A stretch of DNA of 64,000 bases, taken from Flavobacterium sp. KACC 22761 (GTDB lineage: Bacteria; Bacteroidota; Bacteroidia; Flavobacteriales; Flavobacteriaceae). The notes below the pieces were generated by a model. It saw only the letters and a program-made list of their open reading frames with translations, made no database searches and was not told where the DNA came from. Numbering within the stretch: position 1 is the stretch's first letter; the number at the start of each line of letters is the position of its first letter. Positions 1 through 64,000 of this stretch are shown here, in pieces. A program made the translations under genes and the position numbers. The stretch covers positions 3,658,001-3,722,000 of the forward strand of contig NZ_CP139148.1 of the NCBI RefSeq assembly GCF_034058155.1, in the 5' to 3' direction.

Positions 1-751
1 AATCCTGAATCGTTTCTGGAATATTAGTAGTAATGGTCAGTTTGCTGTTGGCACGAAGTTTCATCAAGGCAATAAAATCTCTCATAAATTCGGCTTCTTT
101 GAGTAAGGTTGTTCTTTCTTCAGTACTATAAAGCAAGTAACGCATCATTCGGCTTAAAGTGTGAAGCGCATTTCTGGAATCTTCAATATTTGAATACGTA
201 AGCGAATAAATGCTATTAAGCGAATTAAAGAAAAAGTGCGGATTTATTTGAGCCTTCAGCATTGCCAACTCAGCCATGGTTTTGTCTTGTTCGAGTTTTT
301 GCTTGTGTTGTGCGGCTTTTTGCCAATATTGCAACATTGACCAGCTGGTGCTGATTCCTAAAACCAAAAGCGTAAGCATTAAGACATAATTGTCAAAATA
401 AGGGCTTTTATATTTTTTGAATCCTATAATCGCACTGATTTTAGCATGTAGATCGGTCTGTGAAGTATAGAGATAGGCAATAAATTGCATGGCAAAAATG
501 GTAAGAAATGCCCAAATCAAAAAAGGTGACGTATTGTCTTTGATAATGGTTTTTGGAACAATGATTTTAGCATTAGAATAAAAAATGAGTATCAAAAGTG
601 TCAGCACAATCATCTGCCAAAGCCAAAATACAGATGGAAGAACCACATTCCAAGTTAAAGGAATGTAAAACAGCATGATAAAACCCAATAATAACCAGCC
701 CAGAATGTGCAGTCCGGTAAATAAATAAGGTCTGTAAATGTTTGATGCCAT
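1..751 (-). CDS. LytS/YehU-type sensor histidine kinase, 5' part (runs off the left edge)
   Basis: I translated this from the minus strand, starting at the ATG whose complement ends at 751. The first ~145 residues hold four hydrophobic stretches (about 12-30, 41-58, 76-96 and 122-138), as in small membrane-bound kinases. A His_kinase (PF06580) segment follows, with the motif QINPHFFFNSLN. His172 is the predicted phosphorylation site. The ATPase domain lies outside the window. Kinases of this class usually pair with a LytTR response regulator, which would be encoded further left. The gene is divergent from the RND operon, so the two share a 269-bp control region. Family call is firm; the signal sensed is unknown. 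Confidence 0.88.
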   Translation of the reverse strand, partial: MASNIYRPYLFTGLHILGWLLLGFIMLFYIPLTWNVVLPSVFWLWQMIVLTLLILIFYSNAKIIVPKTIIKDNTSPFLIWAFLTIFAMQFIAYLYTSQTDLHAKISAIIGFKKYKSPYFDNYVLMLTLLVLGISTSWSMLQYWQKAAQHKQKLEQDKTMAELAMLKAQINPHFFFNSLNSIYSLTYSNIEDSRNALHTLSRMMRYLLYSTEERTTLLKEAEFMRDFIALMKLRANSKLTITTNIPETIQD

Positions 752-867
752 TATATTTTTTGATTTTTTAAAGACAATATTACATTTTATTTGAATACAA
801 TAATGAAGCAATCGCCCAAAATACATTTATAGTCTTTAAAAACCATTTTATAGCCGATAAGTCAGGA

Positions 868-885
868 ATTAAACGAGCGTTTAAT
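868..885. promoter_or_regulatory. Perfect palindrome ATTAAACGAGCGTTTAAT, probable TetR-type operator
   Basis: Two 8-bp arms, ATTAAACG and CGTTTAAT, flank a 2-bp centre. The site lies in the divergent control region between the kinase and the RND operon, 136 bp before the adaptor start. AAACG-nn-CGTTT palindromes of this kind are typical TetR/AcrR operators at efflux pump promoters. No TetR gene lies next to it in this window, so the cognate repressor is inferred to be encoded elsewhere. Confidence 0.5.
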
Positions 886-1020
886 TTTTAAAGTAATTTC
901 ATCGGGTGTAAAACTATCTCTATCGATTGTCTCTTGCCGTACGTCTATTCGAAAAATTTTGCGTGTTCTATTTTAGTTCTTTTGCTTGTTAATAAATAGA
1001 AAATCTCATAATTCATCAAA

Positions 1021-2184
1021 ATGAATAAGCAATCTTTTTTTAGTATTCTAACCGCTGCGGTGATTCTTTCTTCATGTGGCAATAAAAATGATAAGTCGGC
1101 TCAGGCCGGAGGTGCTCCACAGGTAAAAGAATATAAAACGCTGACCTTACAACCTGAATCTGCAACTATGTATAGTGATTATCCTGCAAGCATTCAGGGA
1201 CAACAAAACATTGAAATTCGCCCAAGAGTTGAAGGTTATATCGATAAGATTTTTGTAGATGAAGGTGCGGTTGTAAAAGTTGGACAGCCTTTGTTCAAAA
1301 TTAGTGCGCCAGAATATGAGCAACAAGTTCGTACGGCATCTGCAAGCATTAAAAGTGCGCAGGCTGATGTTAGCGCTGCAAAATTGGCAGTAAACAAAGT
1401 AAAGCCATTAGTTGAAAAAGGAATCATCAGTAAATACGATTTAGAGTCTGCGCAATATACTTATGAATCGGCTTTGGCTTCTTTGGCTCAAGCCAATGCA
1501 AGTTTGGTGAATGCCAAAACTAATTTAGGATATACAACAGTAACAAGTCCAGTTAATGGTGTTGTTGGTTCAATTCCGTTTCGTTTAGGAAGTTTGGTAA
1601 GTTCAAATACTGCCGAGGCTTTAACGACAGTTTCAAGCATTGGAAATGTGTACGCATACTTCGCTATAAATGAAAAGAAACTTTTAGATTTTACACAGAG
1701 CTCGTCTCCGGGTTCGACATTGGCACAAAAAATCCAAAATATGCCAGCAGTTTCATTACTTCTTTCTGATGGTTCACCTTATCCAGAAAAAGGACGCGTT
1801 GAAACCGTAAACGGATTAATTAATACCGAAACAGGTTCGGTTACTTTCAGAGCGCGTTTTGCCAATCCAAAAAGTATTATCAGAAGTGGAAGCAGCACAA
1901 CAGTTCGAATTCCAACTGATGTAAAAGATGCTATAATTATTCCGCAAAGCGCAACCTATGAACTTCAAGATAAGCTTTTTGCAGTGGTTGTTGGGAAAGA
2001 TGGAAAAACAAAAAGCACCAACATTACAGTTATGGAAAATGGTGCAGGAAATTATTATGTAGTTACAAGCGGCTTAAAAACGGGTGATCAAATCGTTTTA
2101 GAAGGTGTAGCAACCTTAAAAGATGGAACAGAAATAAAAGCCCAAAATGAAAACGCTGAAAAAGTTTACGCCGATTTAAAATAA
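1021..2184 (+). CDS. RND efflux periplasmic adaptor (membrane fusion protein, AcrA/MexA family)
   Basis: 387 residues. A lipoprotein signal ends in LSSC, with Cys19 as the predicted lipidation site, so the protein should be anchored in the inner membrane facing the periplasm. The order is typical: a beta-barrel/lipoyl part with IEIRPRVEGYIDKIFVDEG near residue 65, an alpha-helical hairpin at about 100-165 rich in Ala and Ser, a second lipoyl half (NLGYTTVTSPVNGVVG), then beta-barrel and membrane-proximal domains. It links the inner-membrane pump to the outer-membrane channel. The permease gene begins 6 bp downstream, so the two are clearly one operon. Substrate is not readable from sequence; multidrug export is the usual role. 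Confidence 0.95.
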   Translation: MNKQSFFSILTAAVILSSCGNKNDKSAQAGGAPQVKEYKTLTLQPESATMYSDYPASIQGQQNIEIRPRVEGYIDKIFVDEGAVVKVGQPLFKISAPEYEQQVRTASASIKSAQADVSAAKLAVNKVKPLVEKGIISKYDLESAQYTYESALASLAQANASLVNAKTNLGYTTVTSPVNGVVGSIPFRLGSLVSSNTAEALTTVSSIGNVYAYFAINEKKLLDFTQSSSPGSTLAQKIQNMPAVSLLLSDGSPYPEKGRVETVNGLINTETGSVTFRARFANPKSIIRSGSSTTVRIPTDVKDAIIIPQSATYELQDKLFAVVVGKDGKTKSTNITVMENGAGNYYVVTSGLKTGDQIVLEGVATLKDGTEIKAQNENAEKVYADLK

Positions 2185-2190
2185 AATCAA

Positions 2191-5100
2191 ATGTTTAAAA
2201 AATTTATACAACGACCAGTACTTTCAACAGTAATATCGGTCATTATTGTTATTCTAGGTGTTTTAGGACTTATTGAGTTGCCTATTTCTCAATACCCTGA
2301 TATCGCACCACCAACGGTAAATGTCTCGGCAAGTTATACCGGAGCCAATGCCGATGTGGTATTGAAAAGTATCGTAATTCCGCTTGAAGAGCAAATCAAT
2401 GGAGTAGAAAACATGACTTACATGACTTCTACAGCAACCAATGACGGAAATGCTTCAATCAAAATCTTTTTCAAAGTAGGTACAAATCCTGATTTGGCAG
2501 CGGTAAACGTGCAAAACAGAGTTTCGAGAGCAACAAGTTTACTGCCGGTAGAGGTAACTCAGGCAGGGGTTACTGTAACTAAAAGCCAGAGCAGTAACTT
2601 GTTGATCTTCTCGTTATATAGCGATGATAAAACATACGATCAAACTTTTCTTCAAAATTATGCCAAGATCAACTTGGTGCCTCAAATTCAGCGTGTAGTT
2701 GGGGTGGGTGATGTTACGGTTTTTGGTGCAAAAGATTACTCAATGCGAATCTGGTTGAAACCAGACATAATGCAACAATATAAGCTGATTCCGAGTGATA
2801 TTTCGGCAGCATTAGCAGAACAAAATATTGAAGCGGCGCCAGGTAAATTTGGTGAAAATGGAAATCAGGCTTTTCAATATGTGATCAAGTACAAAGGACG
2901 TTTAACAAGCGCAAAAGAATTTGAAGACATTGTAATAAAATCGGTTGGAAATGGCCAAATGTTGCGATTGAAAGACATTGCCAAAGTAGAATTAGGATCT
3001 TTGAGTTATGCATCAACAATTAAAACAAACGGTGTAGAATCTGCGGCAATGGCAATTAGCCAAACGCCAGGCTCGAATGCACGTGACGTAATCATCAATT
3101 CTAAAAAACTGATTGAAGAAGCAGCAAAAAGCTTCCCAAAAGGAGTAAAATATACTGTTTTAGTTGATGTTAATGAAAATTTGGATGCTTCCATTGAAAA
3201 AGTAATCCATACTTTGATTGAAGCTTTTATTCTGGTTTTCATTGTTGTTTTTATTTTCCTTCAAGATTTCAGATCGACATTAATTCCGGCAATTGCGGTT
3301 CCGGTTGCGATTGTAGGAACCTTTTTCTTCCTGAATTTATTCGGATTTACGATTAATTTATTGACGCTTTTTGCGATGGTTCTAGCCATTGGTATTGTCG
3401 TCGATGATGCCATTGTGGTCGTTGAGGCGGTGCACGCCAAACTCGATCACGGCTATAAGTCGGCTAAAAAAGCCACTATTCATGCCATGGACGAAATTTC
3501 TGGAGCAATCATTTCGATTACTTTAGTTATGGCGGCGGTATTTATTCCGGTAACTTTTATCAACGGATCAACGGGAGTTTTTTATAAACAATTTGGTATT
3601 ACATTGGCTATTGCTATTATTCTTTCAGCAATTAATGCGTTGACTTTGAGTCCGGCTTTGTGTGCACTTTTGCTAAAACCACATGCAGACGATCATAAAC
3701 ATAAAAGTTTTTTACAGCGTTTTTACACATCATTCAACGTTGCATTTGATAATGTAACCGAAAGATACAAACGTTCAGTAAGTTTTTTATCAGTAAAAAA
3801 ATGGATTGCTTTGGCATCAATTGTCATCGCAGGTGTTGCATTGGTTTATATGATGAAAACTACGCCATCGGCATTTGTGCCTTCAGAAGATCAAGGAACT
3901 GTTTTTGCGAATATTAGTTTGCCACCATCGGCATCAATGGAACGTTCTGATGTAATTGCTAAAAAAGTAGATAGCATCGCGCAAAGTATTCCGGGAGTTA
4001 AAAATACACTTCGTATCGTGGGTCAAAACTTCACAGCGGGAGCGGGTAGTGCGTATAGTATGGTAATTGTGAAATTGAAACCTTGGGACGAACGTGATTT
4101 AAGTGTTGATGATGTAATTGGTCAATTATTTGCTAAAACAAGCGGTATTCGTGAGGCTAACATTTTCTTTATTTCGCCTCCAACCATTCAAGGTTTTGGA
4201 CAAAGTGGCGGATTCGAATTTCAATTGCAAGATAAAGGTGGGCATACTACTGCAGAATTTTATAAAGTCAATAATGAATTTTTGGCAAAACTATCTGAGC
4301 GTCCAGAGATTCAATATGCTACAACGCCTTTTAATCCTGGTTTCCCACAATATATGATGGAAATTAATTTGGCTAAAGCCAAAGATGCAGGCGTTTCGGT
4401 AAATACGATTTTATCAACGATGCAAGGTTATTATGGAGGATTGTATGCTTCAAATTTCAATAAATTCGGAAAACAATATCGTGTTATGATTCAGGCTTCA
4501 CCGGAGTTTAGAACCAATAAAGAGGGATTGAACAAAATATTTGTTAGAAACGGTGCCGGAACAATGGCTCCAATTACTGAATTTGTCAATATGACCAGAG
4601 TATTCGGGCCAGAATCGATTTCAAGATTCAATTTGTTTACGTCTATTTCGATTACAGGAGCGCCAAAACCTGGTTACAGTTCGGGAGATGCGATTAAAGC
4701 AATTCAGGAAGTTGCCGCAGAAAGTCTTCCAGCTGGTTATGGCTATGAGTTTTCAGGATTAACGCGTGAAGAATTAGCTTCAGGAAGCGAGACTATTTTC
4801 ATTTTCTTATTGTGTTTGGTTTTCGTTTATTTCTTGCTGAGTGCACAATATGAGAGTTATATTTTACCTTTTGCAGTTTTATTTTCAATTCCGTTTGGAT
4901 TGGCAGGAGCGTATTTGTTCTCGATAATTTTCAAATTGAATAGTAATATTTATCTCCAAATTTCCTTAATCATGTTGATTGGGCTTTTGGCGAAAAACGG
5001 AATTCTTATTGTCGAATTTGCTTTAGACAGAAGGCGAAAAGGTTTGCCAATTGTTCAAGCGGCTATTGAAGGAGCAGTAGCACGTTTGCGACCAATTTTA

Positions 5101-5355
5101 ATGACTTCGTTTGCCTTTATCCTCGGACTTGTGCCGTTGATGTTTGCCACTGGAGCAGGAGCCGTTGGAAACAGATCGATTGGAACTGGAGCTGTAGGCG
5201 GAATGTTGATTGGAACCATTTTAGGAGTTTTTGTAATTCCGGTCTTATTTATCATTTTCCAGACTTTGCAAGAAAAAGTCAGCGGTCCGGCCAAAGAAAG
5301 TTATGATGATGAAGATGATGAGGAAGTTCATTTATTGGAAACTCACAAAGAGTAA
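2191..5355 (+). CDS. RND multidrug efflux permease, HAE1 family (AcrB/MexB-like)
   Basis: 1054 residues, the usual length for the family. It starts MFKKFIQRPVLSTVISVIIV, a standard HAE1 N-terminus with transmembrane helix 1. Large periplasmic loops alternate with two blocks of membrane helices. Helix 4 carries GIVVDDAIVVVEAV, containing the paired Asp residues used for proton relay, and helix 10 carries LIGLLAKNGILIVEFA with the conserved Lys. It works as a proton-driven drug exporter in the inner membrane. The C-terminal tail is unusually acidic (DDEDDEE near residue 1040). It is the middle gene of an adaptor-permease-channel operon; the channel gene starts 18 bp later. Confidence 0.97.
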   Translation: MFKKFIQRPVLSTVISVIIVILGVLGLIELPISQYPDIAPPTVNVSASYTGANADVVLKSIVIPLEEQINGVENMTYMTSTATNDGNASIKIFFKVGTNPDLAAVNVQNRVSRATSLLPVEVTQAGVTVTKSQSSNLLIFSLYSDDKTYDQTFLQNYAKINLVPQIQRVVGVGDVTVFGAKDYSMRIWLKPDIMQQYKLIPSDISAALAEQNIEAAPGKFGENGNQAFQYVIKYKGRLTSAKEFEDIVIKSVGNGQMLRLKDIAKVELGSLSYASTIKTNGVESAAMAISQTPGSNARDVIINSKKLIEEAAKSFPKGVKYTVLVDVNENLDASIEKVIHTLIEAFILVFIVVFIFLQDFRSTLIPAIAVPVAIVGTFFFLNLFGFTINLLTLFAMVLAIGIVVDDAIVVVEAVHAKLDHGYKSAKKATIHAMDEISGAIISITLVMAAVFIPVTFINGSTGVFYKQFGITLAIAIILSAINALTLSPALCALLLKPHADDHKHKSFLQRFYTSFNVAFDNVTERYKRSVSFLSVKKWIALASIVIAGVALVYMMKTTPSAFVPSEDQGTVFANISLPPSASMERSDVIAKKVDSIAQSIPGVKNTLRIVGQNFTAGAGSAYSMVIVKLKPWDERDLSVDDVIGQLFAKTSGIREANIFFISPPTIQGFGQSGGFEFQLQDKGGHTTAEFYKVNNEFLAKLSERPEIQYATTPFNPGFPQYMMEINLAKAKDAGVSVNTILSTMQGYYGGLYASNFNKFGKQYRVMIQASPEFRTNKEGLNKIFVRNGAGTMAPITEFVNMTRVFGPESISRFNLFTSISITGAPKPGYSSGDAIKAIQEVAAESLPAGYGYEFSGLTREELASGSETIFIFLLCLVFVYFLLSAQYESYILPFAVLFSIPFGLAGAYLFSIIFKLNSNIYLQISLIMLIGLLAKNGILIVEFALDRRRKGLPIVQAAIEGAVARLRPILMTSFAFILGLVPLMFATGAGAVGNRSIGTGAVGGMLIGTILGVFVIPVLFIIFQTLQEKVSGPAKESYDDEDDEEVHLLETHKE

Positions 5356-5373
5356 AATTTAATTAAAAAAGAG

Positions 5374-6780
5374 ATGACTAATAGTTCAAATAAATATATT
5401 TTGTTGGTAATGACAGCCGCACTTTTGAGTGCGTGTTCGGTTACCAAAAAGTACGAACGTCCGACCACAATTTCGACAGATAAATTGTATCGTGATCAGG
5501 CTTCCGCCGATACCACTACGATTGCTGATATGCCTTTTCAAAGTGTTTTTAAAGATGAAAAACTAAACGCATTAATTCAGAAAGGATTACATCAAAATCT
5601 AAATCTAAAAAATGCAATTGAAAATATCGTGCAAGCGAGAGCTTCTTTGCGTCAAAGCAAATTGGCTTATTATCCAACTTTACAATTGGACGCCAATGCA
5701 ACGCACACCAAACAATCTGAAGCAGGATTGAATTTTCCAGCAGGAATCAATATCAATACGCTTACAACCACTTATAAATTAGGTTTAAGTACTTCTTGGG
5801 AAGCAGATATTTGGGGAAAATTGAGCAGTTCTAAAAGAGCAGCTTTGGCGACATATTTGGCAACAGACGCAGCAAAACAGGCTATACAGACGCAATTGAT
5901 CTCGGATATTGCAAATAATTATTTTAGGCTTTTGGCTTTTGACAAATCGCTTAAAATCACGCAGGAAACATTAGAAAGCCGTATAAAAAATGTCGAAACA
6001 ATAAAAGAATTAAAAGAAGGTGCAATTGTTACAGGTGCGGCTGTTGTTCAAAGTGAAGCCAATCAACATGCGGCTGAAGTTTTGATTCCGGATTTAAAAC
6101 AGAGTATTCGAGAAACAGAAAACGCTTTGAATATTTTATTAGGACAAGCACCGGGGCCAATTGACAGAGGCGAATTAGATTCACAGATTGTTCCTGAAAG
6201 CCTTACGATTGGAGTGTCGTCTCAATTATTGCAAAATCGTCCGGATGTTCGTCAAGCCGAATTTAATTTCAGAACTGCTTTTGAAATGACAAATATGGCA
6301 AAAACGTATTTTTATCCGAGTTTGACACTTACGGCAAGTGGCGGATTTTCGAATTTAGAATTGAAAGATTTCTTTTCAAATTCGGTTTTCTATTCCTTAA
6401 TTGGAGGATTGACACAGCCCTTATTCAATCAAGGTCGTAACAAATTGAGATTGACAACGGCTCAATCACAGCAATTACAAGCTTATAATAATTTTCAGCA
6501 AAGCCTTTTAGTAGCGGGTCAGGAAGTTTCAAATGCTTTATATTCCTATCAAATGGCTGTTGAAAAAGAAGATTCAAGACAAAAACAAATTGATGCATTG
6601 ATAAAAGCAGTCGATTATACACAACAGCTTTTAGAATACAGTTCGGCAACCAATTATACAGACGTTTTAACATCTGAACAGAATTTACTAGCAGCACAAT
6701 TAAGCGGAATTAATGATAATTTGCAAAAATTGCAGGCAGTTGTTGATTTGTACCGAGCTTTAGGCGGAGGCTGGAAATAG
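5374..6780 (+). CDS. Outer-membrane efflux channel, TolC/OprM-type lipoprotein
   Basis: 468 residues. A lipoprotein signal ends in LLSAC with Cys21 as the lipid anchor, as in OprM-type channels. Two OEP repeats (PF02321) follow, at about 60-250 and 270-465. The first half contains LGLSTSWEADIWGK and the second LIGGLTQPLFNQGRNK, both hallmark signatures of this family. Subunits trimerise to form the outer-membrane exit duct of the pump made by the two upstream genes. Translation starts 18 bp after the permease stop and a strong terminator follows at once, so the operon ends here. Confidence 0.95.
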   Translation: MTNSSNKYILLVMTAALLSACSVTKKYERPTTISTDKLYRDQASADTTTIADMPFQSVFKDEKLNALIQKGLHQNLNLKNAIENIVQARASLRQSKLAYYPTLQLDANATHTKQSEAGLNFPAGININTLTTTYKLGLSTSWEADIWGKLSSSKRAALATYLATDAAKQAIQTQLISDIANNYFRLLAFDKSLKITQETLESRIKNVETIKELKEGAIVTGAAVVQSEANQHAAEVLIPDLKQSIRETENALNILLGQAPGPIDRGELDSQIVPESLTIGVSSQLLQNRPDVRQAEFNFRTAFEMTNMAKTYFYPSLTLTASGGFSNLELKDFFSNSVFYSLIGGLTQPLFNQGRNKLRLTTAQSQQLQAYNNFQQSLLVAGQEVSNALYSYQMAVEKEDSRQKQIDALIKAVDYTQQLLEYSSATNYTDVLTSEQNLLAAQLSGINDNLQKLQAVVDLYRALGGGWK

Positions 6781-6798
6781 TAATTAATTTATAATGAT

Positions 6799-6828
6799 AA
6801 AAACGCCCCGAATTTCGGGGCGTTTTTT
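6799..6828 (+). terminator. Rho-independent terminator of the RND operon
   Basis: An 8-bp perfect stem (ACGCCCCG / CGGGGCGT) with a 5-base loop is preceded by an A run and followed by six T. It lies 19 bp after the channel gene stop. Confidence 0.93.
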
Positions 6829-6931
6829 GATTTAGATATTTTCTGAATCTGTCTTGCTGAGCGAAATCAAATCATAATCGCAAAAATGAGATATAAAAAT
6901 TTTATTTTAGTAATCTGACTTTAAATAAAAT

Positions 6932-7573
6932 ATGGAAAAAGAAAATACCACAAAAAGAAAAATTTTGCCAAGTATTATTTTTATCTTGGAATTGTATGTG
7001 CTACCAATGCAGTTTTATTTGTTTTATGAAGGATCTGGATTTACTTTTTTAAGCACTACCGTGCGATTTTTTAGTTTTTTTACAATTCTCACTAATTCTA
7101 TAGTATTCTTGTGGTCTGCATTGTTTTTATTTGGAGGAAAATCTAATATTAAATCTTTCTTTTCTAAATGTGCTACAATTACGGCAATCACAGTTTACAT
7201 TCTAATTGTTGGAATTGTTTTTAATTTGCTACTACGTTCTGTTGCGCATTTAGAAGGCCAACATCGTATTGTAAGTGAAATTTTCCATACTGTTGTGCCA
7301 GTTTTGTTTTTTGTTTATTGGTTGTTATATGTCAATCCAGAAAAAATCTCTTTTAAGGTTATTTCGTTTTGGCTTATTTACCCAATTATTTATATGATTT
7401 ATACTTTGTGCCACGGAATGTTGACTAATTTTTATCCCTATCCTTTTGTAGATGTAACAAAAATAGGTTTGGAGAAAGCAATTATAAATGGATTTTTTGT
7501 TTTGGTGGCGTTTGTGGTTTTATCTTGTATTCTGATTTTCATTTCTAATAAAAGAAGTAAAAATGGAAGTTAA
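6932..7573 (+). CDS. Pr6Pr family (FAR-17a/AIG1-like) integral membrane protein
   Basis: 213 residues with six hydrophobic segments, at roughly 14-30, 45-68, 80-103, 117-133, 143-162 and 185-205. The segment SFFTILTNSIV at about 48-58 and the His-containing loop before helix 4 match the bacterial Pr6Pr/FAR-17a-AIG1-like family. Eukaryotic relatives hydrolyse fatty-acid esters of hydroxy fatty acids, but the bacterial members are uncharacterised, so no activity is claimed. The gene stands alone between the RND terminator and the convergent ApbE gene. Confidence 0.7.
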   Translation: MEKENTTKRKILPSIIFILELYVLPMQFYLFYEGSGFTFLSTTVRFFSFFTILTNSIVFLWSALFLFGGKSNIKSFFSKCATITAITVYILIVGIVFNLLLRSVAHLEGQHRIVSEIFHTVVPVLFFVYWLLYVNPEKISFKVISFWLIYPIIYMIYTLCHGMLTNFYPYPFVDVTKIGLEKAIINGFFVLVAFVVLSCILIFISNKRSKNGS

Positions 7574-7586
7574 TTTCTGAAAAAAA

Positions 7587-7620
7587 ACTTAGTAGCTTAG
7601 AATCTTAGCACCTTAGTATC
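7587..7620. repeat. CTTAG-type intergenic short repeat
   Basis: Four near-tandem CTTAG units spaced about 8 bp apart sit between convergent genes. Related tracts occur at 30708-30728 and 56301-56333. The function is unknown. Confidence 0.5.
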
Positions 7621-7625
7621 TAAAA

Positions 7626-8633
7626 TTAAAATTTTGCCTTAAAGTGTTTGATGTTGAAGTTTTTAGATTTGATTACTTTTCCTTTGTCGGTAATCATCAA
7701 ACAAGAATATTCGGGGAATTTTTCAATCAAGAGCAAGCCTTCTTTTTGGCCTAAAACCATAATTGAAGTACTGAGTCCATTTGCGTTTTCGGCATTTGGA
7801 CCAAAAACCGTTACGCTGCATAAACCTGTTGCGGGATAACCCGTTGCGGGGTTAATAATATGCGAATAACGCTTGCCGTTAAAAATAACAAATTTTTCAT
7901 AACTGCCAGAAGTTGTGACAGCTTGCTGTTCAAGTGGAACAACTGCCAAAAGTTTTTCAGGATCAAACGGATTTGTAATGCCAATTTTCCATGGTGTTCC
8001 GTTTGGTTGTTTTCCCCAGGTGCTCATATCACCAGAACCATTTATAATTCCGGCTTTTATTCTTTTTGCTAGCATCATGGCGCGGCATTTATCGGTGGCA
8101 TAACCTTCGCCTAAAGCGCCAAATCCGATTTTCATTCCTTTCAATTTTAGAAAAATTGTCGATTGTATACTGTCTAAAATAATGTTTTTGTAACCAACTT
8201 TCTCTACCGATTTTTTTATGGCTTCCGCCGAAGGCATTTCGGTCATCGAACCGTCAAATTTCCAGATTCGGTCCATTGCGGCAAAACTTACATCAAATCC
8301 GCCATTGGTAATTTCAGATAATTTCAGGGCTCTTTGAGCAAGTTCAAAAACTTCACGATCGACTTTTATGGGTTTTATTCCCGCATTCTGATTTACTTCT
8401 GAAACTTGAGAAGTTGGCTTCCAGTCTGATATTAGGTTTTCAATTCTTGAGATTTCGGCAATTACCAAATCAATATTTTGTTCCGCTGTTAATGAATCAT
8501 TTGCTACAATTGTTATATCGAAACGTCCACCCATCAAAAGAGTAGTTCTTTTTCGCAATACTTGGGCATTGCCCGAAAAGAAGGATAAAATTGCAAAAAA
8601 GAATAATAGCCGATATACTAATTTTGGCTTCAT
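7626..8633 (-). CDS. apbE: FAD:protein FMN transferase (ApbE family), exported
   Basis: 335 residues. A signal peptide covers residues 1-23 (cleavage near GNAQ), so the enzyme acts outside the cytoplasm. ApbE hallmarks are present: a GGRFDIT start of the catalytic fold, the Gly-rich IGFGALGEGYATD segment, NGSGDMSTWG, and the HIINPATGYPATG motif near residue 260. ApbE moves FMN from FAD onto Ser/Thr of target proteins, using Mg2+. It starts 12 bp after the PepSY flavoreductase stop, so the two are co-transcribed. The nearby DUF2271 protein has a flavinylation-like motif and is the obvious candidate substrate; that link is inference. Confidence 0.93.
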   Translation of the reverse strand: MKPKLVYRLLFFFAILSFFSGNAQVLRKRTTLLMGGRFDITIVANDSLTAEQNIDLVIAEISRIENLISDWKPTSQVSEVNQNAGIKPIKVDREVFELAQRALKLSEITNGGFDVSFAAMDRIWKFDGSMTEMPSAEAIKKSVEKVGYKNIILDSIQSTIFLKLKGMKIGFGALGEGYATDKCRAMMLAKRIKAGIINGSGDMSTWGKQPNGTPWKIGITNPFDPEKLLAVVPLEQQAVTTSGSYEKFVIFNGKRYSHIINPATGYPATGLCSVTVFGPNAENANGLSTSIMVLGQKEGLLLIEKFPEYSCLMITDKGKVIKSKNFNIKHFKAKF

Positions 8634-8645
8634 GATATAAATTTT

Positions 8646-10829
8646 TTAATAGCAATCGGTCAGTAATTGCCCATTGTTTTTATATTCGGATACATTTTTG
8701 AGTCCATTTGCAAGACATAATTCATTTAAAATAGTTTCAACATCTTTTTGCATCGCAAGTGAACCGCAAATCATGATAATACCGCCAATTTTTAATAAAT
8801 CAACAAAAAAATCAGCATCGCGTTTGATCAAATCCATTACATAAAAATGATTGTTTTCGCGTGATAAAGCCAAGTGGAAATCCTTGAGCTGGTTTTTCTG
8901 AATCATTTCAGAAGCAAATTTTTTATAGCTCAAAACCATTTCGGTTTCCATTCGGAATCCAGAATACAAATGCGTCTCCGTTTTTTTCTTGTTTTGTTCA
9001 ATCATTCCAAGAAAAGGCGCAATTCCGGTTCCGTTCGAAATCAAGGCAACTTTTGAAGCTTTTTTCGGAAAATGAAAAGCCTGATTATTGATGATTCTTG
9101 CTTTGATGACTTTTCCAGCTGTTAATTCGTTTAAAAAAACAGAACCTAATCCGTGCTGGTGCAATTTAACAACCAATTGTATATTGCCAGAATGATTTCC
9201 AATAGAATAAAGACGCTCTCTGCTGTCATTTGCAGGATAAATTGCCAATAAATCTCCCGAAGTAAATTTGGTTCTCATATTAGCTCGTAAAGTCAGCATA
9301 AAAGTTTGTTCTGATTCCGACACTAAAGTTTTGTCTAAAACCATTAATTTTTGCAGACCTTTTGGGGCATGATTGTAAAGAGAAGGTGTTGTCGATAATG
9401 AAATTCCTGTTTTGGCACTCCATAATTTAATCCATTCCACAAATTCTACTGCTGATTTATCGTTTACGGTTTGCAATTCTAAAAAGCGTTCTGCCCAATT
9501 TTGCTTTTGTAAAAGTTGATCGATTTCAACGGCAAAACCACAAAAATCTGGATACGATTTTGATCCAAAACCAACTACAGAAAAATTAATTTTTTGTTGT
9601 TGATTGTGTTTTTTCAGCATTGAAATAAATTTTCTACCATTAGATGGGGCATCTCCTAAACCGTGTGTAGATGAAAAAACAATAATATGTTCTGCTTTTG
9701 GAAAAACGGTAAAATTATTCAGTTCAGAAATGTGTGCTTTATGGCCTTGATCAATCAATTGTTTCAAAATGGCATTGGCGAAACGCAAAGTGCTTCCGTT
9801 TTCAGAACCGGCTAAAAGAATGATGGAGCTTTCTGCCGCCTTGAATTTGTTTTTGATTCGGCTAGACCTTCTTTTTAAAGTAATTGCAAAACCAGAATAG
9901 ATGAAAAATAGAATATTTAAACATGCAATGGCTAAAATAATAGCCCAAACGGCATTTATTCTTCCTGTATGAATATCCAAACTTAAATCGGCCAATTGAA
10001 TTGTCATTGGCGAAAGCTTTTCACTAACTATCGCACCCGTAACTTGGTTTACTTCAATTTCACGATCTTTTAATTCGATGATGTAATATTCCTCTGGATC
10101 ATCTGTAAAAGGAAATTCAATTTTCTTAACATCAGATAATAATGTCGTTTTGAAAATAGAAGTTTTTTTGGCTTCCGCCGAAAGTTCTGTTTTTACGGGT
10201 TTTGCTTTTTCATCTCCCATAAAGAAATTAAATCTTTCAAGAGACAAATAAGTTCCTGTAAGCGCAATAATCAAAATCGGAATTAAAGCAAGCCTTCCAA
10301 AAATAACATGATAATATTGAGCAAAATATTCTTTGATTACTTTCGAAAAGAAATTTCGAATTCCTCTTTGCCTGCTCAAGACAAGCATAAATCCTGAAAT
10401 CGAAATTAGAAATAATAAAAATGAAATCACGCCAACGAAAAAACGTCCCGTTTCGTGAAGAAATAAGGAGCGGTGAAGACTAGTGATCCATTGAATAAAT
10501 TCGCTTTTTTTTGCCGGAGTTCCTAGTATTTTCCCTGTTCTGACATCAATAAAAGATTTAATGTCATTTCCATCTTCATCAATAGCTTGAAGTGTTACAA
10601 ATTGATTGTAATCAACACTTAATTCAGTGATTTCAGCATATTTCTTTTTTAAAATTGGGAGTGTTTCTCCTAAAGTTAAGGCGCTAAAATTTTCTGTTTT
10701 GTATGGCAATGTTTTTTCCTGAACGGCATCAACAGCAAGAATAATTCCTGTTACAGATGCTAGCAGTAAAAACAAAGAAGAAAACAAAGCCAGAGCCAAG
10801 TGTGTGTAACGCCAAAAAGAAAGAGTCAT
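8646..10829 (-). CDS. PepSY-TM / flavodoxin / ferredoxin-reductase fusion (membrane NAD(P)H flavoreductase)
   Basis: 727 residues. The N-terminal half is a PepSY-associated membrane module with helices at about 8-32, 128-150, 176-196 and 290-316. Conserved His residues occur in SLHRSLFLHETGRF, YYHVIFGR and LDIHTGR. A cytoplasmic flavodoxin domain follows from about 335 (LLAGSENGSTLRFANAI, SSTHGLGDAPSNGR), then an FAD/NAD(P) oxidoreductase domain with RLYSIG near 547 and ISNGTGIAPFLGMI near 620. The architecture suggests electrons pass from NAD(P)H through FAD and FMN across the inner membrane to an extracytoplasmic acceptor. Its neighbours, ApbE and DUF2271, support that reading. It is sometimes annotated as a sulfite reductase flavoprotein, but nothing here indicates sulfite reduction. 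Confidence 0.88.
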   Translation of the reverse strand: MTLSFWRYTHLALALFSSLFLLLASVTGIILAVDAVQEKTLPYKTENFSALTLGETLPILKKKYAEITELSVDYNQFVTLQAIDEDGNDIKSFIDVRTGKILGTPAKKSEFIQWITSLHRSLFLHETGRFFVGVISFLLFLISISGFMLVLSRQRGIRNFFSKVIKEYFAQYYHVIFGRLALIPILIIALTGTYLSLERFNFFMGDEKAKPVKTELSAEAKKTSIFKTTLLSDVKKIEFPFTDDPEEYYIIELKDREIEVNQVTGAIVSEKLSPMTIQLADLSLDIHTGRINAVWAIILAIACLNILFFIYSGFAITLKRRSSRIKNKFKAAESSIILLAGSENGSTLRFANAILKQLIDQGHKAHISELNNFTVFPKAEHIIVFSSTHGLGDAPSNGRKFISMLKKHNQQQKINFSVVGFGSKSYPDFCGFAVEIDQLLQKQNWAERFLELQTVNDKSAVEFVEWIKLWSAKTGISLSTTPSLYNHAPKGLQKLMVLDKTLVSESEQTFMLTLRANMRTKFTSGDLLAIYPANDSRERLYSIGNHSGNIQLVVKLHQHGLGSVFLNELTAGKVIKARIINNQAFHFPKKASKVALISNGTGIAPFLGMIEQNKKKTETHLYSGFRMETEMVLSYKKFASEMIQKNQLKDFHLALSRENNHFYVMDLIKRDADFFVDLLKIGGIIMICGSLAMQKDVETILNELCLANGLKNVSEYKNNGQLLTDCY

Positions 10830-10865
10830 TGAATGTAAGCTATTGTAATATAATGAAATGTAATA

Positions 10866-10898
10866 AGCTTTGTCAAAATTTAAAACTTTGACAAAGCT
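10866..10898. repeat. Hairpin repeat (AGCTTTGTCAAA / TTTGACAAAGCT)
   Basis: A 33-bp inverted repeat in the gap between the DUF2271 and PepSY genes. A near-identical copy lies at 19174-19206. It may act as a partial terminator in the operon or be a dispersed genomic repeat. Confidence 0.7.
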
Positions 10899-10922
10899 AT
10901 ATTTTTTTAGTTTAAGCTAGAA

Positions 10923-11405
10923 TTAAATTTTGTTCAATCGTACGTATCTGATGTAGCCTTTTCCTTCCGTTTTATCAGCTAAACCAGCTGTTGTCAACGG
11001 AATTTCAAGATCGCTCACGTAATATTTTTGATCCTCAACAGCCGATTCAAATCGCAATTTGTATCCTTTATTGATTTTAGAATCATCAATTTCGAAAGTA
11101 GTAACACTGCGGTCACCACCAGTAACTGATGCTCCTGAGATAGCGCTGATATCGTTACCTTTTGCAGTATGAAATTTATTCCATTCTTTTAATGATTTAT
11201 ACCATTTTTTATCATCTCCCATTACATAAAGTGTTTTCTCGTAATCGCCTTTTGGATTAATTAAAGAAACCACTATATATGCACCTTCGCCCATATAGTT
11301 TGACATTTGAAGCATGCATTTGTATTTGCTCGCTTGTGCATTAGATTGAAAAGAAATAAGGCAGATAAGAACACTTGTAAGTGCGATTTTTAGAATTGAT
11401 TTCAT
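10923..11405 (-). CDS. DUF2271 protein, exported, with a flavinylation-like SGAS motif
   Basis: 160 residues. A signal peptide spans 1-23 (cleavage after SNA), so the protein is periplasmic or surface-exposed. The body is beta-rich and matches the DUF2271 type (small domain with a central GA-S/T motif and a terminal IRYVRLNK strand). Residues 90-95 read SGASVT, with an Asp at 85. This resembles the D-x-x-S/T-G-A-T/S-x-S/T motif flavinylated by ApbE in NqrC and RnfG; Ser93 would be the attachment site. The gene lies 93 bp upstream of the PepSY flavoreductase and in the same cluster as apbE. Family call is fairly firm; its role as an electron carrier is inferred. Confidence 0.75.
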   Translation of the reverse strand: MKSILKIALTSVLICLISFQSNAQASKYKCMLQMSNYMGEGAYIVVSLINPKGDYEKTLYVMGDDKKWYKSLKEWNKFHTAKGNDISAISGASVTGGDRSVTTFEIDDSKINKGYKLRFESAVEDQKYYVSDLEIPLTTAGLADKTEGKGYIRYVRLNKI

Positions 11406-11487
11406 TTTTTGTTAATTATGAATTATGAGTTATGAATTATGAGTTAAAGAATTGAATTCATAACTCATACTTCATAACTTTTTAAAT

Positions 11488-12966
11488 TTATTTTAAAAAC
11501 TCGATTGCAATATTTTGTTTTGTTAACGACTCATTTTCTTTTGCTAAAGCATAAGCACTTTCGTCAAATTCTGTTGTAAGTTCTTTTTTAGCGCCTATAG
11601 AAAGCAAATATTTCAAGATAGTATCATCTTTTGCAACCATTGCCGCTTTATGCAAAGCGGTGATTCCATCTTTGTTTTTTGCATTTACATCAATATTCAA
11701 AGGAGCTAATTTTTTAAGCAAAGATAAATCGTTTTTCGCGGCTGCAAAATGATATAAAGTGCTTCCATCTTTTTGCGGAGCAGCAAGATTTAAGCCTTTT
11801 TCTTGAAGCAGTTTTGCTTTTGCATCAAAAGTATCTTGTTTTGGATCTGGTCTATAAGCTTGTACCAAGTAAAAACCTAGATTATTTCCGTCTTTATCTT
11901 TTACATTAACATCGGCGCCTTTTCCTAAAAGAAGTGCCACAGCCTCTGGAGTTCCAGATTTTACCGCCATTGTCAAGGCCGATTCTCCTTTAGCATTCTG
12001 TAAATTGATGTTTTTAGCAACTGGCAATAAAACTTCTAAAGAACCATTTTCTCTGGCGCCTGCTGCAATCATAAACGGCGTATTTCCGTCGCTGTTTACT
12101 TTGTTTGCATCTACGCCTTTTGAAAGGAAATAAGAGAGGGTTTCTTTTTGATTTGGTTTTGCTGCTAATAAATGCAATACATTTTCGCCAGATTTTCCAG
12201 TTACAGTTGGTTTTAATTTTAATTCTTCAACTAGAAATTTATAAGCGTCAAGAGAAGTCGTTTCTCTACGGTTTCCTTGAGTTGCTATAAGAAGCGCATT
12301 GTCAGTATATTTGACTTTTCTGTCCAATAATTTTTTCAAAAGAGCAATATTTCCAGTTTTAGCTGCATAATCAAAAGCGGTGCTTCCGTTAGTATCAACG
12401 TCTTTTAGCGATAAACCTTTCGTGATTAAATAATCAGTCAGTTTTAACTCTTTATCAGAAGGAATAGCCAAAAGAAGCAAGTTTTCTCCATCTTTATATT
12501 TTTTCTTCGGATTGATTCCTGCCTTAAAAAAAGCTTCGTAAAGCGCTGGATCAAATTGCCCGCTGGTAGCAGCAAAAACAAGAGGCGTAGTCCCGTGGCT
12601 GTCCTCAAAATTAATGTCAGAACCTTTTGTAATCAAATATTGAACTAATTCAGTATTTCCTCTGTAAGCTGCCCAATGTAAATAAATACGATTGTCATGA
12701 GTAGATTTGCTTACAGGGTTTCCAGGTTGATCTAATAAAAATTTTATGCTTTCTAAAGGTGCGTCGTTGTTGATTGCAAGAGTAGTTACGTCAAAGGCAT
12801 TTGCATTAGCTGCTGCAGGATTGTTTCCTTTTGCTATTTCTGCTTTAACCGTATTCACATCTGGCGCAGTTTTCCAAAATGAAGCGTCTAATAAAGTGTT
12901 TTTTTGTTGCGCACTAACAAATAAAGCAGTAGTTAATGCCAAAGAAAGAAAGAAATTCTTTTTCAT
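11488..12966 (-). CDS. Exported ankyrin-repeat protein
   Basis: 492 residues from the ATG at 12966. I chose this over the in-frame ATG at 12990 because it gives a clean signal peptide (MKKNFFLSLALTTALFVSAQ). The rest is a near-continuous array of about a dozen ankyrin repeats of ~33 residues, with clear units such as STHDNRIYLHWAAYRGNTEL, DSHGTTPLVFAATSGQ and DKDGNNLGFYL. Ankyrin arrays are protein-binding scaffolds; export to the periplasm in a redox gene cluster suggests a partner among the DUF2271, PepSY or surface proteins. It is first in the minus-strand cluster, 82 bp before DUF2271. No catalytic domain is visible. Confidence 0.85.
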   Translation of the reverse strand: MKKNFFLSLALTTALFVSAQQKNTLLDASFWKTAPDVNTVKAEIAKGNNPAAANANAFDVTTLAINNDAPLESIKFLLDQPGNPVSKSTHDNRIYLHWAAYRGNTELVQYLITKGSDINFEDSHGTTPLVFAATSGQFDPALYEAFFKAGINPKKKYKDGENLLLLAIPSDKELKLTDYLITKGLSLKDVDTNGSTAFDYAAKTGNIALLKKLLDRKVKYTDNALLIATQGNRRETTSLDAYKFLVEELKLKPTVTGKSGENVLHLLAAKPNQKETLSYFLSKGVDANKVNSDGNTPFMIAAGARENGSLEVLLPVAKNINLQNAKGESALTMAVKSGTPEAVALLLGKGADVNVKDKDGNNLGFYLVQAYRPDPKQDTFDAKAKLLQEKGLNLAAPQKDGSTLYHFAAAKNDLSLLKKLAPLNIDVNAKNKDGITALHKAAMVAKDDTILKYLLSIGAKKELTTEFDESAYALAKENESLTKQNIAIEFLK

Positions 12967-13297
12967 ATTTTGGTATTTGTTGTTTTTCAATTTGTTAAAA
13001 GTTGTAGCTTTTTTGAGATGAAAATCATTTCTGAAAGCTATTCTATTTAGAATAAATAAAAATAACGCAAATGTAAAAATTAATCTCAGTAAATCAATTT
13101 ATTTGATGCAGAAACTTTGCTTTTAAGCATATTTTAAACCTTTTCTTCTTGAATTAGCTTTTATAAGACTAATAAGAAGAATAAAAGTTTAATTGAGATC
13201 AAAACTTTTTTATGGTGCAAAAAGCTATAATTCTGATTAAATATTAATTTAGTAGCCGTTTCCCAAAATAAAACCCTAAAATCCAAAACACTTGTAA
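12967..13297. other. Intergenic control region between the ankyrin gene and the antiporter
   Basis: 331 bp of very AT-rich sequence between divergent genes. It should hold both promoters, but I see no perfect TAnnTTTG box, strong palindrome or credible small ORF in it. Confidence 0.5.
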
Positions 13298-14899
13298 ATG
13301 GAGAATATTACTGTAATCATAATGTTGTTGTTTGGCGTTGCTTTTTTGAGCTTGATAAGCAAAAGATATAATTTCCCTATCCCGATTGTATTAGTGCTGT
13401 GTGGTGTGGCTATAAGTGTAGTTCCAGGACTTCCGGTAGTTGCTTTGAATCCAGAAGTAGTTTTTATTATCTTTTTGCCACCGCTTTTATATCATGCGGC
13501 TTGGTACACCAGCTGGTTTGAGTTTAAGAAAACAATTCGCCCTATTACGCTTGCTGCCGTCGGATTGGTTTTGTTTACAACACTTGCAGTGGCTATTGCA
13601 GCACATATGCTAATAGATGATATCTCTTGGCCGTTAGCATTTTTGCTAGGTGCAATTGTCTCACCTCCAGATGCCGTTTCTGCAACTTCAATTACAAAAG
13701 GACTTGGACTCCACCCGAGATTAATTGCGATTCTTGAAGGCGAAAGCTTGCTCAATGATGCCAGCGGTCTTGTAGCTTACAAATATGCACTTGCGGCAAT
13801 CGTAGCGGGTAATTTTGTGTTATGGGAAGCTGGATTGAACTTTTTTATCATGTCGACATTAGGCATCGCAATAGGTTTGGCTGTAGGCTATGTGATGAGC
13901 ATTATTCACACAAAATTTGTTTGCGATGATATAATCGAGGCGACATTGACACTTTTGACGCCTTTTGCTTCTTATTTGCTTGCCGAGCATTTTGAGTGCT
14001 CGGGAGTTCTTGCAGTTGTTACTACAGGACTTTTTCTTTCAGCACGATCAGGAAAGATTTTTACGCACGAGAGTCGCATGATGGCCGGTACAATCTGGAA
14101 TATTTTGACGAACATATTAAATGGACTTATTTTTATTTTAATTGGCTTGCAGCTTCGTCATATCATTTCAGGAATAAGCAATTATTCTGGAACAGCTTTG
14201 TTTATTTGGGGAGCGAGTATTAGTGCTGTTGTTATTTTGGTGCGTTTTTTATGGATTGTTCCCGCGACATTGCTTCCGAGATTTCTCAGCAAGAGAATCC
14301 GTAAGAATGAGGAATTTGATTATCGAAATATGATAATTTTTGGCTGGTCAGGAATTCGTGGTGTTGTTTCTATGGCCGCAGCATTGGCTTTGCCATTGAT
14401 GATAAATGAAAAGGAAGGATTTCCGCTCCGCAACCTAATTATATATTTAGTTTTTTGCGTCATACTTTCGACTTTGGTGATTCAAGGACTTACACTTCCG
14501 TGGCTTATTAAAAAGCTAAAAGTACAGCCATATTCAATTTTGGCAGAGGAATATCAGATTCGGAATATCATTGTTTCTGAAACGATAGCTCATATTGAAG
14601 ATAATTTTTCGCTTTTAAATGATGATTTGCTTCATAATATTAAAAGCAAATATGAAGTCAAATTTAATCGTTTGCAGAAAACAGAACTTCCCGCCAATTT
14701 CTTCGGAAAAGGAAATGTAATGGGAGGGGAGATATTTAATGATTTCACCAAACTGCAAATCGATTTACTCAATGTAGAAAGAGTAAAATTAGAAGTAATG
14801 CATAAGCAAGGTGAAGTCAATGAAGAAATTTTCAGAAAAATAGAAAAAGAGCTCGATCTTGAAGAAACACGCCTTTGGATGGAAATGTACGAGGAATAA
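13298..14899 (+). CDS. Na+/H+ antiporter, CPA1 (NhaP/YjcE-like) family
   Basis: 533 residues. About 12 membrane helices fill the first ~410 residues, followed by a ~120-residue charged cytoplasmic tail that is helical and probably regulatory. Core CPA1 motifs are present: FLPPLLYHAAW near 50, SPPDAVSATSI near 125 and GESLLNDASGLVAYK near 148, containing the cation-binding Asp residues. GWSGIRGVVSMAAALALP lies near 350. It exchanges cytoplasmic Na+ or K+ for protons and so serves pH and salt balance. It appears to be a single-gene unit. Confidence 0.94.
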   Translation: MENITVIIMLLFGVAFLSLISKRYNFPIPIVLVLCGVAISVVPGLPVVALNPEVVFIIFLPPLLYHAAWYTSWFEFKKTIRPITLAAVGLVLFTTLAVAIAAHMLIDDISWPLAFLLGAIVSPPDAVSATSITKGLGLHPRLIAILEGESLLNDASGLVAYKYALAAIVAGNFVLWEAGLNFFIMSTLGIAIGLAVGYVMSIIHTKFVCDDIIEATLTLLTPFASYLLAEHFECSGVLAVVTTGLFLSARSGKIFTHESRMMAGTIWNILTNILNGLIFILIGLQLRHIISGISNYSGTALFIWGASISAVVILVRFLWIVPATLLPRFLSKRIRKNEEFDYRNMIIFGWSGIRGVVSMAAALALPLMINEKEGFPLRNLIIYLVFCVILSTLVIQGLTLPWLIKKLKVQPYSILAEEYQIRNIIVSETIAHIEDNFSLLNDDLLHNIKSKYEVKFNRLQKTELPANFFGKGNVMGGEIFNDFTKLQIDLLNVERVKLEVMHKQGEVNEEIFRKIEKELDLEETRLWMEMYEE

Positions 14900-15012
14900 A
14901 AGCAATTAAATAATTAGAAAATTTGATAATTAGATAATTGATTTGACTCAATTTTAGAAATCCATTTAGTGTTGTAAAATAACTTATATTTACATCTCAT
15001 ATTATTTATTTC

Positions 15013-16071
15013 ATGGAAGAGAATAAACATGTAACGATCTATGATATTGCAGAGAAGTTGAATTTAGCGACTTCTACAATATCAAGAGCTTTAAAAGATC
15101 ATCATTCAATAAGTGATAAAACGATAAAAAAAGTCAAAAAAGCAGCCAAAGAAATGGGATTTGTTCCAAATACTTTGGCAGCAGGTTTGCGTGGCAATAA
15201 AACAAAGACAATTGGTGTTTTGATTCCAACGGTTACACAGCCCTTCTTGTCATCGCTAATTAGCGGTATTGAAATAACGGCGCAAAAATCGGATTATTCT
15301 GTAATTATTATGCAGTCCCATGATTCTTATCACGACGAAGTAAATATGGCCAAATCATTGTACAGCAACCGCGTAAGTGGTGTTATTTGTTCACTTGCAA
15401 TGGAAACAAGAGATACGGCACATTTTGAGCAATTTTCAAACAATAATATCCCGCTTGTATTTGTCGACAGGGTACCCAAGGATTATAATACTTTTAGAGT
15501 TGTAATTGACAATTATTCGGCTGGTTATAAAGCGACAAAGCATCTTATTGAGCAAGGCTGTCTTAGGATAGCACACTTAACTGCTGGAGCAGAATTTGGA
15601 AATCTATATAATGAAAGAAAACGAGGCTACATGGAAGCCTTAAAAGATCATAATTTGCCAATAATTGATGAATTGATTGTTGACTTGAAATCGGTTACAT
15701 ATGAAGATGGAGTAAAAGCAAGCAATAAATTATTTGATCTGAAGCCATTACCTGATGGGATTTTTGCCTCTGGAGATATTATAGCCGTAAGTGCCGTGCA
15801 AACTGCAAAGAAAAGAGGGATTAAAGTTCCAGAAGATTTGGCAGTCATTGGTTTTAATAATGATCCTATTTCTGAAATAATCGATCCTAATATTTCAACA
15901 ATTACGCATCCTGCTGAAAAAATGGGAAAAGCGGCTGCCGAAATCATCATAAAAAACTTGAAATCACTTAAAGAGAGTGAAGTGCAAGAAATCACATTCT
16001 TAAATACTGAAGTTCTTGTAAGAGAATCGTCAAAAAGAAATAAAGATAAAGACATAAAAAGTAAAGCCTAA
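15013..16071 (+). CDS. LacI family transcriptional regulator
   Basis: 352 residues. An N-terminal helix-turn-helix (residues about 8-55, VTIYDIAEKLNLATSTISRA) and a hinge helix (TLAAGLRGNKTKTIG) precede a periplasmic-binding-protein-like effector domain (about 65-335). The effector domain contains GVLIPTVTQPFLSSLISGI and FGNLYNERKRGYMEAL. LacI proteins usually control sugar use, but no sugar gene is adjacent here, so the target and ligand are unknown. The C-terminus is Lys/Ser-rich (RNKDKDIKSKA). It stands alone, 113 bp after the antiporter. Confidence 0.93.
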   Translation: MEENKHVTIYDIAEKLNLATSTISRALKDHHSISDKTIKKVKKAAKEMGFVPNTLAAGLRGNKTKTIGVLIPTVTQPFLSSLISGIEITAQKSDYSVIIMQSHDSYHDEVNMAKSLYSNRVSGVICSLAMETRDTAHFEQFSNNNIPLVFVDRVPKDYNTFRVVIDNYSAGYKATKHLIEQGCLRIAHLTAGAEFGNLYNERKRGYMEALKDHNLPIIDELIVDLKSVTYEDGVKASNKLFDLKPLPDGIFASGDIIAVSAVQTAKKRGIKVPEDLAVIGFNNDPISEIIDPNISTITHPAEKMGKAAAEIIIKNLKSLKESEVQEITFLNTEVLVRESSKRNKDKDIKSKA

Positions 16072-16223
16072 GCATTAGATTTCTAGTAACAACATTCTGA
16101 AATTTAAAAAAGAGCGTTAGCTCGATCTATATTGTAGAGCCAAATTTCAGTCAGGTTGACGTATGCATTTAATTCAAAGCATTTTTGAGCAATAAAAATT
16201 GGCGGATTCATTTTTTCCATTTT

Positions 16224-17471
16224 TTATTTTCCTATTTTAGAAGAAAGCTCCAAAATGTTTTTGCTGATAATGTTTTTGTCCGAATGCGTTTTGGCTAAAC
16301 CAAGTGCCATTTCAAAATTATGTTTCGCTTTCAAATTATCAATATCAGTATATAAATTTCCGAGTAGCGAATAATAAAAATGATTTTCGGTCAAATTCAG
16401 TTTTTCGGCTTCGATAACGGCTTTTCGTTTTCCCATAACTTTTGATAATGCAAAAGTTCGGTTTAATGCTACAATTGGCGAATATTCCAAAATGATCAAA
16501 TGATTATAGAGTTCCAGGATGCTTTTCCATTTTTCCGAGGTATCGCTTTTCAGCGTATGCCAATAAGCGATTCCGGCTTCAAGATGATATTTTGAAAGCG
16601 TATCTCCAACAGATGATTTTCCTAAGAAATAAGCGCCACGATCAATCAATTCCTGATTCCAAAGCGCTTCGTTTTGATCTTCATACAAAATAATTTCGCC
16701 GTTTTCTGAAGTTCTGGCTTCAAATCGGGAAGAGTGAAAGCACATCAGCGCCATCAGAGCATTTGTAGAAGGCAAATTTGTTGTCGCATTCTGAATCAAT
16801 AAATAGACCAGGCGCATAGCTTCGGCACAAAGATCTTTTCGTAAAGTTGTATTTTGAGAAGTAGAGTAGTAGCCTTCGGAATAAAGCAGGTAAATTGTTT
16901 TTAAAACCGTATCGATTCGGTCTTTGATGGCACCAATATTCGGACTTTCAATTTTAATGTTTTCTTCTTTGAGTTTTTCTTTGGCGCGATTTATTCGTTT
17001 GTAAATCACTTCTTTATTTGATAAAAAAGCATCTGCAATTTCGCTTATTCCAAAACCGCATAATAAATTCAATGCCAACGCAATTTGCGCTTCATCTGAA
17101 TTGCAAGGATTGCAAACTGCAAAAATCATCGCCAGCTGACTATCAGCAATATTTTGTTCTGATAAATCAATTTCGATTTCCTCACCATTTAATGGTGAAG
17201 TATATTTAATTTCAGAAACGATTTTCTTTTCGAAAATATCCGTTCGCTTAAAATGGTTTTTGGTTTTGTTTTTTGCAACCGTATAAAGCCAAGCCGTCGG
17301 ATTCTCAGGAATTCCTTTTATTGCCCAAGTCTCCGAAGCGGCCAAAAAAGTATCGCTCACAATATCCTCGGCAATTTCAATATGATGAATCCCAAACAAA
17401 CTGCAAAGCACCGAAACTATTTTTTGGTACTCTGTTCGGAATAAATTGGGTATAAGCTCTTTGTTTTCCAA
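16224..17471 (-). CDS. ECF sigma factor with C-terminal TPR-like domain (ECF42 type)
   Basis: 415 residues, about twice the size of an ordinary ECF sigma. Sigma region 2 lies at about 10-80 (HIEIAEDIVSDTFLAASETW, then PTAWLYTVAKNK) and region 4 at about 125-175 (LNLLCGFGISEIADAFLSNKE). The remaining ~220 residues form a helical, DUF6596/TPR-like extension (LLYSEGYYS, LEAGIAYWH). This layout and the adjacent YCII/DGPF gene are the signature of the ECF42 group, which has no anti-sigma factor and depends on the C-terminal domain. It follows the YCII gene by 90 bp. Target genes are expected to include the YCII gene itself. Confidence 0.92.
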   Translation of the reverse strand: MENKELIPNLFRTEYQKIVSVLCSLFGIHHIEIAEDIVSDTFLAASETWAIKGIPENPTAWLYTVAKNKTKNHFKRTDIFEKKIVSEIKYTSPLNGEEIEIDLSEQNIADSQLAMIFAVCNPCNSDEAQIALALNLLCGFGISEIADAFLSNKEVIYKRINRAKEKLKEENIKIESPNIGAIKDRIDTVLKTIYLLYSEGYYSTSQNTTLRKDLCAEAMRLVYLLIQNATTNLPSTNALMALMCFHSSRFEARTSENGEIILYEDQNEALWNQELIDRGAYFLGKSSVGDTLSKYHLEAGIAYWHTLKSDTSEKWKSILELYNHLIILEYSPIVALNRTFALSKVMGKRKAVIEAEKLNLTENHFYYSLLGNLYTDIDNLKAKHNFEMALGLAKTHSDKNIISKNILELSSKIGK

Positions 17472-17561
17472 TTATGAGTTTTGAGTTATGAGTTTTGAGT
17501 TTTGAATTATGAGTTTTGAATTATCAACTCCTAATTCATAACTCAAAACTCATAATTATTT
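17472..17561. repeat. Degenerate ATTATGAGTTTTGAGTT repeat tract
   Basis: Tandem copies of TTATGAGTT/TTTTGAGTT face inverted copies (AACTCATAA, AACTCAAAACTCA), so the tract can fold into a long hairpin. Similar tracts lie at 11407-11480 and 28636-28660. It separates the YCII gene from the sigma gene. Confidence 0.6.
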
Positions 17562-17900
17562 TTAAACCGCCATTCTGATTTCAACATTGCCTCCAAAGTT
17601 CAAGACAGGGCAATCTTGGGCAATTGCAGTGGCTTCATCATAATCTTTGGCTTTAATAACGATTAATCCACCAATAGATTCTTTGATTTCTACAAAAGGT
17701 CCGTCGGTAATTCCTTTGTTTGAAGTTACCAGTTTTCCCTTTCCGTCCCAGCGTTGTAAAGGTCTGGCTAATTTATCTTGAGCAGCAAGACTTCCAAACC
17801 AGTTTTGCCATTGTTGCAAATGTTGCTGATATTCTTCTGGCGAAGGCTGGAGTTCTTTGGTTGTAAAATCTCTTCTGAAAATTAATATGAATTCGTTCAT
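17562..17900 (-). CDS. YCII-related (DGPF) domain protein
   Basis: 112 residues from the ATG at 17900. A longer in-frame start at 17972 adds 24 residues unlike the family, so I rejected it. The protein begins MNEFILIFRRD and carries the DGPF signature (KGITDGPFVEIKESIGGLIVI) at about 62-82, then a ferredoxin-like YCII fold. The biochemical function of DGPF proteins is not settled. They are the standard partners and targets of ECF42 sigma factors such as the one directly downstream. Confidence 0.9.
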   Translation of the reverse strand: MNEFILIFRRDFTTKELQPSPEEYQQHLQQWQNWFGSLAAQDKLARPLQRWDGKGKLVTSNKGITDGPFVEIKESIGGLIVIKAKDYDEATAIAQDCPVLNFGGNVEIRMAV

Positions 17901-17993
17901 TTTGTTTCGTTTAAATGATTTATAAAAAAGAAAGCTGTTTTTATAATGATATAAATTTAGTGTTTTTACCAAAATAAAAACAGCCCAGTTTAT

Positions 17994-18446
17994 TTATCCA
18001 AATTGGCCCACTCTGTAAGTTCCAGGAGTATTCGCAAAAGCGATGTTAAGACGATTCCACATGTTGATTGTGCCAATGGCAAGCGTAAGATCGATTAATT
18101 CTTCTTCAGAGAATTCAGCTCTTGCGATTTCGTAGATTTCATCTGGCACATCACAAGCATTTACAGCTTCGGCATAAGCAAGTGCAACTCTTTCTCTTTT
18201 TGTAAAATACGGAGTTTCTTTCCAAGCGCTTAAACCAAACAAACGCTGTGTTGTTTCGCCATGCGCCATCGCTTCTTTGGTATGCATATCAATACAATAA
18301 GCGCAATTGTTGATTTGAGAAATTCTAATTTCGACTAATTCAAAAAGTGATCTTTCAAGTTCTGATTTTTTCAAATAACCGCTAATGCCAAATAATGTTG
18401 AGATTGCTTTTTGACCTTTTTCGAATACGTTAATTCTAGTTTCCAT
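17994..18446 (-). CDS. Carboxymuconolactone decarboxylase / AhpD-like protein
   Basis: 150 residues, all helical. The CMD fold carries the AhpD-type redox motif NNCAYCIDMHTKEA at about 46-59, i.e. Cys-x-x-Cys followed by His. Such proteins act as alkylhydroperoxidase-like thiol reductants rather than decarboxylases. The gene lies 93 bp upstream of the YCII gene on the same strand, and peroxidase-type CMD proteins are frequent companions of this sigma group. Shared control by the sigma factor is inferred. Confidence 0.92.
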   Translation of the reverse strand: METRINVFEKGQKAISTLFGISGYLKKSELERSLFELVEIRISQINNCAYCIDMHTKEAMAHGETTQRLFGLSAWKETPYFTKRERVALAYAEAVNACDVPDEIYEIARAEFSEEELIDLTLAIGTINMWNRLNIAFANTPGTYRVGQFG

Positions 18447-18530
18447 GATGTATAATTTTAAATGTTATACCCTAATGACAACTGAACTTTAAGAATTGGA
18501 CAAAATTTTGAAAAAAAAATGCAGAAAAAA

Positions 18531-19103
18531 TTAAAAGACCAATGTTTTCGGGCTAATTTGAAGGTGTTCAAGCTTTTTTCCGACTAAAGTTTTCTCTCCA
18601 ACCGACTGAAATCCGAGATTTATATACAATTTTTTGGCATTCGGATTATCTTCATCAACCAATAATCCCAAAGTTTGATTGTTTTTGGTCACATATTCTG
18701 CAATCAGAAATTGAAGTATTTTTGAACCAATTCCTTTTCCCTGATATTTCGGATTAACGCCCAAGGAATCAATATAAAATTCACCAGCTTTGGTTTCTAA
18801 TTCAGGATCAAATTCTCGATTAAAATTGCTTCGGACGTATTCAATTATTGGATTTCTCAAAACTTCTAAATCGGCACCATTATAAATATTTACGGCACCA
18901 ATGATTTCATTGTTTTCTTCGGCAATAAAACAATTTTGATAGGAATATTGATTGTTTTCTTTCCCAATGAAAAACTGCAGGAAATCTTTCGCGGAAGTGT
19001 AATCCTCTTTTTTGATGAATTTATAAATGATGTCTTCCATTGCCAATAATAATATTGGCGCAATTTGTTCTGAATCTGATATTTTAGCTTTTCGGATAAT
19101 CAT
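18531..19103 (-). CDS. GNAT family N-acetyltransferase
   Basis: 190 residues. It begins MIIRKAKISDSEQIAPIL, the standard GNAT first strand and helix. The acetyl-CoA site is IDSLGVNPKYQGKGIGSKIL at about 111-130, with the Q/R-x-x-G-x-G/A motif. LLVDEDNPNAKKLYINLGF follows as the C-terminal signature. Substrate is not predictable. It is on the same strand as the CMD gene, 84 bp upstream of it. Confidence 0.9.
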   Translation of the reverse strand: MIIRKAKISDSEQIAPILLLAMEDIIYKFIKKEDYTSAKDFLQFFIGKENNQYSYQNCFIAEENNEIIGAVNIYNGADLEVLRNPIIEYVRSNFNREFDPELETKAGEFYIDSLGVNPKYQGKGIGSKILQFLIAEYVTKNNQTLGLLVDEDNPNAKKLYINLGFQSVGEKTLVGKKLEHLQISPKTLVF

Positions 19104-19173
19104 TCTTAGTAACCTTTAATTTTAGCAAATTTAAGGTTTATTTAAACACTTAGATGTATAATAGATGCCAAGA

Positions 19174-19206
19174 AGCTTTGTCAAAGGTTAAAACTTTGAC
19201 AAAGTT
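19174..19206. repeat. Second copy of the AGCTTTGTCAAA / TTTGACAAAG hairpin
   Basis: 33 bp, differing at only a few positions from 10866-10898. It lies upstream of the GNAT gene and is probably a dispersed hairpin repeat of this genome. Confidence 0.7.
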
Positions 19207-19299
19207 CTATGAAAATATTTTAATGCATTTTGGGATTTCCAAATTGAATAAATCAGAAGCGGTGACGGTTAATAAGCCGAGTTAAATTCTAGTATACAG

Positions 19300-19542
19300 T
19301 TAGGAGAACCGGTCTATAATTTTCTGGACATTGCCAATAAAAATTTCGGTGTTTTTGATTTCTTGTTTGATTGATGGTTCATAATACAATAATTTGTATT
19401 GCTCTACCATAGCATTTTTTTGATATTTAATAATCGATTCAAAACTTCGGATTTCATTTTCATCATGCCTTTTCAATTCCCTTTGTTTACCCTTTAAATA
19501 ATGCAAAGATTTTTTTAACCTTTCAATGTCTAATTTGTCCAA
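19300..19542 (-). CDS. Small coiled-coil hypothetical protein
   Basis: 80 residues, starting MDKLDIERLKKSLHYLKGKQ. It is rich in Lys, Glu, Gln and Ile and should be almost wholly alpha-helical, with heptad-like spacing of hydrophobics that suggests a coiled coil. No signal peptide, membrane segment, Cys pair or known domain is visible. It stands alone, and the upstream 398 bp are non-coding. I do not recognise the family; it is kept because length, codon use and ATG start look natural. Confidence 0.5.
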   Translation of the reverse strand: MDKLDIERLKKSLHYLKGKQRELKRHDENEIRSFESIIKYQKNAMVEQYKLLYYEPSIKQEIKNTEIFIGNVQKIIDRFS

Positions 19543-19940
19543 GCTGTAATTTCTTAAAAATTAATAAAACAAGCGATTAGTCAGAATGATAAGTTTCAAA
19601 ATGCCCAAAAAGCAATTTCATTTCACAATCCAACTATTTTTACCTTAACTACGATAAAATGTGACATTTGGATTTTGCATTATTTAAAAAAAGCTAGAAA
19701 TATTTTTAATTTTAAAAACAGATAAAAATAAAGTATTTGAAATTCAGTTGTTTACATTTGAAAAAAGTATTTCCATATGTTTGTTTTTTTACAGATTTTA
19801 AATACAAACTGCTCCAAATCTGAGAGAAATCAATTAATGATTTGTGAAATATCTACCGATATTGGATAAAAATATACCAATTCAATAATTCAAACCACTC
19901 GTATCTTTGTTAGTATATTTTAATATAAAAATTTAAAAAA
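19543..19940. other. 398-bp intergenic region with a -7 box for the dehydrogenase gene
   Basis: Very AT-rich and without a convincing ORF. TATCTTTG at 19902-19909 matches the Bacteroidota -7 consensus TAnnTTTG, 31 bp before the dehydrogenase ATG. Just upstream, ATTGG (19861) and CCAAT (19877) form a loose inverted repeat that could be a regulator site. No -33 TTG is found at the right distance. Confidence 0.45.
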
Positions 19941-20954
19941 ATGAAAGCAATAGGATTTAAAACATCATTAAAAATAGAAGAAAAGGAAAGTTTTATAGAA
20001 TTTGAAACTCAAAAACCTGTGCCGGGTGCACACGATTTATTAGTAAAAATTGACGCAATTTCAGTAAATCCGGTCGATTTCAAGATTCGCCAGAACAGCG
20101 CTAAAGATACAGTGCTTGAAACACCAAAAATTATTGGCTGGGATGCCGTTGGAATTGTGCAGGCCGTTGGAGAAAAAGTAACATTGTTTGAAGTGGGCGA
20201 TCCGGTTTATTATGCTGGAGATATTACAAAACAAGGAAGCAATGCTGAATATCAAATTATTGATGAGCGTATTGTAGGCAGAAAACCAAAATCACTAAGT
20301 ATTGAAGAAGCCGCTGTAATTCCGTTGACCGCTTTGACTGCTTGGGAAATATTGTTTGACCGAATTAGAATCAGCGCCGAAAAAGACAGAGGAAAATCGA
20401 TTTTAATTATCGGTGGAGCGGGTGGTGTTGGCTCGATAGCGATTCAATTGGCTAAGAAAATTGCAGGATTAACTGTTATTGCAACAGCGTCGCGTTCTGA
20501 AACAATTGATTGGTGCAAAAGCCAAGGTGCTGATTATGTGGTCGATCATAAAAATTTGATTGCTTCAGTCAGAGCGGCAGGTTTTGAACATGTTGATTTT
20601 ATTTTGGATTTTGTCGATACCAATGCTTATTGGGACATCATGACTGAAATGATTAAACCTCAAGGACACATTGCGTCAATCACAGGGAGTAGCAACCCTG
20701 TTGCATTAAACAGTTTGAAAAGCAAAAGTGTTTCCTTTTCTTGGGAATTAATGTACACACGCTCAATGTTTCAAACCGAAGATATGATTGAGCAACATCA
20801 CATTTTGAATAAAGTTGCCGACTTGCTTGATGACGGAGTTTTAAAAACGACTTTAAATCAAACGTTAAACGGACTAACAGTTGAGAATTTAAAGAAAGCG
20901 CATCAACTTTTGGAATCAGGAAAAACCATTGGAAAAATTGCTATTAAGTTTTAA
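19941..20954 (+). CDS. Zinc-type alcohol dehydrogenase family protein (quinone oxidoreductase-like MDR)
   Basis: 337 residues. It has an MDR fold: an N-terminal GroES-like domain (PVPGAHDLLVKIDAISVNPVD, then IIGWDAVGIVQAVGEKV) and a Rossmann domain with GGAGGVGSIAIQLAKK at about 155-170. The catalytic-zinc Cys and the structural-zinc Cys cluster of true alcohol dehydrogenases are absent. This places it with the zinc-free quinone oxidoreductase branch, which reduces quinones or enones with NADPH. It probably belongs to the electrophile or oxidative stress response. Confidence 0.9.
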   Translation: MKAIGFKTSLKIEEKESFIEFETQKPVPGAHDLLVKIDAISVNPVDFKIRQNSAKDTVLETPKIIGWDAVGIVQAVGEKVTLFEVGDPVYYAGDITKQGSNAEYQIIDERIVGRKPKSLSIEEAAVIPLTALTAWEILFDRIRISAEKDRGKSILIIGGAGGVGSIAIQLAKKIAGLTVIATASRSETIDWCKSQGADYVVDHKNLIASVRAAGFEHVDFILDFVDTNAYWDIMTEMIKPQGHIASITGSSNPVALNSLKSKSVSFSWELMYTRSMFQTEDMIEQHHILNKVADLLDDGVLKTTLNQTLNGLTVENLKKAHQLLESGKTIGKIAIKF

Positions 20955-21151
20955 AATAACGAGATAGTTGTTAAGTATCGAAGATTTCTGCTTTTCTGAT
21001 AATCATTTGAAGAAATTTTTTGCACAATGTACGTTTTGTACAGAAAAAACTTTAACTAATTAATTGTTTGTGATATAACAAAATGTTGTATTTTGGTTTT
21101 CTTGTGAAATTTAATTGTAAATGAAACTTTTAAAACCAAAATAAAACTATC

Positions 21152-21538
21152 ATGATTTCAAAAAACACAGATCTTGGATTATTAGTATTACGTATCAGCG
21201 TTGGAGGTTTAATGCTTTTTCATGGAGTAGCAAAATTGCTTCACGGAATTTCTTTTTTAGTAGAAAACATGGGAACATTTGCCTATGCCGTTTATATTGG
21301 TGAGGTTTTGGCTCCTTTGCTTATTTTATTAGGATGGAGAGCCAGAATTGGAGCTGTTATTTTTGCTATAAATTGCATTGTAGCTATAGCAGTGGCTCAT
21401 TCACAAGATATGTTTTCAATTAGTGATCATGGAGGTTATGCAAATGAATTATTGATGCTGTATCTTTTAGGCTCGATTGCTTTGTTCTTTACAGGAGCTG
21501 GAAAATTTGCAGTTTCAAAAACAAATCAATGGGATTAA
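21152..21538 (+). CDS. DoxX family membrane protein
   Basis: 128 residues with four hydrophobic segments. It starts ISKNTDLGLLVLRISVGGLMLFHG, the conserved DoxX N-terminus (LxLLxLRxxxGxxxxxHG). DoxX proteins are often expressed with redox and quinone stress genes, and it follows the MDR dehydrogenase by 197 bp. A terminator follows immediately. A short repeat, TGTACGTTTTGTACA, lies about 125 bp upstream and could be a regulator site; that is a guess. Confidence 0.9.
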   Translation: MISKNTDLGLLVLRISVGGLMLFHGVAKLLHGISFLVENMGTFAYAVYIGEVLAPLLILLGWRARIGAVIFAINCIVAIAVAHSQDMFSISDHGGYANELLMLYLLGSIALFFTGAGKFAVSKTNQWD

Positions 21539-21565
21539 TTTCTTTCTAAAATAGTATAAATAGAA

Positions 21566-21600
21566 AAGCTCTAAATTTTTGATTTAGAGCTTTTTTTATT
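21566..21600 (+). terminator. Rho-independent terminator after doxX
   Basis: A 13-bp stem (AAAAGCTCTAAAT / ATTTAGAGCTTTT) with a 5-base loop ends in a T run, 28 bp after the DoxX stop. Confidence 0.92.
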
Positions 21601-21797
21601 TTATCCCTTTCATTTTGAATATATATGGTATCATTTTGATAAATTTTCTAAGAGCTTATTCAGAATGGTTTTTGGTATGTGGTTTACAATTAGATATTTA
21701 CAATTTTTATGATTGCTCTGGCACACCTTTTGTTTTTTACTAATTAATAGCTGGGGGGATTTTTATAAAGACCGCTTTTTAATTTTTAAAAAATATA

Positions 21798-21947
21798 ATG
21801 ATGAAAACGAATAAAAATAGAAGTAAAGAAATCACAAAAGAATATTTTTCAAATAAATCGAGACGAAACAAAGATCGATTAGTCAACTTAATGGTGTTTA
21901 CCGTAGTTCTTTTTATCACTGTTTTGTTAATTACTAAAATAGTTTAG
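21798..21947 (+). CDS. 49-residue single-pass membrane protein
   Basis: This short gene has two adjacent ATG codons (21798 and 21801) and a TAG stop at 21945-21947. The N-terminal ~28 residues are strongly basic (KTNKNRSKEITKEYF, SRRNKDR). A single membrane segment (about 30-46, LMVFTVVLFITVLLITKI) ends the protein, giving a positive-inside orientation with almost nothing outside. The GNAT gene starts 6 bp after the stop, so the pair is probably co-translated. No family is recognised; possibly a small membrane adaptor for the downstream enzyme or receptor. Confidence 0.65.
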   Translation: MMKTNKNRSKEITKEYFSNKSRRNKDRLVNLMVFTVVLFITVLLITKIV

Positions 21948-21953
21948 TGTTGT

Positions 21954-22580
21954 ATGAACGCGATTCAGCATAGAATTGACGTACCTGTCTTTTCTTCTGT
22001 CGGAAAAATTAGTGAAGCTCATGATTTTTTTATCGAAGAAGCAAGAGCCGAACATATTCTTTATTTAAATGAAATTTGCGAAGAAACACTATTGTCCGCA
22101 AAAGCTCGCGGAACTGGGATTTCAGGCCGACCACCTGAATTGCTTTCGGAAAAAATGAAAAAAGGTGAAGCCGTTATTGCATTTTCGCAAGATGGAAAAT
22201 GGGCAGGTTTTGCTTTTATTTCTTCCTGGGAAAATGGACGTTATGTTTCAAATTCTGGATTAATTGTCGCTCCCGAGTTTAGAAATACAGGATTGGCAAA
22301 AAAAATTAAAAAAAAGATTTTTGAACTCAGTCGTACAAAATACCCTGATGCAATGCTATTCAGTTTAACGACAGGCCTTACCGTCATGAAAATGAATCAT
22401 GAACTCGGTTTTGAACCGGTGACGTACGCTGAACTAACAAAAGACGAGCATTTTTGGGAAAACTGCAAAAGCTGTATCAATTGTCCGATTTTATTAAGTA
22501 AAGAAAGAAAAAACTGTTTGTGTACTGCAATGTTATTTGATCCCGAAAAAAACAGGAAAGAAGTTTCAAATTCTCGTTAA
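21954..22580 (+). CDS. GNAT family acetyltransferase with C-terminal Cys cluster
   Basis: 208 residues. A GNAT core spans about 15-165, with the acetyl-CoA site near SGLIVAPEFRNTGLAKKIKK (about 101-120). After the core comes a compact Cys-rich tail, CKSCINCPILL and then NCLCTAML (about 173-197), i.e. C-x2-C-x2-C followed by C-x-C. This looks like a metal or iron-sulfur site and is not part of a standard GNAT fold. It sits 6 bp after a small membrane protein gene and 68 bp before a TonB receptor gene with its own promoter. The substrate is unknown. Confidence 0.8.
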   Translation: MNAIQHRIDVPVFSSVGKISEAHDFFIEEARAEHILYLNEICEETLLSAKARGTGISGRPPELLSEKMKKGEAVIAFSQDGKWAGFAFISSWENGRYVSNSGLIVAPEFRNTGLAKKIKKKIFELSRTKYPDAMLFSLTTGLTVMKMNHELGFEPVTYAELTKDEHFWENCKSCINCPILLSKERKNCLCTAMLFDPEKNRKEVSNSR

Positions 22581-22614
22581 TTGAGCTTTAAAAGCTTTTT
22601 TTATGCTATTTTTG
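22581..22614 (+). promoter_or_regulatory. Promoter of the TonB-dependent receptor gene
   Basis: TTG at 22581-22583 and TATTTTTG at 22607-22614 are separated by 23 bp, fitting the Flavobacterium consensus TTG-N17-23-TAnnTTTG. The start codon is 35 bp downstream. Confidence 0.65.
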
Positions 22615-22648
22615 CGCTAAAATTACCCAATTATTTACTAAAATAGCA

Positions 22649-24853
22649 ATGAAATCATTTTCTGTATTTTTCTTTTTTGTTCTTTCCCTTTCTATGAATG
22701 CCCAATCAGTAAATGGAGTTGTAAATGACGCTGATGGAAAACCATTATCAGACGTTTTGATTCGTAATCTTATTTCGAAATTTCATGCGCATTCTAATTT
22801 TGAAGGGAAATTTGTTCTAGAAAATACTGTTGTGAATGATAGTATCGAAGTTTCGAAAAGAGGTTTCGCAACCATAAAAAGTAAGATTCAAAACACGGAA
22901 TCTATTGCGATTGTATTGACAGAAAAACCTTTTCTGCTTGAAGAAGTTGCCATTACAAACAATCTGAAATATCTGAATACCATTTCAAAGATTGATTTAG
23001 AAATCCAACCGATATCGAATTCTCAGGATTTATTGCGGAAAATTCCCGGATTATTCATCGGTCAGCATGCTGGTGGAGGAAAGGCCGAACAAATTTTCCT
23101 GAGAGGATTTGATTGTGATCATGGAACAGATATTAATATATCCGTTGATGGAATGCCAGTAAATATGGTTTCGCACGCTCACGGACAAGGATATTCAGAT
23201 CTTCATTTTGTGATTCCAGAAACAGTTGATAATATCGATTTTGACAAAGGTTCTTATTTTGCCGATAAGGGAGATTTTACAACTGCGGGCTATGTTGGTT
23301 TTAATACAAAAAATGCACTAGAACATAGTACGATTTCTTTTGAGGGCGGACAGTTTGATACTTTTAGGACCGTTGCTTTGTTTAATTTGTTAAATAAGGA
23401 AAATCAGTCGGCGTACTTTGCGGGAGAATACATGATGACCGATGGTTATTTTGATGCGCCTCAAAATTTTAATCGAATTAATTTGTTTGCAAAATATAAC
23501 GCCAAACTAAACAACAGAGATCGAATAGCATTGTTTGTGTCTCATTTTAAAAGCCAGTGGGATGCGAGTGGACAAATTCCAGATCGTGCAGTGAATGATG
23601 GCACAATTTCACATTTTGGCGCTATTGATCCTAATGAAGGCGGAAATACAGACAGAACCAATTTCAATTTGCAGTATGATGCCAAAATTGATGAAAATAC
23701 ACAGATAAAAAATACGGCTTATTTGAGCAAATATGATTTTGAATTGTATTCTAATTTTACTTTTTTTCTAAATGATCCAGTAAACGGCGATCAAATCAAA
23801 CAAAAAGAAAACAGGACAATTGTAGGTTTTCAGTCGGAATATGATCAAAAATTGGATGAAAACTGGCGTTTTAAGCTAGGAGCGGGATTGCGAAATGATA
23901 ATAATAAAGATGTCGAATTATCACATACTTTAAACCGAAAAACAGTTTTGGATTATTTGAGTTTAGGAAATGTGAATCAGACGAATCTTTTTTCATTTAC
24001 GAGTTTTGATTTTACTTCTAGGAAATGGCTTGTAAATGCAGGTCTTCGTGTGGATTATTTCAAATTTGGATATGAAGATCAATTGGCTTCGGTTTATACA
24101 AATCAAACAGAAAGCAAAGCTATTGTAAGTCCAAAATTGAACTTTTTATATACGCAAAATAACACTTTGCAATATTTCCTGAAACTAGGAAAAGGTTTTC
24201 ATAGTAATGACACCCGCGTTGTAGTGGCGCAAAAAGGACAGGAAATTTTGCCTGAAACTTATGGAGCAGATTTAGGAATTAATTGGAAACCATTCCCAAG
24301 AATGATTTTGAATTCAGCGATTTGGTATTTGTATTTGGGACAGGAATTTGTGTATGTAGGAGACGAAGCGGTTGTAGAGCCAAGCGGTAAAACTCAAAGA
24401 AAAGGTTTTGATTTTGGTTTTAGATATCAATTAACCAATTGGCTATTCTGGAATACAGATTACACATATACGCATGCACGTTCTCTTGACGAGCCAAAAG
24501 GAAATGATTATTTGCCATTAGCACCAGTTCATACTTTAATGAACGGGTTTTCGGTAAAAGATTTAAAAGGTTTTTCGGGAAGTTTAAGAACCCGTTTCTT
24601 GGGGGATCGTCCAGCAAATGAAGACAATTCGGTTGTTGCAAAAGGCTATTGCATCACAGATTTCTCTGTAAATTATCAGATTAAAAAAGTATCAATAGGA
24701 GTGAACATTGATAATATTTTTGATACAAAATGGAAAGAAACACAATTCTTGACCGAATCAAGATTAGCAAACGAAACAGTTCCAGTTGAAGAAATTCATT
24801 TTACTGCAGGAACTCCATTTAATGCTCGATTGATTTTGAAATACAGCTGGTAA
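22649..24853 (+). CDS. TonB-dependent outer-membrane receptor
   Basis: 734 residues. A signal peptide (1-18) is followed by a carboxypeptidase-like regulatory domain (VNGVVNDADGKPLSDVLIRN, about 20-95). The plug domain (about 100-210) has LRKIPGLFIGQHAGGGKAEQ and a His/Asp-rich stretch, FDCDHGTDINISVDGMPVN, then SHAHGQGYSD. A 22-strand-type barrel ends in a terminal aromatic residue (LILKYSW). It imports a ligand across the outer membrane using TonB energy. The His-rich plug motif is seen in a broad receptor subfamily and could mean metal contact. No SusD partner is present, so a polysaccharide role is less likely. Confidence 0.92.
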   Translation: MKSFSVFFFFVLSLSMNAQSVNGVVNDADGKPLSDVLIRNLISKFHAHSNFEGKFVLENTVVNDSIEVSKRGFATIKSKIQNTESIAIVLTEKPFLLEEVAITNNLKYLNTISKIDLEIQPISNSQDLLRKIPGLFIGQHAGGGKAEQIFLRGFDCDHGTDINISVDGMPVNMVSHAHGQGYSDLHFVIPETVDNIDFDKGSYFADKGDFTTAGYVGFNTKNALEHSTISFEGGQFDTFRTVALFNLLNKENQSAYFAGEYMMTDGYFDAPQNFNRINLFAKYNAKLNNRDRIALFVSHFKSQWDASGQIPDRAVNDGTISHFGAIDPNEGGNTDRTNFNLQYDAKIDENTQIKNTAYLSKYDFELYSNFTFFLNDPVNGDQIKQKENRTIVGFQSEYDQKLDENWRFKLGAGLRNDNNKDVELSHTLNRKTVLDYLSLGNVNQTNLFSFTSFDFTSRKWLVNAGLRVDYFKFGYEDQLASVYTNQTESKAIVSPKLNFLYTQNNTLQYFLKLGKGFHSNDTRVVVAQKGQEILPETYGADLGINWKPFPRMILNSAIWYLYLGQEFVYVGDEAVVEPSGKTQRKGFDFGFRYQLTNWLFWNTDYTYTHARSLDEPKGNDYLPLAPVHTLMNGFSVKDLKGFSGSLRTRFLGDRPANEDNSVVAKGYCITDFSVNYQIKKVSIGVNIDNIFDTKWKETQFLTESRLANETVPVEEIHFTAGTPFNARLILKYSW

Positions 24854-24874
24854 AAACTTAAAAATTGAGTCATA

Positions 24875-24918
24875 AAAAAGCGAGACTTTCTATAAACTAG
24901 AAATTGTCTCGCTTTTTC
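24875..24918. terminator. Bidirectional terminator between the TonB receptor and SDR genes
   Basis: Stem AAAAGCGAGAC / GTCTCGCTTTT with a ~19-base loop, and A and T runs on both sides. It serves two convergent genes. Confidence 0.85.
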
Positions 24919-24938
24919 AATTAAAATCAGAAATCAAA

Positions 24939-25751
24939 TTAACCGTGAGCTGCAACAGAAACGTCTGCCCATTCTTCCCAGGTTTTTAGTTTTTGTTCGT
25001 AAGTTTGTTTGGCAAATGGTAAGGCTACTTTTCCTAAAAATAGGCGCAAAGGAGGATTTTCGGCTTCAACTAATTTAATGATGGCAGGAACCGTAGCGCT
25101 TGTTTTTCCGAAAGTATCAGGATCATGTCCATCTGCGATTGCTTTTTTGATTCCGTCATAAGCTGGGATGCTTTCGCTGATGATTCCGTTACCCCAGATA
25201 TCGGTAACATATCCGTTTGGTTCAACCAAAGTAACGTTAATTCCGAATTGTTTTACTTCTGAAGCCAGCGTTTCAGTAAGACCTTCAACAGCAAATTTAG
25301 AAGCATTATATAAACCAATGATTGGTAAAGTAGCGATCCCTAAAATAGAAGAAACCTGAATAATATGGCCGCTTTGCTGTTTTCTCATAATTGGCAATAC
25401 CGCTTGTGTTAGCCAAAGCGTACCAAAGAAATTAGTTTCGAATTGTGCTCTTGCTTCTTGTTCTGTAGCTTCCTCAACAGCTCCGTTTAAAGCATAACCT
25501 GCATTATTAATCAGGATATCTATAGTCCCGAAATGCTGTTGTACTTTTTCTACCACTGCAAACGATTCTGAGCGGTTGTTTACATCTAGTTTAAGAGGTA
25601 AAATTGCCTCTCCGTATTGTGCTTTTAAGTCGGCTAGGGTATCAATATTTCTGGCTGTTGCAGCTACCTTGTATCCTTTTGCTAAAAATGCTTCTGTCCA
25701 GGCTCTTCCGAATCCTTTTGACGCTCCTGAAATTAAAATTGTTTTTGACAT
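24939..25751 (-). CDS. Short-chain dehydrogenase/reductase
   Basis: 270 residues. Classical SDR features: the cofactor loop SGASKGFGRAW (TGxxxGxG type, residues 7-17), NNAGYALNG near 87, the catalytic Ser in QVSSILG near 138, and YNASK (YxxxK) near 153. Arg or Lys positions after the first strand suggest NADP(H). The gene lies behind an ATGACC-type TetR operator (25838-25853), so it is a probable target of the TetR gene directly upstream. Substrate unknown. Confidence 0.93.
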   Translation of the reverse strand: MSKTILISGASKGFGRAWTEAFLAKGYKVAATARNIDTLADLKAQYGEAILPLKLDVNNRSESFAVVEKVQQHFGTIDILINNAGYALNGAVEEATEQEARAQFETNFFGTLWLTQAVLPIMRKQQSGHIIQVSSILGIATLPIIGLYNASKFAVEGLTETLASEVKQFGINVTLVEPNGYVTDIWGNGIISESIPAYDGIKKAIADGHDPDTFGKTSATVPAIIKLVEAENPPLRLFLGKVALPFAKQTYEQKLKTWEEWADVSVAAHG

Positions 25752-25837
25752 GTTTTCTAGTTATTAATTGTGAAATGTAAATTGATATTTGTTTTTATTG
25801 AAATTAATTTTTGTTATTGTTATTGAATTTTTGTAAT

Positions 25838-25853
25838 ATGACCAATCGGTCAT
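25838..25853. promoter_or_regulatory. TetR operator class 1, upstream of the SDR gene
   Basis: ATGACCAATCGGTCAT, an inverted repeat of ATGACC / GGTCAT. It is the exact reverse complement of the site at 26486-26501 in front of the TetR gene, which argues strongly for binding by the same repressor. Confidence 0.85.
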
Positions 25854-25870
25854 TTTTTTAATAAAAAAAA

Positions 25871-26458
25871 TTAGAAGCTGTTTTCCTCTATTATATTTTT
25901 GAGGGTTTTAGCGATGATTTTCATTTTATCGTTGTTGCCAGACATTCTTGAAATTAAATGGCCACCTTCCATCATGGCGAACATGATGACAGCAAATTCT
26001 TCGGCATTCCAGTTAGGCTTAAATTCTCCGTTGGCAATTCCTTTATTGACGCTGCTGGCTAATAATTGTTGATTGGCGTTACAACCTTTATTGATTTTCT
26101 CTTTTACAATAGGGTTGGTGTCGTCAGCTTCGGTTCCGAAATTTAATAAGGGACAACCACCAGTTAAAGGCGGATTCACGGCATTGCTAAAAAAATCGAT
26201 ATAAGCAAACAATTCTTCTTTTGCTGTTTTGCTTTTGCTGATTTCAGAAACTAGTTTATCGCCTAATTTTTTCATATTGTGATCAACAGCGGCGCAGGCA
26301 AGGACTTCCTTGTTTTCAAAATGAACGTACATGCTTCCTTTTGACAATTTGGTTGCCTCCATAATATCGCTCATAGAGGTTGCCGCAATCCCTTTTGTAT
26401 TAAAAATTGGTGCTGCTTTTTCTATGATAAATTGTCTGGTTTCTTCTCCTTTTGCCAT
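25871..26458 (-). CDS. TetR/AcrR family repressor (class 1 operator)
   Basis: 195 residues. The N-terminal helix-turn-helix domain (about 8-55) reads TRQFIIEKAAPIFNTKGIAATSMSDIMEATKLSKGSMYVHFENKE in overlapping parts, the classic TetR signature. The C-terminal ligand domain contains TGGCPLLNFGTEADDTNP, also found in the second TetR gene of this cluster. Its own promoter has a palindrome placed exactly between the -33 and -7 boxes, so autorepression is expected. An identical palindrome precedes the SDR gene. Confidence 0.94.
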   Translation of the reverse strand: MAKGEETRQFIIEKAAPIFNTKGIAATSMSDIMEATKLSKGSMYVHFENKEVLACAAVDHNMKKLGDKLVSEISKSKTAKEELFAYIDFFSNAVNPPLTGGCPLLNFGTEADDTNPIVKEKINKGCNANQQLLASSVNKGIANGEFKPNWNAEEFAVIMFAMMEGGHLISRMSGNNDKMKIIAKTLKNIIEENSF

Positions 26459-26478
26459 GATAGCTATTATTTATGGTA

Positions 26479-26510
26479 CAAATATATGACCGATTGGTCA
26501 TAAAAACAAA
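26479..26510 (-). promoter_or_regulatory. Promoter of the first TetR gene with operator in the spacer
   Basis: On the minus strand, TTTG (complement of 26507-26510), 20 bp, then TATATTTG (complement of 26479-26486) fit the Bacteroidota promoter consensus. The palindrome ATGACCGATTGGTCAT at 26486-26501 lies within the spacer and touches the -7 box, so a bound repressor would block the polymerase. Confidence 0.85.
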
Positions 26511-26526
26511 TTTTTTAATGTTTTTT

Positions 26527-28077
26527 TTAATGATCAGACAAAATTATATTTGTTTTTGGCTTTTTAGACTTGTTCATTACCAGTAATAACAGGGGAAGCG
26601 TGATGACAAAAAATAAACCAACAAAAAGAAAAGCATCTCTATAACTCAATAAAGAAGATTGTCTCATTATGATATTCTCCATTAATTTCAGCGCTTTTGA
26701 TCTTGCTTCGTTATAAGCAAAACCATGATGTTGAAAGTAAGCAATATAGCCGTTAAGACGATTCATTGCTTTTAGATTATCTAAACTTACATTCGAAACC
26801 AAAACGTTTCGATGTTCGGCAAAACGATGCGCGATATAGGTATTGATGATAGAAACGCCAAAAGAACCGCCCAATTGGCGCATCATATTGTTGAGCGCTG
26901 CGCCTTGTCCAACATCTTTGTCATCGAGTGAGGAAACAGCCAACATTGTTAAAGGAACCGTTAATAAAGCCATTCCTAAAGCACGGAAAATCAAAGCTGT
27001 TGATACTTCAAAAGCACTGGTGTCTAAAGTGATTTCCGACATTCTCCAATTGAAATAAATAAACAGTAAAAATCCCGCAGCAATAATAAGAACGGGAGAA
27101 ACACCTTTTTGAAGCAATGTCCCACATAGTTTTAAGGCGACTAAAGCAAATAGAGCGCCTGGCAATAAAAGCAAACCGGTTTGATAAGGTGAAAAACTCA
27201 AAAGACGCTGTGCCACAACTGGACTAATGTAAATAGAAATAAACATTCCAAATCCGGTCACAAAAGTTAGAATTGCTGCAATGCTCAAAGATTTGCTTTT
27301 AAGAACTCGAAGATTGACCACAGGTTTGTCAACGGTTAATTCCCAATAAATAAACGTCAATAAGGTAATTGAAGCAATGGCAGCGAGAATTACAATATAA
27401 CGAGTTTCAAACCAATCTTCGACTTCGCCTCGTTCTAAAACAGTTTGAAGTGCGCCGACACCAATTGCCAATAAAGCAATTCCGATCCAATCAACTTTGG
27501 CGATTTCTGGTTTTACGGGCGGTTCTTTCAACAAGAAAATACAGGAAATCGCAACTAAAATTCCGATTGGAATATTGATCAGGAAAATCCAAGGCCAATC
27601 GTAATTTTCTGTAATGTAACCGCCAAGCGTCGGCCCAATTGTGGGTCCGATGAAAATTCCGGCTCCAAATATAGCGCCTGCTGTTGATTGTTTGTCTTTC
27701 GGAAAAAGCTCAAATACCACAACCTGAGATACGGATAATAAAGCGCCTCCACCAATTCCTTGAAAGAATCTGAAGAAAACAAGCATCCAGATATTTGAGG
27801 AATGTCCGCACATAAAAGAGCAACACGTAAATAAAATTACCGAACCAATATAATAGTTTCTGCGACCAAGATTGGCACTCAAAAAACTCGTAATCGGGAT
27901 AATGATGACATTGGCAATGGCATAAGCCGTTATGACCCAAGAGGTGTCTTCTAAAGTTGCGCCCAAATTGCCACTCATATGCGAAAGCGCAACATTGACA
28001 ATTGAAATATCAATAAGCTCCATAATCGCGGCGAGGATTACGGTTAAAATAAGCAGTTTTCGTTGTATTGGTGTCAT
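26527..28077 (-). CDS. DHA2-family multidrug MFS transporter (EmrB/QacA type)
   Basis: 516 residues with 14 predicted membrane helices. It starts by TM1 ILTVILAAIMELIDISIVNVAL, whose Asp is conserved in DHA2 pumps. Motif A-like LGRRNYY follows helix 2, and the motif C antiporter signature GAGIFIGPTIGPTLGGYI lies near residue 145. It is a proton/drug antiporter of the inner membrane. No membrane-fusion or channel partner is adjacent. A class 2 TetR palindrome lies just upstream (28091-28102), so it is a probable target of the second TetR repressor. Confidence 0.94.
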   Translation of the reverse strand: MTPIQRKLLILTVILAAIMELIDISIVNVALSHMSGNLGATLEDTSWVITAYAIANVIIIPITSFLSANLGRRNYYIGSVILFTCCSFMCGHSSNIWMLVFFRFFQGIGGGALLSVSQVVVFELFPKDKQSTAGAIFGAGIFIGPTIGPTLGGYITENYDWPWIFLINIPIGILVAISCIFLLKEPPVKPEIAKVDWIGIALLAIGVGALQTVLERGEVEDWFETRYIVILAAIASITLLTFIYWELTVDKPVVNLRVLKSKSLSIAAILTFVTGFGMFISIYISPVVAQRLLSFSPYQTGLLLLPGALFALVALKLCGTLLQKGVSPVLIIAAGFLLFIYFNWRMSEITLDTSAFEVSTALIFRALGMALLTVPLTMLAVSSLDDKDVGQGAALNNMMRQLGGSFGVSIINTYIAHRFAEHRNVLVSNVSLDNLKAMNRLNGYIAYFQHHGFAYNEARSKALKLMENIIMRQSSLLSYRDAFLFVGLFFVITLPLLLLVMNKSKKPKTNIILSDH

Positions 28078-28090
28078 ATTTTTATTTTTG

Positions 28091-28102
28091 TACCGATCGG
28101 TA
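28091..28102. promoter_or_regulatory. TetR operator class 2, upstream of the MFS gene
   Basis: TACCGATCGGTA, a perfect 12-bp palindrome 14 bp before the MFS start. It matches the sites at 28661 and 29331 and differs from the class 1 sites in the outer bases (TACC rather than GACC). Confidence 0.8.
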
Positions 28103-28133
28103 TATTTTATGATAAAAAAAAGGCTTTGAAAAA

Positions 28134-28577
28134 TTAAAGCACTTTTTTGATTACATTGGTTTTGAATAAATTAGAATAAGCTCTGGCAATTAAACGAGTT
28201 TCAGCTTCGTTCCAGATTTCGCACTGTGCATTTACAAATTGTTTTCCCTTTTTAATGATAGCAGTTTTTGCCAAAATTGTGTCCCCAACATGCGCTGGAG
28301 CAAAATAATCGATGTTGAGATTAATGGTTGTGTAAAAATGTTCCTCATCCAAAGAAAATAAAGTTGCACCAATACAATCATCTGCAATTGCCGCAGTAAC
28401 ACCTCCATGCAAAGATTTAATCGGATTTGACATTTCTTCTCTCACTACATATTTGAATGTGACAGTACCAGGCTCCGCAACTAAAACGATTGGTTTCATC
28501 CATAACATAAAAGGTGAGGGCGAAGCTGTGAATTCTCTGTCTAAATGATCTTGAAGTACTTGTAATCTTGTTTTCAT
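28134..28577 (-). CDS. PaaI-like hotdog thioesterase
   Basis: 147 residues with a single hotdog fold. The motif SLHGGVTAAIADDCIGATLFS near residues 54-72 carries HGG and the catalytic acidic residue typical of PaaI/YdiI acyl-CoA thioesterases. It cleaves acyl- or aryl-CoA thioesters in the cytoplasm. It stands between two genes controlled by the same operator class and has its own copy (28660-28673). Confidence 0.9.
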   Translation of the reverse strand: MKTRLQVLQDHLDREFTASPSPFMLWMKPIVLVAEPGTVTFKYVVREEMSNPIKSLHGGVTAAIADDCIGATLFSLDEEHFYTTINLNIDYFAPAHVGDTILAKTAIIKKGKQFVNAQCEIWNEAETRLIARAYSNLFKTNVIKKVL

Positions 28578-28607
28578 TTTGTTGTTTGTTGTTTATTGTT
28601 TATTGTT

Positions 28608-28632
28608 GGCTTCGACTTCGCTCAGCCTGACA
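28608..28632. repeat. Single arm of the CTTCGAC...GCTCAGCCTGACA repeat
   Basis: GGCTTCGACTTCGCTCAGCC and the following TGACA are the same arm that forms full hairpins at 52924-52983 and 53034-53113. Only one arm is present here. Confidence 0.65.
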
Positions 28633-28659
28633 AAAAACTCATAATTCATAATTAATAAA

Positions 28660-28673
28660 ATACCAATTGGTAT
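28660..28673. promoter_or_regulatory. TetR operator class 2, upstream of the thioesterase gene
   Basis: ATACCAATTGGTAT, a perfect 14-bp palindrome 83 bp before the thioesterase start. Confidence 0.8.
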
Positions 28674-28710
28674 ATTTTTATTGGTAAAAAAAGCAACTTT
28701 TGAAATTGCC

Positions 28711-29301
28711 TTATTCTAAATCGTCAATTATTTTGTAAACCGAAGTCATAATAGTTGACAAATTATCTAAATTGCTGGTCAGTTTGCTGATCATTATGGC
28801 ACCTTCAATTAAAGCAATGATAGTTAGTGCCGTTTTTTCGGTATCAATTGAAGTGGTTTTGAATTCTCCCGCCAAAATTCCTTGCTCAATAAAATACATT
28901 ATTTTTTCTTTCCAATAATTCAGCGTTCGCTCGGCGTATTTCTTCAAAATTGGATGTGTATCATCTGATTCTGTTGCAGTGTTTAAAATTGGGCAACCGC
29001 CCTTTGTTACTTGTAAATCAGAATATTTAGAATACAACTTTGGATAAACTAATAACTTGCCTTTAAAAGTAGTCTGTTTGTCAATTTCTCTAGAAAACGC
29101 ATCGTGCAATTTTTTGACATTGTATTTAAAAACCGCAATCGCTACTTCGTCCTTATTCTCGAAATTACCATAAATGCTTCCTTTTGTGAGTCCGGTTATG
29201 TCTGTAATATCACTTATCGAAGTACCGCTGTAACCTTTCATATTAAAGATTGGAGCTGTCTTTTCGATAATAAATTGCTTGGTTTTTTCCGCTTTGCTCA
29301 T
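28711..29301 (-). CDS. TetR/AcrR family repressor (class 2 operator)
   Basis: 196 residues from the ATG at 29301. I preferred it to the in-frame ATG at 29325, which would leave almost no room between the operator and the coding sequence. The HTH domain (about 9-55) contains KTAPIFNMKGYSGTSISDIT and the helix TGLTKGSIYGNFENKDEV. The ligand domain has TKGGCPILNTATESDDTHP, paralogous to the first TetR gene. A class 2 palindrome abuts its -7 box, so it is probably autoregulated and controls the thioesterase and MFS genes. Confidence 0.93.
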   Translation of the reverse strand: MSKAEKTKQFIIEKTAPIFNMKGYSGTSISDITDITGLTKGSIYGNFENKDEVAIAVFKYNVKKLHDAFSREIDKQTTFKGKLLVYPKLYSKYSDLQVTKGGCPILNTATESDDTHPILKKYAERTLNYWKEKIMYFIEQGILAGEFKTTSIDTEKTALTIIALIEGAIMISKLTSNLDNLSTIMTSVYKIIDDLE

Positions 29302-29329
29302 GACAAAATCATTTTGACAGTGCAAATAT

Positions 29330-29343
29330 ATACCAATCGGTAT
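29330..29343. promoter_or_regulatory. TetR operator class 2 at the promoter of its repressor gene
   Basis: ATACCAATCGGTAT. On the minus strand it runs straight into TATATTTG, a perfect -7 box (TAnnTTTG), about 30 bp before the start codon. Confidence 0.85.
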
Positions 29344-29406
29344 AATTTTGGATTCTTTTTTTGATTTATTTTTAAAATGAGAGCGAGAATTTTTTTTTTA
29401 GAAAAA

Positions 29407-29443
29407 TAAAAGCTCCCATTTGGTTAGTACTGGGAGCTTTTGG
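29407..29443 (-). terminator. Terminator of the CBM6 protein gene
   Basis: On the minus strand the stem AAAAGCTCCCA / TGGGAGCTTTT is followed by TTTTATTTTTC. It lies 13 bp after the stop of the CBM6 gene. Confidence 0.85.
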
Positions 29444-29455
29444 GGGCATTATAAA

Positions 29456-30094
29456 TTATTGGGCAGTAAAAGTCAGATAATCAAAATTCATGTTGCCATT
29501 TGAAACAATATGAAGTCGGAGTGTTTGTTTGCCTTTCTTCAATTTAATTGTTCCAATGGAATCTGAACTGTTCCAATGATGCCATTGTCTCCAATCGACT
29601 GGATCTTTGTCATCATGTGTTGAGGTAATTTTCATTTTTCCCGTAGCATCCTTTCCGTTTACGTCAATGCTGATTTCGCCATCGCCGTTTGCGGTGTAAA
29701 GCGCGCCTATTTTGTAAGTTCCAGATTTGCTTACTTCGACAGTATAATTTATCCATTCTCCAGGTACAGTCCAGCCTATGTAAAGATCTCCAATACTTCT
29801 CGGAACTTTATTATATGGATTGTTGTCAATATCGCCATCTTTCGAATACGAAATATCAACCCCTTCATTTATTCTGAATTCATTCAGCGGATTTCCGTTT
29901 ACCGGATTCAATTTTCCGCTTCCGTTGTTTATTTCGTCAGTGTCGTGATAAGCAATTCCTTCGCCACCCAAATCATACCATTCGCATTCTATTTTACCCG
30001 GAATTTGTTGCGGTTTAAATGCTTTTGAAGTTTGTGCGAAACTTTTTGTCAAACTCATGACTACAATAGTAACCGATAATAGAAATGTTTTCAT
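29456..30094 (-). CDS. Exported carbohydrate-binding (CBM6-type) protein
   Basis: 212 residues. A signal peptide spans 1-20. The rest is one CBM6-like beta-sandwich: IPGKIECEWYDLGGEGIAYH at about 34-53, VPGEWINYTVEVSKSGTYKIGALY near 112, and LKKGKQTLRLHIVSNGNMNFDYL near the end. CBM6 domains bind beta-glucan or xylan chains, often as parts of glycoside hydrolases. Here the domain stands alone without a catalytic part or sorting tail. It may be a binding protein or a regulatory remnant of a larger enzyme. Confidence 0.85.
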   Translation of the reverse strand: MKTFLLSVTIVVMSLTKSFAQTSKAFKPQQIPGKIECEWYDLGGEGIAYHDTDEINNGSGKLNPVNGNPLNEFRINEGVDISYSKDGDIDNNPYNKVPRSIGDLYIGWTVPGEWINYTVEVSKSGTYKIGALYTANGDGEISIDVNGKDATGKMKITSTHDDKDPVDWRQWHHWNSSDSIGTIKLKKGKQTLRLHIVSNGNMNFDYLTFTAQ

Positions 30095-30187
30095 TATTTA
30101 TTTTTAGATTTATTGGATTTTTAAATTTGCAATTGAAAATATGCTTTGCTTGACAAACAAGAAATATTTTTGCGACTGAAAAAAGAA

Positions 30188-30538
30188 TTATCTTTCTGAA
30201 GCTGTTTCTCTATTCTTAATATGATTTCGATGTGAAATTCCCCATTTGATCATTTCAGAAATTATAGGCCCAAAAGATTTGCAATACGGAGTTGATTCAT
30301 AAAGAATCGGAATTAGAGCATCTGGATCTTCAGTTCTTTTGACTAAATTATTGAGTTCCATATCTTTTAATTCTTTTGATAACATTCGGGACGTGATTCC
30401 GGGAATGCTTTCTTTGATGTCTTTAAATCTATTATTTCCGTTGCAAATGGAATTGATGATAGGAAGTTTCCATTTTCCGCCCAAAACATACAAAGTGTCC
30501 TGAAGCGCCTGAAATTCTTCTTTTTGATTTCTTGCCAT
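30188..30538 (-). CDS. HxlR family transcriptional regulator
   Basis: 116 residues, a single winged helix. The family signature is LYVLGGKWKLPIINSICNGN, then RFKDIKESIPGITSRMLSKEL. HxlR regulators often sense electrophiles or oxidants, commonly through one Cys; Cys37 (SICNGN) and a second Cys in TPYCKSFGP are present. The target may be one of the SDR, MDR or DoxX genes of the region, but no operator was identified. Confidence 0.92.
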   Translation of the reverse strand: MARNQKEEFQALQDTLYVLGGKWKLPIINSICNGNNRFKDIKESIPGITSRMLSKELKDMELNNLVKRTEDPDALIPILYESTPYCKSFGPIISEMIKWGISHRNHIKNRETASER

Positions 30539-30582
30539 AATTTTAGTTTTTGCGTACTGAAAATTTTGATATTTTTTTTACT

Positions 30583-30690
30583 CCCGCAGATTTAGCAGAT
30601 TGCACAGATAATTTTTTTGCGACTGATTAAAAATATTTTAATTCATTTTATTCAGCTTGATAAATCTGCATTATCTGCCAAATCTGCGGG
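30583..30690. repeat. Large imperfect inverted repeat (CCCGCAGATTTAGCAGAT)
   Basis: CCCGCAGATTTAGCAGAT at the left end pairs with ATCTGCCAAATCTGCGGG at the right end, with further pairing inside (about 108 bp in all). It lies between divergent genes and is followed by a CTTAG tract. It looks like a dispersed palindromic element rather than an operator. Confidence 0.75.
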
Positions 30691-30763
30691 AAACAAATTA
30701 AGTTTTGTGTCTTAGCGTCTTAGTGGCATGACTTAAACAAAAGTAAAAATAAATCATAAATAA

Positions 30764-30794
30764 TTGCATTTATGTATTTAACTACGTAGTTTTG
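30764..30794 (+). promoter_or_regulatory. Promoter and MarR-type operator of the GNAT-MarR operon
   Basis: TTG at 30764-30766, a 20-bp spacer and TAGTTTTG at 30787-30794 give a full Bacteroidota promoter. The perfect palindrome AACTACGTAGTT at 30780-30791 overlaps the -7 box. A MarR gene is the second gene of this operon, so autorepression is a natural reading. Confidence 0.75.
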
Positions 30795-30815
30795 TATTGT
30801 AAAATTTAAAATAAA

Positions 30816-31307
30816 ATGAAACCTATAATAATTCCAATAGAAAATAAGTTCGAAAATGCCATTGCCGACTTAATTTTAAACATTCAGATAAACGAATTCA
30901 ATGTTCCGATTACAAAAGAAGATCAGCCCGATTTATTTAATATTCAGAACTTTTATTATGCTGGAGGCGGAGGTTTTTGGGGCGCATTTATAAATGATGA
31001 ATTAGTAGGAACTATTGCCTTGGTTAAATTTGATGAGCATTCGGCGGCAATTCGAAAGATGTTTGTAAAAAAGGAATTTCGCGGAAAAGAATTTTCGATT
31101 GCGCAGCAATTATTAGAGACTTTAATAGAATATTGCAAAGAAAACGGAATCGATGATTTATATTTGGGAACTGTTGCGATTTTAGAAGCTGCATTGCGTT
31201 TTTACGAAAAGAATGATTTTGTGCGAATTGAAAAAGAAGCGCTTCCAGAAAAATTCCCGTTAATGAAACCCGATAATGTTTTTTGTCATTTAAACTTAAA
31301 GAAATAG
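30816..31307 (+). CDS. GNAT family N-acetyltransferase
   Basis: 163 residues. It starts MKPIIIPIENKFENAIADLI. The acetyl-CoA region is IRKMFVKKEFRGKEFSIAQQ at about 86-105, in which the usual G-x-G/A is relaxed to GKEFS. The C-terminus has LRFYEKNDFVRI, the common GNAT ending. The MarR gene starts 2 bp after its stop. A GNAT fused or paired with MarR is a frequent arrangement, suggesting the regulator controls a modifying or detoxifying enzyme. Confidence 0.88.
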   Translation: MKPIIIPIENKFENAIADLILNIQINEFNVPITKEDQPDLFNIQNFYYAGGGGFWGAFINDELVGTIALVKFDEHSAAIRKMFVKKEFRGKEFSIAQQLLETLIEYCKENGIDDLYLGTVAILEAALRFYEKNDFVRIEKEALPEKFPLMKPDNVFCHLNLKK

Positions 31308-31309
31308 AA

Positions 31310-31792
31310 ATGAATATTATAGACGAATCGGGAATTTTGGCTATTTCGACGCGATTACAGCGCTTAAGCGAACAATTGCGAAAAGATGGCGCATTGGTTT
31401 ATAAATCATATGGAATTGATTTTGAACCGAAATGGTTTCCAGTAATTTATACCTTATATTATAAAGATACTTTAAGCGTTGTGGAGATTGCCAATGAAAT
31501 TGGCTACACGCATCCGTCAACGATAAGTTTGTTGAAAGAGCTGGAAAAACAAAAACTGATTCGCTCTAAAAAAGACAAAATCGACGAACGAAAAAGATTG
31601 ATTCAGCTGACTGCAAAAGGGCAGGAGCTTATTGAACAAATGAAACCGGTTTGGGAAGTCATGAAAAATGCTTTAACGGAAATCACGAACAATCAAAACA
31701 ATCTGTTAAGAGCAATTGAAGAAGCTGAAAATAAAATTTTGCATCAGAGTTTTTTGCAAAGAGCTTTACAGTTGAAGAGTGGAGGAGAGTAA
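31310..31792 (+). CDS. MarR family transcriptional regulator
   Basis: 160 residues from the ATG at 31310, which lies 2 bp after the GNAT stop. An upstream in-frame start at 31283 would overlap the GNAT gene and adds an unlike N-terminus, so I rejected it. The winged helix covers about 40-115, with VVEIANEIGYTHPSTISLLKELEKQ and the wing KKDKIDERKRLIQLT. It probably represses its own operon through the palindrome at 30780-30791. Confidence 0.92.
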   Translation: MNIIDESGILAISTRLQRLSEQLRKDGALVYKSYGIDFEPKWFPVIYTLYYKDTLSVVEIANEIGYTHPSTISLLKELEKQKLIRSKKDKIDERKRLIQLTAKGQELIEQMKPVWEVMKNALTEITNNQNNLLRAIEEAENKILHQSFLQRALQLKSGGE

Positions 31793-31798
31793 TAAAAA

Positions 31799-31832
31799 CA
31801 AAAAGCGATCGTATTAAGATCGCTTTTCTTTT
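31799..31832 (+). terminator. Terminator of the GNAT-MarR operon
   Basis: Stem AAAAGCGATC / GATCGCTTTT with a 7-base loop and T-rich tail, 6 bp after the MarR stop. Confidence 0.9.
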
Positions 31833-32066
31833 ATATAATTGGCGTAGAATAAATTGATATTCGGGAGATGTGATAAAGTTCGATATGCTCCAAAAACTAC
31901 TCCATTCTTATTTACCACATTCCTAAAAATCGTTTCTATTATGTACGATAAAGTGTATGTTTTGGTTTTGGAGTTTTGATAGTTTTGCAAAACTTTAACA
32001 TCTGCTAAATTTTGGTTTATAAATGAAATTGATATTTGTGTATCTTTATAAAATAAAATTATAAAG

Positions 32067-33035
32067 ATGACCATTCAACAGTTAAAATATATTGTCGCTT
32101 TAGACGAAGAACGTCATTTTGCAAGAGCCGCCGAAGTTTGCATGGTAACACAACCCGGACTTACGATTCAGCTAAAAAATCTCGAAGAAGAAATTGGAAT
32201 CAAGATTTTTGACCGAAACAAAGTGCCGCTCACGCCAACCGTTCTTGGAATTGAGATTATCAATAAAGCCAAAAAGATTCTTCGTGAAGTTGATGAAATC
32301 AGGGATTTTGTGGTGAATGAGAAAAATCTATTGGAAGGAGAATTAAAACTCGGCATTATTTCGACTTTATCGCCTTATCTGATTCCGCTTTTTATTCAGG
32401 CCATGAAAGAAGCGGCGCCAAACGTACATTTTATTATCAAAGAGGCTTACACCGGAGTTTTAATGAAAGAGCTAGAAACCGGCGCGATTGACGTTGCTAT
32501 TATGGCGACGCCAACAGGAAATCCAAATTTGATAGAACATGTTATTTTTAAAGAACCTTTTGTGGCGTATTTAAATCAAACCCATCCGATGGCGAATAAC
32601 GAATTTTATGAAATGCAGCCCGGCGATAAAACCGAGTTATTACTCCTGCATCATGAATATTGCTACAACGCACAATTGCTAGATATTTGCGGATTAAAAT
32701 CTTCGGATAAAATAAAAGAACAATTTACCTACGATATTAATTCCATCGAAACCTTGAAAAATCTGGTTCGCGCACATTTGGGATTTGCGATTATTCCGAA
32801 GCTTTCAACAGTAAATGAATCCGGCGGACTTTTCAAACCTTTTAAAGAACCCGTTCCGGTTAGAGAAATAAGTTTAGTAGTTTCGGATTCGTTTTCAAAA
32901 AAGTTATTGCTAGAAAAAATGAACGAAGCCATTTGGAATTGTCTTCCCGAATCCCTCAAAAAAGATTTCAGCTATAAAAAAATCCGTTGGAACGATTCGC
33001 CTTATTTTATAAAGGCAGTTAGTAAGTTTATGTAA
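32067..33035 (+). CDS. oxyR: OxyR-type hydrogen-peroxide sensor, LysR family
   Basis: 322 residues. An N-terminal LysR helix-turn-helix (MTIQQLKYIVALDEERHFARAAEV, residues 1-24, to about 60) is followed by the substrate-binding-like sensor domain. The peroxide-sensing pair is present as Cys199 and Cys208 in EYCYNAQLLDICGLK, at the same numbering and spacing as in Escherichia coli OxyR. It activates peroxide defence genes on disulfide formation. No catalase or peroxidase gene is adjacent; the nearest thiol-peroxide genes here are OsmC and Ohr. Confidence 0.93.
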   Translation: MTIQQLKYIVALDEERHFARAAEVCMVTQPGLTIQLKNLEEEIGIKIFDRNKVPLTPTVLGIEIINKAKKILREVDEIRDFVVNEKNLLEGELKLGIISTLSPYLIPLFIQAMKEAAPNVHFIIKEAYTGVLMKELETGAIDVAIMATPTGNPNLIEHVIFKEPFVAYLNQTHPMANNEFYEMQPGDKTELLLLHHEYCYNAQLLDICGLKSSDKIKEQFTYDINSIETLKNLVRAHLGFAIIPKLSTVNESGGLFKPFKEPVPVREISLVVSDSFSKKLLLEKMNEAIWNCLPESLKKDFSYKKIRWNDSPYFIKAVSKFM

Positions 33036-33173
33036 TACTTAAATTCCAAAATAAAAATTCCAAATTCCAATTTTTTAAGACTTGGAATTTGGAATTTTAT
33101 GTTTTTATCATTCTGAGGAATGAAGAATGACAAGCTTATATTGAATTGATAATTAACAATTAATAATTTATAA

Positions 33174-33944
33174 TTATTTTTTAGAAGCTTCAATAATCAC
33201 ATTTGCCACTTTCTCAGGTTGAGAAATGAAAACCACGTGGCTTCCTTTAATTTCAGTGATTTTTGTGTTAGAACGTTTGTACATTGCACGTTCGATATCC
33301 GGGTTGATGCTTTTGTCTTCAGTTGCAACAATTCCGTATGAAGGTTTAGTTCTCCAAGCCGCTTTAGTAATTGGCGTCACAAAACCTTTTGCATAGAAAG
33401 CACCTTGTGAAGCAAACATAAAATCAGCATCTTCTTTGCTTAAATCTCCTGCAAAACCAGCGTGGAATTTCGCTTTGTCGTAATAAGCAATTCCTTTGTC
33501 GTCTGGAGCCAAAACACCATTTTCTGGAGCAGGAGGCGCAGTTTGTAACCATTGAATAGAGTTTTCTCCGTTATCAGGTTGTAAAGCAGCAACATAAACT
33601 AAAGCAGCAACTTTTGGGTGATTTCCAGCTTCAGTAATTACAGTTCCGCCCCAAGAATGTCCAACCAAAATTGTTGGTCCGTCTTGTTTGTCTAAAGCTA
33701 AATTTGTTGCTCTAACATCGTCTTCTAAAGAACTTAACGGATTCTGAACGATTGTTACATTATACCCTTTTTTAGTCAAAATTTGATACAAACCTTTCCA
33801 TCCAGAACCGTCTGCAAAAGCACCGTGAACTAATACTACGTTTTTAATTTTAGGAGTAGTTTGAGCGTTTACGTTTGTTGATGTAAGTACTAAACTAAAG
33901 ATTATTAATGCGAATGCTAAAAAGCTTTTAAATATTGTTTTCAT
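33174..33944 (-). CDS. Exported alpha/beta hydrolase
   Basis: 256 residues. A signal peptide (1-28, ending NVNAQ) sends it to the periplasm or beyond. The fold opens with VVLVHGAFADGSGW (oxyanion hole), has the nucleophile elbow GHSWGG at about 93-98 with catalytic Ser, and ends with the catalytic His in IKGSHVVFISQPE. It resembles plant esterase/methylesterase-like hydrolases found widely in bacteria. Its substrate is unknown. It sits next to an OsmC gene on the same strand, across a 118-bp palindromic repeat. Confidence 0.9.
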   Translation of the reverse strand: MKTIFKSFLAFALIIFSLVLTSTNVNAQTTPKIKNVVLVHGAFADGSGWKGLYQILTKKGYNVTIVQNPLSSLEDDVRATNLALDKQDGPTILVGHSWGGTVITEAGNHPKVAALVYVAALQPDNGENSIQWLQTAPPAPENGVLAPDDKGIAYYDKAKFHAGFAGDLSKEDADFMFASQGAFYAKGFVTPITKAAWRTKPSYGIVATEDKSINPDIERAMYKRSNTKITEIKGSHVVFISQPEKVANVIIEASKK

Positions 33945-34005
33945 TTTTATTAAATTTTAGATTGTTGATTTTAGATTTTGGATTGATTGTTGAAATTCCC
34001 TTTCA

Positions 34006-34123
34006 CACAATCTTGTCATTCCGAGGAACGAGGAATCTCCGCGAGTAACTCCATCTGGAAATTCGCCAATCTTTGTAGAGCAACTTGTGGAGATTTCTCC
34101 TCCGTCGAAATGACAAGATTGTG
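34006..34123. repeat. 118-bp palindromic element (TCTTGTCATTCCGAGGAACG)
   Basis: CACAATCTTGTCATT at the left pairs with AATGACAAGATTGTG at the right. GAGGAATCTCC pairs imperfectly with GGAGATTTCTCC inside. A related fragment with TTCTGAGGAATGAAGAATGACA lies at 33111-33132. It looks like a dispersed REP-like element of the genome. Confidence 0.8.
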
Positions 34124-34157
34124 AGTAATTGGGATTTGAAACTTTATTGTTTAGAAA

Positions 34158-34574
34158 TTAGTTCAACGTTACAGCCAAAGTAATTTCAGTGTTCAATAAT
34201 TTCGAAATCGGACAAATTTCTTTTGCTTTTTGAGCTGTTTTTTGAAAATCTTCTTCAGAGATTCCAGGAACTTTTCCAGTAAGTTCTAAAGCAATTAAAG
34301 TGATAGTTCCGTCTTCAAAAGTTACTTTAGCGGTTGTGTCTAAATCTTCAGGAACAAAACCAGCTTCAGATAATAAAAAGCTCAATTGCATTGTAAAACA
34401 GCCAGAATGTGCCGCTGCAATTAATTCCTCAGGGTTAGTTCCAACACCTTGTTCGAAACGAGTTTTAAAAGATAATTGTGCATTATCTAAAGTTGTGCTT
34501 TGCGTACTGATGGTTCCTTTTCCTTCCATTCCTGTACCTTTCCAGTTTGCGTTTGCTCTTCTTGTAAATTTCAT
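34158..34574 (-). CDS. OsmC family peroxidase
   Basis: 138 residues from the ATG at 34574; the in-frame start at 34640 adds 22 unlike residues and was rejected. It begins MKFTRRANANWKGTGMEGKG, the usual OsmC (osmotically inducible) start. The two catalytic Cys are in AAHSGCFTMQLS (about residue 54) and KEICPISKLLN (about 118). It reduces organic hydroperoxides. Together with OxyR, Ohr and the AhpD-like protein it forms a dispersed peroxide-defence set in this window. Confidence 0.92.
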   Translation of the reverse strand: MKFTRRANANWKGTGMEGKGTISTQSTTLDNAQLSFKTRFEQGVGTNPEELIAAAHSGCFTMQLSFLLSEAGFVPEDLDTTAKVTFEDGTITLIALELTGKVPGISEEDFQKTAQKAKEICPISKLLNTEITLAVTLN

Positions 34575-34946
34575 GATTTCTAATTTTTTAAAGTTATTTT
34601 TTAAGATGATCAAATCATTTCTTTGATTTTGATGAGACAAAGTTATGGCGATGGTTATTATTAATCAAATTAATAATTTTTGATACTTATAAAAATAATT
34701 TATAAGTATTGGTTTTATTAGTGTTGATTAAAACTTTGAGCTGAAATTTTTTTATTCCTAAATTTTAAAAAGAAGAAGAAAAGAGCGTGTTTCACTTCGT
34801 TATTTGGTTTCAAGTTAGAATTTGAAACAAAGTAGATCGCTGATTTTTAGTTTTCTAAAGACATTGAAATTATTTTTATCTGAAACAATTTTTATAAGAA
34901 TATCAGAAGAATAATTTTTTGAGTGAATAACCTAACTTTTAGATGT
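34575..34946. other. Intergenic control region between osmC and the large lipoprotein gene
   Basis: 372 bp between divergent genes, very AT-rich. I see no full promoter match, long palindrome or credible ORF. A GTG-initiated extension of the lipoprotein frame from 34923 is possible but unlikely. Confidence 0.45.
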
Positions 34947-37457
34947 ATGAAAAATGCTTTTCTAATAATTACAGTTTGTTTGAGCGCCATTTTGTTCTCT
35001 TGCAAGAAAGATAAAGATCAAGTACCTACAGAAACTGAAAAGTCTGATACTGTTGCTGATTCCACTTTTGCTGATACCGGTTGGCCACGCGAAGCTGAAA
35101 ATAACGGTACAAAACTCGTTTATTATCAGCCTCAGGTGGATGATTGGAAAGATTTTAAAGTACTTACCGCTCGAGTAGCTTTTTCGTTGACTCCAAAAGA
35201 TGGAAAACAGGTTTTGGGTGTCGCTTCTTTAAAAGCAGAAACATTGGTCGATAAAGACAATCGAAGCGCTTATATAAAAAACCTTCAAATTACCGATGTG
35301 CGTTTTCCTGCTTTGGACGAAAAGAAAGTTCCCGAAATGGAAAAACTGTTCAAAGAAACACTGCCTCAAAGCGGAGATCCTATTTCTGTAGATCGCATTT
35401 TGGCCGATTTAAGCCATACCAAAAGTCCGCCGAAGGGAATTGCCGCTAAAAACGATCCGCCAACTATTTTTTACAGCACAAAGCCATCGCTCTTGCTTAT
35501 TGTGCAAGGCGAACCGGTTTTGGTTCCGATTGAGAAATCGGATATTCAATATGTAGTGAATACCAATTGGGATTTGTTTTTTGATAAAACGACGAAAGAT
35601 TATTATCTGTTAGCCGAAAACATTTGGCTGACGTCGAAAAAAGTGGAAGGAAAATGGACGAAAACGACAAAACTGCCTTCAAGTTTAAGCAATCTGCCAT
35701 CAGGAGAGAATTATGATGATGTCAAAAAAATGATTCCGCCTCCAACTTCAGGAAATGCTCCAGAAGTTTTCTACAGCAATAAACCAGCCGAATTGATCGC
35801 AGTAACGGGAAATCCGAAATTCATTAAAATTGACGGAACCAAATTAATGTACATTGACAATACCGAAAATGATGTTTTTGCCAATGAAGCTGATGGACAA
35901 TATTATGTGTTATTATCAGGAAGATGGTTTAAATCCAAAGAATTGACAGGGCCGTGGTCGTATGCGGGAAATAATCTGCCAGCTGATTTTGCTAAAATCC
36001 CTAAAAATTCGCCACGTGCCAATGTGTTAGCTTCTGTGCCTGGAACGCAGGAAGCAAATGATGCGGTAATGTTGTCGCAAGTTCCGACAACAGCCATTTT
36101 GAAAAAATCGGATGCCGAAGCAAAAGTAAAAGTGAATTATGATGGAGGTACGGCACAGTTTAAACCAATTGAAGGCACAAAAATGCAATATGCAAGCAAT
36201 ACGCAAGAGAAAATTATTAAAGTAGGCGATTTGTATTATTTATGTTTTCAAGCCGTTTGGTTTATGTCGACAAGCCCTAACGGACCTTGGAAAACATGCG
36301 ATTCTGTTCCGAAAGAAATTTATACGATTCCGCCAAGTTCTCCTGTGTATAATGTGACGTACGTAACGCAAACCACAACCGATACTACTGTAGAAAGCAG
36401 TTCAACTGCCGGTTATTTGGGCGCTTTTATTATTGGAGCTACTTTTGGCGCCATATTGAGTTATGGTACAGGATGGTATTATCCACCGTATGTATATTAT
36501 GGAGGCATGTATCCAATTTATCGTCCGTGGCCGTATGCGTACGGAGGCGGAGCAGTTTATAATCCGTGGACGGGTGGCTACGCGGCCGGAAGACGCGTGT
36601 ACGGACCTTATGGCGTGGCAGGAACTTCGGCTTGGTACAATCCAGCAACAGGAAGATACGGGCGTTCTGCAAGTGTTCAAGGTTGGTATGGCGGTCGTAC
36701 TGCTGCAAGTACCTATAATCCGTGGACAGGAAATTACGCCAGAACCAATCAAGGGCATAATGCGTATGCACAATGGGGACATTCGGCAGCAACAAATGGC
36801 AATCAATGGGCGCAGACCGGACATATTACTACCAGACGCGGTACAGCAGTTGCGTACAAAACTTCGGGCGGAAAAGAAGGTGTAATTACGCATCGCCGTG
36901 GCGGAGGAACTACGATTCACACCAACAATAATCTATACGCAGGCCACGACGGACATGTTTATAAAAGAGATGCAAACGGAAACTGGAGTCATTACAATAA
37001 TGGAAACGGTGGTTGGACGCAAGCAGGAACCTTGGGTTCGTCAAAAAAAGCGGGTGAAGGCATTCAGAATAGAGCGAATCAAGGACTTGGTGCCAATGGA
37101 GCAGGGGAGCGCATCCAGCGTGACAAACCCAACGAAGGACTTGGAGCCAATGGCGCTGGAGAACGAATTCAGCGTGATAACTTGCCAAATGCCAACCAAA
37201 ACCTAGGTGGCGAAACCCGATTAGGCGACAGAACCGAGGGAAATAATGTAAACAGACCAGAACAAAGACTAGGGCAACCAAACAAACCGCTTGGAGAACC
37301 CGGCCGTTCTGATGTGACAAACGATCTTGATCGCTCTGCTTTTTCAAGAGACCGTGGCGAATCGCAAACGCGTAATTTCCAAAATTTCCAGCGCCAAGGT
37401 GGTTTTGGCGGTGGTGGATTCCGTGGCGGTGGTGGCGGTTTTAGGGGTAGGAGATAA
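34947..37457 (+). CDS. Large repetitive lipoprotein with Gly/Tyr-rich C-terminus
   Basis: 836 residues from the ATG at 34947, chosen over an upstream GTG because it gives a clean lipoprotein signal (lipobox LFSC). Three diverged ~100-residue units follow, each with a strand pattern ending in a YY-x-L-x8-WF/WL-x-S-x-GPW/GKW-like motif (about 165, 275 and 385). A hydrophobic Gly-rich stretch near 480 precedes a long Tyr/Trp/Gly-rich region with YNPWTG repeats. GLGANGAGERIQRD copies and a Gly/Arg tail (FRGGGGGFRGRR) end the protein. Similar proteins are labelled carbohydrate-binding family V/XII, which I regard as unproven. It is probably an outer-surface or envelope structural protein. Confidence 0.75.
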   Translation: MKNAFLIITVCLSAILFSCKKDKDQVPTETEKSDTVADSTFADTGWPREAENNGTKLVYYQPQVDDWKDFKVLTARVAFSLTPKDGKQVLGVASLKAETLVDKDNRSAYIKNLQITDVRFPALDEKKVPEMEKLFKETLPQSGDPISVDRILADLSHTKSPPKGIAAKNDPPTIFYSTKPSLLLIVQGEPVLVPIEKSDIQYVVNTNWDLFFDKTTKDYYLLAENIWLTSKKVEGKWTKTTKLPSSLSNLPSGENYDDVKKMIPPPTSGNAPEVFYSNKPAELIAVTGNPKFIKIDGTKLMYIDNTENDVFANEADGQYYVLLSGRWFKSKELTGPWSYAGNNLPADFAKIPKNSPRANVLASVPGTQEANDAVMLSQVPTTAILKKSDAEAKVKVNYDGGTAQFKPIEGTKMQYASNTQEKIIKVGDLYYLCFQAVWFMSTSPNGPWKTCDSVPKEIYTIPPSSPVYNVTYVTQTTTDTTVESSSTAGYLGAFIIGATFGAILSYGTGWYYPPYVYYGGMYPIYRPWPYAYGGGAVYNPWTGGYAAGRRVYGPYGVAGTSAWYNPATGRYGRSASVQGWYGGRTAASTYNPWTGNYARTNQGHNAYAQWGHSAATNGNQWAQTGHITTRRGTAVAYKTSGGKEGVITHRRGGGTTIHTNNNLYAGHDGHVYKRDANGNWSHYNNGNGGWTQAGTLGSSKKAGEGIQNRANQGLGANGAGERIQRDKPNEGLGANGAGERIQRDNLPNANQNLGGETRLGDRTEGNNVNRPEQRLGQPNKPLGEPGRSDVTNDLDRSAFSRDRGESQTRNFQNFQRQGGFGGGGFRGGGGGFRGRR

Positions 37458-37485
37458 ATTTGTTTATAGGTTAGTTTTAATTCAG

Positions 37486-37535
37486 AAAAAAAATCAGGTT
37501 TGGTGGTTAATATTAGCCAGACCTGATTTTTTTTT
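37486..37535. terminator. Bidirectional terminator after the large lipoprotein gene
   Basis: Stem AAAAAAATCAGGT / ACCTGATTTTTTT, with extra TGG/CCA pairing in the loop and A and T runs on both sides. It separates two convergent genes and marks the left edge of the defence island. Confidence 0.88.
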
Positions 37536-37590
37536 ATAAAAAAGAGATATTTTAATTAAAGTTTTCAATAATTGTTTCTTTTATTATATT

Positions 37591-38031
37591 TTAGCGTTTA
37601 CTTTTTAATAAATCGGGAATTGCAATGACAGGTAAGATAACATTACTTAAAAAAGTATCCTTCCAAGTATTAAAAAGCATACCGCGTAAAGTGGAGTAAG
37701 CAATTCCAAGTAGAGTAGAAACAAATATTCCGCTGAATAATGGTTTATCATTACTAATTTGATAATGATCACTTAGATCATCAATTTTATAAAAAAAATC
37801 AACTTCATAACTACCGCCTTGTTCAATAGGTGCATCTATTACAACATTCACGTCTAGAAAAAGCCTAATTTTAACTACCTCTTTTTCTAAATTATGCATC
37901 ATATTATGTGATACAATAATATCGTAAGAAGGATTTTTTTCTAACTTACTTTTAAATAAAATGGTGTTTTCTTTTTCCCATTTTATATTCGTTAAATGAA
38001 TTTTTGATGGTACTATTTTATTTTCATCCAT
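37591..38031 (-). CDS. SecB-like chaperone of a toxin-antitoxin-chaperone module
   Basis: 146 residues, beta strands first, then a long helix. The C-terminal part (LLGIAYSTLRGMLFNTW, then SNVILPVIAIPDLL) lines up with the end of SecB, where a helix with a conserved Arg is followed by a P-x-N-x-x-A-P-V-type strand. It is the third gene after a HigB-like and a HigA-like gene, spaced 4 bp from the latter. That order equals the HigB1-HigA1-Rv1957 system of Mycobacterium tuberculosis, in which the SecB-like chaperone stabilises the antitoxin. Family call is by pattern only. Confidence 0.72.
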   Translation of the reverse strand: MDENKIVPSKIHLTNIKWEKENTILFKSKLEKNPSYDIIVSHNMMHNLEKEVVKIRLFLDVNVVIDAPIEQGGSYEVDFFYKIDDLSDHYQISNDKPLFSGIFVSTLLGIAYSTLRGMLFNTWKDTFLSNVILPVIAIPDLLKSKR

Positions 38032-38035
38032 AGGA

Positions 38036-38425
38036 TTATGATACTTTTTTATCTAGACTACTTTCAACAGAAAATACTTCTGAATTTTCAAACAAAGTAT
38101 CTTCTTGTTCTTCTTGCCCTACATGCACTTTTAAATACACATACTCTTTTTGAGCTTCTATATGAATAATATCCGCACCAAGAACTGTTTCAATTTTGGT
38201 AATTGTTTTGGTTGTATATGTGTGTGTACCAGTTAGCCACTTGCTAATTTCAGATGGTTTTTTGTTAAGCAAACGTGCTAAATCAACTGATTTTAAACCT
38301 CTTTCTTTAAGTAATTCTTGAATCTTATTTGCAATAGCAAGATTTTTTTCAACTAATTTATTGATTTCTGGGTTTTTATTTTGTTCTAACCAATTAGAAA
38401 TTATATTATTTTTAGTGTTTTCCAT
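38036..38425 (-). CDS. HigA-like XRE antitoxin with C-terminal extension
   Basis: 129 residues. A helical N-terminal arm (1-30) leads into an XRE helix-turn-helix at about 32-88 (SVDLARLLNKKPSEISKWLTG). After it comes a ~40-residue tail with two hydrophobic patches (EYVYLKVHV at 94-102 and SEVFSVES at 115-122). In known chaperone-dependent antitoxins such a tail (ChAD) makes the antitoxin unstable unless SecB-like chaperone binds. Its position between toxin and chaperone, with 2-bp and 4-bp gaps, supports that role. It should also repress the operon. Confidence 0.82.
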   Translation of the reverse strand: MENTKNNIISNWLEQNKNPEINKLVEKNLAIANKIQELLKERGLKSVDLARLLNKKPSEISKWLTGTHTYTTKTITKIETVLGADIIHIEAQKEYVYLKVHVGQEEQEDTLFENSEVFSVESSLDKKVS

Positions 38426-38427
38426 AA

Positions 38428-38949
38428 TTAAAAATTAATTATCATATCAGACTGAAACTCAATATCAGTAAAGGTTTCATTCCATGTGATAGTTTTTTGT
38501 TTAAATGCTTCGTCTAATGCTGCTGTAATTTGATTTGCTAATTTAAAATGATCTCTCACATTTTCGCATTCTTGTGCTGTTATAGCTGTTTTTAAATCTC
38601 CATTGAAAAGAAATACTACATGCTCGTTTGCACGCAAGCAATATAAGCGTAATGCATTTGGTTTTTTCTTTCCATTTTCAATGTATGAAGGATTATTGTT
38701 TTTTGCAGGTGGTAGTGCTGAAGTATCTGCAGTCTCTCCTTCAGGTCTAAATAAATGAGGTTGTGCACCATATTTTTCTCCAATTACTTGTATCCATTTT
38801 ACAATATGATAAAGTTTGTCCTTATTCGTTTGTTCGTGCGTAGCAATAAACTTTTCAAATAATGAAATAGTTTCTTCTCCTACAACAAGAGAGTAATATG
38901 ATACTTTATCATAAGCTCCTATATGTTTGATACGTGCAAAAGTATTCAC
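38428..38949 (-). CDS. HigB/RelE-like toxin candidate
   Basis: 173 residues. The start is GTG at 38949: a TAA stop lies directly upstream in frame and the next Met is near the C-terminus, so GTG is forced. The C-terminal half (ALRLYCLRANEHVVFLFNGDLKTA, followed by QECENVRDHFKLANQI) resembles the beta-sheet core and basic residues of HigB/RelE mRNA interferases. The N-terminal ~75 residues are not recognisable. First gene of a three-gene module, 2 bp before the antitoxin. The toxin label rests on weak fold similarity and on operon logic. Confidence 0.62.
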   Translation of the reverse strand: MNTFARIKHIGAYDKVSYYSLVVGEETISLFEKFIATHEQTNKDKLYHIVKWIQVIGEKYGAQPHLFRPEGETADTSALPPAKNNNPSYIENGKKKPNALRLYCLRANEHVVFLFNGDLKTAITAQECENVRDHFKLANQITAALDEAFKQKTITWNETFTDIEFQSDMIINF

Positions 38950-38993
38950 TTATAAGTTATTTTCCAAATTAATATTCATTTTTAAGTTAACTT
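38948..38993. promoter_or_regulatory. Two short palindromes before the toxin gene, possible antitoxin operators
   Basis: ACTTATAAGT (38948-38957) overlaps the GTG start and AAGTTAACTT (38984-38993) lies 27 bp upstream. Both are perfect 10-bp palindromes built from AAGT/ACTT arms. HigA antitoxins usually bind such sites to repress their own operon; that is inference here. Confidence 0.4.
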
Positions 38994-39136
38994 TACATGA
39001 TTTATCTTACGAATATAGAATTATTTTAACTGCTTTTTATCACTATACTTAGACCTTAACACTATTCTGTCTTTTTAAAAGTTTTAATTTTTAAAATTAA
39101 TTATAAAAACTAAATGTTAAGCTAGTAGTTAATAAA

Positions 39137-42100
39137 CTATAAATTTCCTGAAAAATCTTCTCCTAATAATTTAGCTTGATCTAAAATCGTTTTCACAGCG
39201 TTTTCCTGTAAATCTGGGGGGTATCCATATTTTTTTAAAATACGTTTTATTAATACTCGCATTTTAGCTTGAACACTTTCTTTTTTATCCCAATCAATTG
39301 TAACTGAATTTCGAACGCTTTCAACTAATTCTCGTGCGATTGTTTTTAAAATTTCATCACCTAATACTTTTACCGCACTATCAGAAACTTCTAATGCATC
39401 ATAAAAAGCTAATTCTCTAAAATCAAGATTTAATTTTTCACCTCTTTGATCGGCAAGTTTTATTTCTTTCGCCATTCGTATCATTTCTTCAATAACCTCG
39501 GCGGCCGTTAAAGCGTTATTTTGATAACGTTTAATAGCATCAGAAAGCATTTCAGAAAACTTTTTACTTTGTATGATATTGTGTGAGGAGCGTTTTTTAA
39601 TCTCATCATTTAATAATCTTCTCAATAATTCTAAAGCCAAATTCTTTCTTGGCATATCTTTTAATTCCGCCAAGAACTCATCTGATAAAATTGAAATTTC
39701 AGGTTTTTCTATACCTGCAACATCAAAAATATCTATTACCTCAGTTGAAATTAAAGCATCTGAAATAATTTGTCTAATAGCTGTTTCTACTTCTTCATCA
39801 CTTCGTTTTTTTACACTTTCTCTCAATTTAGATATTCTTGCCTTAATAGCTTGAAAGAAGCTTAAATCATCTCTAATGGCTAATGCTTTTGGATGTGGCA
39901 CCGAAATAGCAAAAGCTTTGGAAAGATTACTCACATTGGAACTAAATCGATCTTTACCGTTATCCAATCCTAACACATAATCGGTTGCATCTAGCAAAAA
40001 TGTTAGTTTTTGCCTTGGCTCTAAATTAAAGAACCTTTTATATTCGAATTTATCAAATAAATCTATTACAATTTCATATAACTCTTCCATTTTGGCAACG
40101 GCTTCTTCCTGATCAAATTCAATTTTACCTTTACCGCCATTTGCTGTATAAATACTTAAAGCTTTCTTTAAATCTTGTGCAATACCTAAGTAATCAACGA
40201 TTAAACCACCTTCTTTGTCTTTAAAAACACGGTTTACTCTGGCAATAGCCTGCATTAAATTGTGTCCTGACATTGGTTTATCTACATATAAAGTATTTAA
40301 ACAAGGAGCATCAAAACCTGTTAGCCACATATCACGAACAATAACTAATTTTAAACCGTCTTTTGGGTCTTTTAATCTGTCACCAATCGCTTTTCTTTTT
40401 GGTTTGTTTCTGATGTGTTCCTGCCAATCTAATGGATCAGATGAAGAACCGGTCATAATAACTTTGATTACACCTTTATCATCATCATTACTATACCACT
40501 CTGGACGAATTTTAATAATTGCATCGTGTAAAGCTACACAAATTCTACGACTCATACACACAATCATGCCTTTGCCTTCAAAAACTTCTCCTCGTTGTTC
40601 GAAATGTTTTACTAAGTCAGCTGCTACTTGTTGTAATCGTTTTTCGCTACCTACAATGGCTTCCTGTTGTGTCCATTTTGCAAAACGTTGTTGGCGTTCT
40701 GTTAGTTCATCTTCTTCGGTAACTTCTTCAATACGCTGGTCAATAAGACTTTGCTCATCTGAATTCAATTCTATTTTTGCCAAACGGCTTTCATAAAATA
40801 TACGAACTGTTGCTCCATCTTCAACTGCTTGTTGAATATCATAAATATCTACATATTCGCCGAAAATAGCTTGGGTATTTTTATCTTCATTTTCTATTGG
40901 TGTTCCCGTGAAACCTATAAATGAAGCATTTGGTAGTGCGTCACGCATATGACGAGCATAACCATCAATAAAATCATATTGGCTACGATGTGCTTCATCA
41001 GCTACTACCACAATATTTCTGCGGTCAGACAATTTTGGATATTCACCACCTTTTTCTTCAGGCATAAATTTCTGAATAGTGGTAAAAATTACACCACCCG
41101 AAGCCACTGAAAGTAAACTTTGCAAATGGTTTCTATTTTCTGCTTGTACTGGAGTTTGTCTTATCAGTTGTTGACAATTACTGAAAGTATCAAATAATTG
41201 TTGGTCTAAATCATTTCTATCTGTTAAAACCACAATAGTTGGATTGTCTAATTGTGGCGTTACGACCATTTTACCCGAATAAAACACCATACTCAAACTT
41301 TTGCCACTTCCTTGTGTATGCCAAACGACACCTGCACGCTGGTCACCTTGAACAGACGCTGCTTTTATAGTTGATTGTATAGCTTTGTTTACGGCATAAT
41401 ATTGATGATATGCTGCTATTTTTTTGATGGTTTTTTCTTTGGTTTTCTCAAATACGATAAAGTATCTGATTAGGTCTATTAATACTTTTTTATCCAACAT
41501 ACCTTGGAGCATTATATCCATTTCTAAATGGTTTTGCTCTGTTGGGAATAATGAAGAATTATATAGTTCTCTTGATTCTTCAACTCTATTGTTTTCATTT
41601 GGAGCTGGTGGAATTTTCCAACCGCTAAACCTGCTCCAATCACTTGTTATGGTTCCTGCTTTTGCAAACCAACCATCTGTAGCAATTAGAATACTATTGT
41701 AGTTAAAAAGTGAAGGAATAGCTTGTTTGTAGGTTTGTAATTGGTCGAAAGCGTTTTTTATAGTTGCATTTTCCGAAGTTGCATTTTTTATTTCAATGAC
41801 AACTAAAGGTAAACCATTGATGAATAAAATAACATCCGGTCTTTTGTTGGCATGCTTTTCAACTATAGTAAATTGATTGACCGCTACGAAATCATTATTT
41901 AATGGATTATCAAAATCCATTAACCAAACTTTAAAAGTTTTGTTTTCTACGCCTTCTCTACCTTTTATATCCACACCTTCCGTAAGTAATTTATGAAAAG
42001 CTTCATTATTGGCTAACAAAGATGTATGCTTTACTCGCAGTACCTGTTTCACAGCTTCTTCACGAACTTCGTAAGGAATAGACGGATTGAGTTTTGCAAT

Positions 42101-42238
42101 AGCTTCTTCCAACCGAGAAGTTAACACAACTTCATTGTAGGCTCTCTCTAATGCAATACCATTTATAATTTCATAGCCTTGTTTTTCAAAGGTTTGAAGT
42201 GCTATTTGTTCTATTTCGTCTTCGGTTAAAATGTTCAT
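39137..42238 (-). CDS. hsdR: Type I restriction enzyme, R (HsdR) subunit
   Basis: 1033 residues. The N-terminal PD-(D/E)xK nuclease has Asp135 (RPDVILF), Glu149 and Lys151 (VVIEIKNA). The SF2 motor has Walker A TQGSGKS at 308-314, DEAH at 414-417 (VVADEAHRSQYD) and TGTPIE at 444-449, then motifs V/VI around DMWLTGFDAP and QAIARVNR. A helical C-terminal part docks to the methylase core. It translocates and cuts foreign DNA that lacks the host methylation pattern. The start codon overlaps the stop of the HEPN gene by 4 bp (ATGA), so the genes are translationally coupled. All key residues are intact. Confidence 0.96.
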   Translation of the reverse strand: MNILTEDEIEQIALQTFEKQGYEIINGIALERAYNEVVLTSRLEEAIAKLNPSIPYEVREEAVKQVLRVKHTSLLANNEAFHKLLTEGVDIKGREGVENKTFKVWLMDFDNPLNNDFVAVNQFTIVEKHANKRPDVILFINGLPLVVIEIKNATSENATIKNAFDQLQTYKQAIPSLFNYNSILIATDGWFAKAGTITSDWSRFSGWKIPPAPNENNRVEESRELYNSSLFPTEQNHLEMDIMLQGMLDKKVLIDLIRYFIVFEKTKEKTIKKIAAYHQYYAVNKAIQSTIKAASVQGDQRAGVVWHTQGSGKSLSMVFYSGKMVVTPQLDNPTIVVLTDRNDLDQQLFDTFSNCQQLIRQTPVQAENRNHLQSLLSVASGGVIFTTIQKFMPEEKGGEYPKLSDRRNIVVVADEAHRSQYDFIDGYARHMRDALPNASFIGFTGTPIENEDKNTQAIFGEYVDIYDIQQAVEDGATVRIFYESRLAKIELNSDEQSLIDQRIEEVTEEDELTERQQRFAKWTQQEAIVGSEKRLQQVAADLVKHFEQRGEVFEGKGMIVCMSRRICVALHDAIIKIRPEWYSNDDDKGVIKVIMTGSSSDPLDWQEHIRNKPKRKAIGDRLKDPKDGLKLVIVRDMWLTGFDAPCLNTLYVDKPMSGHNLMQAIARVNRVFKDKEGGLIVDYLGIAQDLKKALSIYTANGGKGKIEFDQEEAVAKMEELYEIVIDLFDKFEYKRFFNLEPRQKLTFLLDATDYVLGLDNGKDRFSSNVSNLSKAFAISVPHPKALAIRDDLSFFQAIKARISKLRESVKKRSDEEVETAIRQIISDALISTEVIDIFDVAGIEKPEISILSDEFLAELKDMPRKNLALELLRRLLNDEIKKRSSHNIIQSKKFSEMLSDAIKRYQNNALTAAEVIEEMIRMAKEIKLADQRGEKLNLDFRELAFYDALEVSDSAVKVLGDEILKTIARELVESVRNSVTIDWDKKESVQAKMRVLIKRILKKYGYPPDLQENAVKTILDQAKLLGEDFSGNL

Positions 42239-43287
42239 TGTGGTACAATTAAATTGATTAAAACTGCTTGCTCTCCATCAAAACGAGCTTGCAGTGGAGC
42301 AAATGAAATTTCATCTCGTTTGGTAATTGGCTCAAACCAATATTTACCTTCCTTTTTGCCTTTGAAAAAACTCATAAAGGTTTCTCTGCCTACTCCGTCT
42401 TTGAGAAAATGTAGGAAAGGCGAAAGACTGAAAATTTCATTATCCCATTTTATAAAAAGTTGCTCTTGTCCAAGACCTAAAACGAATGCCTGATTTGCTG
42501 CAAAGTCAAAATCTCCAAATTCTTTATTCAGATAATGGCCGTTAAATTCTTCACATCTGCATTTGGTTGTATAGCTTTCAAATCTCAAAATTTTGCACTC
42601 TGCTAAAAACTCTGTCATCATCAACATTTCTTTGAAAAGTGGAATGACTTGCAAAAGTTCCGCTTCGGCTTCTTCTCTTGTCGGTGCAGTATGATGCGAA
42701 ATATCGTTTCTTATGTCTTGCAAAGCCAAAAGTTTGTCCAACAAATCAGATTCTATTTCTTCGCATTTCAAGCCCAATCCATTGGCTCTGGAATATTGAA
42801 CAACTGCTTTTATATTTTGAATTTTGACTTTAAGTGCATCAGAAATCAAACGGTCGGTATTGAAGTTTCTATAAACTGAACCTGTTGGGCTTGTGCCCAC
42901 CAAAACCTGTACGGCTTTCAAGTCAATTGCTTTATGCCTGACTTCACCCCAAACGATAGCATACAATACAAAAGCAATAGATTCCCAAGTGTCTTTCAAA
43001 TGCAGTAATTTCCTAACAGGGTCTGATGCTCCTTCACCTTTTTCTGAAAGCCTGAAGTTGTAAGCAATGCAAGACGGATACTGATTGTAAACCGTGTCTT
43101 TTAATCTTTCAAATTCCGTGTCTTGAAATTCCTGATAGGCTTCTACATAGCCGATTGGTTCCATTTCATACAGAACACGGCTTGGTAAAAATTCAGTTCC
43201 TGCAATTTGAATTGTACCGGCTTCGTCCAACGATTCATTAAATCGCTGATACCTTTCGTGCTCATATGGAAATTCACTATCAGCCAT
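42235..43287 (-). CDS. HEPN-motif protein encoded between hsdS and hsdR
   Basis: 350 residues. I do not recognise an established full-length family. The middle third is helical and contains RNDISHH at 193-199. R193-N-x3-H198 is the RNase motif of HEPN domains, preceded by a helix like that of other HEPN proteins (RKLLHLKDTWESIAFVLYAI, about 92-111). A second, beta-rich part (about 240-350) has IKWDNEIFSLSPFLHFL and ends in a strand. There is no P-loop, so it is not a full PrrC or RloC. It overlaps hsdS by 8 bp and hsdR by 4 bp and must be co-expressed. A plausible role is an RNase effector that acts when restriction is blocked. Confidence 0.7.
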   Translation of the reverse strand: MADSEFPYEHERYQRFNESLDEAGTIQIAGTEFLPSRVLYEMEPIGYVEAYQEFQDTEFERLKDTVYNQYPSCIAYNFRLSEKGEGASDPVRKLLHLKDTWESIAFVLYAIVWGEVRHKAIDLKAVQVLVGTSPTGSVYRNFNTDRLISDALKVKIQNIKAVVQYSRANGLGLKCEEIESDLLDKLLALQDIRNDISHHTAPTREEAEAELLQVIPLFKEMLMMTEFLAECKILRFESYTTKCRCEEFNGHYLNKEFGDFDFAANQAFVLGLGQEQLFIKWDNEIFSLSPFLHFLKDGVGRETFMSFFKGKKEGKYWFEPITKRDEISFAPLQARFDGEQAVLINLIVPQ

Positions 43288-44536
43288 TTACTTCTATTTC
43301 GCCAGACATTAGTTTGGGTAACAAACTGTCTCGCGTGGTTTTTAAAATTTCATTTTCTGCAAGGTTGTCCAATATCTTTTCAAACATTGGTTTTACGGTT
43401 TTACCAAAAGCTTCAATCAATTCGGCAGGTGGAATAATTGTTCTAATGCTCTCAATGGCTGATGCACTAATATTGGGCTGTGCACTTCCAGAAGCCGAAT
43501 TTTGTATTGTGTTTTGGTAAGTTTCAGAAGAAAGGAGCAAGTATATAAATAAATTTCCGCAGGCGATTTTCTCCTTAAACATTCCTACTCGTTGATTAAG
43601 CCAAAGACTTTTATTAGTCAATGGCACTAAACCAATTTTACCAACTTCTGCACCTGTCATAGCAATCAACAAAGAGCCACTTTCAATTTTGAATTTATTA
43701 TCTAAGAAAGAAACAACCGAAGCATCTACAAAATCGGTATTTTGAATATCCACTACATTGCCGCTGATATTTTTGATTTTGATGATGCCAATCTCTCCCT
43801 GCTCTTGAAAATCTTTGCTTTTAAATGCATAACCATTTTGAACATAACATATTTCGCCAATGCTATTTATACACCAACTCTCAGGAATTTCTCCAACCTC
43901 GCTTTGCTTTAAGTTGCCGCTAGTGTTTGGAAAGTTGAAATTAATAAACCATTCTCTAAAAAGTGTTCGAGCTATTTCTTCAAGAGTTTGATTGGTTTCA
44001 AGATTGTTACCTATTTTTTCATCAATTGATTTTATGTAAGATACTATTTTGTTTTGTTCTGTAATAGTTGGATAAGAAACTATGAAATTTTTCATATCAC
44101 CTTGGGTTATGTGCCCAAGACCTGTAGTTTGTTTGTCTTTTGCTATTCTAATAATTTCTGGTTTAATGTATTTTAGCAAGTAATAAATAAAATCAGCCGT
44201 TACATATTCCTTTGGAACAACCTTAAAAATGTGTTGATTTAAGTACCCATCTTCTAAGTCATACCAAAAAGCATCAATAGAGGTTTCTGGCGATCCTGAC
44301 CAAGAAAAAAGAAGATCTCCTTTAAAGACCTTGTAATTGTTATCAAATATTTGATTAGTAAAAGCTGTTTGATTCGTTATTCCATACTTTAATTCATTAA
44401 TTTTTATAATTGGAAATTTCGCATTTTCTTCAAAGTGAATATTCTTAAATGCAAGACCATTTATCCATCCTGCTAAAGAATGTAAATCAGTTTTTTGCCA
44501 ATTAGCATTAAAGTTAGGTGTATAGTTAGAACTCAT
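43280..44536 (-). CDS. hsdS: Type I restriction-modification, specificity (HsdS) subunit
   Basis: 418 residues, the normal length for a two-domain HsdS. TRD1 covers about 1-150, and the first conserved helix region contains [20 protein letters not shown] (about 155-175) with [19 protein letters not shown]2 begins at [15 protein letters not shown] (about 215), and the closing conserved helix has [20 protein letters not shown] and [12 protein letters not shown]. Each TRD reads one half of a bipartite target. It overlaps hsdM by 11 bp and the HEPN gene by 8 bp. The recognition sequence cannot be deduced. Confidence 0.95.
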
Positions 44537-46067
44537 ATCCGATCTCTTTTAACTTTTCACGTATAGTGTTTTCTAATACAATGTCTTTAGAAAAATGCTT
44601 AGATAACTTTTCTGTAAGTAATTGCATTCTTTCTTCAAATGGTATCCCATCAAGTTCTTCTTCTTCTGTACCCACGTATCTGCCTGGCATTAGGACGTAA
44701 TTATTTTTCGCTATTTCTTCAATTGTGGCAGATTTACAAAAGCCTGCAATGTCTTCATATCCGCCATTTGGGTTTCTCCATTTGTGGTAAGTATCAGCTA
44801 TTTCTTTTATTTCATTAATATCGGCATCACTTTCATCTCTCAATACCCTATTCCTTCTATTTATCATTTTCCCCATTTTGCGGGTGTCAATAAATAAAAT
44901 CTCATTTTCACGGTTTCTATACTTTCCGTTCGTCTTGTTTTTTGCTAAAAACCACAAACAAGCAGGAATCATAGTGTTGTAAAATAATTGAGCAGGTAGT
45001 GCTACCATACAATCAACTAGTCGGGCTTCAATCAAATTTTTACGAATTTCTCCTTCGCTTGTAGTATTTGTATTCATACTTCCGTTTGCTAATACAATAC
45101 CCGCTGTTCCGTTGGGGCTTAGCTTATGAATGAAGTGTTGTAACCAAGCGAAGTTAGCGTTTCCTGTAGGTGGTATACCGTACTTCCAACGTTTATCATC
45201 ACGCAGATGTTCGCCTTTCCAGTCGCTAATATTGAAAGGAGGATTGGCGATAATATAATCTGCTTTTAAATCCGGATGCAAATCGTTGGTAAATGTATCT
45301 CCAAATTGTATGTTGGCATCTATACCACGAATAGCAAGGTTCATCTTGGCTAACTTTACTGTTGTTGGGTTGCTTTCTTGTCCGTAAACGCTAATATCTC
45401 CAATTTTACCCTGATGGCTTTCTATGAATTTTTCGCTTTGTACAAACATTCCTCCACTACCACAACAGCCGTCATATATCCTTCCTTTGTAGGGTTCAAG
45501 CATATCAACCAATACTTTTACAATACTTTGTGGTGTATAGAATTGCCCGCCGTTTTTACCCTCGGCATCGGCAAACATACCTAGAAAGTATTCATAGACT
45601 TGTCCTAATAAATCTTTTCCTTTGTGACCGTCACCACCAAAACCAATAGAACTAATTAAATCGAGTAATTCTCCTAAACGTTGTTTGTCCAAATCAGGAT
45701 TTGCATAGTTTTTTGGTAAAACGCCTTTTAGGTTATCATTGATTTTTTCAATTTCATCCATTGCATTGTCAAGTAATATACCTATTGAAGGTTGCTTAGC
45801 ATTTCCTTGAAGATAACTCCAACGTGCTTTTTCAGGAACATAAAAGACATTATTTGCTAAATATTCATCAGCATCTTCTGGGTCTGCACCAGCATATTCT
45901 CCTTTTCCTGATAGTAATTTAGTATGCAATTCATCAAAAGCATCTGAGATGTATTTTAAGAAAATTAAACCTAAAACTACGTGTTTGTATTCGGCAGCGT
46001 CCATATTGCTACGGAGTTTATCGGCAGCAGCCCAAAGGGTTTTTTCAATGTCTTTTATATCGCTCAT
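44526..46067 (-). CDS. hsdM: Type I restriction-modification, methyltransferase (HsdM) subunit
   Basis: 513 residues. The N-terminal helical domain (HsdM_N, about 5-130) is followed by the N6-adenine methylase fold. [19 protein letters not shown] begins at 174, motif I is [11 protein letters not shown] at 198-208, and motif IV is NPPF at 275-278. It uses S-adenosylmethionine to methylate adenine at sites chosen by HsdS. First gene of the hsd operon. Its promoter must lie in the 353 bp shared with the divergent SDR gene. Confidence 0.96.
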
Positions 46068-46420
46068 AATTTATTTTAATATTCCATGTAAGTTTTAAAC
46101 TGCTAAGATATTGAAAAAAGAATGTTTTTAAAGCTAGCAAAAATCTTTCAGTTAATTACAAAAGTAGATTTCGTAGTTAATATTAAGATTATCAAAGTCT
46201 TAATGCAAATATGAAATTTATTCATTTTTAATCTTTACGGAAAACCGCAATTTGTAAAACATTCTCAGCAAGTCTAACAATAATGCAAATCCAAAGCAAT
46301 AAGTATTTCTACGGTATTTCATAAAACAAAATCCCAATCCTAGTATACTCCATGATACCACCAAAAAAACAACCCTATTTCCAATCTAACTTTGTCCCAT
46401 TAATTTAAAAACATAAAATA
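46068..46420. other. Control region between hsdM and the divergent SDR gene
   Basis: 353 bp. TAACTTTG at 46388-46395 is a -7 box (TAnnTTTG) for the SDR gene, 26 bp before its ATG, without a clear -33 TTG. No matching box was found for hsdM. No tRNA, attachment-site repeat or ORF is visible that would mark the edge of the defence island. Confidence 0.5.
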
Positions 46421-47164
46421 ATGGACAATTTAAAAGATAAAGTAGCCGTAATCACAGGCGGAAACAGCGGTATAGGTTACGCAACAGCAAAACAATTAAA
46501 AGAGCAAGGCGCTCAGGTTATTATTACCGGAAGACGAAAAGAAGCCATTGAAAAAGCAGCACAGGAATTAGGCGTTACGGCATTTACGGCAGATCAATCG
46601 AGTGTTTCGGATATTGAGAATCTGGTTGCTACAGTAAAAGAAGATTTCGGTGCGGTGGATATTCTTTTTATCAATGCCGGAATTGCGGGTTTGGGAACAA
46701 TTGAGCAAACTTCGGAGGAATTGTTTGACAGTATTATGAGTGTCAATCTGCGAGGCGCTTATTTTACGCTGAGTAAATTTATCCCAATTTTAAAAGACGG
46801 TGCTTCGGTAGTGTTTCTTTCTTCGAATACTGCAAGTATGCCGGGACCGGGATCTTCGGTTTATTCGGCCAGCAAAACGGCTCTGAATTCGGTTATGAAA
46901 TCGGCGGCGTTGGAATTAGCGCCACGAAAAATCAGAGTGAATTCCGTTAGTCCGGGACCCACAGAAACGGAAGTAATGAAAAAAGTCGGTTTAGATGAAA
47001 CCACCGTAAAAGGTATTATGGATGTTGTAGTCGAAAAAGTGCCATTGAAACAAATGGGAAAATCGGAAGATGTAGCAAAAATGGTTTCGTATTTAAGCAG
47101 CGACGCCGCAAAATTCATCACAGGAGCTGATTTTATTATGGATGGGGGAATGGTGTTAGCTTAA
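46421..47164 (+). CDS. Short-chain dehydrogenase/reductase
   Basis: 247 residues. Classical SDR: VITGGNSGIGYATAKQL (12-28) for the cofactor, an Arg-rich turn (TGRRKE) that favours NADP(H), NAGIAGLG near 87, catalytic Ser near 134 (FLSSNTASM), and YSASK at about 147-151. The C-terminus has DFIMDGGMVLA, the common ending. It is the sole gene of its unit and is followed by a long palindromic repeat. It probably reduces a reactive carbonyl, but the substrate is unknown. Confidence 0.93.
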   Translation: MDNLKDKVAVITGGNSGIGYATAKQLKEQGAQVIITGRRKEAIEKAAQELGVTAFTADQSSVSDIENLVATVKEDFGAVDILFINAGIAGLGTIEQTSEELFDSIMSVNLRGAYFTLSKFIPILKDGASVVFLSSNTASMPGPGSSVYSASKTALNSVMKSAALELAPRKIRVNSVSPGPTETEVMKKVGLDETTVKGIMDVVVEKVPLKQMGKSEDVAKMVSYLSSDAAKFITGADFIMDGGMVLA

Positions 47165-47201
47165 TTATTAATTGTGAATTATTAATTATAAATTAAAGTT
47201 C

Positions 47202-47315
47202 AACCGCAAAGCACGCTAAGGTTTACGCAAAGATCGCAAAGTTATGAACACATAGCTTTGCGATCTTTGCGCTTTTACTAAGTCTAGCTTTAAATATCTT
47301 AGCGTGCTTTGCGGT
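47202..47315. repeat. 114-bp palindromic element (AACCGCAAAGCACGCTAAG)
   Basis: The outer arms AACCGCAAAGCACGCTAAG and CTTAGCGTGCTTTGCGGTT are perfect complements. Inner arms CGCAAAGATCGCAAAG (47226) and CTTTGCGATCTTTGCG (47256) pair as well. A related but diverged copy lies at 48051-48176, so two copies flank the cupin gene. Confidence 0.88.
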
Positions 47316-47366
47316 TAAATCACCAGCATTCAAAAACGTATAATTCAAAATTCCTAACTCCAAGGC

Positions 47367-47441
47367 TGTCCATTTCACCTTGAAGTTTGTCCGTTTGGGC
47401 TATTTTATGATTTCTAAGGAAGCATTGTCGTCCTACTTTTG
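47367..47441 (+). promoter_or_regulatory. Direct-repeat activator site and -7 box of the cupin gene
   Basis: TGTCCATTTCACC at 47367 and TGTCCGTTTGGGC at 47388 are 21 bp apart. TACTTTTG (TAnnTTTG) starts at 47434, 46 bp after the second half-site. The same geometry occurs before the epoxide-hydrolase-like gene and the DoxX gene. Lack of a good -33 box fits activator dependence. Confidence 0.72.
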
Positions 47442-47587
47442 ACTCAGAAATTAACTGATAACAAATAATTTGAATTTAGTCTAAAGTCTTAAAGTCTAAA
47501 GTTATAAAGTCAATTTCAAAATATAAAAATAAACAGAAGTAGAAGACTTTAAGACTTTCGACATTCGACTTTAAAATTTATAAAATT

Positions 47588-48001
47588 ATGGAAACTAAAA
47601 AACAAAAAACCTGGGTTATTATCGCGATTATCATTTTAGGCATCATCGCCTTTTTGGTCCCAAACCAAATCGCGGCCCAAACCGGAATAAAACGCACTGA
47701 TTTACAAAAACACGATTTAAGTATTCCGGGCAGAGAAACCGTTCAAGCGAAAATCGATTTTGAAGGACATTCGGCTTTTGGGAAACACTTTCATCCCGGC
47801 GAAGAGATTATTTATGTACTCGAAGGTTCATTAGAATATGAAGTTGAAGGCCAAGCGCCGGTTACCTTAAAAGCTGGAGAAGTTCTTTTTATTCCCGCTG
47901 GAGTGGTTCACTCGGCAAAAAATAATACAGATACAAAAGCCTCAGAACTGGCGACATATATAGTCGAAAAAGGAAAACCTGTCTTGACTTTGAAGAAATA
48001 G
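47588..48001 (+). CDS. Membrane-anchored or exported cupin
   Basis: 137 residues. A hydrophobic segment (about 9-25) forms an uncleaved anchor or signal, followed by one cupin barrel. Cupin motif 1 is seen in GKHFHPGEEIIYVLEG (about 73-88) with His, His and Glu as metal ligands, and motif 2 in FIPAGVVHSAKN (about 111-122). It may bind a metal and a small molecule in the periplasm. The gene is framed by two palindromic elements and carries an activator-type promoter shared with the next gene. Confidence 0.9.
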   Translation: METKKQKTWVIIAIIILGIIAFLVPNQIAAQTGIKRTDLQKHDLSIPGRETVQAKIDFEGHSAFGKHFHPGEEIIYVLEGSLEYEVEGQAPVTLKAGEVLFIPAGVVHSAKNNTDTKASELATYIVEKGKPVLTLKK

Positions 48002-48050
48002 TTTGTGGTTTCAAGTTTCAGGTTTCAAGTTTCGAGTTGAAATGTGAATA

Positions 48051-48176
48051 GTTTAACCGCAAAGCACGCAAGGATCTTTGACTCATCTGACTTTATAAAG
48101 CCGCAAAGGACGCAAAGCTGTATGAAAAAAAACTTTGCGAACCTTGCGTAAGCCTTAGCGCCCTTTGCGGTTAAAC
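48051..48176. repeat. 126-bp palindromic element (GTTTAACCGCAAAG)
   Basis: GTTTAACCGCAAAG at the left pairs with CTTTGCGGTTAAAC at the right. Inside, GCACGCAAGG pairs with parts of CCTTGCGT. It is a diverged relative of 47202-47315. Confidence 0.82.
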
Positions 48177-48229
48177 CAATTTATAATTAACAATTTATAA
48201 TTAACAATTTATAATTCACAATTATTAAT

Positions 48230-48304
48230 TGTCCATTTCACCCTAAACTTTGTCCACTTCACCTTTTTTCTGCTTTTAAAACGAGGATTGTCAAAATACC
48301 TTTG
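48230..48304 (+). promoter_or_regulatory. Direct-repeat activator site and -7 box of the epoxide-hydrolase-like gene
   Basis: TGTCCATTTCACC at 48230 and TGTCCACTTCACC at 48251 are 21 bp apart. TACCTTTG starts at 48297, again 46 bp after the second half-site. The sequence after the -7 box (AGAAATTAACTGATAA) is also shared with the cupin promoter. Confidence 0.75.
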
Positions 48305-48348
48305 ACGAAGAAATTAACTGATAATCAACTAATCAAAAAATAAAAATT

Positions 48349-49359
48349 ATGAAAACGCTATTAAAAATTACAAACAACATTTTTGCAAAATCAATCTTAA
48401 TTGTCATTCTTTTTATGAATGTGAATGTAACGAACGCTCAAGCTCCAAAAGCAACAATTGAAACAAACCCTTCACTCGGAACTTTAAAACAAATCAACGC
48501 CGGATTATTAAACGTAGGATATATGGAAGCAGGTCCGTCAAACGGAACTCCGGTTATTTTGCTTCACGGTTGGCCTTATGACATTCACAGCTACAACGAA
48601 GTTGTTCCGATTTTGGTTGCAAAAGGATATCACGTTTTTACGCCTTATTTAAGAGGTTTCGGCACCACAACCTTTCTTTCAAAAGAAACGTTCAGAAATG
48701 GACAGCAAGCGGCCTTAGCGAGTGATATTATCGCTTTTATGGATGCGCTTAAAATCGATAAAGCTGTAATTGGCGGTTTTGATTGGGGAGCAAGAACAGC
48801 GGTTGTGGTTTCGGCACTTTGGCCAGAGCGTGTAAAAGGTTTGGTTTCTGTAAGCGGTTATTTGGTAGTGAATTTAGAAGCAAATTTAAAACCGCTTCCG
48901 CCAACAGCTGAATTGGGTTGGTGGTACCAATATTATTTCGCAACCGAAAGAGGAAAACAAGGTTACACACAAAACACCTACGATTTCAATAAATTAATCT
49001 GGAAAATCGCTTCTCCACTATGGAATTTCGACAAAGCAACTTACGATCAAACTGCACAATCTTTTGACAATCCAGATCATGTAGCAATCGTGATTCACAA
49101 TTACAGATGGAGACAATCTTTAGAAGCTGGGGAATCAAAATACGATAATCTTGAAAAACGTTTGGCAAAAAGACCAGAAATCAAAGTTCCAACAATCACA
49201 ATTGGAAGCGATTTTGACGGCGCTTTCGCGGATGGAAAAGCATATGCCAACAAATTCACAGGAAAATACGAACACAGAATTTTAAAAGGAATCGGACATA
49301 ATGTGCCACAAGAAGATCCAAAAGCGTTTGCGCAAGCGATAATTGACGTTTCAAAATAA
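48349..49359 (+). CDS. Exported alpha/beta hydrolase, epoxide hydrolase / dehalogenase type
   Basis: 336 residues. A signal peptide (1-30, ending TNAQ) exports it. The oxyanion region is LLHGWPYDIHSY (71-82). The nucleophile elbow GGFDWGART has Asp145 rather than Ser, which is the mark of epoxide hydrolases and haloalkane dehalogenases. The catalytic His lies in GIGHNVPQEDP. It probably hydrolyses epoxides or similar electrophiles outside the cytoplasm. It shares an unusual promoter layout with the cupin gene, so both are likely induced together. Confidence 0.9.
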   Translation: MKTLLKITNNIFAKSILIVILFMNVNVTNAQAPKATIETNPSLGTLKQINAGLLNVGYMEAGPSNGTPVILLHGWPYDIHSYNEVVPILVAKGYHVFTPYLRGFGTTTFLSKETFRNGQQAALASDIIAFMDALKIDKAVIGGFDWGARTAVVVSALWPERVKGLVSVSGYLVVNLEANLKPLPPTAELGWWYQYYFATERGKQGYTQNTYDFNKLIWKIASPLWNFDKATYDQTAQSFDNPDHVAIVIHNYRWRQSLEAGESKYDNLEKRLAKRPEIKVPTITIGSDFDGAFADGKAYANKFTGKYEHRILKGIGHNVPQEDPKAFAQAIIDVSK

Positions 49360-49484
49360 TGGTGAATTATAAATTGTGAATTGTTAATTAATTTTTCACA
49401 ACTCACTTTTACATTTCACAAAAAAAATACACGCAAAGCATATAAAAATTTACAATTAACAACTCACAATTAACAATTAAAAAA

Positions 49485-49895
49485 ATGGAAACAAAAGTTT
49501 TATACACAGGAAAAACACACACAACAGGTGGTAGAGAAGGAGCTTCTCAAAGTTCAGACGAACAATTGAATATCAAATTAAGTTCACCGGGATCCTCACG
49601 TCCGGGGACAAATCCAGAGCAATTGTTTGCTGCAGGCTGGTCGGCTTGTTTTATTGGGGCTTTGGGAATCGCAGCGTCAAAGCAAGGAATTAAGCTTCCG
49701 GCAGATACTGCGGTAGATGCTGAGGTTGATTTATGTGTCACAGAAGGCGAATATTCTTTGCAGGCACGCCTTAACATTAGTCTTCCGGGAATTGATCGTG
49801 AAACGGCAGAAGCTTTGGCAGCACAGGCACATCAAACTTGTCCTTATTCTAAAGCGACAAGAGGAAACATTAATGTCGAACTTAATATTTTGTAA
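49485..49895 (+). CDS. ohr: Organic hydroperoxide resistance protein (Ohr)
   Basis: 136 residues. It begins METKVLYTGKTHTTGGREGAS, close to standard Ohr. Reactive Cys55 lies in GWSACFIGAL and resolving Cys119 in HQTCPYSKATRGNI. Ohr reduces lipid and organic hydroperoxides, using dihydrolipoyl thiols. The gene lies 125 bp after the hydrolase and may belong to the same stress unit, although AT-rich repeats separate the two. Confidence 0.94.
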   Translation: METKVLYTGKTHTTGGREGASQSSDEQLNIKLSSPGSSRPGTNPEQLFAAGWSACFIGALGIAASKQGIKLPADTAVDAEVDLCVTEGEYSLQARLNISLPGIDRETAEALAAQAHQTCPYSKATRGNINVELNIL

Positions 49896-49903
49896 CTTAG
49901 AGC

Positions 49904-49936
49904 AAACCCGACAGGTTTTTAAAACCTGTCGGGTTT
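49904..49936. terminator. Perfect hairpin AAACCCGACAGG / CCTGTCGGGTTT, terminator or repeat
   Basis: The 16-bp arms are separated by one base; AAACCCGACAGGTTTT pairs with AAAACCTGTCGGGTTT. It sits 8 bp after the ohr stop and ends in a short T run, so it can serve as a terminator. Confidence 0.7.
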
Positions 49937-49967
49937 AAATTAAAGGCTTTTAAAATAGAAAAATATA

Positions 49968-49993
49968 CCTACAAGGTTTTAAAAACCTTGCAG
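49968..49993. repeat. Hairpin CCTACAAGGTTTT / AAAACCTTGCAGG
   Basis: Two 13-base arms with a single mismatch and no loop bases between them. It lies 13 bp before the DUF1223 start, so it would fold in the 5' leader of that gene. Confidence 0.65.
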
Positions 49994-50006
49994 GAAATAA
50001 ATAGAA

Positions 50007-50771
50007 ATGATGAAAAAGATAAGAATAATTAGTGCTTTTGCAATATTGTTGCTTTTAGCAGGAAACGCTGTTTTCGGCCAAAGCAATAAAGACAAAAAAG
50101 GTTTTGCCTTTTTAGAATTATACACTTCTGAAGGCTGTTCAAGCTGTCCTCCGGCAGATGAATTGATGGGAAAAATTCAGAATCAATACAAAGACAGCAA
50201 TGTTTTTGTTTTATCGTATCACGTTGATTATTGGGACAAACAAGGCTGGAAAGATATATTTAGCAGTGCGGCAAATACCAAACGACAATACGATTACGCT
50301 AAATTCTTGGAAAAAGAGCCCATTTATACGCCACAATTGATTATCAACGGAAAAATAGATTATATAGGTTCTCAGGAAACGGCGGTTCAAAACGGAATTC
50401 GTTCTGCGCTTTTAAAACCTGCAGTTGCCGAAATAACTTTGGAAGCAAGTCAGCAAGAAAACAAACTGAATTTAAATTATAACATCAATAAAATTTCAAA
50501 AAACAATCGTTTGTATGTTGCCGTGGTTCAAAAATCGGCTAAAAGCAATGTGAAAAGAGGGGAGAATGCCAATCGTGTTTTGTCGCATTTTCAAATTGTT
50601 CGCAGCTTGAATGGTTTTGCATTGACAGGAAATCCAAAAGGGAATGTTTCGGTTTCTTTGCCAAAAGGTTTTAACACGAAAGATTTTGAAGTTATCGGTT
50701 TTGTTCAAGACATGAATTCCGGAATTATTTTGGGGGCAAACCGAGCCGTTTTTGCACAAAATTTACTGTAA
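50007..50771 (+). CDS. DUF1223 thioredoxin-like exported protein
   Basis: 254 residues; a second ATG directly follows the first. A signal peptide (about 1-24) is followed by a thioredoxin-like domain with LELYTSEGCSSCPPADELM and Cys44-x2-Cys47. Other landmarks are SYHVDYWDKQGWKD and YTPQLIINGK, both typical of DUF1223. The family is thought to act in periplasmic redox or metal matters; no reaction has been proven. It lies downstream of ohr, consistent with a redox stress theme. Confidence 0.9.
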   Translation: MMKKIRIISAFAILLLLAGNAVFGQSNKDKKGFAFLELYTSEGCSSCPPADELMGKIQNQYKDSNVFVLSYHVDYWDKQGWKDIFSSAANTKRQYDYAKFLEKEPIYTPQLIINGKIDYIGSQETAVQNGIRSALLKPAVAEITLEASQQENKLNLNYNINKISKNNRLYVAVVQKSAKSNVKRGENANRVLSHFQIVRSLNGFALTGNPKGNVSVSLPKGFNTKDFEVIGFVQDMNSGIILGANRAVFAQNLL

Positions 50772-51114
50772 AAAAAGAATCAGATTTTCAATATTTTTAA
50801 AATGAAATCTGAATGCCTTGAAACTGTCATTTTGAGAAAAATTTAGGGCAAAAAAAGCGCTGTTTTTGGTTCTGACACAATGACAGTAATGTGTTTTTGT
50901 TTGTTGTTAAATAATTGAAATCCAGTTATTTTTGATGTGTTATGTAAATATAAAAATTAATCCTTAAATATCGAAAAAACAAAGTGGTTTCTTGACGACA
51001 ATTTTACTTTATTATAGTCAAAACCCCTTTAATTTATTGCTATCTTTGGCAAAGTATAGCCAACTTGAAATCTGAAACATAATCCCGAAGCTTCGGGAGA
51101 AACAAATAAAAAAT
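50772..51114. other. 343-bp control region with -7 box and hairpin before the LytS/LytR pair
   Basis: TATCTTTG at 51041-51048 fits TAnnTTTG. The perfect hairpin CCCGAAGCTTCGGG at 51084-51097 lies in the predicted 5' leader of the kinase mRNA, 17 bp before its start. The same hairpin type occurs inside the repeat at 53034-53113. No ORF is seen. Confidence 0.55.
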
Positions 51115-52131
51115 ATGGAAAAAGTAAAACGCTTTCAGGTTTCTCGGCGTGTCATTTGGGGAAGTTCAATAGCACTTGCAATTCTTGCTTCTATTCCCAA
51201 ATTATTTGATGCGGCCACAACGCCTGGCGACTTGGTAATCAATTCTTCGATTACACTTCTGTTTTCGCTTTTTATCTGGTACTACAATATTTACAGCCTG
51301 CCAAAATTCTCTGCACAGCGCACGAATAAAAGCTTGTTTAACTGGAAGTTGCTTCTTAGTGTTATCTTAGGGATTTTATTGATGGTGGTACTGGTGATTG
51401 CACATCAGGAACTTTTTCAAGTTTCGAAAATGGATGCGCCGATTATGTTTGAGCTTCGTGGTGTTTTAATCAACTTGATTGTCTATATGTTTTTGCATCT
51501 GCTTTTTCAGAATTATCAAACGCAACAAATAGGAGTAGAATTAGAACGAAGCAAAGCCTTAAATCTTGGCGCACAGTACGAACTTTTGAAACAACAAGTC
51601 AATCCGCACTTTTTATTCAACAGTTTGAATACGCTAAAATCAATGGTTGATATTCAGGATCCGCAGAGTTCTGATTTTATTTTGAAACTATCTGATTTTT
51701 ATCGTTTTACATTAGACAGCCGAAAGCTTGACTTGATATCCTTAAAAGAGGAAATTCAGATTCTCGATTCGTATGTTTATTTGCTGAAAGCACGTTTTGA
51801 AGATGGATTTGAAGTAATAAATGAGATTGATCAAAAACAATACGATTGTGCTATTCCGCCTTTTTCATTGCAGCTGTTGATTGAAAATTGCATCAAGCAT
51901 AACGTAGTTTCTTTGGATAAACCATTGCGAATTAAATTATATACCGAAAATGATTTTCTGGTAATTGAAAATCCAATTCAGCTAAAACGTGGTGTTTTGT
52001 CAACGGGAGTTGGTTTGGATAATATTAATCAGCGTTTTATGCATTTGGCTCACAAGGAAATCGAAATTGACAAAAACGACACTATTTTTAAAGTTAAAAT
52101 ACCGCTTATTTATGAATATCGTAATAATTGA
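51115..52131 (+). CDS. LytS-type sensor histidine kinase
   Basis: 338 residues. Four hydrophobic helices (about 14-32, 41-60, 77-96 and 115-132) anchor it in the membrane, with little periplasmic loop. The His_kinase domain carries KQQVNPHFLFNSLNTLKSM with His165 as phosphorylation site. The HATPase part has IPPFSLQLLIENCIKHN and a short G box, LSTGVGLDNINQRF. The response regulator gene overlaps its 3' end by 20 bp, so the two form a standard two-component pair. Signal unknown. Confidence 0.93.
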   Translation: MEKVKRFQVSRRVIWGSSIALAILASIPKLFDAATTPGDLVINSSITLLFSLFIWYYNIYSLPKFSAQRTNKSLFNWKLLLSVILGILLMVVLVIAHQELFQVSKMDAPIMFELRGVLINLIVYMFLHLLFQNYQTQQIGVELERSKALNLGAQYELLKQQVNPHFLFNSLNTLKSMVDIQDPQSSDFILKLSDFYRFTLDSRKLDLISLKEEIQILDSYVYLLKARFEDGFEVINEIDQKQYDCAIPPFSLQLLIENCIKHNVVSLDKPLRIKLYTENDFLVIENPIQLKRGVLSTGVGLDNINQRFMHLAHKEIEIDKNDTIFKVKIPLIYEYRNN

Positions 52132-52879
52132 AGATGAAGTAAAAACGGCCAAAGCGCTAGGTCAGCTTATTTTGAGTATTAGGCCTGATGCTCAGGTTTT
52201 ATCGTACATTCAGAGTATTGATGGCGCGGTGAGCTATCTTATGGAAAACGATCAGCCCGATCTTATTTTTATGGATATTCAGCTGGCTGACGGACTTTGT
52301 TTTGAAATTTTCAAAAACGTTGAGGTTTTGTCTCCGGTCATTTTCTGTACGGCTTTTGATGATTATGCGATTGAAGCATTTAAATCAAACGGAATCGATT
52401 ATGTGTTGAAGCCTTTTTCAAGAGACAGCATTTCGCAAGCGATTAAAAAAGCGGGCGAATTGAAGAATTTCTTCCAAAGAAATAAAAAAATGATGCCCGA
52501 TTTTGATTATCTCTTGACCAGAACCGGCGAAAACACAGGCAAAAAAAGCTTTTTAGTCTTTAAAAACAATAAATACCAAACGATTCAAACTGAGAATATT
52601 GCATTTTTCTTCATCAAAAATGAAACGCCAACGATTATGACTTTTGATAAAAATGAATATCAAATAACGCAATCTTTAGATGAGGTGCACAAGTTGTTGT
52701 CGCCAATTCAGTTCTTCCGAATGAACAGACAATATTTGGTCAATTTTTCGGCGATAAGAGAAGCGGAACATTATTTTTCGCGAAAGCTGATTATTAAACT
52801 TACCATTCCAACTGAGGAAAAATTATTAGTAGGAAAAGAGAAAGCGACGGCTTTTTTGAGTTGGCTGGAAAACAGGTGA
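52112..52879 (+). CDS. LytR/AlgR-type response regulator
   Basis: 255 residues from the ATG at 52112, where the receiver domain begins (MNIVIIEDEVKTAKALG). The frame is open further upstream but that part overlaps the kinase and is not receiver-like. Asp55 in LIFMDIQLADG is the phosphoacceptor and YVLKPFS holds the conserved Lys. A LytTR DNA-binding domain fills the last ~100 residues (FFRMNRQYLVNFSAIREAEH). It is co-translated with the kinase; the target promoter is not known. Confidence 0.93.
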   Translation: MNIVIIEDEVKTAKALGQLILSIRPDAQVLSYIQSIDGAVSYLMENDQPDLIFMDIQLADGLCFEIFKNVEVLSPVIFCTAFDDYAIEAFKSNGIDYVLKPFSRDSISQAIKKAGELKNFFQRNKKMMPDFDYLLTRTGENTGKKSFLVFKNNKYQTIQTENIAFFFIKNETPTIMTFDKNEYQITQSLDEVHKLLSPIQFFRMNRQYLVNFSAIREAEHYFSRKLIIKLTIPTEEKLLVGKEKATAFLSWLENR

Positions 52880-52923
52880 TAATGGTTGATTGTTGATTGT
52901 TGATTGTTGATGTTGTGTTCACA

Positions 52924-52983
52924 TGTCACCCTGAGCGAAGTCGAAGGGCGCAAAGTTGGGCTTCGACTCCGCTCAGCCTGACA
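52924..52983. repeat. REP-like hairpin (GTCACCCTGAGCGAAGTCGA)
   Basis: The left arm at 52924-52946 is complementary, with few mismatches, to the right arm at 52961-52983 (CTTCGACTCCGCTCAGCC and TGACA). A second copy follows at 53034-53113 and a single arm lies at 28608-28632. Confidence 0.82.
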
Positions 52984-53033
52984 ACGTGAACTTGAAGCTA
53001 TAAACTTTAAACTTTTAATTTGGCAATATCACA

Positions 53034-53113
53034 TGTTACCCTGAGCGATCCCGAGGCTTCGGGAGAAGGGCGCTCCAATTGGAACGTGGGCTTCGACTCC
53101 GCTCAGCCTGACA
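53034..53113. repeat. REP-like hairpin, second copy with nested palindrome
   Basis: TGTTACCCTGAGCGATCCCG at the left and the same right arm as in the first copy. CCCGAGGCTTCGGG (53050-53063) is nested inside. The 319 bp between the response regulator and ABC-F genes contain these two elements and no ORF. Confidence 0.8.
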
Positions 53114-53198
53114 AATGTAAATTTGAAGCTTTAAATCTAAAATAAAAACTTGAAATATATGTTTTGTTTTATTCAAGTTTTTATTTATATAAAATACT

Positions 53199-54788
53199 CT
53201 AAAACAAACTAAAACTGTTATTTACATTTATTTCTTTTAAGAATATTTCATCATGCGAAACAACAATCAAAGTACCTTGATATTCATTCAAAGCAGCAGT
53301 CAGAATTTCGATATTTTGCAAATCCAAATTGTTTGTCGGTTCATCTAAAATGATTAAATCTGGAGCCTGATTTGTGATTGTCAATCCGCAGAGCATTAAA
53401 CGCATTCTTTCGCCTCCACTTAAAAACTGGCAAGGTTTGTCCCAATCTGATTTGCCGAAAAGAAAACGATTCAATCGCATTTTAATATCATGTTCTTCTA
53501 AACCTGAAGCATTGCTTTGTTGCGCCTGTTCATAAACCGTTAGTGCGTTATTGATTAAGGAATAATCTTGGTCAATGTAAACGCTGTGACAATCTGCAAT
53601 TTTAAGAGTTCCTGATTTTGGTTGCAATTCTCTTAAAATTAGCTTAATCAGCGTGGTCTTGCCAGATCCGTTATTTCCTTTTAGCGCCATTCTTTCGCCT
53701 GAAAGAATCTGAAAATTCAAATCGGTTTTCCAAATATTTTCTTCGTTATAACTATAATTCAACGATGTTGCATCAACCATTATTTTTCCTTTATGCAAAC
53801 GCGAATTATCAAGCCCGAATTTCATTTTGTCCAAACTCGAAACGTTTTCACGTAGTTCGCGCAATTCTTGTGAAATACCGCCTATTTTCTCTTCATGAAC
53901 GCTTTTAGTTTTCGAAGTGCTGTTTTCGGCTTTATTCTTTAGCGTATTCATCATAATGCGGGCAACTCCGGCTTTTTCTTGTTTCTTTTTGCCTTTTGCA
54001 TCTGATTTTTGTTGTCTTTCGATTGTTTCTCGCTGTTTTTCTTTGGCTTTTTGAAGTGCTTTTTCTTTCGAATGAATATCAAGTGCTAAAGCATTCTTTT
54101 CGATATTTTTTTGTTCCAAATAAAAATCATAATTCCCACCGTAGGTTTTAATTCCGTTTGATTTTAACTCACAGGTTGTATCAAGCAAATTCAGCAGTTT
54201 TCTGTCGTGACTTACAATTAGCATCGTTGTTGTTGAATTTTTTATGAATTGATACAGCAAATTTCTGCCTTCAACGTCAAGATGATTGCTGGGTTCGTCC
54301 AATAAAATAAGTTTTGGCTGATGAATCATAATTCCCGCAAGAAATACTTTTGTTTTCTGGCCTCCGCTTAAAAATTGCATTTTCTGGTTCAAATCCAAAT
54401 TATTCAAATGCCAATATTTTAACGCTTCATTGCAACGATCTTCAATGGTCCAGTCGTCGTTTAGCAGATTCAAATTGGTTTCGCTGACATTTCCTTCAAG
54501 AATTTCGCGGAAAGCGGTCAGTTTTTGACCAATTTGTAAGGCTTCGGCAATCGTTAAATGATTGTATTGGCCGAAGATTTGCGGAATATAATAAGGTTCA
54601 GTATCAATTTCGATTGTTCCGCTTGACGGAAATAATTCTTTTGCAATAATTTTAAGCAAAGTTGATTTTCCAGCACCGTTATGTCCTGTTAAGGCGATTT
54701 TATTGCCTGTATTTACTGTTAAACTGATTGCGTCGAACAGCAATTCTGTATTAGAATGTGTATATGAAATGTTTTGCAGAATGATCAT
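53199..54788 (-). CDS. ABC-F family ATPase (ribosome-associated)
   Basis: 529 residues from the ATG at 54788; an in-frame start 39 bp upstream adds unlike sequence. Two ABC domains: the first has GHNGAGKSTLLK, LSGGQKTKVFLAG and LILLDEPSNHLD; the second has GNNGSGKTTLIK, LSGGERMRLML and LIILDEPTNNLD. They are joined by a Lys/Glu-rich linker (about 235-315, with QKAKEKQRETIERQQ) that in ABC-F proteins reaches into the ribosome. There is no membrane domain. Members either protect ribosomes from antibiotics or rescue stalled ones; which applies here is not clear. Confidence 0.92.
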   Translation of the reverse strand: MIILQNISYTHSNTELLFDAISLTVNTGNKIALTGHNGAGKSTLLKIIAKELFPSSGTIEIDTEPYYIPQIFGQYNHLTIAEALQIGQKLTAFREILEGNVSETNLNLLNDDWTIEDRCNEALKYWHLNNLDLNQKMQFLSGGQKTKVFLAGIMIHQPKLILLDEPSNHLDVEGRNLLYQFIKNSTTTMLIVSHDRKLLNLLDTTCELKSNGIKTYGGNYDFYLEQKNIEKNALALDIHSKEKALQKAKEKQRETIERQQKSDAKGKKKQEKAGVARIMMNTLKNKAENSTSKTKSVHEEKIGGISQELRELRENVSSLDKMKFGLDNSRLHKGKIMVDATSLNYSYNEENIWKTDLNFQILSGERMALKGNNGSGKTTLIKLILRELQPKSGTLKIADCHSVYIDQDYSLINNALTVYEQAQQSNASGLEEHDIKMRLNRFLFGKSDWDKPCQFLSGGERMRLMLCGLTITNQAPDLIILDEPTNNLDLQNIEILTAALNEYQGTLIVVSHDEIFLKEINVNNSFSLF

Positions 54789-54934
54789 AATCTCTTTCTT
54801 AAGCATTAATAAATCAGCAAAAACCAAGTCTGGCTTGCTGTCTCTATATCTGAAAGAAATTATTTATTCACATGTACGGAAGTGGTTTATTTGAAAGTGC
54901 AAAGATAATAAATGTTTTAAAAACTCATAACAAA

Positions 54935-54972
54935 ACAAAAAGCGTCAGAGAAGTTCTTAGACGCTTTTTGTA
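54935..54972 (-). terminator. Terminator of the DoxX gene
   Basis: Minus-strand stem AAAAAGCGTC / GACGCTTTTT followed by GTTTTG, 27 bp after the DoxX stop. Confidence 0.88.
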
Positions 54973-54998
54973 TTTTGTGACCTTAAAAAGCTTTAAAA

Positions 54999-55397
54999 TT
55001 AGCCTACAATCGCATTTTTAGAATAATTAGCTGCATATAATTCTCTAAACATGGCGTAAGTTACACTCACCATGGCAAAAGCAATAATAGCATCGATTGT
55101 CGAAGGAAATTCCAATACCGCTAATTTTGAAAAGAAAGCAAAAGTGATGTCAAAGAAAATTCCGGCAAAGACCCATTCTTTCAATCGTAATAATTTATTT
55201 GGAATTAATAATGTGATTACTCCAGCGACTTTAAACACACCAAGAATGTAAATAAAATGTGCTGGATAGCCCAATTGTTGTGTGATTCCCCAAACAATTG
55301 GATTTGAAGTTAATTCAAAAAATCCGCTGGCGCCAAACCATAAAGAAGTTAAAATGATTCCTGTCCAATAAATAATTTTTGTTGTTTTTGTGTTCAT
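54999..55397 (-). CDS. DoxX-like family membrane protein
   Basis: 132 residues with four hydrophobic segments (about 8-24, 42-62, 71-90 and 95-115). The pattern IIYWTGIILTSLWFGASGFFE and LGYPAHFIYILGVFKVAGVI marks the DoxX_2-type subfamily, different from the DoxX gene at 21152. Its upstream region carries the 21-bp-period direct repeat shared with the cupin and hydrolase promoters, so it is a likely member of the same regulon. It is divergent from the Crp/Fnr gene. Confidence 0.9.
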   Translation of the reverse strand: MNTKTTKIIYWTGIILTSLWFGASGFFELTSNPIVWGITQQLGYPAHFIYILGVFKVAGVITLLIPNKLLRLKEWVFAGIFFDITFAFFSKLAVLEFPSTIDAIIAFAMVSVTYAMFRELYAANYSKNAIVG

Positions 55398-55426
55398 GAT
55401 TTTAATTTTTAAGTTGTTAAACAGGA

Positions 55427-55501
55427 CAAAATTGCGTCAGAACCAAGAGAAAACATATCGGTTTTTGGGCGAAACGGACAAAATGATTTCTGAAATAGAC
55501 A
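55427..55501 (-). promoter_or_regulatory. Direct-repeat activator site and -7 box of the DoxX gene
   Basis: On the minus strand TGTCTATTTCAG starts at 55501 and TGTCCGTTTCGCC at 55480, 21 bp apart. CAATTTTG (TAnnTTTG with one mismatch) starts at 55434, 46 bp after the second half-site. Both distances equal those at the two other promoters. Confidence 0.68.
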
Positions 55502-55559
55502 ATCCTAAAGTTGATCTGATTTCATAACTTTACAGAAGACTTTAAAACTGAAATTTATA

Positions 55560-56132
55560 ATGGAAGCCAAAGCCATTTTGCAACAACATATTACCAAAAC
55601 TGCTGTATTGACAGATGATGAGTTTGATTATTTCTATTCGCATTTCAAACCTTTGTCTTTTAAAAAAGGCCAAACCATTATCAGTTCAGGCGATAAAGTA
55701 AACTGCGAATATTTTGTGATTTCAGGTTGTTTGAAGTCTTTTTTCATTAATGATGAAATCAAAATGTACATTCTTCAATTTGCAATGCCAACTTGGTGGG
55801 CATCAGATTATAGTGCGCTATACAATCAAACCGAAGCAACCATCAATGTAGATTGCATAACTGATGCCGAAGTGCTTTGCCTTTCAAACGAAGACCGAGA
55901 AAAGCTTTGCAAAGAGTTTCATCAAATCGAGCATTTCTTCCGCTGGCGAACGAACAAAGGATATATTGCTTCTCAAAAAAGACTTTTATCATTTATGAAC
56001 AATAATGTCAAAGTGCGTTATGAAGAGCTTTTGGCGTTATATCCGCAATTGTATAATCTTGTTCCTAAACATTTGATTGCGGCTTATTTAGGAGTTTCCA
56101 GAGAAACATTGAGCAGGCTTTATAATTCGTAA
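55560..56132 (+). CDS. Crp/Fnr family transcriptional regulator
   Basis: 190 residues. The cupin-like sensory barrel covers about 25-115 (SFKKGQTIISSGDKVNCEYFVISG) and lacks the full cyclic-nucleotide-binding R-x-A-x-V motif, so cAMP is unlikely to be the ligand. The DNA-binding part has VPKHLIAAYLGVSRETLSRLY (about 168-188), with the recognition helix E-T-L-S-R. Four Cys (C46, C54, C93 and others) are present but no FNR-type cluster. A CRP-like palindrome stands before the downstream YceI operon. Confidence 0.92.
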   Translation: MEAKAILQQHITKTAVLTDDEFDYFYSHFKPLSFKKGQTIISSGDKVNCEYFVISGCLKSFFINDEIKMYILQFAMPTWWASDYSALYNQTEATINVDCITDAEVLCLSNEDREKLCKEFHQIEHFFRWRTNKGYIASQKRLLSFMNNNVKVRYEELLALYPQLYNLVPKHLIAAYLGVSRETLSRLYNS

Positions 56133-56181
56133 TTCTTTTTGAGATTTTGCGGATTAAACGGATTTATTAAAATTCCAAATC

Positions 56182-56279
56182 AAACATAGCCTGTGGTTTA
56201 AACCACAGGGATTTAGATTAGGTCAATGTATTGTGTTTCATAGCTTGCGTTCCAACGGTTGAAACCGTTGGCTATGTTT
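56182..56279. repeat. 98-bp compound palindrome (AAACATAGCC / GGCTATGTTT)
   Basis: Outer arms AAACATAGCC and GGCTATGTTT enclose two separate hairpins, CTGTGGTTTAAACCACAG (56191-56208) and CCAACGGTTGAAACCGTTGG (56252-56271). It lies between the Crp/Fnr gene and the YceI operon and is followed by a CTTAG tract (56301-56333). Confidence 0.85.
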
Positions 56280-56347
56280 AATTAACTATCGACATAAAAA
56301 CTTAGCACCTTAGAATCTTAGTCCCTTAGAACCTCAAAAAAAAAGAA

Positions 56348-56363
56348 TGTGATGTAGGTCACG
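56348..56363. promoter_or_regulatory. CRP-like site TGTGATGTAGGTCACG before the YceI operon
   Basis: TGTGA-N6-TCAC resembles the Escherichia coli CRP consensus TGTGA-N6-TCACA. A -7-like TTCCTTTG lies at 56386-56393, which puts the site centre about 40-45 bp before the likely transcription start, a class II activator position. The Crp/Fnr gene just upstream is the obvious candidate to bind it. Confidence 0.5.
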
Positions 56364-56428
56364 TAACCCATTTCCATAGTCGTCGTTCCTTTGTACTGTA
56401 ATTTTAAATACACTTAAATACAATCACA

Positions 56429-56983
56429 ATGGAAACAACAAATTATAAAATCGTAAGCTCAAACAGCAACGTAGAATGGACTGGAAGAAAAGTAACTGGT
56501 GCACATAATGGTACAATTGGTATCAAAGAAGGTAGTTTCATCTTACAAGATGGAAAAGTAAAAGGCGGGAAAGTTGTAATTGATACAACTTCTATTAAAA
56601 TTCTGGACGTAACAGATCCGGCAACAAACACACAATTTGGAGGTCACCTTGCCTCAGATGATTTTTTCTCAATCGAAAAATTTCCAACAGCAACTTTTGA
56701 TGTTCTTTCTGTAAAAGAGCTATCAGACACCACTTTTTATCTTGAAGGCAATCTTACCATAAAAGATATTACACACGTTGCAGGTTTTGAAGCAACGTTA
56801 GAAAACAATCGAAATGCAATTGCCCTTACAGGAAAAATGATTATTGATCGTACCAAATATGATATCAAATTCCGCTCAGGAAATTTCTTTGTCGATTTAG
56901 GCGATACATTAATTTACAATGACTTTGATCTTGATTTTAATATCACTGCCGAAGCCATTTTTTCAGAACAATCTAAAAACTAA
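56429..56983 (+). CDS. YceI family protein
   Basis: 184 residues without a signal peptide, so unlike E. coli YceI it should be cytoplasmic. The lipocalin-like YceI fold is clear: SNVEWTGRKVTGAHNGTIGI, KVVIDTTSIKILD, FGGHLASDDFFSIEKFPTATF and a closing ...DFDLDFNITAEA strand. Members bind isoprenoid chains such as polyprenyl quinones. First gene of a five-gene operon with gaps of 1-17 bp, downstream of the CRP-like site. Confidence 0.92.
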   Translation: METTNYKIVSSNSNVEWTGRKVTGAHNGTIGIKEGSFILQDGKVKGGKVVIDTTSIKILDVTDPATNTQFGGHLASDDFFSIEKFPTATFDVLSVKELSDTTFYLEGNLTIKDITHVAGFEATLENNRNAIALTGKMIIDRTKYDIKFRSGNFFVDLGDTLIYNDFDLDFNITAEAIFSEQSKN

Positions 56984-56987
56984 AGCC

Positions 56988-57206
56988 ATGCCTTACGTAA
57001 AATTAGAATTGACTCGCGAAGGTGTAACTCGTGAGCAAAAACAACAATTAATAAGCGGAATAACCAATTTGATTACCGAGGTTTTAAACAAAGATCCGCA
57101 TTTGACTCATATTGTAATTCAGGAAGTTGAGTTAGACGATTGGGGATACGCAGGAGAACAAGTATCAGTATTAAGAGAAAAAGGCATAACAGCCGATAAA
57201 AAATAA
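56988..57206 (+). CDS. 4-oxalocrotonate tautomerase family protein
   Basis: 72 residues from the ATG at 56988, 4 bp after the YceI stop. The start is decided by the family: Pro must be residue 2, and MPYVKLELTREGVTREQK gives the N-terminal catalytic Pro after Met removal. A longer frame overlapping yceI is spurious. It tautomerises enols and small keto acids; partners in the operon (SDR, nitronate monooxygenase) suggest breakdown of electrophilic small molecules. Confidence 0.92.
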   Translation: MPYVKLELTREGVTREQKQQLISGITNLITEVLNKDPHLTHIVIQEVELDDWGYAGEQVSVLREKGITADKK

Positions 57207-57211
57207 ATATC

Positions 57212-57946
57212 ATGAAAAAACAAACAATAATCGTTACCGGAGCAGCTTCTGGTATTGGAAAAGGAATCGCCAAATATTTTTTGGACAGAGGTGATAATGT
57301 TGTGATCAATTCAGTAACACCAGCGTCATTAGAAAGTGCTTTTAATGAATTTGGTGGAGGCGATAATTTGGCAATGTATGCTGGAGACATCAGCAACAAA
57401 CAAACAGGAGAACAATTAGTAAAAATTGCAATCGAAAAATTCGGTTCAGCAGATGTTTTGGTCAATAATGCCGGAATCTTTGAGAGCAAACCTTTTTTAG
57501 AAGTGGACGAAGCATATTTAGATAAATTTTTGACAACCAACTTAAAGGGAACTTATTTTACGACTCAGGCTGTGATTCCTCAAATGCTAGAACAAAAAGG
57601 TGGAGTTGTAATCAATATTGGAACACCGCTAGTAAATCACGGTTTGGGCGGATGGCCGGCTTCAGCACCAATCACAAGCAAAGGAGCAATTCATGCGCTT
57701 ACGATTCAATTGGCGGCCGAATTTGGAAAACAAAATATTCGTGTAAATACTGTCGCTCCCGGAGTAATCAGAACGCCAATGCATGGAGATAATGCTGATG
57801 CAACCGCTGGTTTGCATTTGCTAAGTCGAGTTGGAGAAATTGATGATGTTGCCGAAATGGTCTACACGGTTGCCAAAAGCAATTTCATTACCGGTTCAAT
57901 TATCAATGTTGATGGAGGAAAAGGAGCAGGGCACAACATAAATTAA
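57212..57946 (+). CDS. Short-chain dehydrogenase/reductase
   Basis: 244 residues. Cofactor loop VTGAASGIGKGIAKYF (7-22), NNAGIFESKPF near 86, and the closing INVDGGKGAGHN. At the usual Y-x-x-x-K position the sequence reads GGWPASAPITSKGAIHALT, in which the catalytic Tyr seems to be missing while Ser/Thr and Lys remain. The enzyme may therefore be altered or inactive as an oxidoreductase, or use another residue. Third gene of the YceI operon, 5 bp after the tautomerase. Confidence 0.88.
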   Translation: MKKQTIIVTGAASGIGKGIAKYFLDRGDNVVINSVTPASLESAFNEFGGGDNLAMYAGDISNKQTGEQLVKIAIEKFGSADVLVNNAGIFESKPFLEVDEAYLDKFLTTNLKGTYFTTQAVIPQMLEQKGGVVINIGTPLVNHGLGGWPASAPITSKGAIHALTIQLAAEFGKQNIRVNTVAPGVIRTPMHGDNADATAGLHLLSRVGEIDDVAEMVYTVAKSNFITGSIINVDGGKGAGHNIN

Positions 57947-57947
57947 A

Positions 57948-58397
57948 ATGAAAACTATTTTATTAACTGCTTTTATGCTCTGGACTTTTCAGGGCATAAA
58001 AGCTCAAAATACGATTAAAATGGAAAATCAAGCCGAAATTGCGGCGATAACAGATGCAGTTGAAAACTATTATTTTAAAGGAATTTACGAAGGAGATGTC
58101 ATGCTTTTAGGAAGTATTTTTTATCCGGGAAGTTTTGTTTTTGGGGATGTAAAAGGCCAGCCTTATTTTAAAACAGTGGATCTTTATTTGGATGGCGTAA
58201 AAAACAGACAAAGCCCAAAAGATTCAGGAAAATCATTTAAAGGTGAAATCTTGAATATAAAAGTCGTAAATTCAATCGCTGTTGCAGAACTAAATGTGAA
58301 AATGTACGATTTTAATTATCGTGATTTTTTGTCTTTCCATAAAATCAACGGAAAATGGCTTATTGTTAACAAAATGTTGACCGATTTAAGCGAATAA
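57948..58397 (+). CDS. NTF2-like / lumazine-binding-like small protein, exported
   Basis: 149 residues. A short signal peptide (about 1-19, MKTILLTAFMLWTFQGIKAQ) is predicted. The body is a cone-shaped NTF2-like fold: ITDAVENYYFKGIYEGDVMLL, DLYLDGVKNRQSP and FHKINGKWLIVNKML. Such proteins bind small ligands; the lumazine-binding label is from family similarity only. It starts 1 bp after the SDR stop, so it is translationally linked. Confidence 0.82.
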   Translation: MKTILLTAFMLWTFQGIKAQNTIKMENQAEIAAITDAVENYYFKGIYEGDVMLLGSIFYPGSFVFGDVKGQPYFKTVDLYLDGVKNRQSPKDSGKSFKGEILNIKVVNSIAVAELNVKMYDFNYRDFLSFHKINGKWLIVNKMLTDLSE

Positions 58398-58414
58398 TTT
58401 TAAATTTTAAAGTG

Positions 58415-59500
58415 ATGTGGTACAATACAAAAGCATCAGAAATATTAGGAATTCAATATCCAATTTTGCAAGGAGCTTTTGGAGGAAATCTTTCAACGCC
58501 TGAACTCACAGCAACAGTTTCAAATGCAGGAGGATTAGGCGGTTATGGAGCATATACTTTGAATCCGCAGGAAATTTATGAAGCAGACAAAGAGATAAAA
58601 GCCTTAACGGACAAACCTTATAATTTGAATCTTTGGGTTTCTGATTCCGATATGGATCCAAATGGAATCACAGATGAACAATACAATAAGGCAAAAGAAT
58701 TGTTCAAACCCTATTTTGACGAAGCTGGAATTCCTTTGCCAGAAAAACCAGCGCCATTTCAATCCCGATTTGAAAATCAGTTGCAAGTAGTTTTGGATAT
58801 TCGTCCCAAGGTTTTCAGTTTTATGTTTGGAACACTTTCTCCAGATATTTTGGAACAATGTAAAAAACTAGGAATTGTGACCGTTGGCGCCGCAACTACT
58901 TTAGACGAAGCTGTTTTTTTAGAAAATTCAGGAGTTGATATGATTATTGCCTCAGGATTTGAAGCAGGTGGGCACCGGCCTTCTTTTTTGGCTTCCGCCG
59001 AATCTTCTGTAACCGGAACTTTTGTTTTGTTGCAATTAATTAGAGAAAAAGTGAAAGTTCCCGTTATTGCAGCTGGCGGAATAGCAAACGGAAAAGGAAT
59101 TGCCGCGGCGTTGGCTTTAGGGGCGAGTGCGGCTCAAATTGGAACCGCATTTTTAGCTACCGAAGAATCAAACGCATTGCCAATTCACAGAGAAATGCTT
59201 TTTTCAGAAGCATCAAAATATACGACTTTATCACGTGCTTTTACTGGAAGGCTAGGGCGTGGCATCACGAGCCGAATCGCAAAAGAGATCATGGGAAAAG
59301 AAGCAGCTGTTCTTCCATTTCCTTTACAGACTACTTTTATGTCCCATTTAAGAAAAGCGGCTTTAGAACAGCAAAAATTGGATATGATACTTTTTTGGGG
59401 CGGACAAATTTCGCCAATTCTAAAACATAGAAGGGCAGGAGAATTGATGCATTCTTTGGTTGAAGAAACAACGGCATATTTTGCGGAATTGAAAAAATAG
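58415..59500 (+). CDS. Nitronate monooxygenase (NPD-like flavoprotein)
   Basis: 361 residues from the ATG at 58415; a GTG directly before it is in frame but less likely. TIM-barrel FMN protein: YPILQGAFGGNLSTPELTATVS at the start, IASGFEAGGHRPS near 190 with a conserved Gly-rich loop, and AAGGIANGKGIAAALALGASAAQIGTAF near 220-247 for phosphate binding. It oxidises nitroalkane anions or related toxins such as propionate 3-nitronate. Last gene of the YceI operon, followed by a terminator. Confidence 0.93.
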   Translation: MWYNTKASEILGIQYPILQGAFGGNLSTPELTATVSNAGGLGGYGAYTLNPQEIYEADKEIKALTDKPYNLNLWVSDSDMDPNGITDEQYNKAKELFKPYFDEAGIPLPEKPAPFQSRFENQLQVVLDIRPKVFSFMFGTLSPDILEQCKKLGIVTVGAATTLDEAVFLENSGVDMIIASGFEAGGHRPSFLASAESSVTGTFVLLQLIREKVKVPVIAAGGIANGKGIAAALALGASAAQIGTAFLATEESNALPIHREMLFSEASKYTTLSRAFTGRLGRGITSRIAKEIMGKEAAVLPFPLQTTFMSHLRKAALEQQKLDMILFWGGQISPILKHRRAGELMHSLVEETTAYFAELKK

Positions 59501-59533
59501 TAGTTTAATAAAGCTATTTCTTAGGATAAACGG

Positions 59534-59564
59534 AACTCATTTCAATACTGAAATGAGTTTTTTT
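59534..59564 (+). terminator. Terminator of the YceI operon
   Basis: Perfect 11-bp stem AACTCATTTCA / TGAAATGAGTT with a 4-base loop and a T run. Confidence 0.93.
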
Positions 59565-59680
59565 ATGAGAATTTCTAAATTTTAATCTTAAAAATTAAAT
59601 ACGAAATTGCTTTTAAAATGTTGTTTTTAAGGTGATTATTGCAGTGTTTAGAAAAAAAATCAAAAAAAGCAATTTTAAAC

Positions 59681-59712
59681 TTGACTAATTCGGTAGAATT
59701 AATATATATTTG
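59681..59712 (+). promoter_or_regulatory. Promoter of the SAM-riboswitch transcript
   Basis: TTG at 59681-59683, 21 bp, then TATATTTG at 59705-59712. It matches the Flavobacterium consensus and lies about 25 bp before the riboswitch. Confidence 0.75.
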
Positions 59713-59736
59713 TAATGCAGAATATTTCTGTAATGA

Positions 59737-59838
59737 TACTTATCCAGAAAGACTGAGGGAGAGGCCCAATGAAGTCTTAGCAACCTGTTGCCAAACAAGG
59801 TGCTAATTCCTTCCCGCTTGGCGGGACAGATAAGAAAG
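59737..59838 (+). ncRNA. SAM-I (S-box) riboswitch
   Basis: The conserved S-box core is readable: CTTATCCAGAAAGACTGAGG opens P1 and the internal loop, GGCCC(AATGAAGTCTTAGCAACC) continues P2/P3, AAGGTGCTAATTCC forms the pseudoknot and P4 region, and AGATAAG closes P1 with CTTATC. S-box RNAs bind S-adenosylmethionine and reduce expression of methionine and sulfur genes when it is plentiful. No strong terminator follows directly, so the control platform may be translational or may involve the short ORF at 59893. It fits the sulfur-related genes downstream. Confidence 0.92.
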
Positions 59839-59892
59839 ATTTCTAAAAAAAATCTGAATGAGATCATCAGTATTTAAAATTTATTAAAAAAA

Positions 59893-59985
59893 ATGAAAAC
59901 AATTCTATTACACGCCGATTCTGATCGTTTCAATTTGTTCTTCCAAGAAAATAATATTGAAGTTTTCCGAATGCGAAGATCTTAG
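59893..59985 (+). CDS. 30-residue ORF between the SAM riboswitch and the thioredoxin gene
   Basis: ATG at 59893 to TAG at 59983-59985. The peptide starts MKTILLHADSDRFNLFFQEN and ends in a basic RMRRS. It is the first ORF after the riboswitch. A weak hairpin (TGCCAAGTC / GATTGGCA, 60013-60035) follows before the next gene. It could be a leader peptide or a small protein whose translation the riboswitch controls; I know of no family. It may also be a chance ORF. Confidence 0.45.
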   Translation: MKTILLHADSDRFNLFFQENNIEVFRMRRS

Positions 59986-60112
59986 ATTTTCATTTCTCTT
60001 TTAAAACAAGGTTTGCCAAGTCTTGCGAGATTGGCACAGGAATTCTTTTGCTCAATTTAAAATCACAATTTAAAAATCATCATAAAATTTAATTACTAAA
60101 AATCAAAAACAA

Positions 60113-61111
60113 ATGAAAAAAATACTATTAGGTTTTGCTTTATTTTTTGGAGCCATCCAAATTCAGGCGCAAGAAAGCAATTTGCAGTTAAAAGGAACTG
60201 TTGTCGATACGGTTGCGCAATATGTTTATCTGCAAAAGTTTCACAACAAGATGTTTACCACAATCGATTCGGTAAAAGTGAAAGACGGAAATTTCAGTTT
60301 CAAAACAAAAGTAAAAACGCCGGAATTATATGGTTTGAGCGTAAACACTGGAGAGTCGCCGTTGTATGTTTTTCTTGAAAAGGGACCAATTACAGTTAAA
60401 TTAAGTCCGAAAAAGTACTATACGAATTCAGTTGTAGAAGGTTCTGCAACACAAGATTTGTTTGAAACGTATAAAAAGTCAAAAGATGTAGAAATCAGCA
60501 AATTCATTACAGAAAACCCAAAATCGATTGTTGCAGCTTATGTTTTGTATAGAAACTGGTCGTATCGATTGTCTCCGGAACAAATCACACAAAATATTGC
60601 ACTGTTGGATAAAAGCCTTCAAAATACCACTTACGTGAAAGAACTGAAAGATTTGGCGGTTGTATTAGACGGATTAGCAGTTGGAAAAAAAGCACCAGAT
60701 TTTACAGAGAAAGATACGGAAGGAAAGCCAGTTCGTTTTTCAGAAAACCTGAAAGGTTACACTTTAGTAGATTTTTGGGCTTCTTGGTGTGGGCCTTGCC
60801 GAAGAGAAAATCCAAATATTGTAGCGGCTTACAAAGAATTTCACGATAAGGGATTTAATATCATCGCTATTTCTTTGGATAAAAAGAAAGAAAACTGGAT
60901 CAAAGGAATTCAGGATGATAAGTTGACATGGACACATCTTTCGGATTTGCTTTTTTGGAACAGTGCAGTTGCAAAATTATACGGAGTAAGAGCAATTCCA
61001 GCCAATTATTTAGTGGATTCTAAAGGAATAATTGTCGCAAAAAACCTTCATGGAGAAGAGTTGCAATCTACTTTAAAATCGCTTTTAGATAAAAAAGTCA
61101 GCACTAATTAA
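60113..61111 (+). CDS. TlpA-like thiol-disulfide oxidoreductase (DUF4369 + thioredoxin)
   Basis: 332 residues. A signal peptide (1-20) is followed by a beta-rich DUF4369-type domain (about 22-115), a helical linker and a thioredoxin-like AhpC/TSA domain. The active site is FWASWCGPCRRENP with Cys226 and Cys229. It should act in the periplasm as a reductant or in disulfide exchange. It is the first large gene after the SAM riboswitch and lies 42 bp before the desulfurase-like gene. Confidence 0.92.
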   Translation: MKKILLGFALFFGAIQIQAQESNLQLKGTVVDTVAQYVYLQKFHNKMFTTIDSVKVKDGNFSFKTKVKTPELYGLSVNTGESPLYVFLEKGPITVKLSPKKYYTNSVVEGSATQDLFETYKKSKDVEISKFITENPKSIVAAYVLYRNWSYRLSPEQITQNIALLDKSLQNTTYVKELKDLAVVLDGLAVGKKAPDFTEKDTEGKPVRFSENLKGYTLVDFWASWCGPCRRENPNIVAAYKEFHDKGFNIIAISLDKKKENWIKGIQDDKLTWTHLSDLLFWNSAVAKLYGVRAIPANYLVDSKGIIVAKNLHGEELQSTLKSLLDKKVSTN

Positions 61112-61153
61112 TCAACTAATAATCCAATTTGTTAATTTAAAAATGATAGGGAA

Positions 61154-62635
61154 ATGAATGCTATTGAGCCAACAACAAAACCAACAGAATCGGAGTGTTA
61201 CTTTTCTAAATTTAGAGAAAACACATTAGGAATTGAACATACTTTCGAATCGGTTTATGGAGAACAAAATTTGATTTATGCAGATTGGGTTGCCAGCGGA
61301 AGATTATACGTCCCGATTGAAGATATTATGCTCAATAAAGTTGGCCCAATGATTGCCAATACGCATTCGTTTTCTAGCCAAACCGGAAAAGCCTCGACTT
61401 ATGCATACCAGCAAGCTCGAGACATTATTAAAAAATCGGTTAATGCAAATCAGTCTGATGTTTTAGTGGCTACAGGAACCGGAATGACGGCAGCTTTGTC
61501 AAAATTGCAGCGCATTATTGGTTTGAGAAAAAATCATCACAAAGGAAATAATGACAAACCTGTAGTTTTTATTACGCACATGGAACATCATTCGAATCAG
61601 GTTTCTTGGTATGAAACCAATGCTGATGTCGTAATTTTGCCTCCAGATGAAAATAACTTAGTCGATCCCGCTATTCTTTCTTCAGAATTAAAAAAATATG
61701 CTAACAGAAGTGTAAAAATCGGTTCGTTTACGGCATGTTCGAATGTTACTGGAATTATTACGCCTTATCATGAATTAGCCAAAATCATGCATCAAAACGG
61801 TGGATTGTGCTTTGTAGATTTTGCCGCTTCGGCGCCTTACGTCAAAATCGATATGCATCCACAAGATCCAGAACAGCAATTAGATGCCATTTTCTTTTCG
61901 CCACATAAATTTTTGGGCGGACCGGGAACTTGCGGTGTTTTGGTTTTTAATGAAAAACTATATCAATCTGATTTTCCTGATAATCCAGGCGGAGGAAACG
62001 TAAAGTGGACAAATCCGTTGGGTAAATATTCATACAGCGATATAATTGAGGTAAGAGAAGATGGAGGAACTCCGGGATTTTTGCAAGTGATTCGAACTGC
62101 TTTGGCTTTGGAACTAAAAGAAAAAATGGGAGTTGAAAACATTGCAGAAAGGGAGAAAGAACTACTAGAGTTTTGTTTTTTTAAACTTCAAAAAATACAA
62201 GGATTGTCAATTTTGGGAGATTTAAAAAGCAAGCGAATAGGTTGTGTTTCATTTGTGATCGAAGATATTCACTATAATCTGATTGTAAGACTTTTAAATG
62301 ATCGTTTTGGAATTCAGGTTCGTGGCGGTTGGTCATGCGCGAGCACTTATGCGCACTATCTTTTTAATATCGACGAAAAGCGATCAAAGGCCATTACAAC
62401 TGAGTTGCTTCAGAAAAACCAGACGAATAAACCAGGCTGGGTTCGTTTGTCGCTTCATCCAATAATGACAAATGAAGAGCTTTCCTTTATTTGTAATGCA
62501 ATTCAGCAAGTGGCTTCAAATTATAAAAAATGGCAAAAAGATTATGAGTATAATCCTGTGACAAATGAGTTTGAAAATCCTAGAATTCAAGATACAATTG
62601 CAAGAGAAGTTAAGGAATGGTTTGATTTGGAATAG
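61154..62635 (+). CDS. Class V aminotransferase, cysteine-desulfurase-like
   Basis: 493 residues, longer than SufS (about 400). The PLP site is SPHKFLGGPGTCGV with Lys252, Asp222 (FVDFAAS) contacts the pyridine nitrogen, and THMEHHSNQVSW (141-152) lies over the cofactor. RGGWSCASTYAHYLF near 390-404 has Cys395 at the place of the catalytic Cys in SufS-type desulfurases. It may release sulfur from cysteine or act on a related amino acid. It follows the SAM riboswitch and precedes a methionine transporter, so a sulfur amino acid role is likely. Confidence 0.88.
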   Translation: MNAIEPTTKPTESECYFSKFRENTLGIEHTFESVYGEQNLIYADWVASGRLYVPIEDIMLNKVGPMIANTHSFSSQTGKASTYAYQQARDIIKKSVNANQSDVLVATGTGMTAALSKLQRIIGLRKNHHKGNNDKPVVFITHMEHHSNQVSWYETNADVVILPPDENNLVDPAILSSELKKYANRSVKIGSFTACSNVTGIITPYHELAKIMHQNGGLCFVDFAASAPYVKIDMHPQDPEQQLDAIFFSPHKFLGGPGTCGVLVFNEKLYQSDFPDNPGGGNVKWTNPLGKYSYSDIIEVREDGGTPGFLQVIRTALALELKEKMGVENIAEREKELLEFCFFKLQKIQGLSILGDLKSKRIGCVSFVIEDIHYNLIVRLLNDRFGIQVRGGWSCASTYAHYLFNIDEKRSKAITTELLQKNQTNKPGWVRLSLHPIMTNEELSFICNAIQQVASNYKKWQKDYEYNPVTNEFENPRIQDTIAREVKEWFDLE

Positions 62636-62700
62636 ATTTTTTGAAATGGATTAATAAAATAATCTATTATTTTGATAGGGTAATGAAAGTTTTTGTCGTT

Positions 62701-62735
62701 TTTGTACTGAAATTGAAAATAACTCTTTAAATTTG
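62701..62735 (+). promoter_or_regulatory. Promoter of the metN leader transcript
   Basis: TTTG at 62701-62704, a 23-bp spacer and TAAATTTG at 62728-62735. It puts the transcription start only a few bases before the ATG at 62744, so the leader ORF may be translated from a nearly leaderless mRNA. Confidence 0.6.
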
Positions 62736-62743
62736 CAACCACA

Positions 62744-62839
62744 ATGAGAAAAAACGACCAGAATATGAAGAATTATTACAACAGCAATATGATGTGCTGT
62801 AAAAGTGTAATGCAATTCATTGAGCTGGCTTCGATATAA
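62744..62839 (+). CDS. Putative Met/Cys attenuator leader peptide
   Basis: 31 residues, ATG at 62744 to TAA at 62837-62839. Residues 16-19 are Met-Met-Cys-Cys (ATG ATG TGC TGT) and there are five Met and two Cys in total, far above average. It lies directly before a strong terminator and the methionine-importer genes. In classical attenuation a ribosome that stalls at such codons when charged tRNA is scarce lets the antiterminator form. The sequence GGCTT (62827-62831) can pair with AAGCC (62862-62866), the left arm of the terminator, as a possible antiterminator. Confidence 0.65.
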   Translation: MRKNDQNMKNYYNSNMMCCKSVMQFIELASI

Positions 62840-62857
62840 AATGATATTATTTATTGC

Positions 62858-62899
62858 AAAAAAGCCTTTCATGAACAATTGAAAGGCTTTTTTGTTTTT
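62858..62899 (+). terminator. Attenuator terminator upstream of metN
   Basis: A perfect 13-bp stem (AAAAAAGCCTTTC / GAAAGGCTTTTTT), a 10-base loop and a T-rich tail. It lies 18 bp after the leader peptide stop and ends about 15 bp before the metN ATG, so transcription must read through it to reach the transporter. Confidence 0.88.
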
Positions 62900-62914
62900 A
62901 ACCCTAATTACGAA

Positions 62915-63946
62915 ATGATTGAATTAAAAAATGTAACCAAAACTTTTCACCAGAAAGATAGAGTTGTAACGGCTTTGTCTGATGTCTCGTTGAGAGTTCC
63001 GCCGGGGAAAATTTTTGGTGTTATTGGAACTTCGGGTGCGGGAAAAAGTACCTTGATCCGTTGTGTGAATTTGTTGGAAAGACCAACTTCGGGTGAAATT
63101 ATTGTGGATGGAAAGGCTTTGATGCAGTTATCAAATGCTGAATTGGCAATTGAAAGAAGAGAAATCGGAATGATTTTTCAGCATTTCAATTTATTGTCTT
63201 CTCGAACTGTTTTCGAAAATGTTGCATTTCCATTGGAATTGGCCGGAACTTCAAAAAGCGAAATCAAAACTCGCGTTTTAGAATTATTAGAATTGGTTGG
63301 TTTGGCAGAAAAAGCAAACGATTATCCAGCAAGTCTTTCGGGTGGGCAAAAACAAAGAGTTGCGATTGCGAGAACTTTGGCCAATAATCCAAAAGTATTA
63401 TTGTGTGATGAAGCAACAAGCGCTCTGGATCCTGCAACAACGCGTTCGATTTTGAATTTATTGAAAGACATCAACAAACGTTTGAATATTACCATTTTGC
63501 TGATTACGCATCAAATGGAAGTGGTAAAATCAATTTGTGATGAAGTTGCGGTCATTAGCCACGGAAAATTAATAGAACAAGGAAGTGTGGGAGAAATTTT
63601 TGCCGACCCAAAGCATGAATTGACCAAGGAATTCATTTCGTCTTCTCTGCATATTGAAGTTCCATCGGTTTATCAGGAAAAGTTGCAAAAAGAAGATAAC
63701 GGAAATCTGAATCCGTTATTGAAACTGGAAATGACAGGAAAATCGGTTAACGAGCCTGTAATTTCAGAAGTTTCAAGACTTTTTGATACTGATTTCAAGA
63801 TTGTTAGCGCACAAATGGATCAAGCAGGCGAGGTTAATTTTGGCGTTATGTTGATCGAACTTTCAGGAAAACGCGAAAATTATAACGCAGCGATTCAATA
63901 TTTTAATTCAAAACACATTAAAACAGAAATTATAGGTTATGTCTGA
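62915..63946 (+). CDS. metN: Methionine ABC importer ATP-binding protein
   Basis: 343 residues from the ATG at 62915 ([11 protein letters not shown]). An in-frame TTG at 62879 lies within the terminator hairpin and was rejected. Walker A is [12 protein letters not shown], the signature [14 protein letters not shown], and Walker [12 protein letters not shown]. After the ABC domain comes a C-terminal NIL/ACT-type domain (about 255-343), which in MetN binds methionine and inhibits transport. The permease gene overlaps its end by 8 bp. Confidence 0.95.
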
Positions 63947-64000
63947 TTCAATTATAGATTTATTAGTAAAAGGAACTTGGGAAACCATTGTTATGACTTT
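63939..64000 (+). CDS. metI: Methionine ABC importer permease, 5' end (runs off the right edge)
   Basis: Only ~20 residues are visible, [20 protein letters not shown]. This fits the MetI N-terminus, where a short arm with a T-x-x-W/ETxxM pattern precedes the first membrane helix. Its start lies 8 bp inside metN. A MetQ substrate-binding protein gene is expected next. Confidence 0.8.

Follow-up and report, generated by a model that had tools for sequence, protein, structure and literature searches.

A conserved methionine-cysteine leader ORF upstream of metNIQ in Flavobacterium: very probably a ribosome-mediated attenuator

In the window (the whole stretch of 64,000 nucleotides analysed here, part of a 5.04-Mb Flavobacterium genome), the gene metN is preceded by a short open reading frame (ORF) with a run of methionine and cysteine codons, and by a terminator hairpin. 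The question this raises is whether ribosomes translating the ORF decide if the genes behind it are transcribed. The results described below show that the metN leader is real and conserved, and indicate that it is very probably a functional ribosome-mediated attenuator. Downstream of metN, outside the window, lie metI- and metQ-like genes, so that the operon is metNIQ. The elements of the region are as follows.

59737-59836, same strand: SAM riboswitch (RF00162, 86.9 bits), ~2.9 kb upstream of the leader
61154-62635: SufS-like class-V aminotransferase gene, below the NCBIfam SufS cut-off and above that of Pfam
62663-62680, no strand assigned: palindromic site TCTATTATTTTGATAGGG, predicted to be a probable regulator-binding site, ~80 nt before the leader ATG
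62728-62735, plus: -7 box TAAATTTG of the leader promoter, identical in 38/38 leaders, 8 nt before the ATG
62744-62839, plus: leader ORF, 31 codons and stop, MRKNDQNMKNYYNSNMMCCKSVMQFIELASI, frame open in 38/38 leaders
62758-62762, plus: region 1, CCAGA, which may pair with region 2 when the RNA is not translated (weakly supported)
62789-62800, plus: putative control codons Met16-Met17-Cys18-Cys19, pN/pS 0.11 at these columns
62816-62831, plus: region 2, TTCATTGAGCTGGCTT, antiterminator strand with complementarity to the terminator 5′ arm
62856-62871, plus: region 3, terminator 5′ arm (predicted fold)
62880-62899, plus: region 4, terminator 3′ arm (62880-62895) and U-rich tail (predicted fold)
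62915-63946, plus: metN, first gene of metNIQ (TIGR02314, 549.6 bits against a cut-off of 499.7)

The leader unit and its conservation

A sequence-only reading of the locus had described a 31-codon ORF with Met-Met-Cys-Cys in its middle, placed right after a good promoter and followed by a perfect 13-bp terminator. The ORF is as described, with the run at codons 16-19. As to the promoter, the -7 box TAAATTTG holds, while inspection by eye revealed no convincing -33 element upstream of it. The terminator holds as well and its claimed length was close: the hairpin is predicted to hold 16 pairs, one of them G-U (62856-62871 with 62880-62895), the 14 inner ones forming an uninterrupted Watson-Crick stem; a U-rich tail comes next, and 20 nt separate the end of the stem from the metN ATG. 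The fold of positions 62740-62900 was stronger than that of 200/200 dinucleotide shuffles (z -5.4), mostly because of this hairpin. A riboswitch, a T-box or a Bacteroid-trp RNA at 62701-62915 was rejected as there is no Rfam match there; the sole gathering-level match in the window was the SAM riboswitch, with Bacteroid-trp (RF01692) below threshold. Judged by the amino-acid usage of the long ORFs in the window, MMCC would be expected by chance in such an ORF with a frequency of ~4e-7; its conservation in relatives is the stronger argument.

Conservation was surveyed in 249 genomes of the genus, counting metN at E <= 1e-130. A metN of this kind was present in 41 of them, and the upstream regions were read at all 41 loci (30 loci and 11 stretches). 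The named metN loci nearest to that of the window, those of F. pectinovorum, F. araucananum, F. hercynium and F. aquidurense, show 91-92% identity to it. Leaders were sought by promoter spacing, allowing 2-13 nt between the -7 box and the ATG and ignoring the peptide. Upstream of 37/41 metN loci there is a promoter-ORF-terminator unit: TAAATTTG, a spacer of 8 nt to the ATG, an open frame 22-32 codons long, and a hairpin and T-run; it is absent from the other four (L133-L136, whose MetN is 66-75% identical), which were counted as misses. Despite the range allowed, the spacing was 8 nt in all 37 loci. Promoters of F. johnsoniae were scored with 4-5 nt from the -7 box to the start site (PMC6847099), so a leader of only 3-4 nt would remain. 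The near-leaderless start proposed in the sequence-only reading is supported by this spacing.

An alignment of 38 rows was then built. Of the 37 leaders, 36 are distinct, L099 being the same as L098; to these were added L003 and L005, from two further named species, and L004 and L006 were left out as duplicates of L128 and L130. Conservation of the Met-Cys run had been set beforehand as a test, and the run passed it: at least one Cys is present in 38/38 leaders, CC in 33, MM in 29 and the exact MMCC in 25, while L129-L132 lack the core Met pair and keep Cys. No internal stop interrupts the leader frame in any of the 38 sequences, and each of the other frames contains one in all of them. Peptide length varies from 22 to 32 residues, and in several species the peptide ends after the core. 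The gene upstream of the leader also varies, as judged from 34 loci (30 of the 41 and four named ones): it is SufS-like in four, and in seven the closest frame on the upstream side is encoded by the other strand. That the terminator is part of the upstream gene was rejected since this gene differs among loci. When the profile of the Flavobacterium leader was compared with 346 genomes of the order, 11 matches arose, nine from within the genus and two from elsewhere in the order (E 0.011 and 0.016). By eye, no such leader was seen in the 400 nt before metN in Dyadobacter, two Pedobacter and one Apibacter record. The anatomy of the leader and its conservation within Flavobacterium are thereby established.

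RNA pairing and the position of the ribosome

An antiterminator formed by GGCTT near the ORF end and AAGCC in the terminator arm had been claimed. This was right in outline, GGCTT/AAGCC being the heart of a longer pairing (~62816-62831 with 62862-62875, -11.5 kcal/mol) in which the ORF end UGA..CUGGCUU pairs with the terminator 5′ arm. Duplex tests on single leaders gave moderate support: 7/200 shuffles were as good as the window leader, and 1-84/200 were as good as the other Flavobacterium leaders. Over the 38 Flavobacterium leaders, 96.7% of the antiterminator cells are paired, with no covariation (shuffles were equal), and 97.1% of the terminator cells, with one compensated pair, in three leaders.

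In leaders with a short ORF (L003, L117, L121-L124, L126 and L127) the element is kept, 3-7 nt past the stop codon; it therefore behaves as RNA. Measured from the end of the stop codon, the element starts at most 13 nt upstream and at most 7 nt downstream in 37/38 leaders, the exception being L125, in which the exact element word is missing. In the 33 leaders (of 38) that have CC, 24-32 nt separate the element from the first of the core Cys codons. Given the size of the ribosome footprint, these positions relative to the stop and Cys codons imply that the element would be covered by a terminating ribosome and free of one stalled at Cys. Both the complementarity and this geometry are established here.

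Predicted folds agree with this arrangement. With a ribosome placed at Cys, the arm pairs upstream with a mean probability of 0.99 (0.59 in shuffled sequences; 0-16/40 shuffles as high, depending on the leader), while with a ribosome at the stop codon the terminator has a probability of 1.00. With no ribosome, the mean of the 2:3 pairing goes down to 0.30, partly because of a CCAGA/UCUGG helix between region 1 and the ORF end, in which 93.2% of the cells are paired and covariation is weak (two pairs with one double change each; 10/500 shuffles). L097 has a changed terminator arm, and its predicted stalled-state pairing uses a different stretch. In the full-length RNA at equilibrium the terminator beats the antiterminator; the switch must therefore be kinetic, and the model needs co-transcriptional timing, as is the case in known attenuators.

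These elements correspond to those that define an attenuator: a short ORF with what appears to be a run of relevant control codons, an intrinsic terminator between the ORF and the first gene, an antiterminator that would exclude the terminator, and a region 2 predicted to be covered by a ribosome at the stop codon and left exposed by one stalled at the control codons. We consider it likely that the leader is a trp-type ribosome-mediated attenuator that gauges the charging of both tRNA-Cys and tRNA-Met, and we infer that the leader is translated, that ribosomes stall in it and that readthrough responds to this signal. As judged by promoter spacing, RNA polymerase would begin transcription 3-4 nt ahead of the leader AUG and ribosomes would load at this near-leaderless 5′ end. 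When charged tRNA-Cys and tRNA-Met are ample, the ribosome would reach the stop codon and cover region 2, allowing the terminator to form and transcription to stop before metN. If charging of either were low, the ribosome would stall at Met-Met-Cys-Cys and leave region 2 free to pair with the emerging terminator 5′ arm, which would pre-empt the terminator and allow transcription of metNIQ. In the absence of translation, region 2 would tend toward pairing within the ORF, and the terminator would win. Weighing against this reading are the lack of covariation in the Flavobacterium antiterminator, the moderate single-leader tests, the departure of L097, the mixed picture for Chryseobacterium-type leaders in the fold lacking a ribosome, the preference for the terminator at equilibrium, and the small in-frame excess of Cys given below.

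Other Met/Cys leaders and the sulfur context

A second type of metN leader, not alignable to that of Flavobacterium and following the same logic, was found in Chryseobacterium-type loci. Sixteen were analysed: four come from a set of 11 named Chryseobacterium metN loci, and the genus of the other 12 is inferred from their likeness to named records; the other seven named loci showed no leader in the scan, which required ORFs with CC. The 12 were drawn from 22 peptide matches, among which L207, L210, L212, L214 and L216 were read and are not leaders, and L213, L215 and L217-L219 were left out of the reading. The core is MMYCCMP in 12 leaders, MVYCCMP in two, and MMQCCMP and MMNCCMP in one each; the presence of CC in 16/16 is partly a selection effect, because the scan kept ORFs with CC and the query peptide held MMMYCCMP. 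The next gene is metN in 13/16 loci; in L198, L203 and L056 the first gene is instead that of a transporter placed before metN (the stretches of L056 and L198 were annotated in part). This transporter is presumably EamA-like. The position of the leader before it suggests a role for this transporter in sulfur amino-acid traffic.

At the ORF end of the Chryseobacterium-type leaders, GUGG..CCUU pairs with AAGG..CCAC, and in L200, L201 and L205, apparently a single clade, both strands have changed to GGAG..CUCC, a compensatory change. In this antiterminator 90.3% of the cells are paired, with two adjacent double-change pairs (six cells; 0/500 shuffles), and one flanking pair is unpaired in 9/16 leaders. 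The changed bases fall in the loop of the terminator, outside its stem. The predicted probability of the arm pairing is 0.83, against 0.48 in shuffled sequences, duplex tests gave 0-33/200 shuffles as good, and the terminator has a mean predicted probability of 0.98. The contrast with the fold lacking a ribosome was mixed (means of 0.74 and 0.40; equal or reversed in several leaders). The 5′ stretch after the -7 box is longer in these leaders and hence they have no leaderless start, so the near-leaderless trait holds for Flavobacterium and not for the Chryseobacterium type.

A third case came from a terminator match in the genome to which the window belongs (L193, G000:C1:4768000-4771500, minus strand). 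The gene downstream encodes a glutamate dehydrogenase (PF00208, PF02812), and ahead of it stand, in this order, a leader ORF (MKNYSLNIIPFICSLTMCCMSNHAMKWR), a terminator and a further ORF rich in Met and Cys. The first gdh leader is present in 25 of 27 Flavobacterium loci (the best 27 of 45 rows), with an MCCM core in 25/25 and 8 nt between the -7 box and the ATG. The terminator 5′ arm has its complement in the end of this ORF (GAAAUGGC or close to it), with duplex energies of -8.9 to -13.7 kcal/mol (7-47/200 shuffles as good). The second ORF (MR[ST]NRN..KIPCC) lies between terminator and gene and is itself rich in Met and Cys. No match to glutamate dehydrogenase was found at E <= 1e-80 in ten genomes with a Chryseobacterium-type leader.

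The loose pattern CTAY-N6..8-RTAG occurs ~80 nt before the leader in 36/37 leader-bearing metN loci. In the same genome as the window, its 15-nt form CTAY-N7-RTAG is also found before gdh (L193:2543-2557) and at sulfate-assimilation genes (L194:15509-15523), in the latter case at most 1.6 kb from a gene for an Rrf2-family regulator (L194:13963-14364). Chance occurrences of the loose pattern were seen elsewhere too in the 19.5 kb scanned, so what carries weight is solely that it recurs at fixed positions. The palindrome is a candidate sulfur operator near metNIQ, gdh and the sulfate-assimilation genes. A SAM riboswitch on the neighbouring transcript had also been proposed, correctly: it precedes a thioredoxin-fold gene and the SufS-like class-V aminotransferase gene, and belongs to the transcript upstream of the metN leader. 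Directly before its promoter region there is a palindrome-like site, GACTAATTCGGTAGAATTA (within 59683-59836 of the window), so the same regulator may act there. The sulfur region of this genome also contains a SAM-II riboswitch (L194:2079-2185, minus strand) and a second SAM riboswitch (L194:6618-6726, plus strand); RNA control of sulfur genes thus coexists in at least three kinds here. A simple scan of the stretches around sulfur genes in this genome (L194, L196 and others; TAnnTTTG, 6-10 nt, ATG) revealed no further Met/Cys leader.

Taken as a family, these leaders may represent a dual Met and Cys gauge of the Flavobacteriales with at least three unrelated origins (Flavobacterium metNIQ, Chryseobacterium metNIQ, in some cases behind a transporter gene, and Flavobacterium gdh), a shared sulfur operator, near-leaderless mRNAs in Flavobacterium, and gdh under sulfur-amino-acid control, a proposal for and against which we find the balance about even.

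The signal sensed and comparison with known systems

Selection on the leader ORF was estimated from codon changes. The pN/pS ratio was 0.11 at the four MMCC columns, where TGC and TGT are exchanged, and 0.69 for the whole ORF. Among the 14 ungapped 31-codon leaders the ratio for the leader frame was 0.78, and the two other frames gave 0.69 and 0.61, so selection on the entire peptide is not evident. The MMCC columns behave as expected of control codons, and only these codons look constrained. Cys is the most constant of the putative control residues, and Met the second.

These results bear on whether the same mechanism might respond to Cys charging alone or mainly, Met codons being incidental. 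This reading overlaps the one favoured here and agrees with the presence of Cys in every leader and the lack of the core Met pair in L129-L132. Met, however, accounts for 13.0% of non-start residues in frame and for 1.3% and 0.6% in the other frames, it adjoins CC in all three leader systems, and the product of the operon imports methionine; we regard Cys-only sensing as rather unlikely. The contrast is smaller for Cys, with 8.8% in frame and 6.2% and 5.9% in the other frames. The near invariance of the Chryseobacterium-type core MMxYCCMP, even at the DNA level, and the recurrence of N-terminal NQ and YY among Flavobacterium leaders would fit TnaC-type sensing, in which a small molecule binds and the nascent peptide arrests the ribosome, with no gauging of tRNA charging. 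Outside the core, however, pN/pS was 0.59 upstream and 1.00 downstream, not below the other frames, and the three systems have in common only that Met and Cys lie close together; we regard nascent-chain sensing as distinctly improbable. That the ORF, conserved and with a promoter of its own, encodes a small protein with its own function, the hairpin being an ordinary terminator of this or the upstream gene, is scarcely credible, and was rejected given the variable peptide end and a whole-ORF pN/pS not below that of the other frames, with differing upstream genes and an ORF-end element complementary to the terminator arm also arguing against it.

Attenuation by the charging of both tRNAs, the reading we favour, would bring the pair Cys and Met into the set of amino acids that terminator-based leader peptides apparently gauge, and the gdh leader points to an unexpected tie between sulfur amino acids and glutamate dehydrogenase. 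The metN leader offers a compact, conserved test case for whether coupling of transcription and translation is tight enough in Bacteroidota for ribosome-mediated attenuation, and also for the use of near-leaderless mRNAs in this phylum.

Bacteroid-trp, which we take to be a trp attenuator, and amino-acid operons of F. psychrophilum are attenuation candidates from the same phylum as the metN leader. The former (RF01692) is listed in PMC2864571; for the latter, leader-peptide attenuation was proposed in a passage that names no Cys or Met case (PMC9723704). Such leaders, which the sequence-only reading held to be little described in the phylum, are thus not unknown there. Short ORFs reminiscent of leader-peptide attenuation were described in B. 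thetaiotaomicron (PMC7366714), and most transcripts of F. johnsoniae are reported to be leadered (PMC6847099). According to a passage of a 2010 survey, leader peptides were known from Proteobacteria and Actinobacteria only, Firmicutes then being added (PMC2965389). No Met/Cys leader before metNIQ in Bacteroidota was found in the literature, in a search that had most subscription journals outside its reach.

The metL leader of Streptomyces lividans, a leaderless ORF with several Met and Cys codons, precedes the same operon, metNIQ, and an independent origin is assumed; its authors state that a typical Rho-independent terminator was not found (PMC8079986). Leaders of Actinobacterial cys operons contain Cys codons and are described as having no obvious terminators (PMC1262725), and leaderless polycysteine small ORFs are known in mycobacteria (Canestrari 2020, cited in PMC9094748). 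The likeness lies in short, partly leaderless Cys ORFs before sulfur genes, and the Flavobacterium leader, with what appears to be a near-leaderless Cys/Met ORF before such genes, shares this trait of the leaderless type. Unlike the Actinobacterial cys leaders, it has a terminator and an antiterminator.

With the classical trp, his and leu attenuators the metN leader shares an ORF with control codons, an intrinsic terminator, an antiterminator and an ORF end that lies beneath the terminating ribosome. It differs from them in that the control codons are those for Met and Cys, in that the ORF is near-leaderless, and in that it belongs to a phylum which, to our knowledge, lacks Shine-Dalgarno sequences.
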